A DNA stretch of 64,000 nucleotides from Blastopirellula sp. J2-11. GTDB lineage: Bacteria; Planctomycetota; Planctomycetia; Pirellulales; Pirellulaceae. The DNA is taken from contig NZ_CP097384.1 in assembly GCF_024584705.1 (NCBI RefSeq), positions 868,001 through 932,000 on the forward strand. The letters run 5' to 3'. The position numbers and the translations under genes were made by a program. Below the pieces are notes generated by a model. It had not been told where the DNA came from. It made no database searches and saw only the letters and a program-made list of their open reading frames with translations. Positions 1-64,000 of this stretch are shown here, piece after piece. Positions within the stretch are counted from its first letter, which is position 1. Every line of letters begins with the position of its first letter.

Positions 1-2502
1 CGCAGGCCGCGCTTGATCGCGCTGCTCGATCAGCTCGATATCCAGTTGATGCTCATCCGTGTTGGCGAACTGCCGGAACCATTTTCGCTTCTCCGGATTG
101 TTCACCACTTCTTTCCATTCGCATTTGTAAGTGTCGACCAGATACTGCATCTGCTTTTCCAGCTCTTCAGCGACCCCCAGTTTGTCGTCGATGACGACGG
201 CTTTCAGATGTTCGAGACCACCTTCCAGTTTCTCCATCCAAGTGGCGGTACGCATTAATTTGTCGGCCGTCCGGATGTAGTAAATCAAAAAGCGATCGAT
301 GTAGGTGATCGCGGTCGCTTCGTCGATGTCGGCGATCAAGAGGTCGGCATGTCTCGGCTTGGCGCCGCCGTTGCCGCAGACGTAAAGGTTGTAGCCGTTC
401 TCGGTTGCGATCAGGCCGACATCTTTGCACTGTGCTTCGGCGCATTCACGGACACACCCAGAAACGGCGAACTTCAACTTGTGGGGCGAGCGGAGCCCGC
501 GATATCGTTCTTCGATCGCAATTGCAAAGCCGACCGAGTCGCCGATACCATAGCGGCACCAGGTCGAACCGACGCAACTTTTCACCGTACGCACCGACTT
601 CCCGTAGGCGTGACCGCTTTCAAAACCGGCGTTGACCAGTTCTTCCCAAATCTCCGGCAACTCGTGCACTTGGGCGCCGAACAGGTCCACGCGTTGTCCG
701 CCGGTGATCTTGGTGTAGAGCTTGTATTTTTTGGCGACTTCACCCAGCACGATCAGTTTCTCCGGCGTAATTTCGCCACCAGGGACGCGCGGAACGACGG
801 AGTACGACCCGCCGCGTTGGATGTTCGCCAGGAAGCGATCATTCGAGTCTTGCAACGTTTGATGCTCTGGCTCCAAGATCTGATCGTTCCACAGGGAGGC
901 CAGGATCGATGCGACCGCCGGCTTGCACGTTTCGCAGCCATGTCCACGGCCATGTTGGGCAATCAATTCGGGGAACGATTTGATCTCTTTCAGCTGTACG
1001 ATCTCGTACAACTCTTGTCGCGTGTGAGAGAAGTGTTCGCACAGGTCGGTGTTGGCGGTCTTGCCGGCCGCTTTTAATTCAGCAGTCAGCAGATCGGTGA
1101 CCAGCGGCATGCAGCCGCCGCAACCGGAGCCGGCCTTGGTGCACATTTTTAATTCGCCGACGGTGTCGATTCCTTCATCTCGAATCGCTTCGCAAATGCG
1201 GCCTTTGGTGACGTTATTACAGGAACAAATCTGGGCGCTGTCGGGCATGTCGGCTACGCCGCCAATCGCGCTTTTGTCGCCGCTGCCGCCGGCGCCGATC
1301 AATGTCGCCGGATCGCACGGCAGCGGAGCGTCGCTCTTGCTCAAAATCAACAGCGTACCGTAGTCGGAAGCGTCGCCGACCAGCATGCCGCCGAGCAAAC
1401 GCGAGCCGTCGGGCGTAAACAGCAGCTTTTTGTAGATCCCTTTGAACGGGTCTTCCCAGACCAGCGGTCGGGCTTCTTCGGACGGCAAGTTGTATTGACC
1501 AAAGCTGGCGACGTCGCAGCCCATCAGTTTGAGTTTGGTCGACATGTCGGCGCCGTTAAACGTACGCTCTTGTCCGCAGAAGTTGGCGGCGGCGATCTCG
1601 GCCATGTCATATCCAGGAGCGACCAGGCCATAGATCATTCCGGCGTGCGCCGCGATTTCGCCGATGGCGTAGATGTTCGGATCGGAAGATTGCAGGCGAT
1701 CGTTCACCACAACGCCTCCGCGCTTGCCCAATTCCAATTGGGAATCTTTCGCGAGTTCGTCACGCGGACGAATACCGGCCGAGATGATAATCATGTCGAC
1801 GTCCAGCGTCGTTCCATCGGTAAAGAGGATCTGTTGCACATGACCATCGCCGCGGATCTCTTTGGTCCCTTTGTTCAATAGAACTTTCAGGCCGAGCGCC
1901 GAGATCTTTTCGATCAACATTTTCGAGCCGGCTTCGTCCAACTGCCGCGGCATGACTCGGCCGTTGTATTCAATGACGTACGTTTCTAGATCGAGATCAT
2001 GGGCCGCTTTGGCCGCTTCCAAGCCAAGCAGCCCGCCCCCGATCACGGCGCATCGCTTACTTTTCTTGCCATATTCGATGATTCGTTCCAAGTCCTCGAT
2101 CGTGCGATAGACGAAGACTCCGTGATGCTTCACGCCGGGCATATCTGGGACAAACGGGTAGGATCCAGTCGCCATCACGAGGTGGTCATAGTGAATCGCC
2201 GCTCCGCGGTCTGAATAGACAATTTGCGCTGCGCGGTCGATTCGATTGGCTCGATCGCCAATGTGCAACTCGACTTCATGCTGCTTGTACCAGTCCAACC
2301 GGGCGAGCATCAGCTTTTCGGCGTCGCGATGTGCGAAAAATGAAGTCAGTCCGACCCGATCGTACGCGGCGCGCGGCTCTTCGCAAAAAGTGACGATTCG
2401 ATATCGTTGAGCGATGTCCATTTCGATCATTTTTTCGACGAATCGATGGCCGACCATGCCGTTACCGACGACGACGATGGTTTGCGGATCGGGGGAGATC
2501 AT
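1..2502 (-). CDS. nirB: Nitrite reductase [NAD(P)H] large subunit, 3' end cut by window edge
   Basis: Cytoplasmic assimilatory-type nitrite reductase: six-electron reduction of nitrite to ammonium with NAD(P)H, FAD, Fe-S and siroheme. 834 residues are visible and the frame is still open at base 1; E. coli NirB is about 847 residues, so little is missing. In order: an N-terminal FAD site (VVVGNGMVG), an NAD site (CAVIGGGLLGLEAA), a BFD-like [2Fe-2S] domain (CSCNNVTKG and SGCGGC), a second Cys cluster (HGCETCKPA), and the siroheme/[4Fe-4S] motif with Cys643, Cys649, Cys683 and Cys687 (CX5C-X33-CX3C). The start is ATG 2502, just before the first FAD-binding strand. The small subunit NirD, if present, would lie outside the window. 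The gene was read directly from the minus strand. Confidence 0.95.
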   Translation of the reverse strand, partial: MISPDPQTIVVVGNGMVGHRFVEKMIEMDIAQRYRIVTFCEEPRAAYDRVGLTSFFAHRDAEKLMLARLDWYKQHEVELHIGDRANRIDRAAQIVYSDRGAAIHYDHLVMATGSYPFVPDMPGVKHHGVFVYRTIEDLERIIEYGKKSKRCAVIGGGLLGLEAAKAAHDLDLETYVIEYNGRVMPRQLDEAGSKMLIEKISALGLKVLLNKGTKEIRGDGHVQQILFTDGTTLDVDMIIISAGIRPRDELAKDSQLELGKRGGVVVNDRLQSSDPNIYAIGEIAAHAGMIYGLVAPGYDMAEIAAANFCGQERTFNGADMSTKLKLMGCDVASFGQYNLPSEEARPLVWEDPFKGIYKKLLFTPDGSRLLGGMLVGDASDYGTLLILSKSDAPLPCDPATLIGAGGSGDKSAIGGVADMPDSAQICSCNNVTKGRICEAIRDEGIDTVGELKMCTKAGSGCGGCMPLVTDLLTAELKAAGKTANTDLCEHFSHTRQELYEIVQLKEIKSFPELIAQHGRGHGCETCKPAVASILASLWNDQILEPEHQTLQDSNDRFLANIQRGGSYSVVPRVPGGEITPEKLIVLGEVAKKYKLYTKITGGQRVDLFGAQVHELPEIWEELVNAGFESGHAYGKSVRTVKSCVGSTWCRYGIGDSVGFAIAIEERYRGLRSPHKLKFAVSGCVRECAEAQCKDVGLIATENGYNLYVCGNGGAKPRHADLLIADIDEATAITYIDRFLIYYIRTADKLMRTATWMEKLEGGLEHLKAVVIDDKLGVAEELEKQMQYLVDTYKCEWKEVVNNPEKRKWFRQFANTDEHQLDIELIEQRDQARPA

Positions 2503-2753
2503 AACTCTGCTCGTATCGAAAGAGGGGACGAATGGGAGGACGGACCGCAGGGGCCATTCGTTGGAAAAGCAAGTCATGTGCCGCAGAAATCAGGCTAGAA
2601 TCGCACCGCTTGAGGCTTCGCTAACCATTGCTATGAAAGCAGGTTGCGCCGACGCGGACAAAGAATGGCCGCTGGTGACTCCGGAATGCTCAGACAACGG
2701 CGGCGTTCCGATTTCGCGGATGCCGCGCCGTTGTGCAGATGTCGCATGGCCGA

Positions 2754-4310
2754 TCAGGTCGTCGGGCGTCGCCACAAGCCGGGGGTAAAGATCACCAGCA
2801 GCGGGAAAATCTCGATCCGCCCCAGCAGCATCAGCGCGGTGAAAACCAGCTTGCTGCCGATCGAGAATCCGGAGAAGTTTTTTGATGGGCCAAGCGCACC
2901 TAGCCCAGGGCCAACGCCGTTGATACAAGCGGCCACTCCGGTCGCACAATCAAGCATCTTGACCGGCGGCGAGTGCCCTGCTTCGAGCCAAGCCTGATCC
3001 GGCTCTAGAAATAGCAACATTAGCCAAGCGGTAATAAAAACGAAGCCGATCATGCCGAAATAGATGAAGACTTCGTTCGTCAACTCGTCGGAATCCTCAA
3101 CCGCTTTGCCGTTGAGACGCATCGTGGTGATCAAGCGAGGGCGAAACGTTTTCAGAATGTAAATGTAAAGGGACTTCCAGAGCACGACGTGACGAATCAC
3201 TTTCAAGCTGCAACTAGTGCTGCCGGCGCAGCCGCCCACAAACATAATGACAAATAACATGCCGCGGCTGAATTCGTTCCAATGGTCAAAGTCGTTGGTG
3301 CCAAAACCGGTATTGGTTTGGACCGAGATGACATTGAAATAGCTATAGCGGAACGCCGTGCCGACATTCGGAAAATCATGATGCCAAAGTCCGGCGATCA
3401 TCACCGCGCCGATGACGCCAAACAGGATCGCCAGATAGGCCCAAAGTTCGGTATTGATCCACAGCCGCGTCCATTGGCCCAGCAGCACGGCGTACAGCAG
3501 CGAGAAGTTGACGCACGCGATCATCATGAACGTGCCGATCGTCATTTCGATCGCGATATTCTCGAAATGAGCGACGCTGGCGTTGTAGGTCGAGAGCCCG
3601 CCGGTGGCGATCGTGCCAAAAGAATGACAGAGCGCATCAAACAGGTTCATTCCTTCGATCATCAATAGCAGCGTCAGGATGATATTCAGCCCGACGTAGA
3701 TTCCGGCGAAAATCCAGGCGCTATGTTGCGAACGCGTGGTGCCTACTTCTCCCTGCGGACCGACCGACTCGGTCATCAGCAGCGCCTTGCCGGCTGATCC
3801 TTGACCGAGCAGCGCCACAAACAGCACCATGATTCCCAGCCCGCCGACAAAGTGGGTCTCGCTGCGCCAGAAGAGCAGGCACTTCGGCAGCATGCTCTCG
3901 TCTTCAATGTCGTTCATGATCGTCGCGCCGGCTCCGGTAAAACCCGAGGCCGACTCAAACAGATCATCGACGACCAGGCGGACGATGCGCTCGCGGCTTT
4001 CGCTCCCTTTGACATGTCCCAAGATGAAGGGGAGGGCGCCGACAAAGGTAAAGATTAACCAGCTGATTCCGACAATCGCAATCGCTTCGCGGCGATAGAG
4101 AGGCCCGTGCGCGTTGCGCCCGGCCAGCAACATGCCGCCGCCGAGCGTCGCCGCGATTGCCGCCGATGACAAGATGGCGAAAAAACCGCGGGTATCAAAA
4201 TGCGCGCCATGTCCCAGCCAAGGGATGGCCCATGGCAGCGCAAACAACATCGCCGCCGCCAAGAGCAGCGTCACGACGCCCAGGTACTTGCTAAGCAGCG
4301 GTAGATTCAT
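2754..4310 (-). CDS. trkH: TrkH-family potassium uptake protein
   Basis: Inner-membrane K+ translocating subunit of the Trk/Ktr system, 518 residues, the usual TrkH length. Four repeated pore loops are visible: SGFTGAGAT, FGTIATGGLST, QTNTGFGTNDF and GGCAGSTSCSLK, each with the filter glycine and flanked by hydrophobic helices. It begins with a classic membrane start (MNLPLLSKYLGVVTLLLAAAML). No trkA gene lies beside it in the window, so the NAD-binding gating subunit must be encoded elsewhere. About 250 bp separate it from nirB downstream. That gap holds only a 9-bp inverted repeat (2694-2702 with 2726-2734) without a clear T-run. Confidence 0.93.
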   Translation of the reverse strand: MNLPLLSKYLGVVTLLLAAAMLFALPWAIPWLGHGAHFDTRGFFAILSSAAIAATLGGGMLLAGRNAHGPLYRREAIAIVGISWLIFTFVGALPFILGHVKGSESRERIVRLVVDDLFESASGFTGAGATIMNDIEDESMLPKCLLFWRSETHFVGGLGIMVLFVALLGQGSAGKALLMTESVGPQGEVGTTRSQHSAWIFAGIYVGLNIILTLLLMIEGMNLFDALCHSFGTIATGGLSTYNASVAHFENIAIEMTIGTFMMIACVNFSLLYAVLLGQWTRLWINTELWAYLAILFGVIGAVMIAGLWHHDFPNVGTAFRYSYFNVISVQTNTGFGTNDFDHWNEFSRGMLFVIMFVGGCAGSTSCSLKVIRHVVLWKSLYIYILKTFRPRLITTMRLNGKAVEDSDELTNEVFIYFGMIGFVFITAWLMLLFLEPDQAWLEAGHSPPVKMLDCATGVAACINGVGPGLGALGPSKNFSGFSIGSKLVFTALMLLGRIEIFPLLVIFTPGLWRRPTT

Positions 4311-4350
4311 CGTTGAATCATAAAGCGAGAGGCGAAAGCCTTTCGCAAGG

Positions 4351-6543
4351 CTATTTTTGTAACGCTGCTTCCACGCCGGGAACGTCGGCGGCGCCGGCGG
4401 GGATTTCTAGCTTGGCGCCGACAAACGCGTCGCCGATCGGTTCAAAGCGTCCCCCCAGATTTTCAGCCAAAAAGGCTTCGGTCACGGCGTTGAACGCAAA
4501 ACGATTTTCGGGTTTCGCGAAACCGTGTCCTTCTTCGGGGAACAGCACGTAAGTGACGGGGATATTCTTTTCTTCCATCGCTTTGACAATCTGATCCGCT
4601 TCGGCCTGTTTGACCCGCGGATCGTTGGCGCCTTGGCCGATCAAGAGCGGCTTGGTGATCTTGTTGACAAAGTTGAGCGGCGAACGGCTGTTGAGGAATT
4701 TGATTCCCTCTTCGCTCTCATGATCGCCAACCCGATCCTTCATTACCGGCATGAACGGCATCCAGTAAGGCGGGACGTTGTTCAGCAGCGTCACCAAGCT
4801 TGAAGGGCCGACGATATCGACGCCGCAGCAGAACTTGTCCGGCGTGTAGGTCAAACCAACGAGCGTCGCGTATCCGCCGTAGCTTCCGCCCATGATCGCA
4901 ACCTTGTCGGGATCGGCGATTCCCTGGGCGACGGCCCAGTCGACGGAGTCCAGCAAGTCATCATGCATCTTGCCGGCCCACTCTTTGTTGGCGGCGTTCA
5001 AAAAATCTTTGCCAAATCCGGTCGAACCGCGATAGTTGACCGAGAGGACCGCGTAACCGCGGTTGGCCAGCAGTTGATGCATGGGGTTAAAGCCCCAGTC
5101 ATCGCGCGCCCATGGTCCGCCGTGGACGTCCAACACTAGCGGCAACGGCTGGGTCGTCTGCATGCCGCCATCGGGGTTTGAGCCTTTCGGCAGCGTGAGA
5201 TAGCTGACCAGCTTCAAGCCGTCGCGAGCGTCGATCACCACCGGGTGCATCTTGACCAGCGGCAATTCGGCCAGTTCGGGCTGGCTCGAGAAGAGGAACT
5301 CCGCCTTCTTTTCGTCGCCGCGGTGATACAGATAGAAATCAATCGGCCCATCATCGCGAATGTAGGCGACGGTCCAAAGATCATCTTTCAGCGTGCGGCT
5401 GGTGACTTGGATTTCGCCATCTTCTTGTTCTTTGAGAAACGCGAAGTCGGCTTCCAGCGATTTATCCAGAATGTCCCACGTTTGCCGTTCGTAGTTGAAT
5501 GCGACCGCTTGGATCGTCTTTTCGGTCGGGTGAGTCAACACGCCGGAGATATCGGCTTTGTCGTTCTCGGCGATCAGCTTCTCTTCGCCGGTTTTGAGAT
5601 CCAGCGACTTGAGCGCGGCGGTGTTCCGCTCGCGGCTATCATACATATAAGCAATGTCGCCGCTTTTGTCGAAGCCGGCGATACCGGTCGTCATCGCGTC
5701 GGCGGCGTCGATCTTGAGGAACTCTTTCCAGTCTTCTTTGCCGTCGGTTTCGGTCGGCGTCAGATACATCTGACCGGCGTCCGGCGTGTAGGTCATCGCA
5801 AAGCGGACCTTGTAGTTGTCGTCGGTCAAAAAGCCGGCGAAGCCGGGGTTCTCTTGCAGCAGCTCTTTTTCGCCGGTCTCAACATTCAAGCGATACAGAT
5901 CATGTAACTGCGGATTGCGATCGTTCAGCCCGATCAAGATTTCGTTGGGGAAGTTCTCGCTGACGTTGTCGATCTCGGCACGAATCTTTTCGAGCGGCGT
6001 GAGGTCTTTGATTTCATCGGTCGTCAGATTGACGGCGTAGATGTGGAAGTTTTCATCCCCATCTTTGTCTTGCGTGTACAGAACGTGATTGTTGGTGTAC
6101 GACCAGCTAAAGCTGCGAATCCCGCGATGCGTGTCCTGGGTGATCGGTTTGGCGTCTTTGCCGAGCGATGCGGACGAGCCGACCCAGACGTTGAGCACGC
6201 CGTCGACCGGAGCCAGATAGGCGAGTTTCGTTCCATCAGGGCTCAAACGAGCACGGGCTTTCTCGGGATTGCCAAAAAACTTACGGCGAGGGATCAACGG
6301 CACGTCGCTCATATCGAAGGCTTTCTTCTCAGCAGTGGGTTGGGTGGCTTCCGGCTTCATCTCGGCTGGTTTTTCTGCGGCGGTCTCGGGCGGTTGAGCG
6401 GTTTCGCCCAAGGAGACGTCTGGAGCGCTGACATTTGACGCCGGCGAAGATGCCTGGTCAGGCGAAGGAGTACATCCGCCTAGCGCCGCGAGCGTCGCAA
6501 TCCCCAGCGCCAAGTTACAGAGCAGCCGTTGCAGATCAGTCAT
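4351..6543 (-). CDS. S9-family prolyl oligopeptidase-like lipoprotein peptidase
   Basis: Secreted serine peptidase of the prolyl oligopeptidase/acylaminoacyl-peptidase family, 730 residues. The N-terminus is a lipoprotein signal (LGIATLAALGGC), followed by a low-complexity Pro/Glu/Ala linker, a beta-propeller region, and a C-terminal alpha/beta-hydrolase domain. The catalytic triad can be read: Ser554 in GGSYGG, Asp641 in GANDPR and His673 in EEGHGF. I chose ATG 6543 because it has AGGG about 10 bases upstream and starts the signal peptide directly; an in-frame start 33 bases further upstream adds non-signal residues. Membrane-anchored peptide degradation is inferred from the family; the substrate is unknown. 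Confidence 0.9.
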   Translation of the reverse strand: MTDLQRLLCNLALGIATLAALGGCTPSPDQASSPASNVSAPDVSLGETAQPPETAAEKPAEMKPEATQPTAEKKAFDMSDVPLIPRRKFFGNPEKARARLSPDGTKLAYLAPVDGVLNVWVGSSASLGKDAKPITQDTHRGIRSFSWSYTNNHVLYTQDKDGDENFHIYAVNLTTDEIKDLTPLEKIRAEIDNVSENFPNEILIGLNDRNPQLHDLYRLNVETGEKELLQENPGFAGFLTDDNYKVRFAMTYTPDAGQMYLTPTETDGKEDWKEFLKIDAADAMTTGIAGFDKSGDIAYMYDSRERNTAALKSLDLKTGEEKLIAENDKADISGVLTHPTEKTIQAVAFNYERQTWDILDKSLEADFAFLKEQEDGEIQVTSRTLKDDLWTVAYIRDDGPIDFYLYHRGDEKKAEFLFSSQPELAELPLVKMHPVVIDARDGLKLVSYLTLPKGSNPDGGMQTTQPLPLVLDVHGGPWARDDWGFNPMHQLLANRGYAVLSVNYRGSTGFGKDFLNAANKEWAGKMHDDLLDSVDWAVAQGIADPDKVAIMGGSYGGYATLVGLTYTPDKFCCGVDIVGPSSLVTLLNNVPPYWMPFMPVMKDRVGDHESEEGIKFLNSRSPLNFVNKITKPLLIGQGANDPRVKQAEADQIVKAMEEKNIPVTYVLFPEEGHGFAKPENRFAFNAVTEAFLAENLGGRFEPIGDAFVGAKLEIPAGAADVPGVEAALQK

Positions 6544-6675
6544 GATGAGGTCCCTTCCGTGATGGCCGGCCGCCATAGATTGGCGGCCCGTTCAACTTTA
6601 CCCAACTAGCAGCGTCTATCAGGATAAAGGATCGCAAGCGGCAAGCCAACGGAGGGAGCGATATTCTGTGAGACG

Positions 6676-7692
6676 CTAACTTTTGCCCACTTGGACCGCG
6701 CCGCCCATATTGGCGATGCCGGGACCGTAATACTGCTTTCCTAATGGCAAGATCATCGGCTCTTCATACGGCCGATGCGGCAGCATCGTCGCGAGTTCGT
6801 GCAGCTGTTCCAGCGTTTCCGGCTCCAGCGGCCCTAGTTTGGCGCCGTTAACGCTCGCTTCGAGCTGCTGCCGTGTTTTGGCGCCGATCAGCACCGTCGA
6901 AATATCGGGGTTACTCAGCACAAAGCGAAGGCAAAGTTCGGGCAAATCGAAGCCGGTCTCTTCGACAAACGTATAAAGCCGCAGCAGTTGTTCGCGGCGT
7001 CGGCGACTCATCCAGTAAGGGCGATCCAAAACTTCTTTGTCGAATCGTCGACTCAAAAAGCCTTGTCCCAGCGCCGAGCCGATGATGACGCCCATCCCTT
7101 GTTCTTTAGCCGCCGGCAGCAGTTCTTCTTCCGCTTCGCGAAAGAGCAGGTTGTAGTTGAACGCCGTCAGCAACACGTCAAACAGGCCGGTGCGAACCAG
7201 CGACGTCATCTCGGCGACGGTGGTGCCGGCCAGACCGATCGCTTTTACCTGGCCAGACGCTTTCAGCTCTTGCAGCAGATCAAGGACCGGGCCAGCGAGG
7301 GGGCGAAAACTGTTCCACCAGTTGTATTGCAAGGGACGATCCGGCTCATGAATCAACAGAATGTCGATCTGTTCGCGTCTCAGTAGGCGGCGGCTTTCGG
7401 CCAACGATTCTTTGAGCTGGTCGACATTTTGTGGATCGAAAGGAGTCGGCCGACCGCCAAACTTGGTCGAGACGATAAACGGCTTGCCCGAATCTTGCAG
7501 CGCTTTGCCCAGCGTCGCTTCGCTGTCGGCATAGGCGGGGGCGGTGTCGCAGTAGTTAATTCCCATTTCGGCCGCAGCCGACAGCAGTTGGGTGGTTTCG
7601 TTTCCTCCGCCGCCCAAAGAGGACGTATAAAGTCCGCCCAGCGACAGTTCGCTAACTTGAATTCCGGTATGACCTAAAGGGCGGAGTTGCAT
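6676..7692 (-). CDS. Aldo/keto reductase
   Basis: NAD(P)H-dependent oxidoreductase with a TIM-barrel fold, 338 residues. The family tetrad is visible near the N-terminus: Asp and Tyr in YCDTAPAYADSE, Lys in VSTKFGG and His in LLIHEPDRP. The C-terminal cofactor-binding segment (STVLIGAKTRQQLE) is also present. The sequence resembles the L-fucose/D-threo-aldose and pyridoxal dehydrogenase branch, but the substrate cannot be assigned. It lies about 130 bp upstream of the S9 peptidase on the same strand, with no obvious functional link. Translation starts at ATG 7692. Confidence 0.88.
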   Translation of the reverse strand: MQLRPLGHTGIQVSELSLGGLYTSSLGGGGNETTQLLSAAAEMGINYCDTAPAYADSEATLGKALQDSGKPFIVSTKFGGRPTPFDPQNVDQLKESLAESRRLLRREQIDILLIHEPDRPLQYNWWNSFRPLAGPVLDLLQELKASGQVKAIGLAGTTVAEMTSLVRTGLFDVLLTAFNYNLLFREAEEELLPAAKEQGMGVIIGSALGQGFLSRRFDKEVLDRPYWMSRRRREQLLRLYTFVEETGFDLPELCLRFVLSNPDISTVLIGAKTRQQLEASVNGAKLGPLEPETLEQLHELATMLPHRPYEEPMILPLGKQYYGPGIANMGGAVQVGKS

Positions 7693-7780
7693 GAGCGGGG
7701 CTTACCTGCGAAGAAGATTCGGCGGAATACGTTGTTTAGCATAGAATAATGAGAGCCGATTTACCAATTTACCGGTTTGG

Positions 7781-8065
7781 ATGAGTGTCGCCATGGACCT
7801 GCCGTTAAGCGAAAAAACCGAGTCGCTGATTCAAAAGCATCTGGCCAGCGGCAAGTACGACAGTCCGCAGCAGATTGTCGAAGAGGCGTTGGAGCAATTT
7901 GACCAACATGCGGCCGCCCTGGCGGAAGTGAATGCAAAGCTAGAGGTTGGCCTCGCGGATTTGCGTGCTGGGCGCTTTCGTGAGATCCGTACGGAGGAAG
8001 ATGTTGCGTCGCTGAAGAAAGATGTATTTCAAAGGATTAAAGAACGTCATGAGCTAGAGGACTAA
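7781..8065 (+). CDS. ParD/CopG-type antitoxin
   Basis: Small acidic protein of 94 residues (90 if translation starts at the second ATG, 7793). Near the N-terminus it has a ribbon-helix-helix-like stretch (LPLSEKTESLIQKHLASGKY) and then SPQQIVEEALEQF, typical of ParD antitoxins that bind their own operator and neutralise ParE. The C-terminal half is charged and helical, as expected for the toxin-wrapping tail. Its stop codon abuts the ATG of the next gene, so the pair is translationally coupled. The assignment rests on sequence flavour, size and gene order together. Confidence 0.8.
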   Translation: MSVAMDLPLSEKTESLIQKHLASGKYDSPQQIVEEALEQFDQHAAALAEVNAKLEVGLADLRAGRFREIRTEEDVASLKKDVFQRIKERHELED

Positions 8066-8350
8066 ATGTTCTATCAGCTCTCGGCGGCTGCGGAATCCGA
8101 TTTGGATGCAATCGTAAACTATCTTTTTGGCGAAAGTCCGGTTGCCGCCAGCAAGGTATTTGATGATTTGACCCAACGTTTTGAATTGTTGTCAACACAG
8201 CCGTTGCTTGGCGAAGTGCATCCTGGCCCGCGGCATTTTCGGCGAAGTATTGTCGGGAATTACGTCGTCTTTTATGTTCCGTTGAATGCTGGAATTGAAA
8301 TAGCACGTATTCTTCACGGCAATCGCGACATCACGGCACTCTTGCGGTAA
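8066..8350 (+). CDS. ParE/RelE-superfamily toxin
   Basis: 94-residue type II toxin of the ParE/RelE fold. It starts FYQLSAAAESDLDAIVNY, the usual first strand and helix of plasmid-stabilisation ParE proteins, has GEVHPGPRHFRRSIVGNYVVFY in the middle (written here only as landmark residues: Arg-rich strand followed by YVVFY), and ends IEIARILHGNRDI, the family's final strand. ParE members usually poison DNA gyrase, RelE members cleave mRNA; the sequence alone does not decide between them. It begins immediately after the antitoxin stop codon, with zero spacing. Confidence 0.82.
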   Translation: MFYQLSAAAESDLDAIVNYLFGESPVAASKVFDDLTQRFELLSTQPLLGEVHPGPRHFRRSIVGNYVVFYVPLNAGIEIARILHGNRDITALLR

Positions 8351-8352
8351 CC

Positions 8353-8682
8353 ATGACCGACTCTTCTAAAAACAGCGACGCCGAGAACCCCTTCGCTTCG
8401 CCCAATTGCGATGCGCCCGACCGACCGGTTCGCGATTGTCCCGACTGTGCGGCGCCGATGGAGTACGGGATGATCACCTCTTACGCGCCGATCAAATGGC
8501 GCATTCTCGATCGTTCGATGCTGGAACGCCTATTGGCCGGCGGCGATGAGCCGGTGGTCGGTTCGGACTTCGCACTACGACTGGGACCGTTTCGCAGCGA
8601 CAGTTTTCGCTGCCGGATTTGCGGGATGATTATCATCGCGCCCCGGAGTGAACAGCCAAAGAAAGAGTCGAAGAAAGCGTAG
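8353..8682 (+). CDS. Zinc-ribbon-like protein of unknown function
   Basis: 109-residue cytoplasmic protein with two CxxC-type knuckles, CPDC near residue 30 and CRIC near residue 90, which would bind one zinc. The middle region (RILDRSMLERLLAGGDEP) has no recognised catalytic motif. I do not recognise the family with confidence; it resembles small PF20097-like zinc-ribbon proteins common in planctomycetes. The start codon lies 2 bases after the ParE stop, so it is probably co-transcribed with the toxin-antitoxin pair. Whether it takes part in that system is unknown. Confidence 0.6.
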   Translation: MTDSSKNSDAENPFASPNCDAPDRPVRDCPDCAAPMEYGMITSYAPIKWRILDRSMLERLLAGGDEPVVGSDFALRLGPFRSDSFRCRICGMIIIAPRSEQPKKESKKA

Positions 8683-8684
8683 CG

Positions 8685-9329
8685 TTACGTCGGCTTATGG
8701 AATTCGCTGCGGAAGACGTCCAAATCGTTCTTGCGCATGCGACGTTCAAAGTGGGTGCGGTAGTCGAGATCGTGCTCGGCCGGGCGTTCCTCAACCGGCA
8801 GCGGGCCTGCGAGCTGCGTATTGTCATGCAGCAGTTGGACCGTCATGTCAAAGTATTCTTCGACATCGGTCCAAAAGTGCAGGATGCCGCCGGGAATCAG
8901 TACGCGCTCAATCTCTTTCGAGAAGGTTTCGTTCATCACGCGACGGCGATGATGACGCTTCTTCCACCAGGGATCGGGGAAGTAAACATGCACTGCGGCG
9001 GCTGTCGCGTCGGGAAAGACTTCGGGGAAGAGCTTCTGCCCATCGCCGTGAACCATGACCGCGTTGGTGCGACCCTCTTTCGCCAGGCGATAGCCGGCGA
9101 ATTCGGCGTACTTGAAAGCGATTTCGATTCCGAGAAAGTCGCGCTCGGGAGTTCCGCCGGATGCGTTGCGGAGGTAGAGCCCCTTCCCGCAGCCGACTTC
9201 GATTTCTAGCGGAGCGATTCGCCCGAACAGCGCTTCAGGATCCCAGGGACGCGGCACTTGTTCGGCCGTGCGAAAGTTGCGACTGAAGTCGACGCTGGGA
9301 TTAAGTTTCGGAAGCGTTTTGCGGCCCAT
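8685..9329 (-). CDS. trmB: tRNA (guanine-N7-)-methyltransferase
   Basis: SAM-dependent methylation of G46 in the tRNA variable loop, in the cytoplasm. 214 residues, normal for TrmB. The SAM motif is EIEVGCGKGLYL, and the family signature VHVYFPDPWWKKRHHRRR follows. The C-terminus carries THFERRMRKNDLDV, typical of TrmB (T-x-F-E-R). It is the last gene of a minus-strand run bL37-like, fabZ-like, trmB with short gaps (61 and 27 bases). It converges with the zinc-ribbon gene, whose stop lies 2 bases away. Confidence 0.95.
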   Translation of the reverse strand: MGRKTLPKLNPSVDFSRNFRTAEQVPRPWDPEALFGRIAPLEIEVGCGKGLYLRNASGGTPERDFLGIEIAFKYAEFAGYRLAKEGRTNAVMVHGDGQKLFPEVFPDATAAAVHVYFPDPWWKKRHHRRRVMNETFSKEIERVLIPGGILHFWTDVEEYFDMTVQLLHDNTQLAGPLPVEERPAEHDLDYRTHFERRMRKNDLDVFRSEFHKPT

Positions 9330-9356
9330 GATGAACTACGAAAGAGGCGGGGCCGA

Positions 9357-9851
9357 TTACAGATTTTTCGGAAGAGGAATGCCGCGAATCTCTCCCTCGC
9401 AAACCAGGCGTTCGTCAATGAACCCCTGAAAACGGCAGACGATGATTCGACCGGCGCGGCCCTTGGTCTTTTGCAGCACGATCACCAAGCGTTTGCCGGG
9501 TTGTACGATGCCGCGAAATTTGACCTGATCGAGTCCACCGAACCCGAGCTGATAGTCGCCCATCAGGTTGTGGCGCGTGACGTACCACGAGCTGACCTGA
9601 GCGGCCGCTTCGCACATCAAAACGCCGGGCATCAGCGGAAAACCAGGCATATGTCCACGAACCCAGAATTCATCTTCGGCCAGATCTTTGTATCCGACGC
9701 AGATGTCCTTCTCGGTGTCTTCGTAGACGATCGCCGTCAACTGCTCCATTTCGAAGCGTTGTGGGTTCAACTCGCGAATCGCTTCAATATCAGCGATGAC
9801 GTTGTTGCAGTCGATCGTCGCGGGATCGAGGATGTATTCTTCGCGCGGCAC
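9357..9851 (-). CDS. FabZ/FabA-like 3-hydroxyacyl-ACP dehydratase
   Basis: Hot-dog-fold dehydratase of 164 residues. The active-site region HMPGFPLMPGVLMCEAAAQ contains the FabZ catalytic histidine (GHMPGFPLMPG) and the downstream Glu, so it should remove water from 3-hydroxyacyl-ACP in fatty-acid elongation. The start is GTG 9851. It sits apart from the fabD-fabG-acpP-fabF block in this window and may be the main FabZ or a paralogue with another acyl substrate. The N-terminal 40 residues (YILDPATIDCNNVIADIEAI) are longer than in E. coli FabZ. Confidence 0.85.
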   Translation of the reverse strand: MPREEYILDPATIDCNNVIADIEAIRELNPQRFEMEQLTAIVYEDTEKDICVGYKDLAEDEFWVRGHMPGFPLMPGVLMCEAAAQVSSWYVTRHNLMGDYQLGFGGLDQVKFRGIVQPGKRLVIVLQKTKGRAGRIIVCRFQGFIDERLVCEGEIRGIPLPKNL

Positions 9852-9912
9852 GGCGCCACACTCCTCCGCAGGCGGTCAGCGAAACGTGAAAATCCCAACA
9901 AGCGGGACGAGA

Positions 9913-10011
9913 CTAGGTCTTGATCGAGCGACGCTTGGCTTTGCGAGCTTTGGCGCTGGCAGGACGTGCGCCATGATTGGCTTTTTTCAATTTGCGGTGC
10001 GGTTTGGCCAT
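9913..10011 (-). CDS. bL37-like small basic ribosomal protein
   Basis: A 32-residue, very basic open frame read directly from the minus strand. It starts MAKPHRKLKK, continues KANHGARPASAKARK and ends RRSIKT. The KANHGxRP core matches what I recall of the small ribosomal protein bL37 seen in mycobacterial 50S structures. An AGGA Shine-Dalgarno lies about 10 bases upstream of ATG 10011. It is the first gene of a run leading to the dehydratase (61 bp) and trmB, a translation-related neighbour. The role in the large subunit is inferred from similarity recalled from memory, not from a search. Confidence 0.72.
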   Translation of the reverse strand: MAKPHRKLKKANHGARPASAKARKAKRRSIKT

Positions 10012-10126
10012 TTTCTTTATTCCTGGTGCTGCTTAACTTTGCAGGTCGGTGGTTACGAATCCCAAATTTTAGCGTGCAAGACGCTTGCGGGAAAGGACCA
10101 TTGCCTGTCCCCGCTGGCTGGGGGTT

Positions 10127-13012
10127 CTATCTGGGGGAGCGACGGACCGGAATAATGGTCGCTCGGCCTGATTCTTTGTCGCCGTCGTCGGCGGCGGAAT
10201 GCTTCGGCGGAACCTCCTGCTGGCCCCCGAAGGAGGACTCGGCGCTGCGATCTTTGGCAGGGGGCATTTCTTTGTCAAAGTCGCTCAGCAGGCCGGGGCG
10301 AATTCGTTTACGCGTCGCTTCTGGTTTCTGTTTACGATTCGGATCGTCTTTTTTCAAATTCCAGGTGATTGTCGAGAGAAACGCCGGCAGCACGATCAGC
10401 GACGTGAACAAGCAGCAGGTCACGCCGATGGTGAGTACGCGACCCAGACTTTGCAGCCCTTGATGATCGGCCAGCATCAGTGAGCCGAAGCCGATCATAG
10501 TGGTTAGCGACGTGATAAGGACGGCCGCGGCGGTCGACGCCGAGATCCGATATCGCTTGCCGGCCTGGCAGCGGAAGTCGTGCAGCACATGCACGCCGTC
10601 GTCGATGCCGATTCCCAGGATCAACGGCAGCACGATCATGTTAGCCGGGTTCAACGGAATATCCATAAACCCCTGAATGCCGAAGAGCATCGCACCCCCA
10701 AATCCAACCGGAGTCAGCGCCAGCAGCGAATGTCGTAAGCTGCGGAAGTCGAGAATCAGCACGATCAACACCGCGATCAGCGAATAGATCGCCGCGTGGA
10801 CATAGCTCTTTTGCATTTGCCGCGAAGCGTAAAAGGTTTGCAGCGGCTGGCCGGTGACTTGCGAATCGACCGACTGCACTTCGTGTACGAAATCGGCCAG
10901 CGATTCCATATCCCAAATATCGCCGTTGGGATAGATCCGCAGCAAGTATTGATTGTTCTTGCCGACGAACCGGGTCACGAGCGCTTCCGGAAAATCGTCA
11001 ACGTCCGGGGTCTCGGGGTCAGACACCGCGTAGAGCGAATGCATCCGCGTCAGTAACTCGCCGGCGGAGCGTTGTTGCAGCGAACGCATCAGCGCTTCGT
11101 AGTTTGCCTGGGGCATCGTGCGAAGCAGTTCCCGCGCCTGACTAATCCGGCGGCGCGCTTGCAGCGCTGTCGCGTCGTCGCCTGGCAGCAGTTGTTGTGC
11201 TTGGGCCAAGATCTGCGCCAGTTGCGGGGCCGGCGGGATCGGCAGAGCCGGCGGATACTCGGGCAAGTTGGTCAAGCGTGAGCGAATCCGCTCAATCTGC
11301 GCCGATCGTTGCTCGTCATCCGGCGGCAACAACGAGGCGATCTCTTCGACATGATCGACGTTCGCGAGCTTCTCGAACGCCTCTTTCCGCGCGATCAGCT
11401 CTTGGCGACTGCCGGCGATGGACAACGCGAACCAAACGCTGCGATCCGTCTCTTCCAGCAGCTTCTTTTCCCACTCGACGCTCTCGAGTCCTTGCGCTTG
11501 CAAGTTGAGCAGGTTGTGGTCGTAGTAAAGCTTCGAAGCGCCGGTTGAGAGAAAGAGGCACAACGCGAGCGACGCGATCAACGTCGCTCGGGGCGCTTGC
11601 ATCATCGGTGCGATCCAGCCGTCGATCCGCAGCGGATTTGGCAGGAGATAGCGATTGCGATTGCGATCGGCCAGGACAATCATCGCCGGCAACAGCGTAA
11701 AGGCCCCGATCAGGCAGACAATAATGCCGCCGCCGGCGATCACGCCCAACTCGGCGACGCCGGTAAATTCGGTCAGCGCGGCGGTGAAAAAAGCGATCGA
11801 CGTGGTTGCGGCGCCGGTCACGATACCGGGCCCCACGCTGCGCGACGTTTCGATCAGCGCTTCGCCGCTATCGCCGATCCGCTGCCGCAGTTGCAGATAC
11901 TTAGCGACATAGTGGACGCCGAAGTCGATCCCCAGCCCGATCAGGATGACGCCAAACGAAACGCTTAAAATGTTCAGGTGTCCAATCGAGATCGTGACGA
12001 AGCCAAAGCTCCAGGCCAGGCCGACGATCAAGGTGCCGACCGCCAGCAGGGGATGCCGCAAACCGCCGAAGCCGGCGATAAACAGCACCGCGACGCCGAT
12101 CAAGCTGAGCACGCTCGACAGGATCATGTCCTTTTGACTGCCCTCCATCTCGTCATTTTCCATGACGGGCAAACCGGTCAGGCCAATTTGCACTTCGGGA
12201 TGGCCCGCTTGCACGTTGCGGATGATTCCGCGTAGGCGACGGATCGCTTCGCCTCCTTGCGAGAAGCTTGATTCATTTTTGACCAGGCGCAACAGGACAA
12301 AGCCCATCCGTCCTTCGTTGGCGGTGAAATACTCCGAGTCAAGTTGGCTCATCACCGAGAGCGACTCGTGCGGCTCATTCCAAATCGACGTGTTCGATCC
12401 ATCTTCGCGCAACGCATGCAGCAGGCCGTCGGCCAGACGATTCATCTCCGCGGCGGCTGCTCGTTTCTGTTGGGGCGAATCGATCAGCAGTCGTTGATTA
12501 GCGCCCCAGAGAAGTCGATCAAAAGAGATCGCTTCCCATTGTCCGCTCAGCACCGGCTGCAGCGCCGCGAGTTCACCTTCCATTTCTGCGAGTTCATCCG
12601 GCGGCACATAGTGCAGGCCTTTGGCGCGAACATTGGCCAGACCTCGTTCGTGCAGCACGGCGTAGAACGATTCGCGATTCGCCGAGAGCCGACTGTAGAG
12701 CGCTTCCAACACCGGAGAGACGTTCTCTTTGGCGTTCCCTTCGACGACGACCACGACGTCGTCATCGGCGCCAAACTGCTCGAGATATTCGAGCCAGAGT
12801 TGGTTGTAGTTGCTGTTGGGATTGATCAGGTCGAGTCGGCTTGTGCGGAATCCCAACGACTTGGTGGCGCCGATGACCGAAGCGACCGCGACCAGCAGGC
12901 CTAACACGATCACAGTGACCGGATTACGAACGACGACGCGCGTCAGCTCGGCGAGCGGCATCGCTAGCATCGAGCGGTCAGCAGCGGACTCGTCAGGCGA
13001 CCCGGGCGACAT
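10127..13012 (-). CDS. MMPL/RND-family exporter (HpnN-like)
   Basis: Inner-membrane proton-driven exporter of the RND superfamily MMPL branch, 961 residues. There is an N-terminal transmembrane helix (VVVRNPVTVIVLGLLVAVAS), a large periplasmic domain to about residue 270, and a helix bundle with GLGIDFGVHYVAKY. A second periplasmic domain follows, then a second bundle with LGIGIDDGVHVLHDF. The two G-I-D-x-G-V-H motifs are the conserved MMPL proton-relay region. The C-terminal 60 residues are charged and cytoplasmic. The closest functional analogy is HpnN, which moves hopanoids, but the lipid substrate is not shown. Confidence 0.9.
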   Translation of the reverse strand: MSPGSPDESAADRSMLAMPLAELTRVVVRNPVTVIVLGLLVAVASVIGATKSLGFRTSRLDLINPNSNYNQLWLEYLEQFGADDDVVVVVEGNAKENVSPVLEALYSRLSANRESFYAVLHERGLANVRAKGLHYVPPDELAEMEGELAALQPVLSGQWEAISFDRLLWGANQRLLIDSPQQKRAAAAEMNRLADGLLHALREDGSNTSIWNEPHESLSVMSQLDSEYFTANEGRMGFVLLRLVKNESSFSQGGEAIRRLRGIIRNVQAGHPEVQIGLTGLPVMENDEMEGSQKDMILSSVLSLIGVAVLFIAGFGGLRHPLLAVGTLIVGLAWSFGFVTISIGHLNILSVSFGVILIGLGIDFGVHYVAKYLQLRQRIGDSGEALIETSRSVGPGIVTGAATTSIAFFTAALTEFTGVAELGVIAGGGIIVCLIGAFTLLPAMIVLADRNRNRYLLPNPLRIDGWIAPMMQAPRATLIASLALCLFLSTGASKLYYDHNLLNLQAQGLESVEWEKKLLEETDRSVWFALSIAGSRQELIARKEAFEKLANVDHVEEIASLLPPDDEQRSAQIERIRSRLTNLPEYPPALPIPPAPQLAQILAQAQQLLPGDDATALQARRRISQARELLRTMPQANYEALMRSLQQRSAGELLTRMHSLYAVSDPETPDVDDFPEALVTRFVGKNNQYLLRIYPNGDIWDMESLADFVHEVQSVDSQVTGQPLQTFYASRQMQKSYVHAAIYSLIAVLIVLILDFRSLRHSLLALTPVGFGGAMLFGIQGFMDIPLNPANMIVLPLILGIGIDDGVHVLHDFRCQAGKRYRISASTAAAVLITSLTTMIGFGSLMLADHQGLQSLGRVLTIGVTCCLFTSLIVLPAFLSTITWNLKKDDPNRKQKPEATRKRIRPGLLSDFDKEMPPAKDRSAESSFGGQQEVPPKHSAADDGDKESGRATIIPVRRSPR

Positions 13013-13137
13013 GAACGAACTTTCAGGGCTACGTAGAGCAGACAGAGAATCAGCGCTAACGACGAGCGCCAGCGGGGGATTCTAGTGAGACCGTGACGTA
13101 GGGGAAAGAGCGAACTGCCGCAGATGCTAGCGTCGGA

Positions 13138-13536
13138 CTACGATTTCAGCCCGAACCAGTTGCTTAGCGATGGGCTGTTGAACGCTTCGATCGCCCCTTT
13201 TTCGTCCTTCTGGATGTCGAACACTTTGTTCAGCTTCATCAATTGGAAGATTTCGTTGATTTTGGGGCCGACACCGCACAGTTTTAGTTTGACCTTGGCT
13301 TCTTTGCACTTCTTCGACAGATGGATCAGTTTGCCGATCATCGCCGACGACATGTATTCGACGCCTCGGAAATTGACGAGCAGCTTTTTGGCGGTGACCG
13401 CCTCTAAGACCAAGCGGTCAAATTCGACGCCGATTCGTTCAATCGCCGCCTCGTCCAGGATGGACGACTGTTGGAAGTCGGCGACGACGACTTCGCTGTT
13501 GTCACGGACTCGCAAGTAACTGTATTTGAAGCTCAT
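13138..13536 (-). CDS. STAS-domain protein (anti-sigma factor antagonist-like)
   Basis: 132-residue single-domain cytoplasmic protein with the SpoIIAA/RsbV-like STAS fold. Strands such as EVVVADF and KKLLVNFRGVEYMSSAMIGKL (only key residues: VNFRG then SSAMIGK) surround the usual phospho-acceptor loop, where MSSAMIG supplies candidate serines. The later part, VKLKLCGVGPKINEIF, matches the family's last strand and helix. I chose ATG 13536 because GGAGGA sits 7 bases upstream; an in-frame start 105 bases earlier lacks such a site. It probably acts in a partner-switch pathway, but no anti-sigma kinase is nearby. Confidence 0.88.
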   Translation of the reverse strand: MSFKYSYLRVRDNSEVVVADFQQSSILDEAAIERIGVEFDRLVLEAVTAKKLLVNFRGVEYMSSAMIGKLIHLSKKCKEAKVKLKLCGVGPKINEIFQLMKLNKVFDIQKDEKGAIEAFNSPSLSNWFGLKS

Positions 13537-13895
13537 ATCTGGGTCCTCCGTGCTGAGACGCAACGGTGATGGCTGATCTTGATAGTCTCTTCGAGGGGAT
13601 CTCCCGTGGATAGGGGAAATCGCCCTGATGTAGTTAAACATGGCCTGAATCGGAGCCGCTTGCCAGCGAAATCGTGGAAAGAGGTTAGAGAAGGGACAGA
13701 GGCGATTGGAGAGAAAGTGATTGGCAGCCCCTAAGAGAAGGGGAGTGGGGATTTTGTTGCAAAAACTTATACGCTCGTTGCGTAGTGTAATTTTCTTGTG
13801 TATATTATAAAATCTTGAACCCTCTGTTGTGGGGTTATGGATTCATTATTCGCCTTTATTTCTTCTCTTTCCCTCTTTTCTTAGAAAGTCTTGCC
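13537..13895. other. Intergenic region between STAS gene and first DUF1559 cassette
   Basis: About 360 bases without a convincing gene. The left part is the divergent leader of the STAS gene. The right part turns AT-rich and carries a promoter-like pair (13778-13806) directed at the DUF1559 gene, followed by an untranslated leader of about 80 bases. Confidence 0.6.
13778..13806 (+). promoter_or_regulatory. Candidate sigma-70-type promoter for DUF1559 cassette 1
   Basis: TTGCGT (13778-13783), a 17-base spacer, then TATATT (13801-13806) in an AT-rich stretch. Transcription would start near 13813, which argues that the TTG at 13815 is not the translation start and favours GTG 13896. Found by eye. 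Confidence 0.5.
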
Positions 13896-14840
13896 GTGTT
13901 TTCCAAGAAAACGCCTCGAACCGGCTTTACGCTGGTCGAATTGCTGGTGGTCATCGCGATCATCGGCGTCTTAATCGCTTTGCTGTTGCCGGCTGTGCAG
14001 CAGGCCCGCGAAGCGGCCCGCCGGATGAGTTGCAGCAACAACATGAAACAGCTGGGGCTGGCGCTGCACAATTACCATGACACGCACGGTTCATTTCCGT
14101 CTGGTAACTTGACGACCAAAACCGAGTATCCACCCAAGTCGAGCAACGATCCGGATGGCACGATGGCGCCGTGGACGGTCTTGCTGCTGCCCTACATCGA
14201 GCAGGGTAATCGGCATGGTCAGTTCAATTTTAAGACGAACTTTGCATCGCATATCAATCAGACGACGGTGACTAATTCGGCCTTTCAAAATCTGCCGAAC
14301 GAAGCGTATCAATGTCCGAGTTTTCCGCGCGAGACTTTGCGGTTGTTGCAAAACAACTATTTTGGCGTCATGGGAGGAGTTGGAGCCGATGGCAGCGTCG
14401 CTCGTCAGACCTCGCCTTACGAGATTTATGACAATGGTCTCTTATTTCAAAATTCGGCGACCGGCATGCGCGACATCACCGATGGTACGACCAACACGGT
14501 GATTATCGGCGAGTCAATCGATCAATACCTGGGGGACAACAGTACTCCCACGCATCATGGTTGGGCGCAAGGCGCTCGAACCCATTCCACGGTCAATGGA
14601 TATCTGAACAACGTAGCGGCGACCAAAAACCCCATTAACCGCGCCAAAGATTTGGCGGCCGCCAGCGTGCATCCTCATGTGATTTGGCAAACCACCTTCG
14701 GCAGCAAACATCCTGGCGGTTGTCAGTTCGTTTACGCGGACGGATCGGTCCATTTTATGAGCGAAACGGTCAATCTGGTTCTTTATCAACAGCTTGGCGT
14801 TCGCAATGACGGCGGCCCTGTCGGTAGTTTGACGAACTAG
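13896..14840 (+). CDS. DUF1559 prepilin-like protein, cassette 1
   Basis: 314-residue DUF1559 protein. It starts with a type IV prepilin leader (FSKKTPRTG, then [19 protein letters not shown]), with cleavage expected between Gly and Phe and the conserved Glu at position 5 of the mature protein. HNYHDTHGSFPSG follows the helix, and near the C-terminus HPGGCQFVYADGSVHF is the family's second hallmark. GTG 13896 has AGAAAG upstream; an upstream TTG (13815) falls almost on the predicted transcription start. The family is greatly expanded in planctomycetes and its function is unknown, presumably as a pseudopilin-like envelope protein. A lipoprotein gene follows after 13 bases. Confidence 0.88.
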   Translation: MFSKKTPRTGFTLVELLVVIAIIGVLIALLLPAVQQAREAARRMSCSNNMKQLGLALHNYHDTHGSFPSGNLTTKTEYPPKSSNDPDGTMAPWTVLLLPYIEQGNRHGQFNFKTNFASHINQTTVTNSAFQNLPNEAYQCPSFPRETLRLLQNNYFGVMGGVGADGSVARQTSPYEIYDNGLLFQNSATGMRDITDGTTNTVIIGESIDQYLGDNSTPTHHGWAQGARTHSTVNGYLNNVAATKNPINRAKDLAAASVHPHVIWQTTFGSKHPGGCQFVYADGSVHFMSETVNLVLYQQLGVRNDGGPVGSLTN

Positions 14841-14853
14841 AAGGGGCATCGCA

Positions 14854-15300
14854 ATGCATAGTAAAAATCGAGCGTATGGGCTCGCCGGCTTTCTCTTGAT
14901 TACGGTCATGATCGCCGGCTGCGGGCGTAGTGATGGATTGCAGCGGACGGTCGTCTCGGGAACCGTCTCCTATAACGGAGAACCAATTTCCCGCGGAGCG
15001 ATCTGGTTCGTACCAACCGCGTCGGTCGGAAATCAAGCGCCGACCGGTTTCGCCGTCATTCAAGAGGGACGCTACGCAACCGCAGCCAACAAGGGACCGG
15101 TATCCGGTCTCTACACGCTCAAGATCACCGGCTTCGACGGAGCCGAACCAACGGCTGCTGAGAAAGAAGAACTGCTAGGGGGCGTTTTTCCTGGGCATCC
15201 GCTCTTTCCCGAGTATGTCCAAGAGCACGAGATTGCCGGCGATACGATGACGCTTGATATTGAAGTGCCGAAAGCAGGCGCGAAGAAGTCGCGGCGATAG
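14854..15300 (+). CDS. Small lipoprotein with transthyretin-like fold, DUF1559 partner 1
   Basis: 148 residues. The N-terminus is a lipoprotein signal with lipobox VMIAGC. The mature part begins VVSGTVSYNGEPISRGAIWF, the pattern of carboxypeptidase-regulatory (transthyretin-like) domains, and ends in a basic tail (KAGAKKSRR). It lies 13 bases downstream of the DUF1559 gene and is surely co-transcribed with it. Function is unknown; the same gene order recurs twice more in this window. Confidence 0.8.
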   Translation: MHSKNRAYGLAGFLLITVMIAGCGRSDGLQRTVVSGTVSYNGEPISRGAIWFVPTASVGNQAPTGFAVIQEGRYATAANKGPVSGLYTLKITGFDGAEPTAAEKEELLGGVFPGHPLFPEYVQEHEIAGDTMTLDIEVPKAGAKKSRR

Positions 15301-15362
15301 CGGATTGCTTGCTGGACAAATTGTGACTCAGCGTTGTCGACAGGTCGCCAAGGAGATGTCGA

Positions 15363-16511
15363 TTAGAGCGCCGCGTCGTAGAGCGACTTCAGCGACGTCG
15401 CGTCGACTTCACGGGGATTGAAGGTCCCAGTCCATTGCTTGGCGGCGTCGATACCCAGCTGCGTTGTGCTGCCGGGATCTACGCCCAGCGATGTCAGCTC
15501 GGTCGCCAGATCGGCTTGCGACACCAACTGTGTCACAAAGTCGGCTAGCGCTTCGGGGTGATCGCCGCTGGGGAAACCGTCGATCGGCACATCGACTTGC
15601 AACAGTTCGCGATACCAGTCGCCGACCAGCTGACTGTTGTAACGAATTACATGCGGCAACATCACCGCGACTGCCTGACCATGCACGACGCCAAACTTGG
15701 AGGTTAGCGGGTTGGCCAGCGCATGCGCCGCGCCGAGCATCGAGTTTTCAATCGCCAGTCCGGCGAAGCAAGCGCCCAATTGCATCCCGCCGCGCGCTTC
15801 CAGATTGGTCGGATCTTGCAGCACTTGCGCGTAGTTGCTGGCCAGCATCCGCCAGGCGCCGCGACTGAACGCCAGGCTGCAACTATTGCGACGCCGCGTG
15901 ACGAAGGTCTCCAACGCGTGAGCAATCGCATCGATGCCGGTCAGCGCGGTGACGCGTTGCGGCTGAGTGACGGTCAGCTCGGGATCGAGCAGCGCAATCT
16001 TGCAACTGGCTTTGGGATCGCCGCACGCCATTTTTACATGGGTCTCGGCGTCGGAGATCAGCGCGAACGATTGCGTTTCGCTGCCGGTTCCGGCGGTTGT
16101 CGGCACGGCGATCATCGGCAGCATTTCGCGAGTCGCTTTGCCGACGCCCCAGTAGTCTTGCATCTGACCGCCGTTGGTCAGTAGAAAGTTGATCCCTTTG
16201 GCGCAGTCCATCGCGCTGCCGCCGCCGAGACCGACGATCAACTGCGCGTCGGTCGCCTTCGCCAGGGCGACGCCGGCGTCGACGTTGGCGGTCGTCGGAT
16301 TCTCTTGCACGCCGTCAAACAGCACGGTTTCGAGGCCGGCGGCAGTCAGGGAGTCGATCCCTTTTTGGCTGTGGCCAGCTTTCACGACGCCGGGGTCGCT
16401 GACGACAAGCACGCGCTTGGCGCCTTGTTCAACGGCCAAAGCGCCCAGTTGAGCGACCACGCCTGGGCCAAAGACGATGCGCGTGCGCGGTTGAAAATCA
16501 AACGGGATCAT
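15363..16511 (-). CDS. Iron-containing alcohol dehydrogenase
   Basis: 382-residue group III (Fe-dependent) alcohol dehydrogenase, the normal length. The nucleotide-binding motif GGGSAMDCAKG is present. The metal ligands are visible in TGIDAIAHALE (Asp and His), GAAHALANPL (His) and GVVHGQAVAVMLPH (His). It would interconvert an aldehyde and an alcohol with NAD(P)H in the cytoplasm. It is the third gene, after ligase and aldehyde dehydrogenase, of a minus-strand cluster and lies 95 bases after the dehydrogenase. That context suggests it reduces the aldehyde made by the preceding enzyme. Confidence 0.9.
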   Translation of the reverse strand: MIPFDFQPRTRIVFGPGVVAQLGALAVEQGAKRVLVVSDPGVVKAGHSQKGIDSLTAAGLETVLFDGVQENPTTANVDAGVALAKATDAQLIVGLGGGSAMDCAKGINFLLTNGGQMQDYWGVGKATREMLPMIAVPTTAGTGSETQSFALISDAETHVKMACGDPKASCKIALLDPELTVTQPQRVTALTGIDAIAHALETFVTRRRNSCSLAFSRGAWRMLASNYAQVLQDPTNLEARGGMQLGACFAGLAIENSMLGAAHALANPLTSKFGVVHGQAVAVMLPHVIRYNSQLVGDWYRELLQVDVPIDGFPSGDHPEALADFVTQLVSQADLATELTSLGVDPGSTTQLGIDAAKQWTGTFNPREVDATSLKSLYDAAL

Positions 16512-16606
16512 GCAAGCCTCTTCCGTTCCAGCGATACTCGATTTACCCGTGTCTCCCTACGAAATCGCCCGCAGTCAACGACGGCGGGCGACGCAAATCT
16601 ATTCGC

Positions 16607-18046
16607 TTAAACCGTGGCCACTTCCAGCGGCGCCATTTGATAAGCGCGGTTGCGAAAGAGGAACTCGATCAGGTTGCCTTCATGCGGCTGCAGCCAATCG
16701 AGCTTGATCGTCGGAATCGGCCCGATGTTCAAGCGATCGATGTTGGTAGCGTCGGTCAGTTGCTGCGCCCAGGTCTCATCGCCGGTGATCGCTGTTCCGA
16801 CCAGCGTATACCCGATCTGCTTGATCATCTGATCCTGCGGGCACTGGACGACGCTGACGAACGGGAACATGTATTCCTTCTTCGCGACGGCTCGTTCGGG
16901 ACTGTCGGCATGGATGACCATCGGCTTCAGGTAGTCGCAACGTTCATGCTCTTCCAGGCGGGGCCCAAACTTCTCGGTCATGTGGGTCACGCCTGACTCG
17001 GCCAGGTCTTGCTCGATCATGCCCCAGACGGCCGGCGCCATTCCTTTTTGCGTGAACGCGGCGAGCGACGCTTCGGGATCGGTTGGGTCTTTCGGCTCGA
17101 CGCCGCCGATCCGTTCGGCGATCGCCGCGGCGATCTCTTGCGTGTGCCGCGAAGCCCAGACTCCCGACGCGTTAATGCAACTGCGACCGCTGTTGGCGAA
17201 GACGCTTTGCACCATCAAATCGAGATAGCGCTCCCAATCGTCGACCACGTCATCGCCCAGCAAAATCTTGCTGAAGCCGGGGCCGTGCGCTTGAACGCGC
17301 GGATTGCCATGATACTGGTCAATCGTTTGCTGGCCGCCAAAGACCATCGAGCGATCGCACGACGCCAACAAAGACGCGCCGACATCACCGCCGGCGCCGG
17401 GATACAAGCCGAACGCTTCGGCCGGCACGCCGGCTTCGACCATCGCATAGTAAATCCGATACGGTGTCCACGGCTCTTTGCCGCCGGGCTTGAGCACCAG
17501 ACCCAATTGCAACGGAATCGCCGGCAGCCATAAGGTATGCACGCCGGGCGAGTTGGAAGGCAGCACGGCGCCCAGCACCGGGCTTTGCGCCTGATAGCTG
17601 ACGGTGACGCCGCGATCCTCTTTGCCGTAGCCGCGCGAGAGAATCTCCAAATCCAAGCCGCGGGTCAGCGAGTCGAGGATCAAATTCATGTTCGACAGCG
17701 CGTAGGCGTTTTTCTCCATGTTGAAACGACACATGTTTTCCGGCAGGCCGGTAGTGGCGCTTTGAGCATGAACAAACTCGGCCGGAGACTGCGTGCCGTC
17801 GCCCATCGGCAACGTCGCCGTCATGAACAGGTCAGCCGCTTTTTTCAAAATCTCCAGCAGTTCGCTCGAGGGGATCTGACGCAGCGCATCGCGGGCCTTT
17901 TGGGCGAACCGCATGTCCCGTTTCAAAAGGCCGCCGCCCACCTGGCTGAGTTGGGCGATCGGCTCGCCGGTGGCGAAGTGAACGACATCTTCGACCTCTA
18001 GCGATTCGTACGGCTTGCCCCAACGGATGGCTGGAATTTTGAGCAT
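16607..18046 (-). CDS. Aldehyde dehydrogenase-superfamily protein
   Basis: 479-residue member of the aldehyde dehydrogenase superfamily. The catalytic cysteine is Cys290 in NSGRSCINA, and a Rossmann-type segment precedes it (SPVLGAVLPSNSPGVH). The substrate-binding N-terminus differs from common glycolaldehyde or betaine enzymes and is more reminiscent of acyl-CoA reductases of the LuxC kind, though I cannot prove this. ATG 18046 is chosen; an in-frame ATG 96 bases upstream would add a non-conserved extension derived from repeat-like DNA. It lies between an adenylate-forming ligase and an Fe-alcohol dehydrogenase gene, all on the same strand. Confidence 0.82.
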   Translation of the reverse strand: MLKIPAIRWGKPYESLEVEDVVHFATGEPIAQLSQVGGGLLKRDMRFAQKARDALRQIPSSELLEILKKAADLFMTATLPMGDGTQSPAEFVHAQSATTGLPENMCRFNMEKNAYALSNMNLILDSLTRGLDLEILSRGYGKEDRGVTVSYQAQSPVLGAVLPSNSPGVHTLWLPAIPLQLGLVLKPGGKEPWTPYRIYYAMVEAGVPAEAFGLYPGAGGDVGASLLASCDRSMVFGGQQTIDQYHGNPRVQAHGPGFSKILLGDDVVDDWERYLDLMVQSVFANSGRSCINASGVWASRHTQEIAAAIAERIGGVEPKDPTDPEASLAAFTQKGMAPAVWGMIEQDLAESGVTHMTEKFGPRLEEHERCDYLKPMVIHADSPERAVAKKEYMFPFVSVVQCPQDQMIKQIGYTLVGTAITGDETWAQQLTDATNIDRLNIGPIPTIKLDWLQPHEGNLIEFLFRNRAYQMAPLEVATV

Positions 18047-18210
18047 CACGATTCTCGCAGTTGAAAACGGGGGAGCGATCAAAAAATGACGAATGTCGAA
18101 ACCAAAATGTCGAATGACCAATTCGACATCTCCATGCGCCACTGGCCTTCAGCCAGTGTCTTCAATGTGGCGACCTACCCAGGTTGGCTGGTCGCTCGTC
18201 CTACCAACCG

Positions 18211-18240
18211 CTTTCCCTCGCTCGCGCTGCGGGCTAGTGT
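18211..18240. repeat. Solo fragment of dispersed intergenic repeat
   Basis: A 30-bp stretch in the ligase/aldehyde dehydrogenase gap ending GCGGGCTAGTGT. It matches one arm of the 174-bp array at 35778-36349 with a few changes. Nearby, CACTGGC and GCCAGTG form a 7-bp inverted repeat around a 5-base loop (about 18138-18156). Confidence 0.6.
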
Positions 18241-18317
18241 TCGGTCGGTTTAGGCATTCAACTTTTGTTATTGGTCTGCACAGCGGACCCTACGTCGATT
18301 TCATTTTACCAAAGCGA

Positions 18318-19451
18318 CTAGTAAACGCCGACGGTAGTGCTGGATGCGATGCCGTGGAAAGGGCGAACTCCGCTGACTCCGTCCCAGGGGTATTTGTCGA
18401 ACGGCATTTCGCGTTCGCCTTCGTCTCGTTCCAGGAAGCCAGGGACGAAGAATTCTTGGGTCAACGTCGTCAGTTTCACGCGGCCGGTCTCGCCATAGGC
18501 GACGGTTTGCATCGGATCGTCAAAGCTGACGACTTCGGTTACGGCTCGCGGTTGCGGAGCGTAGTAACTGATCTTGTAACCTTCGGCCGCCGTAACCGGC
18601 TTGCTGCAGGCGAGCCCCATCAGCGTGTTGCCATAGGTGGGCGTCATGTAGATGCCGCTTTCCTCGGGAGGGCCGCCGAACAGCTCTTCGACGCAGTAGC
18701 GGGTCCACTGCGGCGTGAACTCGGTGCCGCCGCTGAAGATGCCGGTGATCCCGACTTCGGCTAGCGACGTTCCTCGTTCTTCCAAGCCCAAGCAAAGCGA
18801 TTCGATCAGCTTTGGCGTGCCGAACATGCACTTCACGTCATGACCGGCGGTCAGCACGGTGATCGCCTGATCGATGCAGTGCTTCTTGTATTCTTCCAGG
18901 TGCTCCATCCAGCCCTTCTTGATCAACTTGACCACCCAGCGGGGATCCAAGTCGATGCAGAACGAGATGCCGCCGCGATACTGGGCCAGATGTTCGACCG
19001 CGAGACGCAAGCGACGTGGCCCCGACGGGCCAAGCATCAGCCAGTTGGCGCCTTTGGGGAAGTACTGATCGGGCAGCGTGTGGCTGAAGTTCTCGTAGTC
19101 AGTGCGAAAGTCGTTGATCGCGATGCGGCTTTTGGGAACGCCAGTTGTGCCGCCGGTTTCAAAGACGTAGACCGGATCGTTCTCGAACGCCTTGGGAACC
19201 CAGCGACGAACCGGTCCGCCGCGGAGCCATTCGTCTTCGAACAGCGGGAACTTTTTGATGTCTTCGTAGTTCTTTACTTCGGTCAACGGATCGAAGTTGA
19301 GCTCTTTCTTCTTCTCGAGCCAGAAAGGGCAACCGGTCGACTCGTGGAAGTGCCACTGGACGGTCTCGTACGCCTGTTGGTCGAGCTTGTCCTTGGCGGC
19401 CTGGGCTTTTGCTTGAATGTCAGCCGACAAGACGCTTTCGCCAGAATTCAT
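18318..19451 (-). CDS. Adenylate-forming ligase (PaaK/LuxE-like)
   Basis: 377-residue ANL-superfamily enzyme. The ATP-binding loop is ETGGTTGVPKSR near residue 95, and TPTYGNTLMGL acts as the next core motif. The shape is that of phenylacetate-CoA ligase or LuxE-type acyl-protein synthetase: shorter than a full acyl-CoA synthetase, with the C-terminal lid reduced or diverged (FFVPGFLERDEGERE region). It should activate a carboxylic acid as acyl-AMP. ATG 19451 is preferred because AGGTGG lies 5 bases upstream; a GTG pair begins at 19460. First gene of the reductive cluster with the aldehyde and alcohol dehydrogenases. Confidence 0.78.
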   Translation of the reverse strand: MNSGESVLSADIQAKAQAAKDKLDQQAYETVQWHFHESTGCPFWLEKKKELNFDPLTEVKNYEDIKKFPLFEDEWLRGGPVRRWVPKAFENDPVYVFETGGTTGVPKSRIAINDFRTDYENFSHTLPDQYFPKGANWLMLGPSGPRRLRLAVEHLAQYRGGISFCIDLDPRWVVKLIKKGWMEHLEEYKKHCIDQAITVLTAGHDVKCMFGTPKLIESLCLGLEERGTSLAEVGITGIFSGGTEFTPQWTRYCVEELFGGPPEESGIYMTPTYGNTLMGLACSKPVTAAEGYKISYYAPQPRAVTEVVSFDDPMQTVAYGETGRVKLTTLTQEFFVPGFLERDEGEREMPFDKYPWDGVSGVRPFHGIASSTTVGVY

Positions 19452-19963
19452 CTTCACCACCTACGCAGGAACATGGGGCAGTAAAATCGCCGCGCGGCAG
19501 GCGAAGTGGAGGGAAGAAAATGCAAGCCGCGGGCCTGTTTCTATCAACATAGAAAGAAAAGGTTGTTTCGACAACCATTGTGGGACGGAATAAATTTGGG
19601 GAATGCTCCCACAAAGCGGCGTAGGCTGTGCCCAAATGTGTAGTACGCACCTATAGATCACACCCGTTCGGACACATCGGTGACACTCTTTGTCCCCTAG
19701 AATCCGCGCGATTCACTTGGTTCGCACCGCGAATCTGGTTTGGATTTGTCACTGATGCGATGGCATATCGATTGGTTAAATGGCAGCTCTAGCTGGTTAT
19801 TTCCTTGACGTCGCGCCTATGAATATTTATAAAACTAAGTGCAGAAAATAGCTTACTAGGCGTCGCTGAGTGGATTCGATTACAGCATTCGAATCGTTTT
19901 CTCCTCTGTTCTCAGCGGCGCGGTATTCATCTTTCGCTTATCCTTGGAAGAGAGAGTAAGGTT
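19452..19963. other. Intergenic region upstream of DUF1559 cassette 2
   Basis: About 510 bases without a supported gene, serving as divergent leader for the ligase gene and the second DUF1559 gene. It holds a good promoter-like pair (19805-19833). No RNA gene or long repeat is recognised. Confidence 0.6.
19805..19833 (+). promoter_or_regulatory. Candidate sigma-70-type promoter for DUF1559 cassette 2
   Basis: TTGACG (19805-19810), 17-base spacer, TATAAA (19828-19833): near-consensus with ideal spacing. It predicts a leader of about 120 bases before ATG 19964, which itself has a purine-rich GGAAGAGAGAG-AAGG ribosome site. Confidence 0.6.
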
Positions 19964-21016
19964 ATGCACTTTTCACGAAGGCTGCTTCCACAGGATCAGC
20001 GTCTCGCGTTTACTTTGGTCGAATTGTTGGTGGTGATCGCGATCATCGGCGTGTTGATCGCTCTGTTGTTGCCGGCGGTGCAGCAGGCCCGCGAGTCGGC
20101 GCGGCGAATGCAATGCATCAACCGGATGAAGCAGGTCGGTTTGGCGTTGCACACCTATCACGACACCTACTCCGCTTTTCCCGCGATGCAGACCCAAGCG
20201 GCTCCGGCTCGACCGAGCGGGTTCGCTTCGCTGCTGCCCTATCTGGAGCAAACGGCGATCTACGACGGGATGACCAGCGCCAGTCCTCCGTATGGTTCGT
20301 CTGATTGGAATCCGACGCATCAGGGTACTACCATCGCCGAGTTCGCTTGTCCTTCGGATCCGAACTGGGAATCTCGGGCCGGGGTCAACGGACGCAAGCC
20401 GCGCAGCTATCACTTTTCGGTTGGCGATAGTATTCGGAATAATCACAACTCCAATTCCTCGAAGCGAGGGATGTTCATCACGCAGGACAATCGTGACTTT
20501 AGCGATCTGCTTGATGGGTCGAGTAACACGACCGCCCTGTCGGAAGTGGTGATTGGGCCGAATCAAATCACACGCACGATGAAGGGGAACGTCGCGGTCA
20601 CGCCGGGGATTAACGCCAACCCTTCTAGTCCGGCCGATTGTTGGGGGGCCCGTGGAACCGACGGTTTGGTCAATCCGGCCATCGCGGTGACCGCTGAGTC
20701 GTACGTGCATCGGGCGCCCGGCAGTCGTTGGGCGGAAGGTCGCGTCTTCTTTAGCGGGTTCAGTACGGTGCTGCCTCCTAACGCGCCGCGCTGCACGGTC
20801 GCCGCGACCGATGATTCATGGGGCGTTTGGACGCCGAGCAGTTTTCATCCCGGCGGCGTGAATGTCGGTTTCGCCGATGGATCAACGCACTTTGTCAGTG
20901 ACACGATTGACACCGGTAACCCGACTGCGACCGAAGTGATCTCGGGGCCGAGTCCGTTTGGAGTTTGGGGCGCGATGGGTTCGATCAGCGGCGGCGAAAC
21001 GACGACCAGTCTCTAA
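19964..21016 (+). CDS. DUF1559 prepilin-like protein, cassette 2
   Basis: 350 residues, second DUF1559 protein. The N-terminus ([20 protein letters not shown]) carries the prepilin-like helix, but the residue before Phe is Ala rather than Gly, a departure from the usual cleavage site. [14 protein letters not shown] follows and [19 protein letters not shown] lies near the C-terminus. The middle is rich in Ser, Asn and Gly. ATG 19964 has an AAGG site directly upstream. A lipoprotein gene starts 21 bases after its stop, as in the other two cassettes. Confidence 0.9.
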
Positions 21017-21037
21017 GTCAAATTTTTGGATGTAGTC

Positions 21038-21511
21038 ATGCAACGAGTCCGCTTTGCAATGCTGCTGATCTGGATTGTCGCTGTCGTCGGTTGCGGCCGC
21101 GCCGTCGATCCCAATCGCCCTAAAATGGTCCCGGTCAAAGCGATCGTTACGTACAAAGGAGAACCGGTTGAAAAAGCGACGGTTACCTTTGGTGAAGCCG
21201 AACTGCGCGGCGCGGTCGGAAATACCGACAGTCGCGGGGAAGTGAAATTGTGGACATTCGATCCCGGCGACGGCGTGATCCCCGGCCCCTACAGCGTGGC
21301 GATCCGCAAGCTGGAAGTCTTGGCGCTGCCCGATCCTGATTCGGTGACGCCAGCCGAATACAACCGACTCTCGCGCGAGATGAACGCCGCCTTGTCAGGA
21401 ACTCCCCGCCATCTATTGCCCAAACGCTATAGCAGCGAGAAGACGAGCGGCTTGACGGTGGAAGTGATGGATCCAGGGGAGAATGTCTTTACGTTTGCGC
21501 TGGAAGACTAA
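21038..21511 (+). CDS. Small lipoprotein, DUF1559 partner 2
   Basis: 157 residues with signal RVRFAMLLIWIVAVVGC, a lipobox ending in Cys. Mature sequence VKAIVTYKGEPVEKATVTF parallels the partner proteins of cassettes 1 and 3, again a transthyretin-like or carboxypeptidase-regulatory beta fold. The rest contains GEVKLWTFDPGDGVIPGPYSV. ATG 21038 is chosen over TTG 21026 because the signal begins there. Function is unknown; it is presumably exported and membrane-anchored next to the DUF1559 product. Confidence 0.78.
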   Translation: MQRVRFAMLLIWIVAVVGCGRAVDPNRPKMVPVKAIVTYKGEPVEKATVTFGEAELRGAVGNTDSRGEVKLWTFDPGDGVIPGPYSVAIRKLEVLALPDPDSVTPAEYNRLSREMNAALSGTPRHLLPKRYSSEKTSGLTVEVMDPGENVFTFALED

Positions 21512-21529
21512 CGAAGAAAAGTAGGCGCA

Positions 21530-22498
21530 CTACTTCCACTGCCAAACATCCTTCTCTTTCAACTTCACATCACTCCGCGGCTCGTCCGATTGCAGCCATT
21601 TCTTCGCGGCGGCGTCCTCTTTCAAATACGCGTCCCAGAACTTCAAGCTAATCTGTTGGATCGCCGGGTGATGATCGGGGTCGCGCCGGCCAATGCGAAG
21701 TCCTCGGGCGTCCGAGAACGCGGCGTGCGTTCCTCCGTCAAAGACCAACTCGTATTTGTCGCCGGCCGGCAGGCCTTGATAAACTTCGCGGCGCGACTGG
21801 GGCGTCAACTGCGGATTGATGGCGCTGCTGTCTTCGGTGCCGGTCATGCAGAGCATCGGCAGCTTGACTTCGCCGTACGACTTCTCGGCTGACATTCCTT
21901 CGCTGGTCTGCGGGCTCATCGGCAAGAAGGCGTCGAGTCGCGGTTCTGCCGAACTGCGGCCAAACGGAAACTTGCGACCGGCGACCGCCGTGGTGGTGAC
22001 CGCGCCAAAGCTGTGCCCGGTCATGCCGATATGTTCGAGGTCGAGTTTGCCCTGGAGGGGACTGTCGGCCTGCTTGTTCATCAGTTCCAACTGATCGATC
22101 ACGAACGAGACATCTTTGATCCGATCGATCAAGCTCTTGCCGCTGGCGGCTTGCTTCATCGCTTTCATGATTTCGCGCCGCGCGACTCCCTTCCAGACCT
22201 GCTCGTCGCTGCCGGCGTGCTGCATGAAGACGCAGGCGTAGCCAGCGCTTGCCCAGTAGTTGCCGAGGTAAGCACTGTTCTCGCGCGAACCGCCCAGGCC
22301 GTGCGAAAACAGAATCACCGGCAGCGGCTTCTCGGTCTGTGGCAGATAAACGCGGATCGGGACGACGCGATCCCGCGCGGCGTCCTTGGGCTCGAGATCG
22401 ATCTGGCGAACCTTGGTCTCATCGGCCGCTGCGGCGAAGGCCAGAAAAGAGCTGACCAAAAGTAACAAGGCGAGCAACGGTCGAAGGCGTTGGATCAT
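21530..22498 (-). CDS. Secreted alpha/beta-hydrolase (chlorophyllase/PAF-acetylhydrolase-like)
   Basis: 322 residues. A clean signal peptide (MIQRLRPLLALLLLVSSFLA) exports it. The oxyanion region is VILFSHGLGGSRENSAYLG and the nucleophile elbow is GMTGHSFGAVTTT. The later GTEDSSAINPQ and FDGGTHAAF supply plausible Asp and His. The fold suits dienelactone or chlorophyllase-type ester hydrolases, but the substrate is unknown. ATG 22498 is chosen; an upstream ATG (22537) would add a second charged segment before the signal. It converges with the DUF1559 lipoprotein gene, whose stop lies 18 bases away. Confidence 0.82.
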   Translation of the reverse strand: MIQRLRPLLALLLLVSSFLAFAAAADETKVRQIDLEPKDAARDRVVPIRVYLPQTEKPLPVILFSHGLGGSRENSAYLGNYWASAGYACVFMQHAGSDEQVWKGVARREIMKAMKQAASGKSLIDRIKDVSFVIDQLELMNKQADSPLQGKLDLEHIGMTGHSFGAVTTTAVAGRKFPFGRSSAEPRLDAFLPMSPQTSEGMSAEKSYGEVKLPMLCMTGTEDSSAINPQLTPQSRREVYQGLPAGDKYELVFDGGTHAAFSDARGLRIGRRDPDHHPAIQQISLKFWDAYLKEDAAAKKWLQSDEPRSDVKLKEKDVWQWK

Positions 22499-22585
22499 GG
22501 CGAATTCCCGTCTAGAGATCAGCAGCAGGGCATACATAGATGCTACCTCACTGCTGGCAGTCGGGTTTCAGGCAACAGCGCCAGC

Positions 22586-23038
22586 TTATTTGGCCGGAGG
22601 ATGCGGGCTACCCAATTGGGCGAGCATCTGGAGTACGCCATTTAGGTGGGCGATGCGGGGGCCAAAGCGATCGACAAACTCGTTGAGCATGAATTCGCTA
22701 TCGGCCATATCTTCACCGCTGTCGTCGATCTCGTCGGCGATCGAGCCGAGAAATTCGGTGTGGACTTTGCTTAGCGCTTCGGCCGCTTTGCGGCACTTGT
22801 CCGCTAGTTGGGGGTTGGCCTTGCGCCATGCCGCCAGCTCGGCTTGCCGCTGTTTTTGCTGCGAGATCTGCTGCTGCAGCATTTCTTCCAATAGCTCTGC
22901 TTGCCGCTCTTGGAGGGTCACCATTCTTTGCAACAACATGGTGATATTACCGGCGGCGGAGTCGTCGTTACCTGAGGGGGAGCCTGCAGTTACGTCGACG
23001 TGGGTGAACAGGGAGGGGAAGTTGTTCGAGCTAGACAT
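22586..23038 (-). CDS. Coiled-coil protein of unknown function
   Basis: 150 residues, cytoplasmic. Residues about 33-72 are a strong coiled coil rich in Gln, Glu and Leu (LLQRMVTLQERQAELLEEML). An acidic stretch follows (SIADEIDDSGEDMADSE). No enzymatic motif is visible and I do not recognise the family. GGAG precedes ATG 23038 by 9 bases. It sits 87 bases upstream of the secreted hydrolase on the same strand. A scaffolding or oligomerising role is only suggested by the coiled coil. Confidence 0.6.
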   Translation of the reverse strand: MSSSNNFPSLFTHVDVTAGSPSGNDDSAAGNITMLLQRMVTLQERQAELLEEMLQQQISQQKQRQAELAAWRKANPQLADKCRKAAEALSKVHTEFLGSIADEIDDSGEDMADSEFMLNEFVDRFGPRIAHLNGVLQMLAQLGSPHPPAK

Positions 23039-23225
23039 TGATTAAAACTCCGGATTCGTTGCCCCAAGTATAGTCACGCTCTCCAAAGATTGTCGAGCAT
23101 TTGCGGGTTTTGCGTAGATCGCTAGCAGATCCCGCTTCTGGCGCCTTCGTTGCGATGGTTAAAGTCGACCGCCGCGCAGCACCGATTGTGAAGGAAGCAT
23201 CGCTGCGTGAGGGATTACCGGCGAT

Positions 23226-23870
23226 GTGATAGCACCCCTGGAAATGCACCTAGAGAGAAAGCCGCCTGTGACCGCGAGGGACAAAAGTTCCGTGCCGACT
23301 GTAGGATACTTAACGGTGGTCGAAGACGAGCAGCACGGGCTGTTCGGCGGGTACCTATTGTTAAATTCCAACGGTCGCCCACTCGAGTTTCATTGTACGA
23401 CCCCAGTTCGCGCCAATCGTGCCCAAGAGATTTTGTACGGCCCGACGCTTCGCGAATATTTGTGTGGAGAGCAAATTGCCGCCGCTTTGGTTCGCAAGAC
23501 GAACCTGGCCCCCCAGATGATCTGCACCGACATCGTCGAAGTGCTGGCAGTGCGACAGCATGTCGAAGTTCCGGTAATCGCCGTCGCCGCGACGGCAGCT
23601 GAGCGAACAACAGCGCCAGAGACGGAGCCCGCCGAAAACGCCGCCGGTCAGACATGGCGCGTCGACGGAGCGCATCAGGTCGCCGCGCCCCAGTCGCCTG
23701 CTTGGTTTGCCTTGGCCGGCGCCGACGTGATGATCGCCGATGCGTTTCCGCAAGATCAGGTCGATGTCGCCGGCGTCTGGGAGACGTTCGCGGCGCGGAT
23801 TGATTTGACCGAACCGTTCGGTCGCATTCATGAAGCGATCAGCGAAGCCCAGCAAGCGCAACGCGGTTAA
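23226..23870 (+). CDS. Conserved-looking protein upstream of SNF2 helicase, unknown function
   Basis: 214 residues, soluble. The core (VPTVGYLTVVEDEQHGLFGG through YGPTLREYLCGEQIAAAL) looks compact and structured; the second half includes a proline/alanine-rich part. I recognise no family. The start is uncertain: GTG 23226, ATG 23244 and GTG 23268 are all in frame. It ends 60 bases before the helicase ATG on the same strand, so the two are probably one transcript and it may be an accessory protein. A long antisense frame over it is a shadow. Confidence 0.6.
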   Translation: MIAPLEMHLERKPPVTARDKSSVPTVGYLTVVEDEQHGLFGGYLLLNSNGRPLEFHCTTPVRANRAQEILYGPTLREYLCGEQIAAALVRKTNLAPQMICTDIVEVLAVRQHVEVPVIAVAATAAERTTAPETEPAENAAGQTWRVDGAHQVAAPQSPAWFALAGADVMIADAFPQDQVDVAGVWETFAARIDLTEPFGRIHEAISEAQQAQRG

Positions 23871-23930
23871 GCCAACGGTTGGATCGGCCTGGCGTCGACG
23901 CAATGTTCCTCGTGCCCCAAGGATGGGAAG

Positions 23931-25697
23931 ATGAATCTGCCGGAAGCGGATACGGCGGCGCCTTCGATTGTCTCGTTCGCCAACCTGACGGTCGCTGTCG
24001 AAACGCACAGCGAGTTGTTTGACGCCCAGTTGGAAATGTCGATCGAGTCGATATCGGCCGGCGTCGATGCGCCCAAAGTGGTGTCGATCCCTTGTCGTGC
24101 GCCGCGCGTCGCGGTCAAGACTTACGTCTTTCCGGAAGCGCCGGAATGGGCGGTTGATGCGCCTCCCAAAAAGAAGCCAGCCGATAATACGACCGCGACG
24201 GAGGGACCGGAAGAGCCGGAGGTTCGCAACGTCAGAAAGCCAGCGACGCGCATCAAGCCCCCCAGCGACGTGATCAAGTTGCAAGATCGGCTTTACTATC
24301 TGTTGCAGCCTTCGCTTGAATCGTTGGTCAGCGCCGGATCGCTTGACTTTCCGTTTGAGCCGTTTCCTTATCAATTTGAAGGGATCGCGTTTCTCTACCC
24401 GCGACATGCGGCGGTTCTGGCCGACGAGATGGGACTCGGCAAAACGATGCAGGCGATCTCGACCATTCGGATGCTGATTCGATCGGGAGAGGCACGCAAC
24501 ATCTTGTTGATTTGTCCGAAGCCGCTGGTGACCAACTGGAAGCGAGAGTTCGCCTTGTGGGCGCCAGAGATTCCGGTTTCGATCATTGAAGGGGACCAAG
24601 CGCGCCGCACCTGGCAATGGCAATCGGCCGAATCGCCGGTGCGGATCGCCAACTACGAGCTGTTGATGCGCGATCAACAGATTGTGAACGACGAGTCGCT
24701 CAGGTTTGATCTGGTCGTGCTGGACGAAGCGCAGCGGATCAAAAATACCGGCAGCACCACGGCGCAGATTGTCCGTGCGATTCCGCGCGATCGCAGTTGG
24801 GCGCTGACCGGCACGCCGATCGAAAACTGCACCGATGATCTGGTCGGCATCTTCGAGTTTCTCGTGCCGGGCTACTTGTACAAAGGGATGCCGCTCAAGC
24901 AGTTGTGCACGGCGACCAGCGAGTACATCATTCGCCGCACCAAAGATGAGGTGCTTGAGGATATGCCGCCGCGGCTCTATCGCGACGCCGATCTGACTTT
25001 GTCGCCGGCGCAGCAAGAGACGTACGAGTTGGCCGAGAACGAGGGAATCGTGCGGCTCGAAAAAATGGGGGAAGAGCTGACGGTCCAGCATGTGTTTGAA
25101 CTGGTGCTGCGGCTGAAGCAGATTTGCAACTTTGATCCCCGAACCGGCGACAGCACCAAAATGGATCAGTTGCGAGCCGATATGGAAGAAGTCGCCGCGA
25201 GCGGCAAAAAGGCGATCGTCTTTAGTCAGTGGACGCAGACGATCGAACAGATTCGTCGTCAGTTGGAGCCGTTTGGACCGTTGGAGTATCACGGGAAAAT
25301 TCCGAGCAAAAAACGAGACGGCGTGATCGAACAATTCAAACACGATCCGACCAAGTCGGTCATTTTGATGAGTTATGGCGCCGGCAGCGTCGGCTTGAAT
25401 TTGCAGTTTTGCGAATATGTCTTTTTGTTCGATCGCTGGTGGAATCCGGCGATCGAAGATCAAGCGATTAACCGCGCCCATCGCATCGGCGCCAAAGGGG
25501 CGGTGACTATCTCTCGCTACTTGGCGATGAACACGATCGAAGATCGAATTGATCAGGTATTGAGCGAGAAACGAGAGCTATTTAATACGCTGTTCGCCGA
25601 AGCGGGGACTCCGCCGCCGGGCGGTTTGTCGAAAGACGATATCTTCGGTCTCTTTAATTTGAGAAGCCCCAAAGGGCCGATTCGACTTGCGGCGTAA
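23931..25697 (+). CDS. SNF2-family DEAD/DEAH-box ATPase/helicase
   Basis: 588 residues. Two-lobe SNF2 translocase: Walker A in DEMGLGKTMQAISTI, DEAQ box in VVLDEAQRIKN, motif III ALTGTPIEN, then the C-terminal lobe with VFSQWTQTIEQ, SYGAGSVGLNLQ and the QxxxRxxR-type motif NRAHRIGAKG. The N-terminal 130 residues are not part of the helicase and have a Pro/Lys-rich linker. It should use ATP to move along double-stranded DNA and remodel protein-DNA complexes. Purine-rich GGGAAG precedes ATG 23931. No restriction-modification or defence genes lie nearby. Confidence 0.93.
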   Translation: MNLPEADTAAPSIVSFANLTVAVETHSELFDAQLEMSIESISAGVDAPKVVSIPCRAPRVAVKTYVFPEAPEWAVDAPPKKKPADNTTATEGPEEPEVRNVRKPATRIKPPSDVIKLQDRLYYLLQPSLESLVSAGSLDFPFEPFPYQFEGIAFLYPRHAAVLADEMGLGKTMQAISTIRMLIRSGEARNILLICPKPLVTNWKREFALWAPEIPVSIIEGDQARRTWQWQSAESPVRIANYELLMRDQQIVNDESLRFDLVVLDEAQRIKNTGSTTAQIVRAIPRDRSWALTGTPIENCTDDLVGIFEFLVPGYLYKGMPLKQLCTATSEYIIRRTKDEVLEDMPPRLYRDADLTLSPAQQETYELAENEGIVRLEKMGEELTVQHVFELVLRLKQICNFDPRTGDSTKMDQLRADMEEVAASGKKAIVFSQWTQTIEQIRRQLEPFGPLEYHGKIPSKKRDGVIEQFKHDPTKSVILMSYGAGSVGLNLQFCEYVFLFDRWWNPAIEDQAINRAHRIGAKGAVTISRYLAMNTIEDRIDQVLSEKRELFNTLFAEAGTPPPGGLSKDDIFGLFNLRSPKGPIRLAA

Positions 25698-25796
25698 TCG
25701 CTGGTTCTGTCAGGAAAAAGTTGTAAACCGCATCGCAATCACTAGGATAAGACGCGTCTGACGCTCGTGTCCTTCTCTTCTCGGCGAGGCGGTTTG

Positions 25797-26387
25797 ATGA
25801 CTTGGTTGACTGTTGGCGGCGGCGCATGCATGTGCGTCGTCTTGTTTTTTGCGTTCGTGATCGTGCTCCTCTATTTCTACTCGTCGTACAACGAAGCGGC
25901 GACCGAACGGCGCATTCGGGAAAATGGGAAGCCGGTTTTGGCCATCCTCGTGATGGCGAATTCCGATTTCTTGCAAAAGCAAACGATCGCGTCGGCGCCG
26001 GCGCTGACGATTTTTTCGCAGGAGCCTCCCTCCAAGTCGCTGGCCGAAGTGTTGCGTGAATTGGCGGACGATCTGTTTGATCTCTACACGGCTGACGACG
26101 AAGAGATCGCCGGTTTGCCGCCGCATCAACAACACGCGGCCGAACTCATTAAAAACGACGCCTATCACGAAGGTCGCCGCAACCGGGTCCCGCTTGAACT
26201 AACCCGTGGTCGCGTCATCTATATGGCCGACATCTGGATCGAACGGGATCGCTTGCCTGACCACATCACGTCATCACGCGCCTTGGCCTGCCTGGTAAGC
26301 GGCGCCGACGAAGGTGAAATCATGGCGCTTCCTCCCAGTGATGAAGCGGCGAAACAAATCTATGCGGCGGTTGAAGCAGGGGAATAG
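25797..26387 (+). CDS. Single-pass membrane protein of unknown function
   Basis: 196 residues. One transmembrane helix at about residues 9-30 (CMCVVLFFAFVIVLLYFY), then a soluble domain with PHQQHAAELIKNDAY and RGRVIYMADIWIERDRLP. I recognise no family. ATG 25797 follows GAGGCGG and is preferred to GTG 25767. It lies about 100 bases downstream of the helicase on the same strand, but no functional link can be shown. Confidence 0.6.
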   Translation: MTWLTVGGGACMCVVLFFAFVIVLLYFYSSYNEAATERRIRENGKPVLAILVMANSDFLQKQTIASAPALTIFSQEPPSKSLAEVLRELADDLFDLYTADDEEIAGLPPHQQHAAELIKNDAYHEGRRNRVPLELTRGRVIYMADIWIERDRLPDHITSSRALACLVSGADEGEIMALPPSDEAAKQIYAAVEAGE

Positions 26388-26398
26388 TGGTCTTGTAG

Positions 26399-26416
26399 GT
26401 CAGGCCTTGGCCTGAC
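26399..26416. repeat. Perfect palindrome after membrane-protein gene
   Basis: GTCAGGCC-TT-GGCCTGAC, 8-bp arms, 11 bases past the stop codon at 26387. It could act as a transcription end hairpin, but no clear T-run follows it. Confidence 0.5.
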
Positions 26417-26790
26417 GAAGCCGTTTTGAAGTTGCCCACCGCCCCCGCCGAGTACCTGAGACAACCGGACCGGACCGGACCGCATTGTTTTTTTTCGCAT
26501 GGTGGACTGGACCACACATCGTTTTTTCCAAGTCGGACCACACATCCCGGCAATGACCATCAACTCACTAACGGGCGCGCAGCGCGATCGCAAGGCCGCC
26601 GTAAGTACGTGACCCATTCATGGGGAGGCGAGCGCGCAGCAGCGTGCATCCCTCTTGCTGTTTTTCAGAAAGAGAATCATCTGCTGGCCGCCGCACCAAC
26701 GTGATTCGATCGCGAATCCTCCACCCCCCAATCGACCCGAACTCTGTGCGCTCTGTCAATCGACAATCTTTGACGCGAATCCTCTGGCTG

Positions 26791-26860
26791 GTGTAACGAT
26801 TTTCGGCTGATTCTAGCCGTGTTCCATTCTTGTTACCGAAAAATCGCGCAACTTCAAATT
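26791..26860. repeat. Degenerate copy of dispersed repeat
   Basis: A roughly 70-base stretch containing TAACGATTTTCGGCTGATTC and later CGCAACTTCAAATTGG. Both segments match the interior of the 174-bp repeat units at 35827-36330 in the same order and spacing, with substitutions. Confidence 0.6.
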
Positions 26861-26915
26861 GGCGATCGCCGGCACGTTATCCGTCGCCCTCATCCCTGAC
26901 GCCGCTGATGCCCTG

Positions 26916-27701
26916 CTATTCAATCATGCACCAAGGCATCTTTTTGCGTAGGTCCTCGATCGCCGCTTGGCTGGTGGGCGTCCGCCGCAAGATCAGCTTT
27001 CGCAAATGGGTCAGCCGGCGAAAATCTTCCAGCCCCGCGTCGTTGATCTGCGTGTCGCTCGCGTCCAAGTACTCGAGCGATGGCGGCAAGCTATGGATCG
27101 CCGGGTTCGAGAATTCGGTATGGGCGAGGCAAAGCCAAGTCAGGCCCGGTTGATTGAGCCATGGCAGTTCTTGCTGCGACAACTGCACCCGTTTCATGCT
27201 TAGGCTATGAACTTCGATGTTGGCGAGTAGCTCGGCAATTTGCTGCTCCGAGATTTTTGAATCGTTCGTGATCAATGTAGGAAGCGTGTGCAGAGTCTGG
27301 ATCTTTTCCAAGACCGAGGGCAATTCTTTCGGGGGCAGTTTGTCGCTGGGACTCAGCGTCACGCGTTGGATGCGACGCAGCGCTCGGGCGCCGCCTAGCC
27401 AATCCAAGACAAAGGGAATCGTTGACTCACGCCAAATCGAACTCCTGTACTCAAGCCTTTCGAGCTTTCTCGAATTCGAAGGAACCGATCGGTAATGCGA
27501 CATTCCGACATTGCAATGCTCGGCGGAAAGCTCAGCGGCGATTTGCGCATGCCGCTCTCCTTCATTCAGAAGGGACATCATCCACGTCAGTCCGACGCAG
27601 CAGACGAAGATCAAAACCAAGAGCGTGCGCAAGCCAAAGCGCAGCCAGGGGCGGACTCTGGCGGAGACGTGATTTTCGGTCTCTTGGTCGCACTGCTTCA
27701 C
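26916..27701 (-). CDS. Membrane-anchored leucine-rich-repeat-like protein
   Basis: 261 residues. A positively charged N-terminus leads into one transmembrane helix (GLRTLLVLIFVCCVGLTWM, about residues 23-42). The rest is a leucine-rich-repeat-like domain, with TWLCLAHTEFSN, LEYLDASDTQINDAGLEDF and LRKLILRRTPTSQA spaced like repeats. The family is common in planctomycetes and unassigned. The soluble domain is probably extracytoplasmic or interacting; no catalytic residues are seen. Confidence 0.7.
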   Translation of the reverse strand: MKQCDQETENHVSARVRPWLRFGLRTLLVLIFVCCVGLTWMMSLLNEGERHAQIAAELSAEHCNVGMSHYRSVPSNSRKLERLEYRSSIWRESTIPFVLDWLGGARALRRIQRVTLSPSDKLPPKELPSVLEKIQTLHTLPTLITNDSKISEQQIAELLANIEVHSLSMKRVQLSQQELPWLNQPGLTWLCLAHTEFSNPAIHSLPPSLEYLDASDTQINDAGLEDFRRLTHLRKLILRRTPTSQAAIEDLRKKMPWCMIE

Positions 27702-27858
27702 AAGACCAATTCTCTCTCCCGAAGGGGACAGTCCGCGGCGATGGATCGCCAGTCCCTAATCTACTCGGCGGCGAATCTCTATCGCCACAATTTTGTCGAG
27801 CGATTTTCGCAATGGAGTGGTCGTGAGAGCGAACGACAGAAGAAGAATGAGCGGCGCT

Positions 27859-28122
27859 TTAGGCGTTCGTGCTAAAGCTGATTTCATGCACTTCCACCGT
27901 CTCATGCGATGGATCGAGTCGCGAATGAAGTTCGCCGCTAAGCGTCAGCAGGATCGGCAACGCTGCTTCTGAGGACGTACGCGGCTGGGGCTTTGAATTC
28001 CAATAGCCGCGGCAGCTGAACTTCGAAAGGCAGCCAGAGCAGGGACAGAACTCTATTCCGGCGTGATTCACTTGTTTCCCACAGAAATGGAACAAATGAT
28101 TACACGTGGATGTCTGGCTCAT
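27859..28122 (-). CDS. Small Cys-rich protein of unknown function
   Basis: 87 residues. The N-terminal half has at least six Cys and three His in CNHLFHFCGKQVNHAG and FCPCSGCLSKFSC, a pattern expected for a metal-binding knuckle. The C-terminal half (LSGELHSRLDPSHETVEVHE) is plain beta-rich. A strong GAAGGGAAG ribosome site precedes ATG 28122, which supports expression. The function is unknown. It lies about 160 bases upstream of the LRR gene on the same strand. Confidence 0.55.
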   Translation of the reverse strand: MSQTSTCNHLFHFCGKQVNHAGIEFCPCSGCLSKFSCRGYWNSKPQPRTSSEAALPILLTLSGELHSRLDPSHETVEVHEISFSTNA

Positions 28123-28388
28123 CGTCTTCCCTTCACGTTGGCGGGGGCCGGCTCGCGTTTAATCAGCAAGCTGGCTACTCATCTATAGCTCGCCAATTAG
28201 CGACTGCGCAGATCGCCCACCGATTTCTGCAAGTTGGCTTGCAGGGACTCGAATTGCCATAACGGCGATCATGCCGCTGGGGGAATCACAGAGAGCCGTT
28301 ATTGAGAGTGGGCCGCCACAAAAGAGGAGAAATTGTGCGACGAACATGGAGAATTGGTGCTACCCGGTGATGATTCGATTTCGCAGCT

Positions 28389-29882
28389 TTAGTGATTCTG
28401 CATCATCATCGGGGCCTTTTGGTAGGTCGCCAGATCGCCAAAGCGTTGAACGATCTCTGCAAAGATGGCGCCCTTGGGAATCTCTTCATCCGTTTCCATT
28501 ACGCGGTGATAGAGATCCGCCGGCAACACGCGCAGCGCCGTCATCAGTCCCATGATCGACATCGGCCAGGTCGTGCGCATCCCTTGCACTTCGCGGCGTG
28601 ACCAGATCGACTTCATGAACTCTTCGGACATCTGCATTCCTTTCATCCCTTGGGGGTAGCCAGGCGTATCGAAGCCGGGATCGGTATGCACGAAATCGAC
28701 CGCGGGTCGTTGCTCGAGATTCGCCAAAAAGGCGCTGACGTCGCTGTTTTGGCGAATGCGGGGGCCGGCTGGCCGGACCATATGATTCATCATGTGATGA
28801 ACCATGTGACAGTGAAACATCCAGTCGCCGGGGTTGTTGGCGACAAACTCGAACACGCTGGCTTGGGCGACGGCGATCAGCTCGGTATTGCGTGGAACCC
28901 AACTTGATTTTGGAGTTCGGGCGCCCTCGTGACCGGTCAGCCAAAACGTGTGCCCATGCAGGTGAATCGGATGATGCTGCATCGGCGAGAAGTTCATGAT
29001 CCGTACGCGGACGCGTTCGCCATGTTTGACGACCAGCGGTGTGGTGAAAGGGCCGCTGCGTCCGTTGATCGTGTGCCAGTTCCAATCCATCGACCACGAA
29101 TCGCTGATCGTTTGATTGGGTTGAATATGAAAGTTTTGAAAGATCAGCCCAAAGTCGCGATCGACCGGCGGATCGAAAACTTGGCGCGGGTGAACGATGA
29201 TCCAGCCGACCATCCCAAACGCTTCCTGCATCGCCACATGCGTGTGATAGAAGAAGGTCCCTTCTTCGTGGATGTCGAACTCATAGACATGCGTCTTGCC
29301 TGGCATGATCGGATTTTGCGTCAGCGTCATCGAACCGTCTTGCTGCACCGGCAGTTCAAAGCCGTGCCAGTGAACGGTCGTCTCTTCCGGCAATTCGTTA
29401 TGCACGATGATGCGAATGCGGTCTCCCTGGGTGACTTCGATCGTGGGGCCCGGGATCGAGCCGTTAAAGCCCCAGACGTCCATCGGGTAACCCGGCAAAA
29501 ATTCTCGCCGGACGTTTTGCGCGACCAGCTCGAACTGTTTGGCGCCATCCTTCATGACGTAAGGCAATTTCTCCAAATCGGGAGCAACAAACGGCGCTGG
29601 ACCATCAGCAATCGAGCGAAAGCCGGGGACCAGCTTGCCGATGTAGTAGTCGCCGTCGGGATTACTGCCGCGGCTCGGTTTGAAGCGCGAGAAGCCTTCG
29701 TATTCATCTGCAACCGCAGATTGGCCGGAGTGCGCATGCGCTGGCATCGGACTGGCGGGACCTGCGGCTTCTGGAGGCGGATTTTGTCCCAGCGCTTTGC
29801 CTGCGCTCAATGCGGCCGTTGCGGCGGCAATAGCGCTCCCTTTGAGAAACTGACGTCGCGGGGATGGAGTCGACTGGTCCAT
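28389..29882 (-). CDS. Tat-exported multicopper oxidase
   Basis: 497 residues with a twin-arginine signal (PSPRRQFLKGSAIAAA). Four copper-binding segments are visible in order: VHWHGFE and FYHTHVAMQ in domain 1, then HPIHLHGHTFW and WMFHCHMVHHMMNHM in the last domain. The T1-site Cys-His and following Met are in the final motif. The C-terminal 90 residues are Met-rich (MKGMQMSEEFMKSI), as in copper-handling oxidases. It oxidises a phenol or metal substrate with O2 outside the cytoplasm. It follows a TolC-like gene by 29 bases, suggesting copper resistance. Confidence 0.9.
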   Translation of the reverse strand: MDQSTPSPRRQFLKGSAIAAATAALSAGKALGQNPPPEAAGPASPMPAHAHSGQSAVADEYEGFSRFKPSRGSNPDGDYYIGKLVPGFRSIADGPAPFVAPDLEKLPYVMKDGAKQFELVAQNVRREFLPGYPMDVWGFNGSIPGPTIEVTQGDRIRIIVHNELPEETTVHWHGFELPVQQDGSMTLTQNPIMPGKTHVYEFDIHEEGTFFYHTHVAMQEAFGMVGWIIVHPRQVFDPPVDRDFGLIFQNFHIQPNQTISDSWSMDWNWHTINGRSGPFTTPLVVKHGERVRVRIMNFSPMQHHPIHLHGHTFWLTGHEGARTPKSSWVPRNTELIAVAQASVFEFVANNPGDWMFHCHMVHHMMNHMVRPAGPRIRQNSDVSAFLANLEQRPAVDFVHTDPGFDTPGYPQGMKGMQMSEEFMKSIWSRREVQGMRTTWPMSIMGLMTALRVLPADLYHRVMETDEEIPKGAIFAEIVQRFGDLATYQKAPMMMQNH

Positions 29883-29911
29883 AGCGGAAACTCGTCAATG
29901 AGAGGATGTGC

Positions 29912-31327
29912 TTAGCGCGGATGAGGAGTCGCGTCGATGTGCCCTGTCGGCGTCGGGCTGGGCGCCGCGTTGAGCCCGCCGTGCAACAAGTATCCGTCGA
30001 TCAGTATCTCACTTGTCCGTTTCTGCAGCAAATGATCGATCAGTTCAATCCGGCGCTGCGTGAAATCGTGATAGGCGTGCAGCACGTTGGGCCACTCTTC
30101 GCGCCGGGCCTGGTAGCTTTTCAGCGACGTTTCGTAGGCCGACTTTAGCTCCGGCAGCACGATCTCTTCGTAAGTGAGCACATGCTGCATGGCGCTTAAG
30201 TAATGTTCGTATTGTTCCGCCAATTTCATGCGCAATTGCATCTCGACGCGCCGAATTTCATTCTGTTGACGCGAATAGTCCGATCGGGCCTGGCGAATGG
30301 TGCCTTGATTTCGATCGTAAATTGGCAATTCGACCATCACGTTCAAGGCCGCGGTTGCATCCGAAGTTTCAAAGTTGTAGCCAGGTCCGCCGCCGACGAC
30401 GACATCCGGCACCCACTGGACATTTTCGCGCGAGACGGTGATGCGATCCTCACGCAGTTTCGAGTGGGCGGCGAGGATCTCGGGACTTTCGCGCAGGATC
30501 CGCTCATAGGCCAGATCAAACTCAATCAGGCCAGCTTGGATCGCCAGATCGCCGACCAGCGGTTGATACGGCAGGTCGACGCCGACCAAGGCGCCGAGTT
30601 GAAAGAACTCGCGTCGGATCCGATTTTCGGCTTGGAGTAGGGCCAATTGTTCGCGGCGGAGAGACGCGTTGGCTTTGTGCAGATCGACTTGATTCGCCTG
30701 ACCCAGGTTGAACATCTCGCGCGTCGTCACCAGATGGTCTTCGGCCGTCTTCAGCAGTTCCTTTTGCAACGTGAGAATCTGCTGCGCGGCGAGCGTTTTG
30801 GCGAAGTGCAGGCGGACATCATTGCAAACGCGAAACTGCTGGGCGACCGCTTGATGCTCGGCTACTTTGGCGCGCTGCAGGTATTTGTCGCGGCTGATCT
30901 GCAGCTTGTTGGCGGTGACGAATCGCTGTTGGAGCTTAGCGCCTTGCCATTCGCCGGCCGTTCCTTCGACGCCGATATTTTCGGCCACGTAGGCCAGCGT
31001 TGGATTCGGATAAAGTCCGGCTTGCTGCGCTTTGGCCAGCGCCCCGGTGATTTGATACTGAGCTTGCAGGATCGTCGGATTATTGCGAGCCGCCAGGTCG
31101 AGCAGTTGCTCGAGCGTCAAGTTTTCCGGAGCGCTGTCTGGCGCCAGATCGTTCCAGCGAATCCCGGTCGCGACCGTAGAGAGACCATCGTCCGGCGGCG
31201 ATGTGAGCAGCATCCCCGGCGTGGTTGGACTCGTCGGAGAAACCGTCTGGCCCCATGCTAGCGACACGCAGCTGCTGCAGACAAGAATGCCGGCAAACCA
31301 ACTTGTGGATTTACGATAGCGAAACAT
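29912..31327 (-). CDS. TolC-family outer-membrane efflux protein
   Basis: 471 residues. Signal peptide (KSTSWFAGILVCSSCVSLAWG), then two outer-membrane-efflux repeats with long coiled-coil helices such as LQKELLKTAEDHLVTTREMF. LDLAARNNPTILQAQ near residue 80 is the usual start of TolC-like domains. It should form a trimeric channel across the outer membrane. ATG 31327 is chosen because the signal begins there; the longer frame adds 26 residues. The adjacent multicopper oxidase gene, 29 bases downstream, points to metal export. No inner-membrane pump or periplasmic adaptor gene is next to it. Confidence 0.85.
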   Translation of the reverse strand: MFRYRKSTSWFAGILVCSSCVSLAWGQTVSPTSPTTPGMLLTSPPDDGLSTVATGIRWNDLAPDSAPENLTLEQLLDLAARNNPTILQAQYQITGALAKAQQAGLYPNPTLAYVAENIGVEGTAGEWQGAKLQQRFVTANKLQISRDKYLQRAKVAEHQAVAQQFRVCNDVRLHFAKTLAAQQILTLQKELLKTAEDHLVTTREMFNLGQANQVDLHKANASLRREQLALLQAENRIRREFFQLGALVGVDLPYQPLVGDLAIQAGLIEFDLAYERILRESPEILAAHSKLREDRITVSRENVQWVPDVVVGGGPGYNFETSDATAALNVMVELPIYDRNQGTIRQARSDYSRQQNEIRRVEMQLRMKLAEQYEHYLSAMQHVLTYEEIVLPELKSAYETSLKSYQARREEWPNVLHAYHDFTQRRIELIDHLLQKRTSEILIDGYLLHGGLNAAPSPTPTGHIDATPHPR

Positions 31328-31502
31328 GAGGAAGTCAACGCGAAAGGCGAACGGAATCGGCACATCGTAAAAGATCGTCCAATCCGAACTCTCGCATTGC
31401 CGCACTTCACCATTTCAACGAACGCAAAACGGGGAAATGCCCAACTTTGACGACTAAGCAAAAGACATAAGCCTGTTTGCGTGCTAGCCATTGGGCATTT
31501 TT

Positions 31503-31940
31503 TTAAACCCCTGTTTGCCGATTGACCAAATCGTGGGTAATCGCTGAGAAGACGTCGCGCAACCGATCGAACTCGCGATCTTCTCCCTGGAACATCACCA
31601 GCACTTTAGCGCCGGCGAAGTCGAACGCGCGGACTTGGGCTTGGACCAGCATGTCCAAGCAATAGAAGTGCATGTTGCAGCCGAACGTTTCGTAGCCGGC
31701 GAACGTTTCGGTGGTCGTTTCGTACTCGAAATCGTCGTAAGTCTCGTCCATCGCGGCGACGACGGCGTCGACCGCTTCCTGCAGTTCGGTCTCGCTAGGA
31801 TGGACCGTAACGTTCCAAAAAGCGTCGCTGGGGCTGTAGACCGAGGTCGAGCGCGGCCACTCTTGGGCCTGCTCTTCGACCAGCTTCCAGTTCTCTGGAT
31901 AGGAGAAACTGATCCCAAAATTTTCGTAAACAGCCGCCAT
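31503..31940 (-). CDS. Small DcrB/PsbP-like protein
   Basis: 145 residues, soluble, without a signal peptide. FGISFSYPENWKLVEE at the N-terminus resembles the Mog1/PsbP-like or DcrB fold, in which a folded beta domain opens with a phrase of this kind. VLVMFQGEDREFDRLRDVF near the end closes it. Similar proteins in bacteria have no firm function. It lies 175 bases upstream of the TolC gene on the same strand, with no evident regulatory site. Confidence 0.6.
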   Translation of the reverse strand: MAAVYENFGISFSYPENWKLVEEQAQEWPRSTSVYSPSDAFWNVTVHPSETELQEAVDAVVAAMDETYDDFEYETTTETFAGYETFGCNMHFYCLDMLVQAQVRAFDFAGAKVLVMFQGEDREFDRLRDVFSAITHDLVNRQTGV

Positions 31941-32148
31941 CAGCAGGGCTCCCAGCGATTTTTTGTTCTCTAAACACCCGATTTTACCGTTCTGCGCGAG
32001 AAACGTAACCGGCGCCGCTCTGGCTGGACGAAGCAGGTTTTGATATCGTTCGACGCCTATATCTCTTTACCCCTCCGATTTACCGCTTATGACGCGGCTT
32101 TTTGGCAATCGCAGAAACCGAATTCCGTACGATTTTCGTGCGCTGGTC

Positions 32149-33036
32149 ATGCTGCGCCTGGTCTTGGGGTGCTTGCTGCTAGCATTAAGCGGCTGTGCGG
32201 CCTTCTCGCGGCAGACCGCCGCACATCAACGTGTGGTCAACGGCCGGCAACTTGCCCAGCAGGGGGTCGACGCTCTCCAACGCGGCGATATTGAGCGAGC
32301 CGAGACCTTGCTGGCCAAAGCGAAAAAGGCCTGTCCGGTCGATGTGCATACTCGGTCGCAATACGCCGAGGCGCTCCATCGCAAAGGGGATATCGACGGC
32401 GCGATCGTCGAAATGAAGGAGGCGATTCGCATCTCGGGGGATGACGCCAACATGATGGTTCGGCTGGGACGCATTTATTATCGAGCAGGACGTCTCCCTG
32501 AAGCCGATCAGCAGGCGCAACAGACCATCGCCAAATATCCGCGGTGCGCTGACGCCTGGCTGTTGGCTGGCGATCTGGCCGAGAATCGCCAAGATTGGCA
32601 AGACGCCGAGTCGTGCTACTTGCGGTGCGCCTCGTTCGCAGAAGATGTGACGCCGGTCCTTATTCGCCTGGCTCGGGCCCAACGCCAACTGTCGCAGCCA
32701 GATCGTTCGTTAGCATGTCTGACACGCGCCGAACGAGCCTATCCCCTGGGAGAAGCTCCGTTGGAGTTGCTCATCGAACAAGGGCTGACGCTGCAAGCGG
32801 CTGGTCGTTACGAAGCGGCCGCCGACCATCTAATTGCGGCGATGGAGAAGGGGGCGCCTGACCCCGAACTGATGTCGCGATTGGCGCAATGCGAACTCGC
32901 TGCGGGTCGGATCGCCCGGGCAGAGTGGGCTTTGCGGCAAACCTTATCGATGGATCCGCAAAATGTCCGTGGGCGCGAGATCGCCGCAGAAATCCCCCTT
33001 GCCCGGCAGCGAATGGGGCAGACGCTGCAGCGTTAA
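32149..33036 (+). CDS. TPR-repeat lipoprotein
   Basis: 295 residues with lipobox LLALSGC in the signal MLRLVLGCLLLALSGC. The mature protein is made of tetratricopeptide-like helix pairs, for example AQQGVDALQRGDIERAETLL, QYAEALHRKGDIDGAIVEM and VRLGRIYYRAGRLPEADQQ. It likely acts as a scaffold in the envelope. ATG 32149 gives a textbook lipoprotein signal; an in-frame ATG at 32089 would add 20 basic residues. Neither has a strong ribosome site, so the choice is tentative. Confidence 0.75.
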   Translation: MLRLVLGCLLLALSGCAAFSRQTAAHQRVVNGRQLAQQGVDALQRGDIERAETLLAKAKKACPVDVHTRSQYAEALHRKGDIDGAIVEMKEAIRISGDDANMMVRLGRIYYRAGRLPEADQQAQQTIAKYPRCADAWLLAGDLAENRQDWQDAESCYLRCASFAEDVTPVLIRLARAQRQLSQPDRSLACLTRAERAYPLGEAPLELLIEQGLTLQAAGRYEAAADHLIAAMEKGAPDPELMSRLAQCELAAGRIARAEWALRQTLSMDPQNVRGREIAAEIPLARQRMGQTLQR

Positions 33037-33198
33037 TCGTACAATCGTTAGGATCGCTACGACCCAACCCCGGTTGCGCCACATGTGGGAAGCGTAACGT
33101 CTTCCAGGCGTTTGACAAGCGTTGGAACGGTCCTACGTTATCCGTAGATGCGCCGAAGTTGGCGAGTTATTTCTGACACGGGAAACCGGGGCTTTATT

Positions 33199-33423
33199 AT
33201 GTCGCATGTGCTCGACGCGAACTTTGTGGATCGGCGTGACCCGAATCGACAAACGTCGCAGCAACTCGAACGTCGCCAATTTACCAACAGTCATAGCGAA
33301 CTGTCGGATGCGGCGCGTGAGATTGCAGACGCGATTGACGGCTACAAAATCCAGCATCGACGTCGGTTCGTGACTTACGAAGAGATCTTCCAGGTAATCG
33401 AGTCGCTGGGCTATCACAAATAG
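33199..33423 (+). CDS. Small conserved-looking protein, unknown function
   Basis: 74 residues, charged and soluble (MSHVLDANFVDRRDPN at the start). No motif is recognised. ATG 33199 is preferred over 33148 because the longer form adds an unrelated leader. The gene ends 15 bases before the converging stop of the second CNNM gene. Confidence 0.5.
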   Translation: MSHVLDANFVDRRDPNRQTSQQLERRQFTNSHSELSDAAREIADAIDGYKIQHRRRFVTYEEIFQVIESLGYHK

Positions 33424-33438
33424 TCAGCGACCTTCACT

Positions 33439-34407
33439 TTAGCTTTCGCTATACAAGATCGGCCGCATTAGTTGGTCGAGAGTGACGATACCGAGCGTCT
33501 TGCCGTCACGCGCTTTGACAACGGCCATACTTTCTCCGCTGCTTTGCATCCGGAGCAACGCCGCAATTTGCGTATCGCTACCGGCGACCACCGGCAGTAC
33601 GCGATACGATTGAATTGTCTTCTCCGGCGTTAGAATCAAGTCGCAAGTTCGTACGTAACCGATTACGTCATTCTTGCCAGCCGCTTTTGTCGCTACCGGC
33701 AATGCCGTGATCTTGTTCTTTTTCGCATAGGCCAGCGCTGACGTTTTATCGGCGCCGACAATCGCCACATGCGTTCGAGCCAAGGGAAGCGCCAAAGCGC
33801 CGACCGATTGATTCGCCACGGCGAACAACCCTTGCGCGAGTCGTCGTTGTCCGGCGTTTAAGAGTCCCGCTTCGCCCCCTTCGTCCAGCACGTCTTCCAG
33901 TTCCTTACGGGCCAACTGCAAGCGAACTTGCGTGGGCGATTCGCCCAGCAGCCACTGCAGCGCTTGCCCCATGATCCACAGCACGGCGGCGAACGGAGCG
34001 AACAGAATTGTGCAGAGAAAGAACAACGGGCTGCCGCGCAGCAGCAGCTTGTTGGGAGCATGAAAAAACAGGTTCTTCGGCAACGACTCTCCATAGACGA
34101 ACAACACCGGAGCCAGCAGCGTGGGCAACGCCAATTCGGCCGTCGAGTTGCCTGGGAAAAGCCTGCCTGCGGCCAACACGATCGAGAGCGAAACCAAATA
34201 GTTGGCCAGGTTGTTGCCGATCAGCGTGGTCGCCACAAACAGCGCCGGGTGATTGGTGAGAAACAACAGGAACTTCGCCAAAAATTTGCCGTCCAGCGCA
34301 TCCAACACCAGGCGAATGCGAGTCACCCGATAAAAGCCGGTTTCGGTGCCGCTGAAAAAGGCCGAAAGGAAAACCGCGAACACGAACAAGGCGACGATCC
34401 AGATCAT
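33439..34407 (-). CDS. CNNM/CorC-type transport protein without CorC tail
   Basis: 322 residues. The DUF21/CNNM membrane domain opens the protein (FSGTETGFYRVTRIRLVL, four helices to about residue 160), then a pair of CBS-like domains (LPLARTHVAIVGADKTSALAY and NDVIGYVRTCDLI). It lacks the C-terminal CorC_HlyC domain found in its neighbour, so it is a shortened paralogue. The family is associated with Mg2+ or Co2+ homeostasis. Its ATG overlaps the stop of the upstream paralogue by 4 bases (ATGA), so the two are translationally coupled. Confidence 0.85.
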   Translation of the reverse strand: MIWIVALFVFAVFLSAFFSGTETGFYRVTRIRLVLDALDGKFLAKFLLFLTNHPALFVATTLIGNNLANYLVSLSIVLAAGRLFPGNSTAELALPTLLAPVLFVYGESLPKNLFFHAPNKLLLRGSPLFFLCTILFAPFAAVLWIMGQALQWLLGESPTQVRLQLARKELEDVLDEGGEAGLLNAGQRRLAQGLFAVANQSVGALALPLARTHVAIVGADKTSALAYAKKNKITALPVATKAAGKNDVIGYVRTCDLILTPEKTIQSYRVLPVVAGSDTQIAALLRMQSSGESMAVVKARDGKTLGIVTLDQLMRPILYSES

Positions 34408-35669
34408 AACGACTCTTCCTCTCTTTCAAACAAAGAGAGACGCACGATCGGTTGGCCGCGCAGCGGAACGGAGACGACATGAAAGTGAAACGGTCCCCAG
34501 GTCACTTCGTCGCCTGGTTCCGGCAGTTGCTCTAGTTCCTCGTGCAGCAAGCCGTTGACCGTGGTCGGGCGAATCGACGGGACTTCGGCGCCGAAACGTT
34601 TCGCCAAGCGTCGTAAGCTGGTCATGCCGGGAATTAGCCAAACGCCTGGCTCGACCTGCTCGAACGTTTGACGATGCAGCAGACGTTCGCTGCGGCCGGA
34701 ATGGTACGAGAAGATCGCTTCGGCCGCGTCGCTAAGCGTCAGCACGCCGATCACTTCTCCCAACTCATTCACGATTGCGGCGACTTCGCGCTGCCGCGTA
34801 ATCATCTGCTGCAGTACGACCGCCGCTTTGGTGCACCAGGGAGCATACAGCACCGGCGATGCGAGCCGCTCCAGGTTCTCTTCCGGCAACTCGGTCGCCG
34901 TCATCAGGTTGAACGCGCCGGCGACATCTTCCGAGTCTGGTTCCGTCACCAGCAGATAGCCGCTCGGCGGTACTTCTCCCGCGAGGTCGGCTCGAGAGAC
35001 CGGCGGCCGGAACGTTCGATATTGGCGACGGGGTCGCATCAGCTCGTTCACCGTCAGGTCCGACAGCGAAACGATGTTTTGCAACGCGACTTGTTCTTGC
35101 TCCAGCAGCGCGGCGTTCTCAGTCGAAAACACAATCGCTCGCTCGAGGTCGGAGACTTGCAGATAAGGTTCCGGCTTGAAGCCGGGCCAAATCAGCCGAC
35201 GTGACAGCGTAATCACGGTCCGCAACAGCGGCAGAATCGGATCGGCCGCTTTGACCGCCAATGCGACCGGCAGCGCTAACAGCGTCGCGATCACCGGAGC
35301 CCGCAAGACGGCGAAACTTTTCGGCAGCATCTCACTCGAGAAGATGATCACCATCAGTGATCCGGCGGCGAACCCGGCTGCGGCGGCGCCGCCAAATTCT
35401 CTTTCGATCCGAATACCGACGACCGACGCCAGACTGAAGTAGAGAACGTTGACGACCAGATTCCAGAAGAGGACGGCCGAGAGTAAGCGATCGGGGTCGT
35501 TCAGCAGTTGGGCGGCGATTTGCTGCGTGCTGCTGCCGGCGGCGAGCTTCCGCCGGTCCTCGATCTTGAGATAGAAGAAGGCCGCTTCGGCCGCGGAAAA
35601 AATTCCGGAAAGCGCAAGCAACGCCGCCATGAAGATCAACCACGGCGTGATCGCCGTCATTAATTCCAT
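34404..35669 (-). CDS. CNNM/CorC-type transport protein (hemolysin C-like)
   Basis: 421 residues, full-length: DUF21/CNNM membrane domain (FSAAEAAFFYLKIEDRRK), paired CBS domains (LVTEPDSEDVAGAFNLM and REVAAIVNELGEVIGVLTL) and a C-terminal CorC_HlyC domain (VNGLLHEELEQLPEPGDEV, FHFHVVSVPLRG). The family contributes to Mg2+/Co2+ export or leak protection. First gene of a two-gene unit with the shorter paralogue. Upstream lies a tandem repeat array rather than a normal promoter region. Confidence 0.88.
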   Translation of the reverse strand: MELMTAITPWLIFMAALLALSGIFSAAEAAFFYLKIEDRRKLAAGSSTQQIAAQLLNDPDRLLSAVLFWNLVVNVLYFSLASVVGIRIEREFGGAAAAGFAAGSLMVIIFSSEMLPKSFAVLRAPVIATLLALPVALAVKAADPILPLLRTVITLSRRLIWPGFKPEPYLQVSDLERAIVFSTENAALLEQEQVALQNIVSLSDLTVNELMRPRRQYRTFRPPVSRADLAGEVPPSGYLLVTEPDSEDVAGAFNLMTATELPEENLERLASPVLYAPWCTKAAVVLQQMITRQREVAAIVNELGEVIGVLTLSDAAEAIFSYHSGRSERLLHRQTFEQVEPGVWLIPGMTSLRRLAKRFGAEVPSIRPTTVNGLLHEELEQLPEPGDEVTWGPFHFHVVSVPLRGQPIVRLSLFEREEESL

Positions 35670-35777
35670 GAGCAGTCTCCAGCTTCTTGCAGCGGCGCAT
35701 TTTGAAGTCGCAGTCGCCGATTTCTCTTCGTAGCCCGTTGCGCGAGTTTTGAAGTTGCGCTTTTTCGAACCGATTGA

Positions 35778-35875
35778 ACACTAGCCCGTTGCGCCAGCGA
35801 GGGAATGCGGCTCGCCACTTCAAACCGTGTTAGGATCGCCAACCCTATTCCCTCGCTGGCGCAACGGGCTAGTGT
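35778..35875. repeat. 29-bp perfect inverted repeat around a 40-base loop
   Basis: Left arm 35778-35806, right arm 35847-35875, perfectly complementary over 29 bases by eye. The loop contains GGCTCGCCACTTCAAACC. Later units keep the inner 16 bp of the stem (GCGCCAGCGAGGGAAT with its complement). A very stable hairpin would form in either transcript. Confidence 0.85.
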
Positions 35876-36349
35876 GACGATTTTCGGTTGATTCTGACCC
35901 TGTCTTACCGTTCTGCTTCCGGGTCCAACACTTTCTGAATTGCCAAATGGCGCAACTTCAAACTGCGCCAGCGAGGGAATGCGGCTCGCCACTTCAAACC
36001 GTGTTAGGATCGCCAACCCTATTCCCTCGCTGGCGCAACGGGCTAGTGTGACGATTTTCGGTTGATTCTGACCCTGTCTTACCGTTCTGCTTTCGGGTTC
36101 AACACTTTCTGAATTGCCAAATAGCGCAACTTCAAACTGCGCCAGCGAGGGAATGCGGCTCGCCACTTCAAACCGTGTTAGGATCGCCAACCCTTTTCCC
36201 TCGCTGGCGCAACGGGCTAGTGTGACGATTTTCGGTTGATTCTGACCCTGTCTTACCGTTCTGCTTCCGGGTTCAACACTTTCTGAATTGCCAAATGGCG
36301 CAACTTCAAACTGCGCCAGCGAGCGGAAATCGCTCGGCCATTCAAAGTT
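35827..36349. repeat. 174-bp tandem repeat array, three units
   Basis: Unit starts are at 35827, 36001 and 36175, a constant period of 174 bases; the landmark is GTGTTAGGATCGCC. Units 1 and 2 differ at only a few positions; unit 3 diverges after about 36322. Each unit contains the complementary arms of a hairpin spanning the unit boundary. Identity was judged by eye. Confidence 0.85.
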
Positions 36350-36536
36350 GGATCGAAGTCGCCAACCGCATTTCTCTCGCTGGCGCAACGGGCTACGAAG
36401 AGCAAAGCCATGCTGGGCCTCCGACATCGCTACTTCAAAACTGGCGCGCTTGGCTAGGAAGAGCAAGATCGGATCGTCGCCTATCGTCCGCTCACAAATG
36501 CGCAACTTGAATACTCCGGCGTGAGGGCGATTCTCT

Positions 36537-38417
36537 TTACGAGTCATCTTGCCCAGACGTTCTCCCCATTTCGACATCAAATTCATAGATCGCTGGAATC
36601 AGCATAGCGAATGTCGTAAAGCCGTAGGAGAAGGCAGTCACCAGAAAGACTTCGAGATTTTTGTTCAGCAACAACGTCGTGATCGCGTAAAACGTCGCGA
36701 GCGGCACCACAAACGCCGCCGTCGCGATCGCCGGAGATGGATTGCGATGGCCGATCGCGACATACAACCCGAGCCCCCCGCCGGCGATGAACCCCAGGAA
36801 CGGGAAGAGCTGGAAGTGGAACGAGTCGCTGAACGAAATCATCAGCAAGATACAGGTAATCACCCCCAGGAACAGGAAGAAGACGGTGCCTAGACTCACG
36901 CCGATCGCAACACGACTGCTAGCGTAAATCATGCCGCAGTGGATGCCGAGCGTCGTCACAAACAGATACATCACCGCCAGGCCGAGACTGAGGAAGACAA
37001 GGTTTTCGGTATTCATTCCGTCTTGCCACCAAAGATAAAACGTCAGCAACAGCGGGGCGATCACCATTTCTTTGGTCACCCACAATACGCCCATCAACTT
37101 GCCAAAAATAAATTCTCGCGGGGTCAGATCGGTCACCAGCAGAATATCGAGCGATCGTCCGTCCCGTTCGTTGGTGATAGAAGTGACCGCCAATGCGTTC
37201 ACGATTACCATGCTGACCAGGTAAAGCGGCGTCAGCGCTTGGGCGGCGTCCGGAATGATCGCGCCCATCTGATCAACCACCGACTTGGCCGCATTGCTGA
37301 GGATCAATTGATGCAGCGCCGCCGCAGCCGCCGCGACGAGCAGCATATAGACGACCCGGATGATGATCACCTTACGACCATAAGCCCAGGTTTGCGTCTC
37401 ACGCCATAAGACCGGGTTGTCCCACACCTGGCGATGATTCGACTGCATCTTACGAGTCCGAGCATCCACATGCTCGGAGCGTCGTGATTCATCCGACTCG
37501 GCGGCCGGTTTGCCTGGTTTCTGGGCCAGATCATGCTCGGCGCCCCAGATCGACTCTTGCGTTTCGGCCTTAGGACCAAAATCGCGCCGCGCTTCTCGTG
37601 ATGGATTCCAGACGCGGACCAATGCGATCGACAGGCCGTTTAGCGCCAGCGTCGTTCCGCAGGCGATCACCAGGTACAGCCAAATCGGATTGCCCAACGC
37701 TCCCAGTTCGATGGACAAGGTCGGAAATGGGCGAGCCGCTTCCAGCACCGCGCGAATCGGGCTGAGCGCCGTCGCCAGCGTGTCTGGGGCCATTCCCAAC
37801 GGCATGTCGCCAATCAACCAGGTCAACGCGCCTGCAGCGATCGCTTCACAAAAGCCAAGCCAAAACACGATTGAAAGCGCCGTCAGCGACAACGTTTGAA
37901 ACGTCTTCTCGCGCCACAGCGCCAGCGTCGATCCCAAACTGCCTGCGGCGATCGCCGTGACAAACGTCACCAGAAAGACATAGATGATCTGCGAAGGAGA
38001 GACTCCGCCGAACAGCACGATCGCCGTAAAAAGCGGCAACGCCGCTAGGATCAGAACGAGCACGTTCAGCAAGCTGGCCAGCATCTTGCCGAGGACCAGT
38101 TCGGAGTTATTCAGTCGCGTCATCAGCAGCAGGATGAGCGTCTTTTTGTCTTTCTCGAGCGCGACCGCGCTGGCCGACGAAAAAGCGGCGAAGAAAATCA
38201 CCAGACTCAATTGAATCGGCGCAAGAATCTGGAATAGCACCGCTCCAAACCGAGCCATATCGCCAACATTGCGAATGATCTGCGTACCGGCCATCACCAG
38301 CCAGGCGGTGCACATCAGCAAAAAGAGAGCGGCGACGTAGACCGTGCGGTAGGTGTAAAACTTGCTCCGCCGTGGAGTAACGGCGGCTTCTCGCGTAAAG
38401 ACGGGCCCGATGAACAA
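36537..38417 (-). CDS. ABC-2-type permease, fused double-domain membrane protein
   Basis: 626 residues. Two halves each contain about six hydrophobic helices; the first begins MFIGPVFTREAAVTPRRSKF and includes ALEKDKKTLILLLMTRLNNS, the second begins near residue 330 (VLWRETQTWAYGRKVIIIR) and includes NERDGRSLDILLVTDLTPRE. This duplicated form resembles ABC-2 permeases in which two units are joined. The linker between them is hydrophilic and Glu/Arg-rich. No ATPase gene is adjacent in the window. The substrate is unknown. Confidence 0.8.
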   Translation of the reverse strand: MFIGPVFTREAAVTPRRSKFYTYRTVYVAALFLLMCTAWLVMAGTQIIRNVGDMARFGAVLFQILAPIQLSLVIFFAAFSSASAVALEKDKKTLILLLMTRLNNSELVLGKMLASLLNVLVLILAALPLFTAIVLFGGVSPSQIIYVFLVTFVTAIAAGSLGSTLALWREKTFQTLSLTALSIVFWLGFCEAIAAGALTWLIGDMPLGMAPDTLATALSPIRAVLEAARPFPTLSIELGALGNPIWLYLVIACGTTLALNGLSIALVRVWNPSREARRDFGPKAETQESIWGAEHDLAQKPGKPAAESDESRRSEHVDARTRKMQSNHRQVWDNPVLWRETQTWAYGRKVIIIRVVYMLLVAAAAAALHQLILSNAAKSVVDQMGAIIPDAAQALTPLYLVSMVIVNALAVTSITNERDGRSLDILLVTDLTPREFIFGKLMGVLWVTKEMVIAPLLLTFYLWWQDGMNTENLVFLSLGLAVMYLFVTTLGIHCGMIYASSRVAIGVSLGTVFFLFLGVITCILLMISFSDSFHFQLFPFLGFIAGGGLGLYVAIGHRNPSPAIATAAFVVPLATFYAITTLLLNKNLEVFLVTAFSYGFTTFAMLIPAIYEFDVEMGRTSGQDDS

Positions 38418-38563
38418 CGTGCGGTCCTTGGTCGAAGGAAGCGGTGGGAGCGGAAAAGCTTCGATTATAGCTGGAGACCAAGCAAATTAGGACGCCGTCG
38501 CCGCCGCTGGCGTGTTAAAACCTGGGGTGTTTTCTCTCTTCGCGCCTGCCTGAATCCCCCCAG

Positions 38564-39226
38564 ATGGGATTATTTGGCGCGATTTCGACATTTTCCGCCA
38601 ATATCGGCCCCGGTCTGCGGCTCTTACCTGTGGTTCATCGCGACGATCCAACAAGACAGAACGAGCCTTTGAGCAAGGACAACTCGGCGTTCGAAGCGGC
38701 GCCGCTGGATGCTGCCGCCGTCGAAACGTACTACTGCGAACATGCGGATCGCCTGCAACGCTTTGTTTGGGGCGTGGTGCGTGACGCGCCGACAGCGGCG
38801 GATGTTGTCCACACGACCTTTGTCAAATTCGCCGCGTTGGGCGGTTCGGTAGAGCCAGCTGCTCGCAAAAGCTGGCTCTACCAAGTCGCCTATCGCGAGG
38901 CCTTGTCGATCCGCCGCCGCTTGGCCGTGGGGCGCAAAGTCGACAAACGACTGCAGTGGTTGCACGCCGGCTGGGACTCGGCGGCGCCCGATACCGAACT
39001 GGTTCGCGGTGAATTGATCGACCAGGTTCGCCAGGGGATCGACCGCTTGCCGGAAGAGTTGAAACAAATCGTTCACTTGCGAATTTACGAAGAACAAACT
39101 TTTGCCGAAATCGCGGAGACGTTGCAAATACCGCTGGGGACCGCGTTGGGCCGGATGCGAAATGCGCTCGCGAAATTAAAAATGGCCCTCACCAAACTCG
39201 ATCAACAAACCAAACGCGAAAACTGA
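38564..39226 (+). CDS. RNA polymerase sigma factor, ECF type
   Basis: 220 residues. Region 2 spans about residues 55-110 (YYCEHADRLQRFVWGVVRDA, then VHTTFVKFAAL), and region 4 about 150-205 with the helix-turn-helix (EEQTFAEIAETLQIPLGTAL). It directs core RNA polymerase to specific promoters. The next gene (12 bases on) encodes a putative membrane anti-sigma factor, the expected pairing. The exact start is uncertain: ATG 38564 lacks a good ribosome site and GTG 38630 is in frame. Downstream DUF1549/1553 and DUF1501 genes are plausible targets. Confidence 0.88.
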   Translation: MGLFGAISTFSANIGPGLRLLPVVHRDDPTRQNEPLSKDNSAFEAAPLDAAAVETYYCEHADRLQRFVWGVVRDAPTAADVVHTTFVKFAALGGSVEPAARKSWLYQVAYREALSIRRRLAVGRKVDKRLQWLHAGWDSAAPDTELVRGELIDQVRQGIDRLPEELKQIVHLRIYEEQTFAEIAETLQIPLGTALGRMRNALAKLKMALTKLDQQTKREN

Positions 39227-39237
39227 CCGCCAGTCTT

Positions 39238-39801
39238 ATGAGCCAATTCTCGGAACAAGCTGATTTTGATCTCACCGCCGTGCGGTATCTCTCTGGCGAG
39301 CTTTCGCCAGCCGAGACCACCGCGTTTGAGATGCTGTTGGCCGATGACGTCTCGGCGTGTGAACGTCTAGCCGATGTCGTCGAGTTGACCGCAGCGATGA
39401 TGACCGCCCCCAGTGCGCCGGATGCGCGGCCGACGCGGGGCGGTCTCGCTACTACGACATCCTCTCGTCGCTCGATTTCGCTCGGACCAGCGGCTTTAGC
39501 CGCGTCGATCGTGTTGGCGATCTTGGGCGGATTGGCGGCGTTGGCGCCTTGGAATGAAGACGCCGACACCCGACTGGCGCAGTCCTGGATTGATTCTTCC
39601 GACGCCGTCGACGAAGCGCTTGCGGTTGAAAATCTGCTAGTTGCCGAACAATCGCTGACGCCGCAATTAAATGCGTTGCAGTGGGATGGCGAGGATGAGG
39701 CCGGCTGGAATGCTCCTCCCGCTTGGATGCTGGCCGCCGTCGCATTGGAACAAGAAGACGATCTCGATCGCGAAGCGACGACTGAAGAGGTGCAGCAGTG
39801 A
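39238..39801 (+). CDS. Putative anti-sigma factor, single-pass membrane protein
   Basis: 187 residues. The N-terminal 70 residues (LTAVRYLSGELSPAETTAF, then CERLADVVELTAAM) look like the cytoplasmic sigma-binding part of zinc-less anti-sigma proteins. A transmembrane helix follows at about residues 85-103 (LGPAALAASIVLAILGGLAA). The periplasmic tail is acidic. It lies directly after the sigma gene and overlaps the next gene by 4 bases (GTGA). The role is inferred mostly from position and topology. Confidence 0.65.
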   Translation: MSQFSEQADFDLTAVRYLSGELSPAETTAFEMLLADDVSACERLADVVELTAAMMTAPSAPDARPTRGGLATTTSSRRSISLGPAALAASIVLAILGGLAALAPWNEDADTRLAQSWIDSSDAVDEALAVENLLVAEQSLTPQLNALQWDGEDEAGWNAPPAWMLAAVALEQEDDLDREATTEEVQQ

Positions 39802-40511
39802 TCTTTGCAGCAGTGATAACTATCGCAAATCGCTTCCTTTTGTTGACGTTGGTCGTCTGTCTATTGGCTTCGACCGCCGTGGCGCAAAAGCCGGGTAAAA
39901 CCAAAGCGAAAGCCGTCGCCCAAAACGGGGTTTCACTCGAAACGAAGCCGGCCGAAAAGAAAGCCAGCAAAAAGAAAGAAGCTGCCGAAGACTCGGTCAG
40001 TGAGAGCGAGAAATCGCGCCGCGAAGATTGGGCCTACGCGCTGGTTCGTAAGCACCATCCAGAGCTCGCATCGCTGTTGCGATCGCTGAAGCGTCTGAAG
40101 CCGCGCCAATACGAAAGCGCGATTCGTGAGCTCTCACGCGTCAGCGAAAAGCTGCATCAAATCGAACAACGCCAACCAGAGCGGTACGAACTGGAACTCG
40201 CGGTTTGGAAATCCAAGTCGCGGATTCAGCTGCTAACCGCTCAGTTGCAGATGTCGCCGGACGACGAAGAACTACGGGACCGACTGCGCCAGGTGATCTC
40301 CCAGCAGATTGTTTCGCAGCGTCAATTGCTGGAGTTTGAAAAAGACCGCGTTTCGCAGCGGATCGAGTTTCTCAACGCCCAGTTGGAACGGATGGACGGA
40401 GATGTGGCGACCATGGTCGAACAGCGTCTGCGGGCCATCGATCCTGCCGTGAAGCGAGCGCCTCGTTCACGCAATGCGACCTCAGCGTCGCAGAATACGC
40501 CGAAAGAATAA
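39798..40511 (+). CDS. Secreted charged coiled-coil protein
   Basis: 237 residues. Signal peptide (ANRFLLLTLVVCLLASTAVA), then a Lys/Glu-rich linker and a long helical part (LEFEKDRVSQRIEFLNAQLE). The start GTG 39798 overlaps the anti-sigma stop, so the two are coupled. No family is recognised. It may be a periplasmic partner of the anti-sigma factor or a sensor accessory; both are guesses. Confidence 0.6.
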   Translation: MIFAAVITIANRFLLLTLVVCLLASTAVAQKPGKTKAKAVAQNGVSLETKPAEKKASKKKEAAEDSVSESEKSRREDWAYALVRKHHPELASLLRSLKRLKPRQYESAIRELSRVSEKLHQIEQRQPERYELELAVWKSKSRIQLLTAQLQMSPDDEELRDRLRQVISQQIVSQRQLLEFEKDRVSQRIEFLNAQLERMDGDVATMVEQRLRAIDPAVKRAPRSRNATSASQNTPKE

Positions 40512-40568
40512 TCGATGCACGCCTTTCTGACTTATGCCGGTTCGACCGAATCGAACAAGGAGTTTTCG

Positions 40569-43289
40569 ATGACGCACCGTTTGCTCGCCCCCTGGGGGAT
40601 GTTGCCCCTGGGGATGTTGCTGGTCGCTGGGTTCTGTTGCTTCACCGTGACCAGCCTCAGCGGCGCCGATCTGCCGACGCTCGATCAGCGTTTTGCTGAC
40701 GAAGCGATTGACGAGGTCCCCAACTTTCAGCGTCATGTGATTCCGCTCATGAGCCGCTTGGGCTGCAACGGCCGCTCTTGCCATGGTTCGTTTCAAGGCC
40801 GCGGCGGCTTCCAGTTGTCTCTCTTCGGTTACGACTTTCAAGCCGATCATGACGCGATGACCAAAGGGGAGGAGCCCCGGGTCAACGTCGACGCGATCGA
40901 CGAAAGCTTGATTATCGCCAAGCCGACCGACGAGTTCGCCCATGAAGGAGGGGAACGCTACAAGCTAGGGAGCTGGGAGCATCGCGTCTTCAAAAATTGG
41001 ATCGCCGCCGGCGCCAAGTTTGACAAAGACGAAGTCGCCAAGCTGGAACGCCTGGAAGTGACTCCGGCCGAAGTGCTGTTTGGCGTCGACCCCGAAAACG
41101 TACAACTGAAAGCGGTCGCCGTGTGGGCCGATGGTTCGCGTGAAGATGTCACGCCGCTCTGCCGTTACACGACCAATGACGGCGAAATCGCCGCGGTCGA
41201 CGGCGACGGCGTGATCAGCGCCGGTGAAAAAGGGGACACGCATGTCATTGTCGCCTACGACAAAGCGGTGATCTCGGTGCCGGTTTTGCGACCCCTGACC
41301 GATTTGGTGGGCGCCAAGTATCCGGATATCGCCACGACGACCAAAATTGATGAGCTGGTCGTCGGCAAACTTCGCAAGCTGGGGATCACGCCTTCGCCGG
41401 TCGCCGCAGACGAAGAATTCCTGCGTCGGGTCAATCTCGACATCGCCGGCACGTTGCCGACGCCGGATGAAGTTCGCGCGTTCGTCGCCGACAAAGATCC
41501 CAGCAAACGCCAGGCGAAGATCAACGAATTGCTCGATACGACCGCCTATGTCGCCAAATGGACGACGCTGTTGTGCGATATCACCGGCAACAACGATCAG
41601 CAGTTGAACAACGTTTCGCCGGTCCGGCTGGGACCGAGCCAGGAATGGTACGACTGGATCTATCGCCGTGTTGAACAAAACATGCCGTACGACGAACTGG
41701 CGACCGGCATCATCATGGCTCGCAGCCGCGAGCCGGGCGATTCGTACCGTGAGTATTGCGAAGAGATGAGCGATCTCTATCGCAAGAACGAATCGTTCGC
41801 CGATCGCGACACGTTGACCCACTATTGGGCGCGGCTCAATTTCCGTACGCCGGAAGATCGCGCCATCGGTTTCGCCTATACTTTCATGGGGATTCGGATT
41901 CAGTGCGCTCAATGCCATAAGCATCCGTTTGACGTCTGGTCAAAACAAGACTTTGACGACTTTAAAACCTTCTTCGCCCAAGCTCGCTTCACGCGTCAAC
42001 CGCGACGCAACGACGCTTCGTTTGAAGAATACACGGCGCTCCTCAAAGAGCTGGACGTTACCGGAAAGAACGGCGGCGAGGTACGCCGCAATATCGCCAA
42101 GAAACTGCAGCAAGGGAGCACGGTTCCCTTTCCCGAAGTCGAATTGCTCCCCACGGCCGCTATCTTCCGCCAGCCTAAACGCGGCAAGCGAAATAAAGAC
42201 ATGCCGAAGCCTGACATGATGGCCAACATCCTGGGCGAGACCGAAGTTGACTTGTCGAAGGTGGAAGATATTCGCGCGCCGCTGATGAAATGGCTCGGCG
42301 GCGAAACGAATCCCTATTTCGCCAAAGCGATCGTGAATCGCGTTTGGGCCGCTTACTTCAATGTGGGGATTGTGGATCCGGTCGATGACCTGAGCCTGGG
42401 CAATCCGCCGTCGAATGGTCCGCTGCTCGATTATCTGGCCGCCGGCTTTATCAAAAACGGTTACGACATGAAGTGGCTCCATCGCGAGATCACCTCCAGC
42501 GACACCTACCAGCGAACCTGGTTGCCCAACGACACGAATCGAATGGACTTCCGCAACTTCAGCCGCGCGATTCCACGTCGTCTGCCGGCTGAAGTCGCTT
42601 ACGACATCGTGACCCAAGCGACGACCAACGACAAAACGTTAGAGAACTATGCGGCGACCCTCGAAGATCGCGCCATGTCGATCCCCGGCACATCGCCGCA
42701 AGGCAAGTCGCGTAACGCCCAGTATGCGTTGCAAGTCTTCGGTCGTTCGACACGCGAGAGCAACTGCGAATGTGACCGCTCGATGGAAGCGAGTCTGCTG
42801 CAGACCGTTTATCTGCAAAACGATTCGGAAGTGTTGAAGCGTCTGACCGATAACGGCGGCTGGATCGCCGAATTATCGAAGCAGATCAACGGCAATCCGG
42901 ATGTCGACAAACAACTGGAGCGTCGCGTCGAGCAAGGACGCGAACTGATCAGCAACGGCCAGAAAAAGTTGGCGCGGATGCGTCAGAGCAACGCCAAGCC
43001 CGAGGCGATCCGACAGGCCGCCAAAAAATTGGCCGCGGCTCGCTCGCGGTTAGAAACGCTGGAACGACAGCTTCGTCGACAGAAACTTCCCTCCGCCGAA
43101 AAGTCGACGCCGACCGATATTCATTCGCTGGTGGAAGAAGCCTATTTGCGCACGCTCAGCCGTTGGCCCGATCAGGAAGAGCAGACGCTCGCCCAGCGCC
43201 ACTTCCAAGAAGTCGGCGATCCGGTCGACAGCATTCGCGATTTGATGTGGGCGTTGGTCAACACCAAAGAGTTCATCGTTAATCACTAA
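40569..43289 (+). CDS. DUF1549/DUF1553 protein with cytochrome-like Cys motifs
   Basis: 906 residues, exported. After a hydrophobic start (MTHRLLAPWGMLPLGMLLVA), the cytochrome-like region holds CNGRSCH (CX4CH) near residue 70. A bacterial Ig-like domain follows (VWADGSREDVTPLCRYTTND), then DUF1549 with the CAQCHKHPFDVW motif (CXXCH), then DUF1553 (YLAAGFIKNGYDMKWLHRE). ATG 40569 has AGGAG six bases upstream. In planctomycetes such proteins pair with DUF1501 proteins, here 62 bases on. Their biochemical role is not established. Confidence 0.9.
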   Translation: MTHRLLAPWGMLPLGMLLVAGFCCFTVTSLSGADLPTLDQRFADEAIDEVPNFQRHVIPLMSRLGCNGRSCHGSFQGRGGFQLSLFGYDFQADHDAMTKGEEPRVNVDAIDESLIIAKPTDEFAHEGGERYKLGSWEHRVFKNWIAAGAKFDKDEVAKLERLEVTPAEVLFGVDPENVQLKAVAVWADGSREDVTPLCRYTTNDGEIAAVDGDGVISAGEKGDTHVIVAYDKAVISVPVLRPLTDLVGAKYPDIATTTKIDELVVGKLRKLGITPSPVAADEEFLRRVNLDIAGTLPTPDEVRAFVADKDPSKRQAKINELLDTTAYVAKWTTLLCDITGNNDQQLNNVSPVRLGPSQEWYDWIYRRVEQNMPYDELATGIIMARSREPGDSYREYCEEMSDLYRKNESFADRDTLTHYWARLNFRTPEDRAIGFAYTFMGIRIQCAQCHKHPFDVWSKQDFDDFKTFFAQARFTRQPRRNDASFEEYTALLKELDVTGKNGGEVRRNIAKKLQQGSTVPFPEVELLPTAAIFRQPKRGKRNKDMPKPDMMANILGETEVDLSKVEDIRAPLMKWLGGETNPYFAKAIVNRVWAAYFNVGIVDPVDDLSLGNPPSNGPLLDYLAAGFIKNGYDMKWLHREITSSDTYQRTWLPNDTNRMDFRNFSRAIPRRLPAEVAYDIVTQATTNDKTLENYAATLEDRAMSIPGTSPQGKSRNAQYALQVFGRSTRESNCECDRSMEASLLQTVYLQNDSEVLKRLTDNGGWIAELSKQINGNPDVDKQLERRVEQGRELISNGQKKLARMRQSNAKPEAIRQAAKKLAAARSRLETLERQLRRQKLPSAEKSTPTDIHSLVEEAYLRTLSRWPDQEEQTLAQRHFQEVGDPVDSIRDLMWALVNTKEFIVNH

Positions 43290-43351
43290 TTGAATACACG
43301 CTTCCCTCCGGCGCCGACAGCGCTGCGATCATTTTTACGGAGACTTGGGAT

Positions 43352-44650
43352 ATGGCGATTCACCGAACTTGTGACGGAATGCGGCGCCGCGACGTGATGA
43401 AAATTGGTCTGATGGGCGGAGTAGGACTCAGCCTTTCGGGCTATCTGCAACTCTCCAGCGCCGGCGAAGTCGCCGATAAGAACGCCAAAGCGGGCATTTT
43501 TATCGACCTGACCGGCGGACCGACGCATCTCGATACGTTTGACTTGAAGCCAGATGCGGCGAGTGAGTTCCGCGGTGATTTTAAGCCGATCGAAACCAAC
43601 GTTCCCGGCATGCTGATCAGTGAACATCTGCCGAAGCTGGCCAAGCAAGCCGACAAATTTTGCATCCTGCGAGGCGTGTCGCACACGTTGGCCGCGCATC
43701 GACTTGGTTCGGAATACGTCAATACCGGTACGCGGCCGATCGCGTCGCTCACCTATCCCGCCTACGGTTCGGTCGTCGCCAAAGAACTGACGGCGCCGGT
43801 TGATTTGCCGCCGAATGTCGCGATTCCCCGCGGCTCGCATTCGTCGGGCTTCCTCGGCGTCAAATATGCGTCGCTCAACACGAATTCGACGCCAAAGGCA
43901 GGCGCACCGTACGCGGTGCGCGGCGTCAGTTTGAGCGGCGGACTAACCATCGAAGAGGTGAACCGGCGACAAGATTTGCTCACGTCGCTCGATCGCAAGT
44001 TCCGCGGCTATGAGTCAGACGATCAGTTGCTGGAAGGTCTCGATCAGTTCAGCCAACAAGCGCATGCGATCATCACCTCGAAGAAGGCTCGCGAAGCGTT
44101 TGACGTGAGTAAAGAATCGCCAGCCTTCGCCAAAGCGTTTGAAGCGGACAGCTTCAGCATGAGCTGCTTGCTGGCGATTCGCCTGGTCGAAGCTGGGGTT
44201 CGTTTCGTCACCATCACCAACGGCGGTTGGGACACGCATGTCGACGGCTTCACGCGCTTGAAAGAGAAGCAACTGCCGCCGCTCGACAATGGCCTTGCCG
44301 CGCTGTACGGCGGCTTGGCCGAGCGGGGATTGCTCGATCAAACGGCGGTCTTTGTGACCGGCGAATTTGGCCGTACGCCGAAGATCAACGCCAACGGCGG
44401 TCGCGACCACTATCCGCGTTGCATGACCATGCTGATGGCCGGCGGCGGAGTTCGCGGCGGTCAGGTGATCGGCGCCAGCGATGAAAAAGGGGCGGCGCCT
44501 GCTGACGGACATGGCATCCGTCCCGATGACGTCGCCGCGTCGTTCTATCACGCGCTCGGCATCGATCACGCCAAAGAGTATCACACCAGCAGCGGTCGTC
44601 CGATCACGCTGGTTCGCGATGGCAATGTGATTGAAAAGTTGTTTGCTTAA
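43352..44650 (+). CDS. DUF1501 protein
   Basis: 432 residues. The N-terminus (CDGMRRRDVMKIGLMGGVG) resembles a Tat-like leader with consecutive arginines. The core contains LTGGPTHLDTFDLKP, VSHTLAAHRLGSEYVNTGTR and the C-terminal TGEFGRTPKINANGGRDHY, hallmarks of DUF1501 (sulfatase/phosphatase-like fold). It likely acts outside the cytoplasm. A good GGAG ribosome site precedes ATG 43352. The upstream DUF1549/1553 partner is 62 bases away. Confidence 0.9.
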   Translation: MAIHRTCDGMRRRDVMKIGLMGGVGLSLSGYLQLSSAGEVADKNAKAGIFIDLTGGPTHLDTFDLKPDAASEFRGDFKPIETNVPGMLISEHLPKLAKQADKFCILRGVSHTLAAHRLGSEYVNTGTRPIASLTYPAYGSVVAKELTAPVDLPPNVAIPRGSHSSGFLGVKYASLNTNSTPKAGAPYAVRGVSLSGGLTIEEVNRRQDLLTSLDRKFRGYESDDQLLEGLDQFSQQAHAIITSKKAREAFDVSKESPAFAKAFEADSFSMSCLLAIRLVEAGVRFVTITNGGWDTHVDGFTRLKEKQLPPLDNGLAALYGGLAERGLLDQTAVFVTGEFGRTPKINANGGRDHYPRCMTMLMAGGGVRGGQVIGASDEKGAAPADGHGIRPDDVAASFYHALGIDHAKEYHTSSGRPITLVRDGNVIEKLFA

Positions 44651-44738
44651 GATTCGCTTAACCATGCCTGGCGTGCTCTGAATTCGACAACGCGTCGAGC
44701 GAGTCGCTCGGTTTCTTTTCTTAGGTGGAGACCCCCCG

Positions 44739-45227
44739 ATGAAGAATGTTGTTCGTCAGCTGTTGATTTTGACTTTTGTCGCTTTGATCGCGTTGCCGGT
44801 GATGGCCGCCGATAAGCCCGAGAAAAAAGCGAAGAAGGCCAAAGGCGCCGCCAACGCCGGCGTGTTCGCTGTGCTAAAGAAGGTCGAACTGACCGACAGT
44901 CAGAAAGAGCAAGTCGCCGCGCTGAAGAAGGAATTTGGCGACAAACTGGCCGAAGCCAATAAAGCGGTTGGACTGACCGATGATCAAAAAGCGGCGCGCA
45001 AGACCGCGATGCAGGAAGTCAAAGACAAAGGCCTGAAAGGCAAAGACGCGCGTGAGTTTGTCAGCGGCAAGGTCAACCTTTCGAGCCAGCAGCAAGCAGC
45101 GCAAAAGGAACTCGCTTCCTTAACCGCCGTCGTCCGCACCAAGCTGATCGGAATTTTGACGCCCGAGCAAAAAGAAGCCGCCGGCATCAAAGAGAAGCCC
45201 GCCAAGAAGAAAAAAGTCGCGAAGTAA
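44739..45227 (+). CDS. Small exported Spy/CpxP-like protein
   Basis: 162 residues. Signal peptide (VVRQLLILTFVALIALPVMA), then a Lys-rich start, then repeats of the LTDxQ type (VELTDSQKEQVAAL, VGLTDDQKAARKTAM, ILTPEQKEAAG), as in Spy/CpxP-like periplasmic chaperones. The C-terminal tail is very basic (KPAKKKKVAK). It may bind misfolded proteins or metals; this is inferred only from the motif. A strong terminator follows. Confidence 0.75.
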   Translation: MKNVVRQLLILTFVALIALPVMAADKPEKKAKKAKGAANAGVFAVLKKVELTDSQKEQVAALKKEFGDKLAEANKAVGLTDDQKAARKTAMQEVKDKGLKGKDAREFVSGKVNLSSQQQAAQKELASLTAVVRTKLIGILTPEQKEAAGIKEKPAKKKKVAK

Positions 45228-45256
45228 GCTGCGCTTGGCTTGCTGTACATCCACAG

Positions 45257-45290
45257 AAAACGCCGACGGTTTATCATCCGTCGGCGTTTT
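45257..45290. terminator. Bidirectional rho-independent terminator
   Basis: Stem AAAACGCCGACGG / CCGTCGGCGTTTT (45257-45269 and 45278-45290) with an 8-base loop and T/A tracts on both sides. It serves the Spy-like gene on the plus strand and probably the DUF1080 gene converging from the right. Confidence 0.9.
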
Positions 45291-45319
45291 TGTTATCTTT
45301 GCTCGTCACAGCCAAAAGC

Positions 45320-46090
45320 TTATTCTTCCAGCTCCATGATCTCCACCTTGCGAAACTCGCAAGGATGGCTTTCTGATTGCAGCGAGATCGTGCCGCCGCT
45401 GAGCATCAGGTCGCCATCTTTCGCCAGGCTTTTCGCGTGTGCGTCGCGAGCGTCAAGCTGCGACTTTTCGTACTCCAGGACGAGCTCGCCGTTGACGAAA
45501 TGTTTGATCACGCCGTTGCCGTGCACTTCCACTTCGCAGGTGACCCACTGATCGCCGTGAAAGGTGTCGCTGCTGCTGCTAGTGCAGTGAGGCATGAACA
45601 AGTTGCCCTTCATCACAACGTTGGTCCCCGGCGTGCACAAGTTGGCGGTGGACCGTTTGGCAGTGCCGTTGCCGCCCAGCAGTTGCACTTCGATCGATGC
45701 GGGAAAGTCTTGATCTTTTCCCATCGTCTCGGGCGACTCGCCGTGGATCATGATCCCGCTATTGCGGAACGCCCAGCCGGGGCCGCCTTTGCATTGATCG
45801 CCGACAAAGCGGTATTCGACGCGCAGGCGATAGTTGGAGAAAGGCTCGTCGAAGAAAAGGTGTCCGAAAGTTTCGTTGAACTCCGGATACTTTTCGGCGT
45901 CATATCCGACCTTTAACACGCCATTTTCGACGCGAAAGGTATCGCCATAGTTGTCGCCGGCTTCGTGATAGCGAATCTTGGGCGTCCAACCTTCCAGATT
46001 TTTGCCGTTGAACAGGGGACGCCATTTGCCTTCTTCGGCTACGGCGGCGCTGGCCACCAGCAGCGTCAATCCAAGTGCGAGAGCTTTCAT
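45320..46090 (-). CDS. Secreted DUF1080 (3-keto-disaccharide hydrolase-like) protein
   Basis: 256 residues with a signal peptide (MKALALGLTLLVASAAVA). The DUF1080 lectin-like beta-sandwich opens with LFNGKNLEGWTPKIRY, typical of the family, and contains YRLRVEYRFVGDQ and FRNSGIMIHGESPETMGKD. Members bind or hydrolyse carbohydrates; some are 3-keto-glycoside hydrolases. ATG 46090 is chosen because the signal begins there; the longer frame adds 27 residues with no signal character. It converges on the bidirectional terminator. Confidence 0.85.
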   Translation of the reverse strand: MKALALGLTLLVASAAVAEEGKWRPLFNGKNLEGWTPKIRYHEAGDNYGDTFRVENGVLKVGYDAEKYPEFNETFGHLFFDEPFSNYRLRVEYRFVGDQCKGGPGWAFRNSGIMIHGESPETMGKDQDFPASIEVQLLGGNGTAKRSTANLCTPGTNVVMKGNLFMPHCTSSSSDTFHGDQWVTCEVEVHGNGVIKHFVNGELVLEYEKSQLDARDAHAKSLAKDGDLMLSGGTISLQSESHPCEFRKVEIMELEE

Positions 46091-46282
46091 GTGGGTCGCT
46101 TTCTTATCGAGATGGGGGATCGGGGGTGAGTCTGAGTTTAGGCGAAAGAGATCGGAGTCGATCCAGTTCAACTATAGTCGATCCAATCGGCATCGTCTCG
46201 CCGGACGGCTGGGATCCGTCTGATCGGTCCGCTTTTCGCATGCGAGCGAGCGGTTATTGTCGACTTGATCTGCCGATATCGG

Positions 46283-47458
46283 CTACGGCGACGCCGGCTT
46301 TTCGGCAATCGGCGTGACATCCCGAAAATTGGCGCCTAGCCGGATCTCGTCAAAGTCGGTCGAGTAACGGCCGGCGATCGAAATCTGATCGAGACGAAAG
46401 TCGGGAGTCGGCAATCGCAACGTTGATTGAGCGTCGTCCGGCGGCTGATTCAAATCGGGGTTGATCCAGATGGTCGCTTGTTCGGCGCCGGGACGAAAGT
46501 CGATTCGGGCGACAATCAAAACCCCTTCGCCGGAAGGTTTGTCGCTGGAGCGCAAATTGAGTTCGGCGCCATCGGTGACCGCGGCAACTGACCAGTTTCC
46601 GCTGGGAGCGGTTCGCAATTTGCCGATTCTTAGTCCGGTATTGTTCTGGCCCAATTGCAAATAGGCGTACCGACCGTCGCCGCTGCTATCAAATGACTGG
46701 GTCAAAAAGCTGATCCAGAGCGAACTGCCGTCCGCACCTATCGCATCCCCATCCAGCAGGCTTGCGGGGGCTGCTGTGACATCCAACCGGCGACTCGTAA
46801 TCGACTGCGGCCCGGCGCTGGTCCGCAATTGATTGCCGCTGCTGGCCAAGATGCCGCCAAAGCGGTCGGAGTAGCCGAGCATGCCAAACTGCCGCATGTC
46901 ATGGGGAGTCCAAGGATGATCTGAAGGATTGGCCTCGATCAGCGAAACCAGATTGCCCGATTCGACCCACGCGCCGGAGAATCCTAAGCCGCCGTTCATT
47001 CCGTCGAGTCCACCTTCGGTCGGCCATTCATTTTCGACGACCGGAGCGTCATACGGCGCATAATCAAAACCTTCATAGGCGAACGGCGCCGATCGCCTAG
47101 TGCGGGGCAGCGAGTTGACCGAGGGTAGCATCAGTCCCCCTAAAATCGCAGCCAAGAAGATCAAGACGACAATTGTAGGAGTGAACCGATAGGCGCGAGT
47201 GGGAGGCGCTGGCGAATCAAAGCCGCCGTCAAGCTGCCGTAGATTCGGCTGCGTCGTTTCGCCTTCGATCGACGGTAACAAGCCAAGCGTCTGGATCCGT
47301 TGCCGCAAGTACGAATGTAGGAAGATGCGGCGGAACGCGTCGTCGGCCTGCTTTTCGTTTTGTTTAATCCATTCGGTCAACGCGGCTGCATCGGCGTCGC
47401 TCAGCGTTTCGCCGTCGAGGTGCGCATCGATCAGTTCCATCGCTCGCCGCGATTCCAT
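46283..47458 (-). CDS. Sigma-linked membrane protein with lectin-like outer domain
   Basis: 391 residues. The N-terminal 70 residues (LIDAHLDGETLSDADAAALT, then RIFLHSYLRQRIQTL) resemble the cytoplasmic segment of FecR-type or other anti-sigma proteins. A transmembrane helix follows (FTPTIVVLIFLAAILGGLM). The extracytoplasmic part looks like a LamG/concanavalin-like beta domain (FAYEGFDYAPYDAPVVENEW, SSLWISFLTQSFDSSGDG). Its start lies one base after the stop of the sigma factor gene, so the two are coupled. It likely senses an outside ligand. Confidence 0.72.
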   Translation of the reverse strand: MESRRAMELIDAHLDGETLSDADAAALTEWIKQNEKQADDAFRRIFLHSYLRQRIQTLGLLPSIEGETTQPNLRQLDGGFDSPAPPTRAYRFTPTIVVLIFLAAILGGLMLPSVNSLPRTRRSAPFAYEGFDYAPYDAPVVENEWPTEGGLDGMNGGLGFSGAWVESGNLVSLIEANPSDHPWTPHDMRQFGMLGYSDRFGGILASSGNQLRTSAGPQSITSRRLDVTAAPASLLDGDAIGADGSSLWISFLTQSFDSSGDGRYAYLQLGQNNTGLRIGKLRTAPSGNWSVAAVTDGAELNLRSSDKPSGEGVLIVARIDFRPGAEQATIWINPDLNQPPDDAQSTLRLPTPDFRLDQISIAGRYSTDFDEIRLGANFRDVTPIAEKPASP

Positions 47459-47459
47459 C

Positions 47460-48023
47460 TTACGACGCAGTCCTTCCGAGACGCTGGTTGACGCAATCCG
47501 ACAGCGCCGTCCGGACTCGCGATAATGTCACACGCACCGCCGCGGCCGACATGCCGAGCTTGGCCGCAATTTGCCGCGGCTTCATATCCTGCGCATAGCG
47601 CATCGTCAGCAATTCGCGGGAACGTCCCGTCGTCGCACCCAGACATTCGTTTAACGCTTGTTGCTCCTCGTTCATCAAGTCTTGCACGCGCGTGCAGGCT
47701 TCAACCAACGCGTCCATCGCTTCCCCGACAAAGACCAGCTTTTCCCGTTTCTTGCCGCGATAGAAATCGGCGATCTTGATCTTAGCGACCCAAAGAGCCC
47801 AAGGCAGAAATGGTCGGCTGACATCGTACTCGTCAAAGCGAATTGCGACTTCGGCGGCAACCTCTTGCAGCAGATCCTCGGCGTCGGTGAACTGCGGCGC
47901 CGAAGCAATCACAAACGCCAGGACCGAGGGCTGCGCTTTGACCCAACTGCGCGCCAGAAGCTCTCGCGACTGCGCCGGCGTCATAGCGCTAGAGGGGGGC
48001 GAATTTTCGGCGGGTTGGTTCAT
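47460..48023 (-). CDS. RNA polymerase sigma factor, ECF-like
   Basis: 187 residues. Region 2 contains DAEDLLQEVAAEVAIRFDEY and ALWVAKIKIADFYRGKKREK. Region 4 carries the helix-turn-helix MKPRQIAAKLGMSAAAVRVT near the C-terminus. It resembles the sigma-70 subfamily expanded in Rhodopirellula and Verrucomicrobia. The next gene, starting one base after its stop, encodes a membrane partner with an anti-sigma-like N-terminus. DUF1080 downstream may be a target. Confidence 0.85.
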   Translation of the reverse strand: MNQPAENSPPSSAMTPAQSRELLARSWVKAQPSVLAFVIASAPQFTDAEDLLQEVAAEVAIRFDEYDVSRPFLPWALWVAKIKIADFYRGKKREKLVFVGEAMDALVEACTRVQDLMNEEQQALNECLGATTGRSRELLTMRYAQDMKPRQIAAKLGMSAAAVRVTLSRVRTALSDCVNQRLGRTAS

Positions 48024-48261
48024 GGACGCAAATATGCCAATAGAGGAGTCAAAAAGCGGATCGTGTCCCCATTTCCCGCGATCACTATTTGGGGCGGCTT
48101 GGTTTCCCCAGTTGGCTGAATTGTTCAGGTTTGATGAATTTCAACGCGAAACTGCTAACGAAATGAGGGTCGCCGCGATATTCACATGTGCCAACGCTTT
48201 GGCGGTTGTCAGCCAGGGCTGCATTCGGTTTCATCATAACATAGTTTGAAGAAGGTCTATT

Positions 48262-49221
48262 ATGCGTCGGGAATTTGGTTTTCAACTGCGCCGCGGGTTC
48301 ACGCTGGTGGAGCTGTTGGTCGTGATTGCGATCATCGGCGTGTTGATTGCGCTGTTGTTGCCGGCGGTCCAGCAGGCGCGTGAAGCGGTTCGGCGGATTT
48401 CCTGCAACAACCAGATCAAGCAGCTAGGCTTGGCGCTGCACAACTATCATGACACGTTCAGCTCGATGCCGCCGGGCAACTACGGCATGAGCGCCTCTGG
48501 TAAATATGACGGCGCAAACTGGCGCGTGCTCGTCTTACCCTTTATCGAACAGTCTTCGCTGCACGATCAACTGAACTTCGCTGGGCGGTTTGAAGGGGAT
48601 AATCTCACTGGCAACGAAATTCTTCGTGAGCTGATCGTGCCGGGTTTGATCTGTCCGTCCAGCGCCCTCGATCCCTTCTCGAATCCGCATGGCCGTAATG
48701 ATGAAAAAGCGATGAATATCAGCTACGTCGGCATTTCGGGAGGAGCGCCTTCCGATACGCAGCCGTTGGTTGGGTATATGGACTGCGGCTACGGTTGGTT
48801 CGCGAACAATGGGATGCTGCTGACCAATCAGGCGACCAAATTACGTGACGCGACCGACGGAACGTCCAATACGATGTTGCTGGCCGAACAGTCAGGACTG
48901 ATCGACAACCAAGAGCTAACCGCCAACTATCGCGGCGGTTGGCACGGAGCCAGCAGCAAGGACACCGCCGGCACGTCCACGTGCAACCAGGTTTGGTTCG
49001 CCGGAACAACAACCGTTCGCTACAACCCCAACTACGACATCATCACCCCGGGCAACAGTTATCAGTACCGGCACAACACCGTACTCAACTCGTTTCACCC
49101 CGGCGGCGTCAACATGTTGCTGACTGACGGCAGCACGCGTTTTATCTCCGATACGATCAGCCTCGAGACGCTCAAGCGTTTGGCTGTTCGCAATGATGGC
49201 GAAGTCTTCGAGGAATATTAA
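48262..49221 (+). CDS. DUF1559 prepilin-like protein, cassette 3
   Basis: 319 residues. The leader ends RRG before [20 protein letters not shown], with Gly at the expected prepilin cleavage site. HNYHDTFSSMPPGNYG follows, and [19 protein letters not shown] lies near the C-terminus. ATG 48262 has GAAGG about 8 bases upstream. A lipoprotein gene follows after 46 bases. It is the third such protein in this window and the family function remains unknown. Confidence 0.9.
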   Translation: MRREFGFQLRRGFTLVELLVVIAIIGVLIALLLPAVQQAREAVRRISCNNQIKQLGLALHNYHDTFSSMPPGNYGMSASGKYDGANWRVLVLPFIEQSSLHDQLNFAGRFEGDNLTGNEILRELIVPGLICPSSALDPFSNPHGRNDEKAMNISYVGISGGAPSDTQPLVGYMDCGYGWFANNGMLLTNQATKLRDATDGTSNTMLLAEQSGLIDNQELTANYRGGWHGASSKDTAGTSTCNQVWFAGTTTVRYNPNYDIITPGNSYQYRHNTVLNSFHPGGVNMLLTDGSTRFISDTISLETLKRLAVRNDGEVFEEY

Positions 49222-49267
49222 TCGTTTTCCCCTGTCTCGATCGCGCTGCAGTCGCAAGGAACCAATC

Positions 49268-49696
49268 GTGAAGCCGTTCGTCGCTTTTATTTTGATTTCA
49301 ACCCTACTTGCTCTCAGTGGGGGATGTGGAGAAGCGCAGCCGGAAGGAATTGTTCAGGGGGCGTTGCAGTTCCATGGCCAACCGGTCGCGGGAAATGCGC
49401 GTGTCGTCCTCATGAGCATGAAGACCGGCGCAGCCGTCGCGGCTGATCTGCACTCGGATGGAGCGTTTGCGGCCGAAAAGCGACTTCCACCGGGAGAATA
49501 TGTCGCTTTTCTCGTACCGAAGTCCTATGACGAAGAGGTCCCGGAGTCGCTTGCCGGGCAACGTCGTACTCCCAAAAAGAATGAATCCACATCCGCGAAG
49601 TTGGTCCCCGGTAAATACTGGGACGAAGGAACGAGCCCTTGGCGCGTTGCGGTTGTCGCCGGGATCAATGATATTCAATTGATCGCCGAGCGATAA
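49268..49696 (+). CDS. Small lipoprotein, DUF1559 partner 3
   Basis: 142 residues. Lipoprotein signal VKPFVAFILISTLLALSGGC; mature start GIVQGALQFHGQPVAGNARV, the same transthyretin-like pattern as in cassettes 1 and 2. GTG 49268 is chosen: AAGGA lies 8 bases upstream and the signal begins there, while the longer frame from 49193 overlaps the preceding gene. It probably acts with the DUF1559 product at the outer envelope. Confidence 0.78.
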   Translation: MKPFVAFILISTLLALSGGCGEAQPEGIVQGALQFHGQPVAGNARVVLMSMKTGAAVAADLHSDGAFAAEKRLPPGEYVAFLVPKSYDEEVPESLAGQRRTPKKNESTSAKLVPGKYWDEGTSPWRVAVVAGINDIQLIAER

Positions 49697-49756
49697 TTGT
49701 CCCACCTGCTCACGCGATCCGTATCCGATGAAGCCTGCCTTGAAAGTTCTCTTCCT

Positions 49757-50545
49757 GTGACTCGAAATTTGCTGGCGACCCTGTTGTCGCTGTTGTGCGT
49801 AACTACCGCATTGGCCGCGAAGCCAGAACCGCTCCGAATTCTCTCCTACAACATTCATCATGGTGAAGGAGTCGACGGCAAGCTTGACTTGCCGCGCATC
49901 GCCGATGTAATCAAGTCGGCCGCGCCTCACCTGGTGCTGCTGCAAGAGGTGGATCGCAATACCGCTCGGACTGGAAATGTTGATCAGGCGGCCGAGTTGG
50001 GAAAGCTGACCGGCATGGAGGTCGCTTTCGGGGGAAACTTGCGATTGGGGAAAGGAGACTATGGCAATGCGATCCTGTCTCGGTTTCCCTTGCGCGAAGT
50101 GAAGAATTACTCTCTGCCTAATTTGACCAACGGCGAGACGCGCGGCGTTCTGAGCGCGACGGTGCAAGTTCCGTCGACGACCGAAGATGAAACGATCCTC
50201 ATTTTGGCGACGCATCTGGATCATCGCACTGGTGAAGCCGATCGTCTGGCGTCGATCGATTTCCTGCGTCAGCTAGTTGGCGAAAGAGAGCAAGTGACGA
50301 TCATCGGCGGTGACTTCAATGCGACGCTGGAGAGCGCCGTGCTGAAGAAATTTCAAGAGCATTGGGCGTTGGCGAATGTGATGGAGAAGCCGACGTTTCC
50401 GGTCGCCAAGCCGGAGCGGCAGATCGACTTTGTCGGTTATCGGCCGATGGGGCGCTTTCAAGTTGGCGCTGTTCGCGTCTTGGAAGAAGCGGTTGCTTCC
50501 GATCATCGTCCGATCTTGGTAGAGCTTCTGCCGTCGATGCGCTAG
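49757..50545 (+). CDS. Secreted endonuclease/exonuclease/phosphatase-fold protein
   Basis: 262 residues. Signal-like start (TRNLLATLLSLLCVTTALAA). Motifs of the DNase I/sphingomyelinase-like fold are visible in order: LRILSYNIHHGEG, LVLLQEVDRN (Glu), LATHLDHRTG (His), IIGGDFNATLES (Asp, Asn), and ASDHRPILVEL (Ser-Asp-His). The metal-dependent phosphodiesterase core is intact. GTG 49757 gives a clean signal; TTG 49697 would add 20 residues. Substrate could be nucleic acid or phospholipid. Confidence 0.85.
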   Translation: MTRNLLATLLSLLCVTTALAAKPEPLRILSYNIHHGEGVDGKLDLPRIADVIKSAAPHLVLLQEVDRNTARTGNVDQAAELGKLTGMEVAFGGNLRLGKGDYGNAILSRFPLREVKNYSLPNLTNGETRGVLSATVQVPSTTEDETILILATHLDHRTGEADRLASIDFLRQLVGEREQVTIIGGDFNATLESAVLKKFQEHWALANVMEKPTFPVAKPERQIDFVGYRPMGRFQVGAVRVLEEAVASDHRPILVELLPSMR

Positions 50546-50556
50546 CTGCGCCGTTT

Positions 50557-52491
50557 TCAGGGAGGCGTCGCCAGCGCTTGTTTGACGGCGGCCAGATTGC
50601 GCTGCACCGTCTTGTTTTGAGGTTCGAGCGTGAGCGCCGCTTGTAGATGCGTTTGCGCTAGATCATAACGCCCGAGCCGTACGAATACGTCGGCCAGATT
50701 GTTATGGGCTTCGACGTATCTCGGATTCAAGTGGATCGCGGTCAGATAATGGACCACGGCGCGGTGATCGTCGCGTTGTTCCAGGCAGTTTCCCAGCAAC
50801 TGATGCGCCTTCGCGTTGCGAGGATTTTTCGCTAACTCTTGCTCTAAGTATGCTTGAGCTGCGGCGCGATCTTCTTCCTGCAACGCGATGGCGGCAAGCG
50901 TGACAGGCAAGGCCGGAAGGTGGGGAGCCTTGCGATACGCGATCTGCAATTGTTCTTTGGCTTCGCCCAATCGATTGGATTCGAACAGAAACATGCCGTA
51001 GTTGAAGCGAGCGTCAACAAAGTCAGGGTTGTCCGCGATAGCGCGTTGGTAACAAAGCTCCGATAGCGTGGGGTTCGGCTGGTACGTTTCCAGAATCGAC
51101 GCGTAGTTGCTTAACACGCGATGATCAAGCGGCTTCAGCTGATAGGCCTTGAAAAAGAAGGCGTAGGCCTGCGGCTGATTTTGCTGCAGAACATATTGTT
51201 TGCCGACATTCGTATAGCCGCGCCAGTTGTCCGGCGACTTACGCACGACGTCGCTCCAGAGCGACATCGGCGAATCGTAAACTTCGTTCCGCAGCGCCGT
51301 TGTGACGCCGAGCGAAAGGAGGATCACCGCGGCCGCGGCGCCGGCGATCTTCGTCTGTTGCAGCGGCGGCGCAAATCGAACAATCAACTCGTATCCGCCG
51401 ACCACCGCCAGCACCGCTAAAGAGAGGAGCGGAAGATACATGCGATGCTCAAACGCGAGATCGATGATCGGTGCAAAGCTCGAGGAAGGAGCCAAGATCA
51501 CAAAGAACCAGCCGCCGAGAAAACCAAGCGCTGGGGCTTTCCAGATCGACCAGATCACGAGGATCAGCAAGACCAGCATCACGAGATCGGCCGCATAAAG
51601 CGAGTAGAGATTGTCCGACGCCGCCCAACCATAGTCGATGTTTTGTCCTTGGGGCCAAAACGCCAAGCGGATGTAATGCAAGATCACGGGGCCTTGATTC
51701 ATCGCATAGACTAGCGGCGACATATGGTCGTGAAACAAAGAACCTCGTTTCGAGATCCAACTCCACTGCGCAGCGATGAAGCCAATTAACGCGCCAATCA
51801 CGAGCAAATAGCAGGCATAATAGCCCCGCCGTTTGCGCCATAATTCGCGCCAACTTTCGGCAAGAAAAACGCGGTCATACCACAGCACCATGATCGGCGC
51901 AGCGACCATCACTTCTTTGGTTCCCATGCCGAGCATGCAGCAGCCGAGCGACGCGATCAACCAGCTTCGTTGGCCGCTGTCAACGCCGCGGATGAAGCAA
52001 GCCAGCGTCAACAAAAAGAAGAGCCCCATCAGCGACTCATAACGCTGTACGATGTAAGTCACGCTCTGCGTTTGCAGTGGATGCAAGGTCCAAATGAGCG
52101 CGATCACGCCGGCCAGGGGAATCGCCGCCGGCCCGTATCGCGCTGCAAGTCGCGGCGACTGAAAGGTTCGCCAGAGCAGCCAATAGAGGAGGGTCGCAGC
52201 GCTGAGATGAATCACAAGATTCACCAGGTGATAGCCGAACGTGTTGACGCCGCCGGCCAAGTAGTTCAGGCCAAAAGTCGCGGCGCCGACGGTTCGCGGA
52301 CCTGGTCGCACCCAGGCGGCGAGCGGAGCGTTCGCCATTCTGCTCGCGCCGACGATCATCATGTCGTCATCAAAGACCAGCGCGCCACGAAAACTGTTGG
52401 CGTAGAAGATAACGCCCAGGACAAGAATCAGCCCGATCCAGAAACGATGCAAGCGATACAGCGGCGGCGAATGAGCGTGACTGGGGGGCAT
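50557..52491 (-). CDS. Multi-pass membrane protein with C-terminal TPR repeats
   Basis: 644 residues. About 10-11 transmembrane helices occupy residues 1-400, beginning FWIGLILVLGVIFYANSFRG and then FDDDMMIVGAS, an acidic loop after helix 1 like those of membrane mannosyl- and other glycosyl-transferases. The C-terminal 220 residues are TPR repeats (YTNVGKQYVLQQNQPQAYAF, RFNYGMFLFESNRLGEAKEQ). The architecture matches TMTC-like proteins. A role in glycosylation of exported proteins is plausible but not shown. Confidence 0.75.
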   Translation of the reverse strand: MPPSHAHSPPLYRLHRFWIGLILVLGVIFYANSFRGALVFDDDMMIVGASRMANAPLAAWVRPGPRTVGAATFGLNYLAGGVNTFGYHLVNLVIHLSAATLLYWLLWRTFQSPRLAARYGPAAIPLAGVIALIWTLHPLQTQSVTYIVQRYESLMGLFFLLTLACFIRGVDSGQRSWLIASLGCCMLGMGTKEVMVAAPIMVLWYDRVFLAESWRELWRKRRGYYACYLLVIGALIGFIAAQWSWISKRGSLFHDHMSPLVYAMNQGPVILHYIRLAFWPQGQNIDYGWAASDNLYSLYAADLVMLVLLILVIWSIWKAPALGFLGGWFFVILAPSSSFAPIIDLAFEHRMYLPLLSLAVLAVVGGYELIVRFAPPLQQTKIAGAAAAVILLSLGVTTALRNEVYDSPMSLWSDVVRKSPDNWRGYTNVGKQYVLQQNQPQAYAFFFKAYQLKPLDHRVLSNYASILETYQPNPTLSELCYQRAIADNPDFVDARFNYGMFLFESNRLGEAKEQLQIAYRKAPHLPALPVTLAAIALQEEDRAAAQAYLEQELAKNPRNAKAHQLLGNCLEQRDDHRAVVHYLTAIHLNPRYVEAHNNLADVFVRLGRYDLAQTHLQAALTLEPQNKTVQRNLAAVKQALATPP

Positions 52492-52591
52492 TCAGCGATC
52501 TAACGGACGGCGGCCAGCGAGTATCGAAACCGTTTAGTTTCGTCCCCGAGCGTTCAGATCTTATGAAGAAACTGTAAAGAGCGGCGGCGTT

Positions 52592-54142
52592 TCAAAGCGT
52601 CGGACCGACCAGCCACGGCACAAATTCTTCTTCGCCGATTCCGAGTGCTTCACTTTTTGTCGGCTTGCCGCTGGCGACCGCCAAGATTTCTTCAAAGATC
52701 TTCGCGCCCATCGCATCGACCGAGACGCCATGTAGGACTTCGCCTGCGTTGATGTCCATGTCGTCCACCATCCGTTCGTACATCGGCGTATTGGTGGCGA
52801 TCTTGATCGACGGTGTTGGCTTGCAGCCAAAACAACTGCCGCGACCCGTCGTGAAGACCACCACGTTCGCTCCTCCGGCGACCATGCCGGTGACGCTGGC
52901 CGGATCGTAGCCCGGCGTATCCATCACCATCAACCCGCGTGCGGTTGGCGCCTCGGCGTATTGCAGTACGTCGACCAGTGCGGTTCCGCCGGCTTTGGCG
53001 ACGGCGCCCAGCGACTTTTCAGCGATCGTGGTCAGACCCCCTTCTTTGTTGCCGGGAGACGGATTGTTGTCGAGTTGCGCCCCAAACATCCCGACGTAAC
53101 GTTTCCACCATTCGATCCGCTCGATCAATTTGTCGGCGACGGCGACGTTGATCGCGCGGCGCGTCAGCAGATGCTCGGCGCCAAAAATCTCAGGCGTCTC
53201 GGCCAGCAGCGAAATTCCCCCCGCAGCGACAATCCGATCGGCCGCGGCGCCGACCGCCGGATTGGCGGTGACGCCCGAGTAAGCGTCGCTGCCGCCGCAT
53301 TCGGTCGCCAAGACGATTTCACTGGCCGCAATCGGCTGCCGGCGAACATCGTTGACGCGCGGCAGCATTTCGACCAGCCGAGCGACGCCTGCTTCGATCG
53401 TTTTGGCGGTTCCTCCTTGATCTTGCATCGAAAGGATCAGGGGAGCGCCCGTCGGCTGATCGGCCGAACTGTCAAGTTGGACCAACCGCTCTTGCTGCAC
53501 CAAGTAGCCCATCGCGCCGGTTTCGCAGCCCAGTCCGATCAGCAGATAGCCGCCGATGTTGGGGTGCCGCGCGATGCCGGCCATCACGCGATTGAGCGTC
53601 GTATGCGCGTCACCGCCAAACTGCATGCCGCAACCGCTTTGATGCGTGAATGGGATGACCCCGTCGATATTCGGAAAATCGGCCAATCGCCGCGGATCAA
53701 ACGCATGCGCGACATACTTGGCGACGCTGGCCGAGCAATTGACCGTCGAAATCACCGCAATGTAGTTGCGCGTTCCCGCTCGTCCGTCGGCCCGCAGGTA
53801 TCCATCGAAGGTTCGCCCGGTGATCGGCGCCGGCGGCGCAGGGGGTTCGCTTGCCGAAGCGTAATCAAGATGCAACTCGCCCAGATGCAAATTGTGGCTG
53901 TGGACATGCTCGCCGGGCGAAATGACGCGGGTCGCATAGCCGATTACTTGGCCATATTTATGGACCGGCTCGTCTGCTGCAATCGAAGTGAGAGCGATCT
54001 TGTGACCAAAACGAACCTCGGCGGCGGCCTTGATTGTGCGACTGCCGCCTGAGAAATCCTCGCCGCGAGCCAGTGTTTTGGCCGCCACAGCGACGTTGTC
54101 AGCCGCATGAAGTTGGATAACGCTAGGTGGGGCAGGGGGCAT
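52592..54142 (-). CDS. UxaA/GarD-family dehydratase (altronate dehydratase-like)
   Basis: 516 residues combining an N-terminal SAF-type domain (IQLHAADNVAVAAKTLARGE) with the C-terminal UxaA catalytic region (FTHQSGCGMQFGGDAHTTLN, ATECGGSDAYSGVTANPAVG, TTGRGSCFGCKPTPSIK). These Cys and His are the likely Fe site of altronate or galactarate dehydratases, which remove water from sugar acids. In a single chain, as here, the two parts are fused. The substrate is not decided. The gene stands alone, pointing away from the rpmF-fab operon. Confidence 0.86.
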   Translation of the reverse strand: MPPAPPSVIQLHAADNVAVAAKTLARGEDFSGGSRTIKAAAEVRFGHKIALTSIAADEPVHKYGQVIGYATRVISPGEHVHSHNLHLGELHLDYASASEPPAPPAPITGRTFDGYLRADGRAGTRNYIAVISTVNCSASVAKYVAHAFDPRRLADFPNIDGVIPFTHQSGCGMQFGGDAHTTLNRVMAGIARHPNIGGYLLIGLGCETGAMGYLVQQERLVQLDSSADQPTGAPLILSMQDQGGTAKTIEAGVARLVEMLPRVNDVRRQPIAASEIVLATECGGSDAYSGVTANPAVGAAADRIVAAGGISLLAETPEIFGAEHLLTRRAINVAVADKLIERIEWWKRYVGMFGAQLDNNPSPGNKEGGLTTIAEKSLGAVAKAGGTALVDVLQYAEAPTARGLMVMDTPGYDPASVTGMVAGGANVVVFTTGRGSCFGCKPTPSIKIATNTPMYERMVDDMDINAGEVLHGVSVDAMGAKIFEEILAVASGKPTKSEALGIGEEEFVPWLVGPTL

Positions 54143-54239
54143 AATACGGGCTCGGATAGGCGTAAATCGAGTGGTGCAAGAAGCTTACAGCTGATGACGG
54201 CTGTCGGCAATCATTCCCGTGGGCCGCGCCGTGATCCCT

Positions 54240-54268
54240 TTGACACGTCGGGCGAAGCTCCCTAAAAT
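54240..54268 (+). promoter_or_regulatory. Near-consensus promoter for rpmF-fab operon
   Basis: TTGACA (54240-54245), a 17-base spacer, TAAAAT (54263-54268). Initiation near 54275 would leave a leader of about 90 bases before rpmF. No comparable promoter was found immediately before fabD. Confidence 0.75.
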
Positions 54269-54366
54269 GATCCGTTTACTCTGAGGCGATCGGGGCCGAT
54301 TGTAGTTATTGCTCCCGAGCAGCAGGGATCCACCGGCCGCCCTTCTCAACCTACAGCGAAGTCGCC

Positions 54367-54555
54367 ATGGCAGTACCAAAGCGTAAACAGTCTAATTCTC
54401 GTACCGGAATGCGTCGTTCGCACGATGCGCTGAAACCCCGGGAACTGCAATCCTGCTCGAATTGCGGGATCGCTCTGCCGACTCATGTGGTTTGCCCGAA
54501 TTGCGGCACCTACATGAAGCGGGTCATCATCAAAGACGAACAGGCCGCCGAGTAG
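54367..54555 (+). CDS. rpmF: 50S ribosomal protein L32
   Basis: 62 residues, the standard bL32 length. Starts AVPKRKQSNSRTGMRRSHD and has the zinc ribbon CSNCGIALPTHVVCPNC. It is the first gene after a good promoter, with fabD 56 bases downstream. A link between rpmF and fatty-acid genes is common in bacteria, though plsX and fabH, often in between, are absent here. Confidence 0.97.
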   Translation: MAVPKRKQSNSRTGMRRSHDALKPRELQSCSNCGIALPTHVVCPNCGTYMKRVIIKDEQAAE

Positions 54556-54611
54556 TCAGCTCACGCGTCGCGCGTGCGCTGCATTAGCGCGACCACGAGA
54601 AGGGGAATCGC

Positions 54612-55520
54612 GTGAGCAAGATCGCGTTTCTGTTCCCTGGTCAGGGAGCTCAATACGTCGGCATGGGTAAGCAACTCGCCGCTTCGAGTCCGAAGGCGGC
54701 CGAGTTGTTCCAGCGCGCAGCCGAGATCCTCGGTTACGACCTGGGTGAACTCTGCTTTAACGGTCCAGCCGCACGGCTTGATTCGACCGTGTTCAGTCAG
54801 CCTGCGCTGTTTGTCACCAGCATCGCCGCGCTCGAATCGATGCGCGAAGAAAACCCGGACGCACTTTTATCGTGCGAAGGGACCGCCGGGCTGAGCCTGG
54901 GCGAATACACCGCAATGGTCTTTGCCGGCGTTATGCAGTTTGAAGACGCACTGAGGGTCGTCCAGATCCGGGGCGCCGCAATGCAAGAAGCGGCCGACGC
55001 CGTTCCGAGCGGCATGGTTAGCGTCTTGGGATTGGATCGCGATCAAGTCTCGGCCGTTTGTGCGGAAGCGCGCGAAAACGAGATTCTCGAAATCGCCAAT
55101 CTGCTTTGTCCGGGAAATATTGTCGTTTCCGGCTCCAACGATGCTTGTGAGCGTGTTCCGGTGATTGCCGAAAAAGCAGGCGCGATGAAAGTGATGCCGC
55201 TGGCGGTAGCCGGTGCGTTTCATACCCAAATCATGCAGCCGGCGGTCGAAAAGCTGACCGCCGCACTTGCCGACGTCCCGATGTCGGCGCCGCGGATACC
55301 GGTCGTATCGAACGTCGACGCGGTCCCGCACAGTGATCCCGAAGAAATTCGACAACTGCTGATTCAGCAGGTTTGCTCCCCGGTTCGCTGGGAAGATTCG
55401 ATGCGTTATCTGCTGGCGGCTGATTTTTATGAGTTTTTTGAAATCGGCGCCGGTCGCGTCCTACGCGGACTGATGAAGCGGATCGATCGTAAAGCGGAAT
55501 TCCATAATATTACGGCCTAA
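54612..55520 (+). CDS. fabD: Malonyl-CoA:ACP transacylase
   Basis: 302 residues. Transfers malonyl from CoA to ACP in fatty-acid synthesis. PGQGAQYVGMGKQL is the N-terminal signature. The catalytic Ser95 lies in GLSLGEYTA and His204 in GAFHTQIMQ, corresponding to Ser92 and His201 of E. coli FabD. The start is GTG 54612 with an AAGGGG-like site upstream. It lies between rpmF and fabG. Confidence 0.97.
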   Translation: MSKIAFLFPGQGAQYVGMGKQLAASSPKAAELFQRAAEILGYDLGELCFNGPAARLDSTVFSQPALFVTSIAALESMREENPDALLSCEGTAGLSLGEYTAMVFAGVMQFEDALRVVQIRGAAMQEAADAVPSGMVSVLGLDRDQVSAVCAEARENEILEIANLLCPGNIVVSGSNDACERVPVIAEKAGAMKVMPLAVAGAFHTQIMQPAVEKLTAALADVPMSAPRIPVVSNVDAVPHSDPEEIRQLLIQQVCSPVRWEDSMRYLLAADFYEFFEIGAGRVLRGLMKRIDRKAEFHNITA

Positions 55521-55562
55521 TGCCAAGCGCCGTTCAGCCATTTACTACGTTAGGTGATTTTG

Positions 55563-56333
55563 ATGAGCGACAATTCCCACACCGCATTGCCGGTCGATTT
55601 GAACGGACTTACCGCAATCGTCACGGGCGCTTCGCAAGGGATCGGCAAATCGATTGCGATTGCGATGGCTTCGCGTGGGGCCAAAGTCGCCGTCGTTGCT
55701 CGTAACGCCGAAAAGCTGGCTGAAACCGTCGCAATCATCGAAGCCGCCGGCGGAGTCGCCCAAGCGTATAGCTGTGACGTGACGAAGCGGGAAAGCGTCG
55801 AAGCGGTCGTTGACGGGGTGATAGAGAAGTGGGAGAAGCTGGATGTGCTGGTCAACAACGCCGGCGTTACCCGCGATAACCTGCTGCCGGTCATGTCGGA
55901 CGATGAGTGGGACAACGTCATCGAAACGAATCTTCGCGGCATGTTCCTATTTACGCGAGCCGCCTCGAAGCAGATGATGCGAGCCCGTTTTGGCCGTATT
56001 ATTAATATGAGCAGCGTTTCGGGGCTGATGGGAAACCCGGGACAGACCAACTATTCGGCGTCAAAGGCGGGTATGATCGGGTTCACACGCAGCCTGGCTC
56101 GCGAGTTGGGCAAACGCAAGGTCACGGTCAATGCGATCTGCCCCGGCTTTATCGAAAGCGACATGACCAAGGCCCTGGGCCCGGCGGTGATGGACGAGGT
56201 AAAGAAGCGGATTCCGGCTCAACGAATGGGAAAGCCCGAGGAGATCGCCGACGGCGTTCTGTTCCTTGCGAGCCCCCAAGCTGCCTATATTACCGGGCAA
56301 GTTCTGACAATCGATGGGGGAATGACCGGTTAA
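55563..56333 (+). CDS. fabG: 3-oxoacyl-ACP reductase
   Basis: 256 residues, short-chain dehydrogenase fold. NADPH motif TGASQGIGKS; catalytic Ser151, Tyr164 and Lys168 in MSSVSGLMG and NYSASKAG; NNAG present in LVNNAGVTRD. It reduces 3-oxoacyl-ACP. ATG 55563 is chosen with AGGTG six bases upstream; GTG 55554 is also in frame. It is 42 bases downstream of fabD. Confidence 0.96.
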   Translation: MSDNSHTALPVDLNGLTAIVTGASQGIGKSIAIAMASRGAKVAVVARNAEKLAETVAIIEAAGGVAQAYSCDVTKRESVEAVVDGVIEKWEKLDVLVNNAGVTRDNLLPVMSDDEWDNVIETNLRGMFLFTRAASKQMMRARFGRIINMSSVSGLMGNPGQTNYSASKAGMIGFTRSLARELGKRKVTVNAICPGFIESDMTKALGPAVMDEVKKRIPAQRMGKPEEIADGVLFLASPQAAYITGQVLTIDGGMTG

Positions 56334-56441
56334 TTGGTCACCCCTGATCGACGAAACTTGCTGACCTGAATACATTTAAGACTAGTGTCACGCAAGTCCA
56401 TCGGATCGAAACGAATTGCCGCGGTGCAGGTCTCTTCCACC

Positions 56442-56471
56442 TTGACCTGTCTTGCAGAATTCCTCTATCTT
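56442..56471 (+). promoter_or_regulatory. Candidate internal promoter upstream of acpP
   Basis: TTGACC (56442-56447), 18-base spacer, TATCTT (56466-56471). It would give acpP extra transcription independent of the rpmF promoter, as expected for an abundant protein. Confidence 0.5.
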
Positions 56472-56500
56472 GTTGGACTTGAATTTTTAACGCTTGCACA

Positions 56501-56517
56501 ATTTACATACTGTAAAT
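56501..56517. promoter_or_regulatory. Perfect palindrome in acpP leader
   Basis: ATTTACA-TAC-TGTAAAT, 7-bp arms around 3 bases. It lies between the candidate promoter and the ribosome site, where a repressor would block transcription. No lipid regulator gene is nearby. Confidence 0.5.
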
Positions 56518-56556
56518 AAGCCAGGTTCCTTGGTTTCTTGCGGAGGGCTTCACGCC

Positions 56557-56793
56557 GTGTCGGTACAAGAACGCGTATTTGAGATCGTCGCCAGCCAATT
56601 GGGCGTCGACCAAGACAAAATCACGATGGAGAGCTCGTTCGTCAACGATCTCGGCGCCGATTCGCTCGATACGGTCGAGTTGGTGATGGAATTGGAAGAA
56701 GAGTTCGACATCGATATTCCCGAAGACGCCGCTGACAAGATCGAAACGGTCGGCCAGGCGATCAAGTTTATCGAAGAAGCAAAGAATTCGTAA
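56557..56793 (+). CDS. acpP: Acyl carrier protein
   Basis: 78 residues, standard ACP length. Ser36 in [10 protein letters not shown] carries the phosphopantetheine arm. The strongly acidic helices ([19 protein letters not shown]) are typical. The start is GTG 56557 with GGAGG about 8-10 bases upstream; a longer frame from 56494 adds a non-ACP leader. It carries growing acyl chains between fabD, fabG and fabF products. Confidence 0.97.
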
Positions 56794-56823
56794 TTTCGTC
56801 GGCCTTCGGAAGAGTTCAAGGGA

Positions 56824-58065
56824 ATGAAGCGACGAGTCGTCGTTACTGGATTGGGGATCGTTACCTCGCTCAGTCAACGTCTAGATGATTTCTGGACGAA
56901 GCTGACGGCGGGGGAGAGCGGCATTCATGAATTGAAGCTGTTCGATACCTCTAAATTCAAAGTCAACTTCGGTGGGGATGTCCATGATTGGCGCCCGACC
57001 GAATACTTTGATTCGAAGGAGCTCAACCGCATCGACCGTTTTACGCAATTTGCGATGGTCGGCGCGGTCGATGCGATTAACGATTCCAGAATCGATTTTT
57101 CGAATTATGACTCGTTCCGTTGCGGAGTAATTCTCGGTTCCGGAATCGGCGGTTTGCAAACGATCGAAGATCAAGTCGAACGTTTGTTGATGAAGGGCCC
57201 TGATCGGGTCTCGCCGATGACGATTCCGAAGCTGATGCTCAACGCGGCCGGCGGTAATATCTCGATTCGATATGGGCTGCGCGGACCCAACTTCACTGTT
57301 GCGACCGCCTGCGCCAGCGCTACCAACGCCATCGGCGACGCGATGAAGGCGATTCAATACGATGAAGCCGACGTCATGGTCACCGGCGGCACCGAAGCCG
57401 CAATCACGCCGATGGGCATGAGCGCCTTTGCAAACATGCGAGCTCTCTCGACCCGCAATGATGACCCGGCCAAAGCAAGTCGACCGTTCGATCTCGGTCG
57501 CGACGGCTTCGTCATGAGCGAAGGCGCAGGGATTGTCGTGCTGGAAGAATTGGAAGCCGCCAAGGCGCGCGGCGCCACCATCTACGCCGAACTAGTCGGC
57601 TATGGATGTAGCGGCGACGCCGGGCACATCACGTCGCCGGACGAAGAAGGGCGCGGAGCGTCGCGCGCGATGCAAAACGCGCTGAACGACGGCGATCTCA
57701 ACCCGAACTGCGTTGATTACATCAACGCCCACGGAACCAGCACGCCGCCGGGTGATGTCGCCGAAACGAAGGCGATCAAAAACGTCTTTGGCGAGCACGC
57801 CTATCGACTGAGCGTCTCGAGCACCAAGAGCGCCCTGGGGCACTCGCTGGGCGCCTCAGGCGGCATCGAAATGATCATCTCGATCTTGGCGATGAAAACG
57901 TCGACTGTGCCGCCGACGATCAATCTGGAGGATCCCGATCCGAAGTGCGATCTCGACTACACGCCGAACGTCGCCAAAACGCGTGAGCTGAATTACGCGA
58001 TGAGCAACAGTTTCGGATTCGGCGGACATAACGCTTCGGTGATTGTCGGCAAGTACAAAGAGTAG
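56824..58065 (+). CDS. fabF: 3-oxoacyl-ACP synthase II
   Basis: 413 residues. Condensing enzyme that elongates acyl-ACP with malonyl-ACP. Catalytic Cys163 (TACASATNA), His303 (NAHGTSTPPGD) and His340 (ALGHSLGASGG) align exactly with E. coli FabF numbering. It starts 31 bases after acpP and ends the operon at a strong terminator. Confidence 0.97.
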   Translation: MKRRVVVTGLGIVTSLSQRLDDFWTKLTAGESGIHELKLFDTSKFKVNFGGDVHDWRPTEYFDSKELNRIDRFTQFAMVGAVDAINDSRIDFSNYDSFRCGVILGSGIGGLQTIEDQVERLLMKGPDRVSPMTIPKLMLNAAGGNISIRYGLRGPNFTVATACASATNAIGDAMKAIQYDEADVMVTGGTEAAITPMGMSAFANMRALSTRNDDPAKASRPFDLGRDGFVMSEGAGIVVLEELEAAKARGATIYAELVGYGCSGDAGHITSPDEEGRGASRAMQNALNDGDLNPNCVDYINAHGTSTPPGDVAETKAIKNVFGEHAYRLSVSSTKSALGHSLGASGGIEMIISILAMKTSTVPPTINLEDPDPKCDLDYTPNVAKTRELNYAMSNSFGFGGHNASVIVGKYKE

Positions 58066-58093
58066 ACGCCGCGAACTGAAAAGCGACAAAGAC

Positions 58094-58120
58094 AAGGCGT
58101 CCTCTGAGGACGCCTTTTTT
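58094..58120 (+). terminator. Rho-independent terminator after fabF
   Basis: Perfect 11-bp stem AAGGCGTCCTC / GAGGACGCCTT with a one-base centre, followed by TTTTT. It marks the 3' end of the fab operon and lies between convergent fabF and the kinase gene. Confidence 0.92.
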
Positions 58121-58141
58121 CGTTCTACGCTCTACTACTTT

Positions 58142-59641
58142 TCAACCACGCATGCGGCGCGACTGTTGCCGATCGGCATAGACCGAGACGCCGAGCAAAA
58201 ATGCCTGACAAAGCCCAAAGAACAAGATCTGCGTATGGTTGATCGTGTCAAAGAAAGGAAAGTCGCGATACAGATCAGAAAACGTACGAATCGCGCCGGT
58301 TAGCACGAGGAAAGGGATCAGAACCGTCACCAACATGGTAAGCGTCAGCGCCGCGATCGTCGCCCATTTGTGGCCATGAAGCCGCAGCCAGCAGAAAAAG
58401 ACGACTTGCAGGTTGTATCCCAAAGCGATGGAGAACAATTGGATAAAGACGCTCCAGCGATCCGCGGCGGGGAACAGGGCGCCCCAGATTAGAAACATCG
58501 AAGATGTCATCCACATCGCCATCACCAGGTTGACCGGAATCATAAAGAAGCAGATTTGCGACGGTCGCTGCGGTTGACTGGCCCATCTCGTAAATGCGTC
58601 GAACCAGCCGAATTGACTGGCCGAAATCCGTTCTCCTGCGACAAAAGCGGCCAGGTCTTCGGCCAGCGCCGCGGCTGACGCGTAACGCTCGTTCGGATCT
58701 TTGGCGAGACAGCGGGCCACAATCACGCGTAGATCGTTGGGAACATCCGCTCGCTTCAGCGTTGATTGGATCGGCTGCTCACTGAGCAATTCGGTGATGA
58801 TGTCTGAGTAAGTGGCGCCCATTCGCGGAGGTTCGCCAGAGAGCAGCTCCCAGAGCATCGCTCCCAATGCAAACATGTCCGCTTTTTCGCCAACCGCGCC
58901 CCAATGCGGCAGCAGTTGCTCAGGCGCCATGTACGTGGGCGTTCCCAGGATCCAACTCGACCGCGAATTGGTCAGCGGCGAATCGGTCAGCTTTGCCAAG
59001 CCAAAATCGGTTAATCGTGGGGTGAAATCGTCGAGACTTTCTCCCGCGGCCATTTCATCGTTGGCCGCCAACATGATGTTGCTTGGTTTGATGTCCCGAT
59101 GGACGACTCCTTGAGAGTGGGCGTAGGCGACCGCACGGACGATGTCGAGCATAAGCCGAGCGACGCTTTGGCAGTCGCGCGATTGGGAGGGATGCTGTTC
59201 TATCCAAGCGGCCAGATCGGGGCCTGCACAAAACGCGGAAGCGATATACGGCGTGGGGCCCGAGAGTTCGGCGGCGTAGATCGGCACGATGCCGGGATGG
59301 TCGAGTCGAGCCGCGGCGAGCGCTTCGTCCTCAAAGCGTTGCAGTTTGTCGTAGCAAACCAGTACTTCCGGACGAGGCACTTTCAAGGCCACATCGCGTT
59401 GCAGTCGCGGGTCGGTCGCCTGAAAGACGACGCCAAACGCGCCGTGCCCTACGGTTCGTTTCACCACGTAGGGGCCGATTTGCGTTTCGCCGCGATCGAT
59501 GGGCGCAGCAGACGCTGCTTCTGTTCCCCATAAGTGATCAAGCCGCTTGATCAGCTGTTGATCCTCAGGGCTTAGTTCGGCGGAAGGATCGAGTTGTGCG
59601 GCGTCGGGCGAATCCGGTTGTTCAGAGGGGACTTCGGCCAC
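58142..59641 (-). CDS. Membrane Ser/Thr protein kinase, sigma-coupled
   Basis: 499 residues. Eukaryotic-type kinase domain from about residue 60 to 330: GHGAFG (P-loop), Lys in VALKVPRP, HRDIKPSN, DFG in LTDFGLAK, and APE in MAPEQLL. All catalytic residues are present. The C-terminal 130 residues hold about four transmembrane helices (VFIQLFSIALGYNLQVVFF and others). GTG 59641, with AAAGGAG upstream, overlaps the stop of the sigma gene by 20 bases. It probably phosphorylates the sigma factor or a linked regulator. Confidence 0.9.
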   Translation of the reverse strand: MAEVPSEQPDSPDAAQLDPSAELSPEDQQLIKRLDHLWGTEAASAAPIDRGETQIGPYVVKRTVGHGAFGVVFQATDPRLQRDVALKVPRPEVLVCYDKLQRFEDEALAAARLDHPGIVPIYAAELSGPTPYIASAFCAGPDLAAWIEQHPSQSRDCQSVARLMLDIVRAVAYAHSQGVVHRDIKPSNIMLAANDEMAAGESLDDFTPRLTDFGLAKLTDSPLTNSRSSWILGTPTYMAPEQLLPHWGAVGEKADMFALGAMLWELLSGEPPRMGATYSDIITELLSEQPIQSTLKRADVPNDLRVIVARCLAKDPNERYASAAALAEDLAAFVAGERISASQFGWFDAFTRWASQPQRPSQICFFMIPVNLVMAMWMTSSMFLIWGALFPAADRWSVFIQLFSIALGYNLQVVFFCWLRLHGHKWATIAALTLTMLVTVLIPFLVLTGAIRTFSDLYRDFPFFDTINHTQILFFGLCQAFLLGVSVYADRQQSRRMRG

Positions 59642-60251
59642 CGTTGCACAGCTCCTTTCGCAGTTGAGCGATCGCAATGGACCAGCGGTTGCGGACGGCG
59701 CGCTCGGAGATGCCAAGTTCCTGGCCGATCGCTTCGTAGGTCATGCCGTGGCGATGTCGCATCTCAATCAGGCGTCGCTGATCTTCCTGCAGTTGAGAAA
59801 CTGCCTGGATCAATTCTAGATCGGTCTCTTCGCGGCGAACCATGCTGCTCGCCGTCGCTTGTTGAGGGTCCACGATTTCGTCGCTGGCTCCGCCGCTCAA
59901 GCGGCGTTCCAGACGAATATCGCGACTTTGGGCGCTTTGAAAATGGCGGCGGCTATCGACCAGATTGTGCTTCACCAGGCGTCGCAGCCAAGCTTTCAGT
60001 TCCGTCTCGCTGTTGCCGGTGAATCGATCAAAGTCACGCTGCGCTTCTAGCAGCGATCCCTGCACGATGTCGGACGGATCGATTTTGGCGGAGAGTCCGT
60101 CACCCATCCCACGCTCTGCTACCAACAGCAGGTAAGACCGCATGTGACTCCAGACGCGATTGATCGCTGTCGCATCACCCGATCGCGCATGATCAAGCAG
60201 ATGCTCCCAATCAAGATCGTCGCTGGAAGCCCGAAAGTGAGCGTCCCTCAT
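59622..60251 (-). CDS. RNA polymerase sigma factor, ECF-like
   Basis: 209 residues. Region 2: YLLLVAERGMGDGLSAKIDP, then SDIVQGSLLEAQRDFDRF and WLRRLVKHNLVDSRRHFQ. Region 4: the helix-turn-helix MTYEAIGQELGISERAVRN near the C-terminus. It matches the planctomycete sigma subfamily often found next to protein kinase genes. The 20-base overlap with the kinase gene suggests the two are expressed and act together. Confidence 0.88.
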   Translation of the reverse strand: MRDAHFRASSDDLDWEHLLDHARSGDATAINRVWSHMRSYLLLVAERGMGDGLSAKIDPSDIVQGSLLEAQRDFDRFTGNSETELKAWLRRLVKHNLVDSRRHFQSAQSRDIRLERRLSGGASDEIVDPQQATASSMVRREETDLELIQAVSQLQEDQRRLIEMRHRHGMTYEAIGQELGISERAVRNRWSIAIAQLRKELCNGGRSPL

Positions 60252-60535
60252 CTTGTGGTCAATGTCCTGGTAATAAGAAGGTTCTTTCCGGCAATGCCAA
60301 TGTAATTCCCAGGGCCTGGGGCAACAACGCTTTAGCTCTCACTTTTTGGGACGAGAGAGGGAAAAATAGAGAGAAATTCGCTGATTTTTACCCGAGAAAT
60401 AAGATCAACACGACGAAAAAAAGGATCGCAAACTTGGTTGATGCGCTCGAATTGTTGCGATAATCGAGAGCGTTGGGATCGGTTGAATTCCGATCTCTTT
60501 TCCTTTGGCCATTCGAACCCCATCCCACGCCTACG

Positions 60536-61093
60536 ATGAAGACGCAATACTTCACCGCGACCAGTTTAGACGGCTACATCGCCGATCCCGACCATTCGTT
60601 GGAGTGGTTGTTTCAGTTCGGCGAAGAGCCCGGCGAAGAGTATGACGCATTCATCCGCGACGTCAGCGTCTTGGCGATGGGGTCAAGCACCTATGAGTGG
60701 CTCTTGCGGCACATGGCCGCGTCAGGCGACGCGTGGTTCTACGAGCAGCCGACCTGGGTGTTTACTTCGCGGACGCTCCCGAAAGTCGACGGCGCCGATA
60801 TTCGCTTTGTCAGCGGCGACGTGCGGCCAGTCCATTCGCAGATGCGTGAGATCGCTGGCGAGAAAAATCTATGGGTCGTGGGCGGAGGCGAGTTGGTTGG
60901 CCAGTTTTACGACGCTGGTTTGCTGGATGATTTGTTTGTGCAGTTCGCGCCGGTCATGTTGGGAAGCGGCGCACCGTTGTTGCCTCGCAAAATTGCTTCA
61001 CCGCCGTTGAAATTGGTATCGGTCCAAGCGAACAACGCAGGCTTCTTGTTGACCCACTATCAAGTGGAAAAGGATCGCCAGGCCAAGGTCTGA
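60536..61093 (+). CDS. RibD/DHFR-like reductase family protein
   Basis: 185 residues. Starts KTQYFTATSLDGYIADPD, typical of the RibD C-terminal/dihydrofolate reductase-like family, and contains NLWVVGGGELVGQFYDAGL and VMLGSGAPLLP. These NADPH-binding reductases act on pterin- or pyrimidine-like substrates, but for most members the substrate is unknown. ATG 60536 is chosen because homologues begin here; a frame opening at 60473 adds unrelated residues. Confidence 0.85.
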   Translation: MKTQYFTATSLDGYIADPDHSLEWLFQFGEEPGEEYDAFIRDVSVLAMGSSTYEWLLRHMAASGDAWFYEQPTWVFTSRTLPKVDGADIRFVSGDVRPVHSQMREIAGEKNLWVVGGGELVGQFYDAGLLDDLFVQFAPVMLGSGAPLLPRKIASPPLKLVSVQANNAGFLLTHYQVEKDRQAKV

Positions 61094-61118
61094 CCTACTG
61101 CTTCGAGAGAAAAGAGCT

Positions 61119-62294
61119 CTACGGGAAGCGCGTGTTTCGCGACGCGGTCACTCCGGTATTTCCCAACGTGGCTCCTCCAGCGGCGCCGGGGTTGGGGTCG
61201 GGATCGGAGGTTGGCGGCAAGGCCATGCTGGGCAAAGCAGGCGTCTCCGACAGTTCTGGCGTATCGCTGGGCGGTGCGGCTGGGCTGTTGTCAGTAATGG
61301 CAGGCGTTTCGATCGCGCTGGGCGCCGGCAATGCGGGGGCAGTTGCTGCGGCGGCGGCTGCAGCCGCTTCGGCGACTTTCGCTTCTTCGGCCGCCAATTT
61401 CTCGGCTTCGGCCGCTTTGGCGCGTTCCCATTGTTTGTCGAGCATGCGGCGGAGAATCGATTGTTCGACGCGTCCTTTTCGCCGGGCCGGTGCGACGACG
61501 CGCACGACTAACTCAAGTTCGCTCGATTTGGGCATGCGAAACGTGATTCGGGGATCGACCGACAGCACGGTCAATCCTTGTTGCTTGGCCAGCAGGTCAA
61601 AGTGCTGCCGCGCTTTGGCGAGCCAAGGTTCGCATTCAATCTTGGCCGCTTCCAACAAATCTTGCTCGGTCTGTCGCCAGTCATCTTTCAGGCTGCAAGG
61701 GATCTTAAAACAGTGGAGCACATATTCCTGCGTAAAGGTCTCGTTGATGACCACCTTGTTGAGGAACATGTTGTTGGGCACGACAATCGCGCGGCCGGTC
61801 AACTGTTGCGTCATTTGATCTGGACCGATCTCCATGATCGTCGTCGTCAAAATGTTATGGTCGATGACGTCGCCGCGGATGTGTTGAAACTCGATCCTGT
61901 CTCCCAGTTTGAACGGGCGACCGACCGCTTTCATGATCGAGCCAGAAACGCATTGAATCAGTTCTTTGGTGGCGATCACCACGGCGACGGCGAATGCTAA
62001 GATCGAAATGGTGACGTGCTGGATCTGTGACGACCAAACGACGGTCATGCCGAGCAGGAACAGGAAGAGGAGCCCGTTGCGGATTTGGACCAGCCAGCGG
62101 CGACGAACGTCGCTCGGTAATTTGTCGCTGCGACGGACCGCGCGTACCAAAATGCTACGCAGGATGAGCAGCAGGAGAACGATCACGAGCGTTGCGATGC
62201 CGTTTTTGAGCAGTTCGCCGCTCGAGAAATATTCGCTGAACTGTTCCGCCTGTTGGGCCCAGTCGATTTTTTTTGCAGAAGAGTAAAGGTCCAT
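61119..62294 (-). CDS. MscS-family mechanosensitive ion channel
   Basis: 391 residues. Transmembrane helices at about 31-50 and 75-105, with AVAVVIATKELIQCVSGSIM as the pore-lining helix, then the MscS beta domain (PFKLGDRIEFQHIRGDVIDH, RAIVVPNNMFLNKVVINETF). The last 110 residues form a low-complexity Ala/Pro/Glu tail (EKLAAEEAKVAEAAAAAAAA and further prolines), unusual for MscS. It should open under membrane tension. Confidence 0.88.
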   Translation of the reverse strand: MDLYSSAKKIDWAQQAEQFSEYFSSGELLKNGIATLVIVLLLLILRSILVRAVRRSDKLPSDVRRRWLVQIRNGLLFLFLLGMTVVWSSQIQHVTISILAFAVAVVIATKELIQCVSGSIMKAVGRPFKLGDRIEFQHIRGDVIDHNILTTTIMEIGPDQMTQQLTGRAIVVPNNMFLNKVVINETFTQEYVLHCFKIPCSLKDDWRQTEQDLLEAAKIECEPWLAKARQHFDLLAKQQGLTVLSVDPRITFRMPKSSELELVVRVVAPARRKGRVEQSILRRMLDKQWERAKAAEAEKLAAEEAKVAEAAAAAAAATAPALPAPSAIETPAITDNSPAAPPSDTPELSETPALPSMALPPTSDPDPNPGAAGGATLGNTGVTASRNTRFP

Positions 62295-62416
62295 TTACGG
62301 TCTCAATCCCCAGGTTGGGCGCCGACGCCCTAATCGGGATATTGTAGCTTTTTCGCAAGATAGGTCAGGAGGAATTCAGCCGGCCAAGGGTAACCCGTAG
62401 CTCTATTAAAGCTGGT

Positions 62417-62878
62417 TTAATCGGCAGATGGTGCATTTTTGATCGGAGATTTGCTCGGAAATTCACATAAGGGGATACTTTCGGACGGCTCGGCGATGAC
62501 TTCGGCAAGCGTCGTACCGCCAAAAGCTTCTTCCACGCTCTTCAATGCGTTGTCCAAGCGACGGTGCAAAGGGCACAGCTTGACGCCGTGGGTCGAAAGA
62601 CCCAGTGGGCAGGTCCGGATTCGTTGAATCGGATCGACCGCGTTGACGACTTCCAGGATTGTTAGCTCGTCGGGGCGCTTGATGAGCGACATTCCTCCGC
62701 CGATTCCTCGCTGCGAACGGACAACGCCGGCCTTTGCTAGCCCTTGCAGCACTTTCGAGAGATAGGCGAGAGGGACCTTCGTCCCGGTCGCAATTTCTTC
62801 GGTCGTGCAAGATTCGGGAGCGATATACGCCAAGTGGCAAACGGCGCGCAGCGCGTATTCGACAGTTTGTGAAAACAT
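62417..62878 (-). CDS. Rrf2-family transcription regulator
   Basis: 153 residues. Winged helix at the N-terminus (MFSQTVEYALRAVCHLAY, then KVPLAYLSKVLQGLAKAGVV and RSQRGIGGGMSL). Cys90 and Cys102 (TCPLG and LCPLH) lie 12 apart, the same spacing as the first and third cluster Cys of NsrR as I recall it; the middle one is absent. Additional Cys14 and Cys24 are near the N-terminus. It faces a protoglobin gene across a perfect palindrome, which it probably binds. This hints at redox or nitric-oxide control. Confidence 0.88.
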   Translation of the reverse strand: MFSQTVEYALRAVCHLAYIAPESCTTEEIATGTKVPLAYLSKVLQGLAKAGVVRSQRGIGGGMSLIKRPDELTILEVVNAVDPIQRIRTCPLGLSTHGVKLCPLHRRLDNALKSVEEAFGGTTLAEVIAEPSESIPLCEFPSKSPIKNAPSAD

Positions 62879-62897
62879 AGGTGTCCGGTCTCTGGCG

Positions 62898-62927
62898 GCT
62901 TAATTGGATATTGACATCCAATTAAGC
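62898..62927. promoter_or_regulatory. Perfect 12-bp-arm palindrome, candidate Rrf2 operator
   Basis: GCTTAATTGGAT (62898-62909), spacer ATTGAC, ATCCAATTAAGC (62916-62927). It lies 20 bases upstream of the Rrf2 ATG and about 100 bases upstream of the protoglobin start. Rrf2 proteins bind as dimers to such AT-rich inverted repeats. Confidence 0.75.
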
Positions 62928-63029
62928 GAGGCCTAAATTGAATAGTAAATCGGACATGATCGTCCAGGTATCCGATGGATCCTAATTCTAGCCAAACCTA
63001 TCCATCCGGACAGGTCGAAGGTGGTCGCT

Positions 63030-63605
63030 ATGCAACACATTGATGAACCGCGTCTCGAAGCTGATGTCGCTTATCGCTTTCAATACTTGCAAGAGTTCAC
63101 CGGTTTTGGGCCGGACGATGTCGCCGCGATCCACGCCGCGGCGCCGGTGCTGGCGCCGATCGTGCCGGCGCTGGTTGACGCCGTATACGAAAAGCTGCAT
63201 CAATACGACGCGACCTGGCGACACTTTATGCCGCGACAGCACGGGTACGACGGACCGATGCCCGACAATCTGGAAGACTTGGAGCTGGATCACGAACAGA
63301 TCACGTTTCGCAAGCTCCATTTGAGCCGCTATCTCGAGGCGCTTGTCACGCGCACCTACGACGCCAAGATGCTGCTGTATTTGGATATGGTCGGCAAGAT
63401 CCACACGCCGGACGCCGGCAATAAGGGGATCGTCGTTCCCTTGGTGCAGATGAATGCGTTGATGACGTTTGTCACCGATGCGTTGATCGCCACGATTTGC
63501 GGCTTGGGGTTGCCACGCGAGACCGAAGTTGCGACGCTCCGGGCCTTCAACAAGCTACTTTGGATCCAGATGGATCTGATCTCACGACATTACGTTCCGT
63601 CGTAA
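63030..63605 (+). CDS. Protoglobin-domain protein
   Basis: 191 residues, a single protoglobin/globin-sensor domain. The proximal haem ligand is probably His125 in MVGKIHTPD, and RHFMPRQHGYDGPMPDNLED lies between helices as in protoglobins. There is no output domain, so it is a stand-alone haem protein that could bind O2, CO or NO. ATG 63030 has GAAGGTGG upstream. It is divergent from the Rrf2 gene and likely under its control. Confidence 0.85.
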   Translation: MQHIDEPRLEADVAYRFQYLQEFTGFGPDDVAAIHAAAPVLAPIVPALVDAVYEKLHQYDATWRHFMPRQHGYDGPMPDNLEDLELDHEQITFRKLHLSRYLEALVTRTYDAKMLLYLDMVGKIHTPDAGNKGIVVPLVQMNALMTFVTDALIATICGLGLPRETEVATLRAFNKLLWIQMDLISRHYVPS

Positions 63606-63624
63606 TTGCTGCGCTCCCATGCAA

Positions 63625-63660
63625 AGAGATCGGCGGCAATACATTTTGTCGCCGATCTCT
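63625..63660. terminator. Hairpin terminator after protoglobin gene
   Basis: AGAGATCGGCG (63625-63635) pairs with CGCCGATCTCT (63650-63660) across a 14-base loop; GCTATTTTTG follows. It ends the protoglobin transcript. Confidence 0.8.
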
Positions 63661-63793
63661 GCTATTTTTGTCGCCACCCACTTTTGGCGGTTTGCTGGGG
63701 CCCGGAATCGGATTATTCTGAACAGAATCCTCCGCGGCGCTGAGTCTGGTTTCACCAGCGTCCGAATCCCTTCCGCTAACCACCTGCCGCCTT

Positions 63794-64000
63794 ATGCTCC
63801 GATTCTCCCTCTTCGGTTTATTGATTCTGTTGCCTGCAATCGCGCGAGACGCGGTTGCCCAATCCGAGAAACAGCCAGCGCAGTTGCCGCTGGTGATCTC
63901 CGAGGACTTTGAGAATGGCGCCGCCGCCTGGCGCCCGACCGATCCGGCGACCTGGTCGGTGGTGAAGTTGGAAGAGGGGAACCATGCGTTCAAGCTGAGC
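63794..64000 (+). CDS. Exported protein, 3' end cut by window edge
   Basis: 69 residues visible, read directly from the sequence. Signal peptide (LRFSLFGLLILLPAIA) with cleavage probably after AVAQ. The mature start (QLPLVISEDFENGAAAWRP) has the DFENG-x-W look of planctomycete carbohydrate- or lectin-like secreted proteins. Too little remains to assign a function. Confidence 0.65.
   Translation, partial: MLRFSLFGLLILLPAIARDAVAQSEKQPAQLPLVISEDFENGAAAWRPTDPATWSVVKLEEGNHAFKLS

What the first reader, a model, noticed from the sequence alone, without database searches (positions are those of the whole stretch)
9913..10011. A 32-residue bL37-like ribosomal protein gene
A clear, well-positioned ORF on the minus strand with its own Shine-Dalgarno encodes a 32-residue basic protein whose KANHGxRP core resembles actinobacterial bL37 as I recall it. 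If right, planctomycete ribosomes carry a bL37 homologue, with a longer C-terminal basic tail here. Genes this small are easily lost in annotation. It leads a run with a FabZ-like gene and trmB.
Basis: partly seen in the sequence, partly recalled or inferred. Interest (0 to 1): 0.75.

Follow-up and report, generated by a model that had tools for sequence, protein, structure and literature searches.

The report
Tiny planctomycete ribosomal protein bL37
This 32-residue gene is real and almost certainly encodes the small ribosomal protein bL37, which an NCBI protein-family library already names in planctomycetes; the less expected part is that its best match among solved structures is a protein of a ciliate's mitochondrial ribosome.

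Summary
The ORF at 9913-10011 (-) is a real, conserved gene. NCBIfam already has a model for its protein, NF047429 ribo_Plancto_bL37 (68.3 bits, cut-off 40). So the claim that planctomycetes carry a bL37 homologue is right, but not new to that library. The model is over its cut-off in 57 of 60 genomes of the order (own included) and 49 of 294 of the phylum. The 20 weaker phylum hits that I read all keep ANHGxRP and an ATG. pN/pS is 0.235 over 30 sequences. Papers seen here, in passages, call bL37 actinobacterial or mycobacterial only.

(1) A planctomycete-only profile hits Tetrahymena mitoribosomal mL102 (E 2.5e-7) far better than any actinobacterial bL37 (best 0.0026), and across the tail too. 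I found no statement of this link in the held papers. (2) uL30 was not found in 24 of 24 planctomycetes, and six of six rpsE-rplO gaps are too short for it. This fits poorly with the published idea that bL37 split from a longer uL30. Presence in the ribosome is inferred, not shown.

The parts
9913..10011 (-). bL37 gene, 32 codons plus stop
   Evidence: NF047429 68.3 bits, cut-off 40
10021..10024 (-). Shine-Dalgarno-like AGGA, nine bases before the ATG
   Evidence: read; SD-like tetramers at -20 to -4 in 42 of 76 homologous loci, background 0.115
9961..9984 (-). codons 10-17, KANHGARP core shared with actinobacterial bL37 (KANHGKRP) and ciliate mL102 (KANHGARP)
9916..9960 (-). codons 18-32, basic C-terminal tail absent from most of actinobacterial bL37; helix 20-30 predicted
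   Evidence: mean pLDDT 74.8
9357..9851 (-). FabZ-like gene next downstream, 61 bases after the bL37 stop; context only
   Evidence: Pfam FabA PF07977 2.9e-22; downstream on the same strand in 34 of 36 loci of the order
8685..9329 (-). trmB (tRNA methyltransferase family); context only
   Evidence: Pfam PF02390 2.6e-36
10127..13012 (-). MMPL-family transporter gene next upstream, 115 bases before the bL37 ATG; context only
   Evidence: Pfam PF03176 1.7e-37

Best explanation
The gene encodes the planctomycete form of the large-subunit ribosomal protein bL37. By analogy with the solved actinobacterial protein, its KANHGxRP core should sit in the rRNA pocket formed by 23S helices H39-H42, H72 and H89 below the 5S rRNA, near the peptidyl transferase centre. 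There it would neutralise phosphates and brace H89 against the 5S region. [quoted passage not shown] Shown here: the gene, its conservation, the sequence homology. Inferred: incorporation into the ribosome, the position, the path of the tail and the stabilising role.
For: NCBIfam NF047429 at E 5.4e-19. Match over the curated cut-off in 57 of 60 genomes of the order, own included. Twenty weaker phylum hits read: 20 of 20 have an ATG, 29-34 codons and ANHGxRP. Purifying selection at the protein level. Homology to solved ribosomal chains with a planctomycete-only profile: mL102 E 2.5e-7, bL37 of entry 7kgb E 0.0026. Pocket from passages of PMC5876184, PMC10085706 and PMC10618245; mL102 position from a passage of PMC7326499, the paper of entry 6Z1P.
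Against: No structure, mass spectrum or ribosome profile of a planctomycete ribosome was seen. The gene lies outside the ribosomal operons, next to a FabZ-like gene. The actinobacterial model NF047428 reaches only 17.2 bits against its cut-off of 30, and its search of the window's own genome at E up to 10 listed two other places and not this gene. The single window sequence finds mL102 but no bL37 chain in the PDB at E up to 10. The overlap with actinobacterial bL37 is about 14 residues. Nine Planctomycetia genomes rechecked show no match better than E 0.131, so it seems dispensable in some lineages.
Confidence: 0.9

Rival explanations
1. A small basic nucleic-acid-binding or antimicrobial-type peptide that works outside the ribosome and resembles bL37 only in a short motif.
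For: It is very basic, the C-terminal half differs from actinobacterial bL37, and C. acnes bL37 itself showed growth-inhibiting activity in a disk test (PMC10085706, passages).
Against: The conserved core is the part shared with two solved ribosomal proteins; length and start are nearly fixed over the phylum in the sequences read; by eye there is no hydrophobic stretch such as an export signal would need (not tested with a program).
Confidence: 0.06
2. Spurious ORF, with conservation due to a regulatory element or an antisense gene.
For: One antisense frame is free of stops in 27 of 30 sequences.
Against: Changes are mostly synonymous in the sense frame (pN/pS 0.235); the gene persists in other contexts outside the order; no Rfam match in 8000-13100.
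Confidence: 0.02
3. A question apart from the first: the shared KANHGxRP motif arose convergently in planctomycetes, actinobacteria and ciliate mitochondria because it fits the same rRNA pocket, so the proteins work alike but are not related.
For: The overlap is short. Other peptides are reported to fill the same cleft, Coxiella CLaSP and the Borrelia uL30 extension, and the CLaSP paper suggests convergence. The two matches at E 0.01 in 299 Pseudomonadota do not look like copies, so no bridge through the proteobacteria was seen.
Against: Nine identical residues in a row and similarity over 28 residues in mL102 are more than convergence would usually give; the bL37 match is likewise a run of seven or eight near-identical residues.
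Confidence: 0.2

Closest known systems
NCBIfam NF047429 ribo_Plancto_bL37 (50S ribosomal protein bL37, equivalog)
   Same: Full-length match, positions 1-32 of 32, 68.3 bits against a cut-off of 40.
   Different: No difference seen; the window protein is an ordinary member.
Actinobacterial bL37 (PDB 5o60, 7kgb, 8crx; NCBIfam NF047428)
   Same: Small basic protein, KANHGxRP core, starts MAK or MSK in most sequences read.
   Different: The actinobacterial form has five more residues before the core and stops two to six residues after RP in the sequences read; the planctomycete form has about 15 after RP. Below the NF047428 cut-off (17.2 of 30 bits).
Tetrahymena mitoribosomal protein mL102 (PDB 6z1p chain AQ, 109 residues)
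   Same: KKANHGARP identical over nine residues, and similarity across the tail, residues 61-88.
   Different: mL102 has a long N-terminal part and about 20 further C-terminal residues. The plant mitoribosomal protein called mL102 is a PPR protein, rPPR5.
Borrelia uL30 N-terminal extension and Coxiella CLaSP
   Same: Reported to occupy the same rRNA cleft.
   Different: The CLaSP paper reports no substantial sequence identity with bL37. I compared neither sequence myself.

Membership tests
bL37, planctomycete equivalog NF047429 | Score over the curated cut-off of 40 bits, full length | tested here: met
   68.3 bits, 1-32 of 32
bL37, planctomycete equivalog NF047429 | Conserved across the lineage as a free-standing small gene | tested here: met
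   57 of 60 in the order; 20 of 20 weak phylum hits read have ATG and stop at 29-34 codons; 21 further weak hits were not read
bL37, actinobacterial form NF047428 | Score over the curated cut-off of 30 bits | tested here: not met
   17.2 bits, residues 6-17; not listed in the genome search
bL37, actinobacterial form NF047428 | KANHGxRP core | tested here: met
bL37, actinobacterial form NF047428 | About 13-residue N-terminal helix | tested here: inconclusive
   Five residues shorter before the core; AlphaFold2 gives no helix before residue 20, at modest confidence and without rRNA
bL37 in general | Bound in the H39-H42, H72, H89 and 5S pocket of the 50S subunit | not testable with these tools
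   No planctomycete ribosome structure came up in the searches; only the sequence inference
Mitochondrial mL102 of ciliates as a homologue | Significant match to a planctomycete-only profile | tested here: met
   E 2.5e-7 among 177635 distinct PDB sequences, 28 aligned residues
Mitochondrial mL102 of ciliates as a homologue | Same position in the large subunit | not tested
   The paper's wording (between CP and L7/L12 stalk, C-terminus to the A-site acceptor stem) is compatible; coordinates were not compared, and that ribosome lacks 5S rRNA

The most novel reading that the evidence does not exclude
bL37 is an old large-subunit protein kept by planctomycetes, some actinobacteria and, as mL102, by ciliate mitochondrial ribosomes. 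The planctomycete and mitochondrial forms share a C-terminal tail that reaches from the H89/5S pocket towards the A-site tRNA. bL37 did not arise by splitting uL30, since planctomycetes have it without any uL30.
Probability: 0.4. Interest if true: 0.6.

Novelty: already known. Interest (0 to 1): 0.4.

Why it matters
The papers seen here still call bL37 actinobacterial or mycobacterial only, while genomes show it in most sampled Planctomycetia and more thinly in the rest of the phylum. The match to mL102 gives a ciliate mitoribosomal protein a bacterial relative. The failure to find uL30 where bL37 is kept bears on a published idea of how bL37 arose. One planctomycete ribosome structure would test all three.

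Tried and rejected
Rejected: chance ORF. Rejected: Pseudomonadota homologues. The two matches in 299 genomes at E 0.01, a number that chance alone would give, have no ATG in frame. One (L109) has an in-frame stop. The other (L110, E 0.0085) could start at a GTG and read ANHGNRP, but lies across a 407-codon open frame on the other strand; I call it chance without proof. Rejected: a second copy in the window's genome; the two weak NF047428 matches (E 0.05 and 1.2) hold no ANHG or NHGxRP. Rejected as chance: 14 of the 28 stretches of the collection scan with an AT-biased KANHGxRP pattern. Of these, 11 have no ATG in frame before the motif, one (L082) lies in a long frame, and two (L089, L096) are ORFs of 23-24 codons with an ATG just before the motif but without the basic flanks. 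The other 14 are nine planctomycete and five actinobacterial bL37 genes. That pattern fixes AT-rich wobble bases, so GC-rich phyla are poorly covered by it. Of nine single genomes searched with A2, two matched at E 0.01: an actinobacterium with a true bL37, and an archaeon whose match (E 0.0037) is the chance stretch that brought it in.

Led nowhere: comparing 5S rRNA between genomes with and without bL37. Only 14 of 21 genomes gave a 5S, three of those rows came out empty in my alignment because their loci were cut short, and I saw no consistent difference. No promoter was found. Pfam has no matching family. AlphaFold2 on the peptide without rRNA gives one C-terminal helix at modest confidence. 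No fold search was run. Besides mL102, the single window sequence matched a neural Wiskott-Aldrich protein chain at E 0.038, and A1 a chloroplast FtsHi chain at 1.8; I take these as chance.

Limits: in the larger genome searches only the best 26 or 108 first-look candidates per genome were scored, so misses are upper bounds on absence. Of 14 outside-class genomes without a match, rechecked with A4, three matched at E 0.1: L170 (0.0019) is a plausible diverged copy with a changed NHG; L171 has an in-frame stop and no NHG; L172 reads as chance. Verrucomicrobiota and Chlamydiota were not reached. Bacteroidota, Bacillota, Spirochaetota and archaea were not searched as groups, only single genomes of some.

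Full report
The minus-strand ORF at 9913-10011 starts with ATG, has an AGGA nine bases upstream and encodes MAKPHRKLKKANHGARPASAKARKAKRRSIKT. It stands 115 bases after an MMPL transporter gene and 61 bases before a FabZ-like gene, and trmB follows, all on one strand.

It is a conserved gene. NCBIfam NF047429, ribo_Plancto_bL37, matches over its whole length at 68.3 bits against a curated cut-off of 40. The model is over its cut-off in 57 of 60 genomes of the same order, own included. In a sample of 294 genomes of the phylum, 86 match at E 0.01 and 49 are over the cut-off. By my count of the rows shown, 46 of 52 same-class genomes match; the other 40 matches lie outside the class, among the remaining 242 if the 188 unlisted genomes are all outside it, as the sorting of the table suggests.

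Of the weaker hits I fetched 20, with E from 4.8e-10 to 6.9e-6: two from the class and 18 of the 40 outside it. Four hits in the same range and 17 weaker ones, two of which have an in-frame TGA, were not read. All 20 have an ATG, 29-34 codons and the ANHGxRP core. Two genomes of one genus have AHHG instead (L043, L049). In 30 sequences of the order pN is 0.174 and pS 0.740, and the closest relative (L003) differs by two silent changes only.

It is missing in places. Nine Planctomycetia genomes without a match were searched again with a broader alignment (A2) and more candidates: eight gave matches at E up to 1, none better than 0.131, and one gave nothing. In seven of the nine only 150 candidates were scored. 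The five sampled genomes of two families (f22, f23) are all in this group. I did not read those weak matches one by one.

The neighbourhood travels with the gene only within the order. A match to the FabZ-like gene lies within 455 bases downstream on the same strand in 34 of 36 loci of the order, and trmB within the 1.5 kb held in 17 of 36. In 22 loci of the same class but outside the order, and in 18 outside the class, neither is found. In the nine loci of the collection scan, FabZ is found in 2 and trmB in 4 (counted by me from its table). So the FabZ and trmB link is no evidence for function.

Relation to known ribosomal proteins. The M. smegmatis bL37 chain shares KANHGxRP, and the hhalign comparison gives probability 94.4 over 14 columns. 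With a profile of 34 planctomycete sequences only (A4), the best PDB match is mL102, E 2.5e-7 over 28 residues; then bL37 of 7kgb at 0.0026, further bL37 chains or peptides at 0.02 (7sfr), 0.1 (5o60) and 0.57 (6dzi) and 8crx at 1.7; a phospholipase A2 at 0.9 is taken as chance. The smaller profile A1 gave mL102 at 8.7e-5 and 7kgb at 0.022. The single window sequence gave mL102 at 0.017 and no bL37. Entry 6Z1P is the Tetrahymena mitoribosome, 8CRX is C. acnes and 5O61, which shares the chain of 5o60, M. smegmatis; that 7kgb is M. tuberculosis is recalled.

Spread. In Actinomycetota 30 of 149 genomes match NF047428 at E 0.01 and 21 are over its cut-off. In Pseudomonadota 2 of 299 match A2 and neither looks like a copy on reading.

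What it does. In M. smegmatis bL37 lies deep in a pocket of H39, H40, the H41/H42 joint, H72 and H89 and touches the buried side of H89 (PMC5876184, passages). In C. acnes it also contacts the 5S rRNA tip (PMC10085706, passages). [quoted passage not shown] I infer that the planctomycete core sits in the same pocket and that the tail, predicted helical at residues 20-30, leaves the pocket in a direction that the actinobacterial protein does not take. None of this is shown for a planctomycete ribosome.

What is in print. PMC5876184 says bL37 exists only in high-G+C actinobacterial species. [quoted passage not shown] I searched for bL37 with ribosom (18 papers), bL37 anywhere in a word (504 papers, 40 listed), mL102 with mitoribosom (3 papers), planctomycete ribosome structures and rpmD with planctomycetes. 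I saw no paper that joins bL37 with planctomycetes or with mL102. I opened nine papers, passages only. The library lacks most subscription journals, and the NCBIfam entry shows that a curator had made the planctomycete link.

uL30. The rpmD model TIGR01308 finds nothing at E 0.01 in 24 of 24 planctomycetes, with and without bL37, while it rings in 12 of 14 control genomes, 9 over the cut-off. In six of six genomes whose rpsE region I fetched, the rplO motif GRGxGSG begins 50 to 59 bases after the rpsE stop in five and 131 in one, which leaves no room for rpmD between them. So bL37 is kept where uL30 is not found. That argues against, but does not exclude, an origin of bL37 by splitting uL30, since uL30 may have been lost later. 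That planctomycetes lack uL30 may well be in print; one search did not settle it.

Verdict: a correct reading of an ordinary member of a family that is already named, with an unexpected mitochondrial relative as the part worth following.

Noticed in passing
window 7781-8065 and 8066-8350 (+): Two abutting small genes; the second is a ParE-type toxin of a toxin-antitoxin pair (Pfam PF05016, 2.3e-15) and the first, without a Pfam match, sits where the antitoxin would be.
   Followed up: no
L141-L146, rpsE regions of six planctomycetes: uL30 (rpmD) was not found in 24 of 24 planctomycete genomes, and there is no room for it between rpsE and rplO in six of six.
   Followed up: partly
L170, minus strand: A diverged bL37-like small ORF, MGRNSRLVKKANGRTRPCNS..., in which the NHG of the core is changed.
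   Followed up: no
L043 and L049: Two genomes of one genus carry AHHG in place of ANHG in the otherwise standard protein.
   Followed up: no
L119, L121, L123, L124: Some actinobacterial bL37 proteins run a few basic residues past RPNA (for example ...KRPNAGRKG), like a shorter version of the planctomycete tail.
   Followed up: no
PDB 6z1p chain AQ: The name mL102 is used both for this ciliate protein and for a plant PPR protein.
   Followed up: partly
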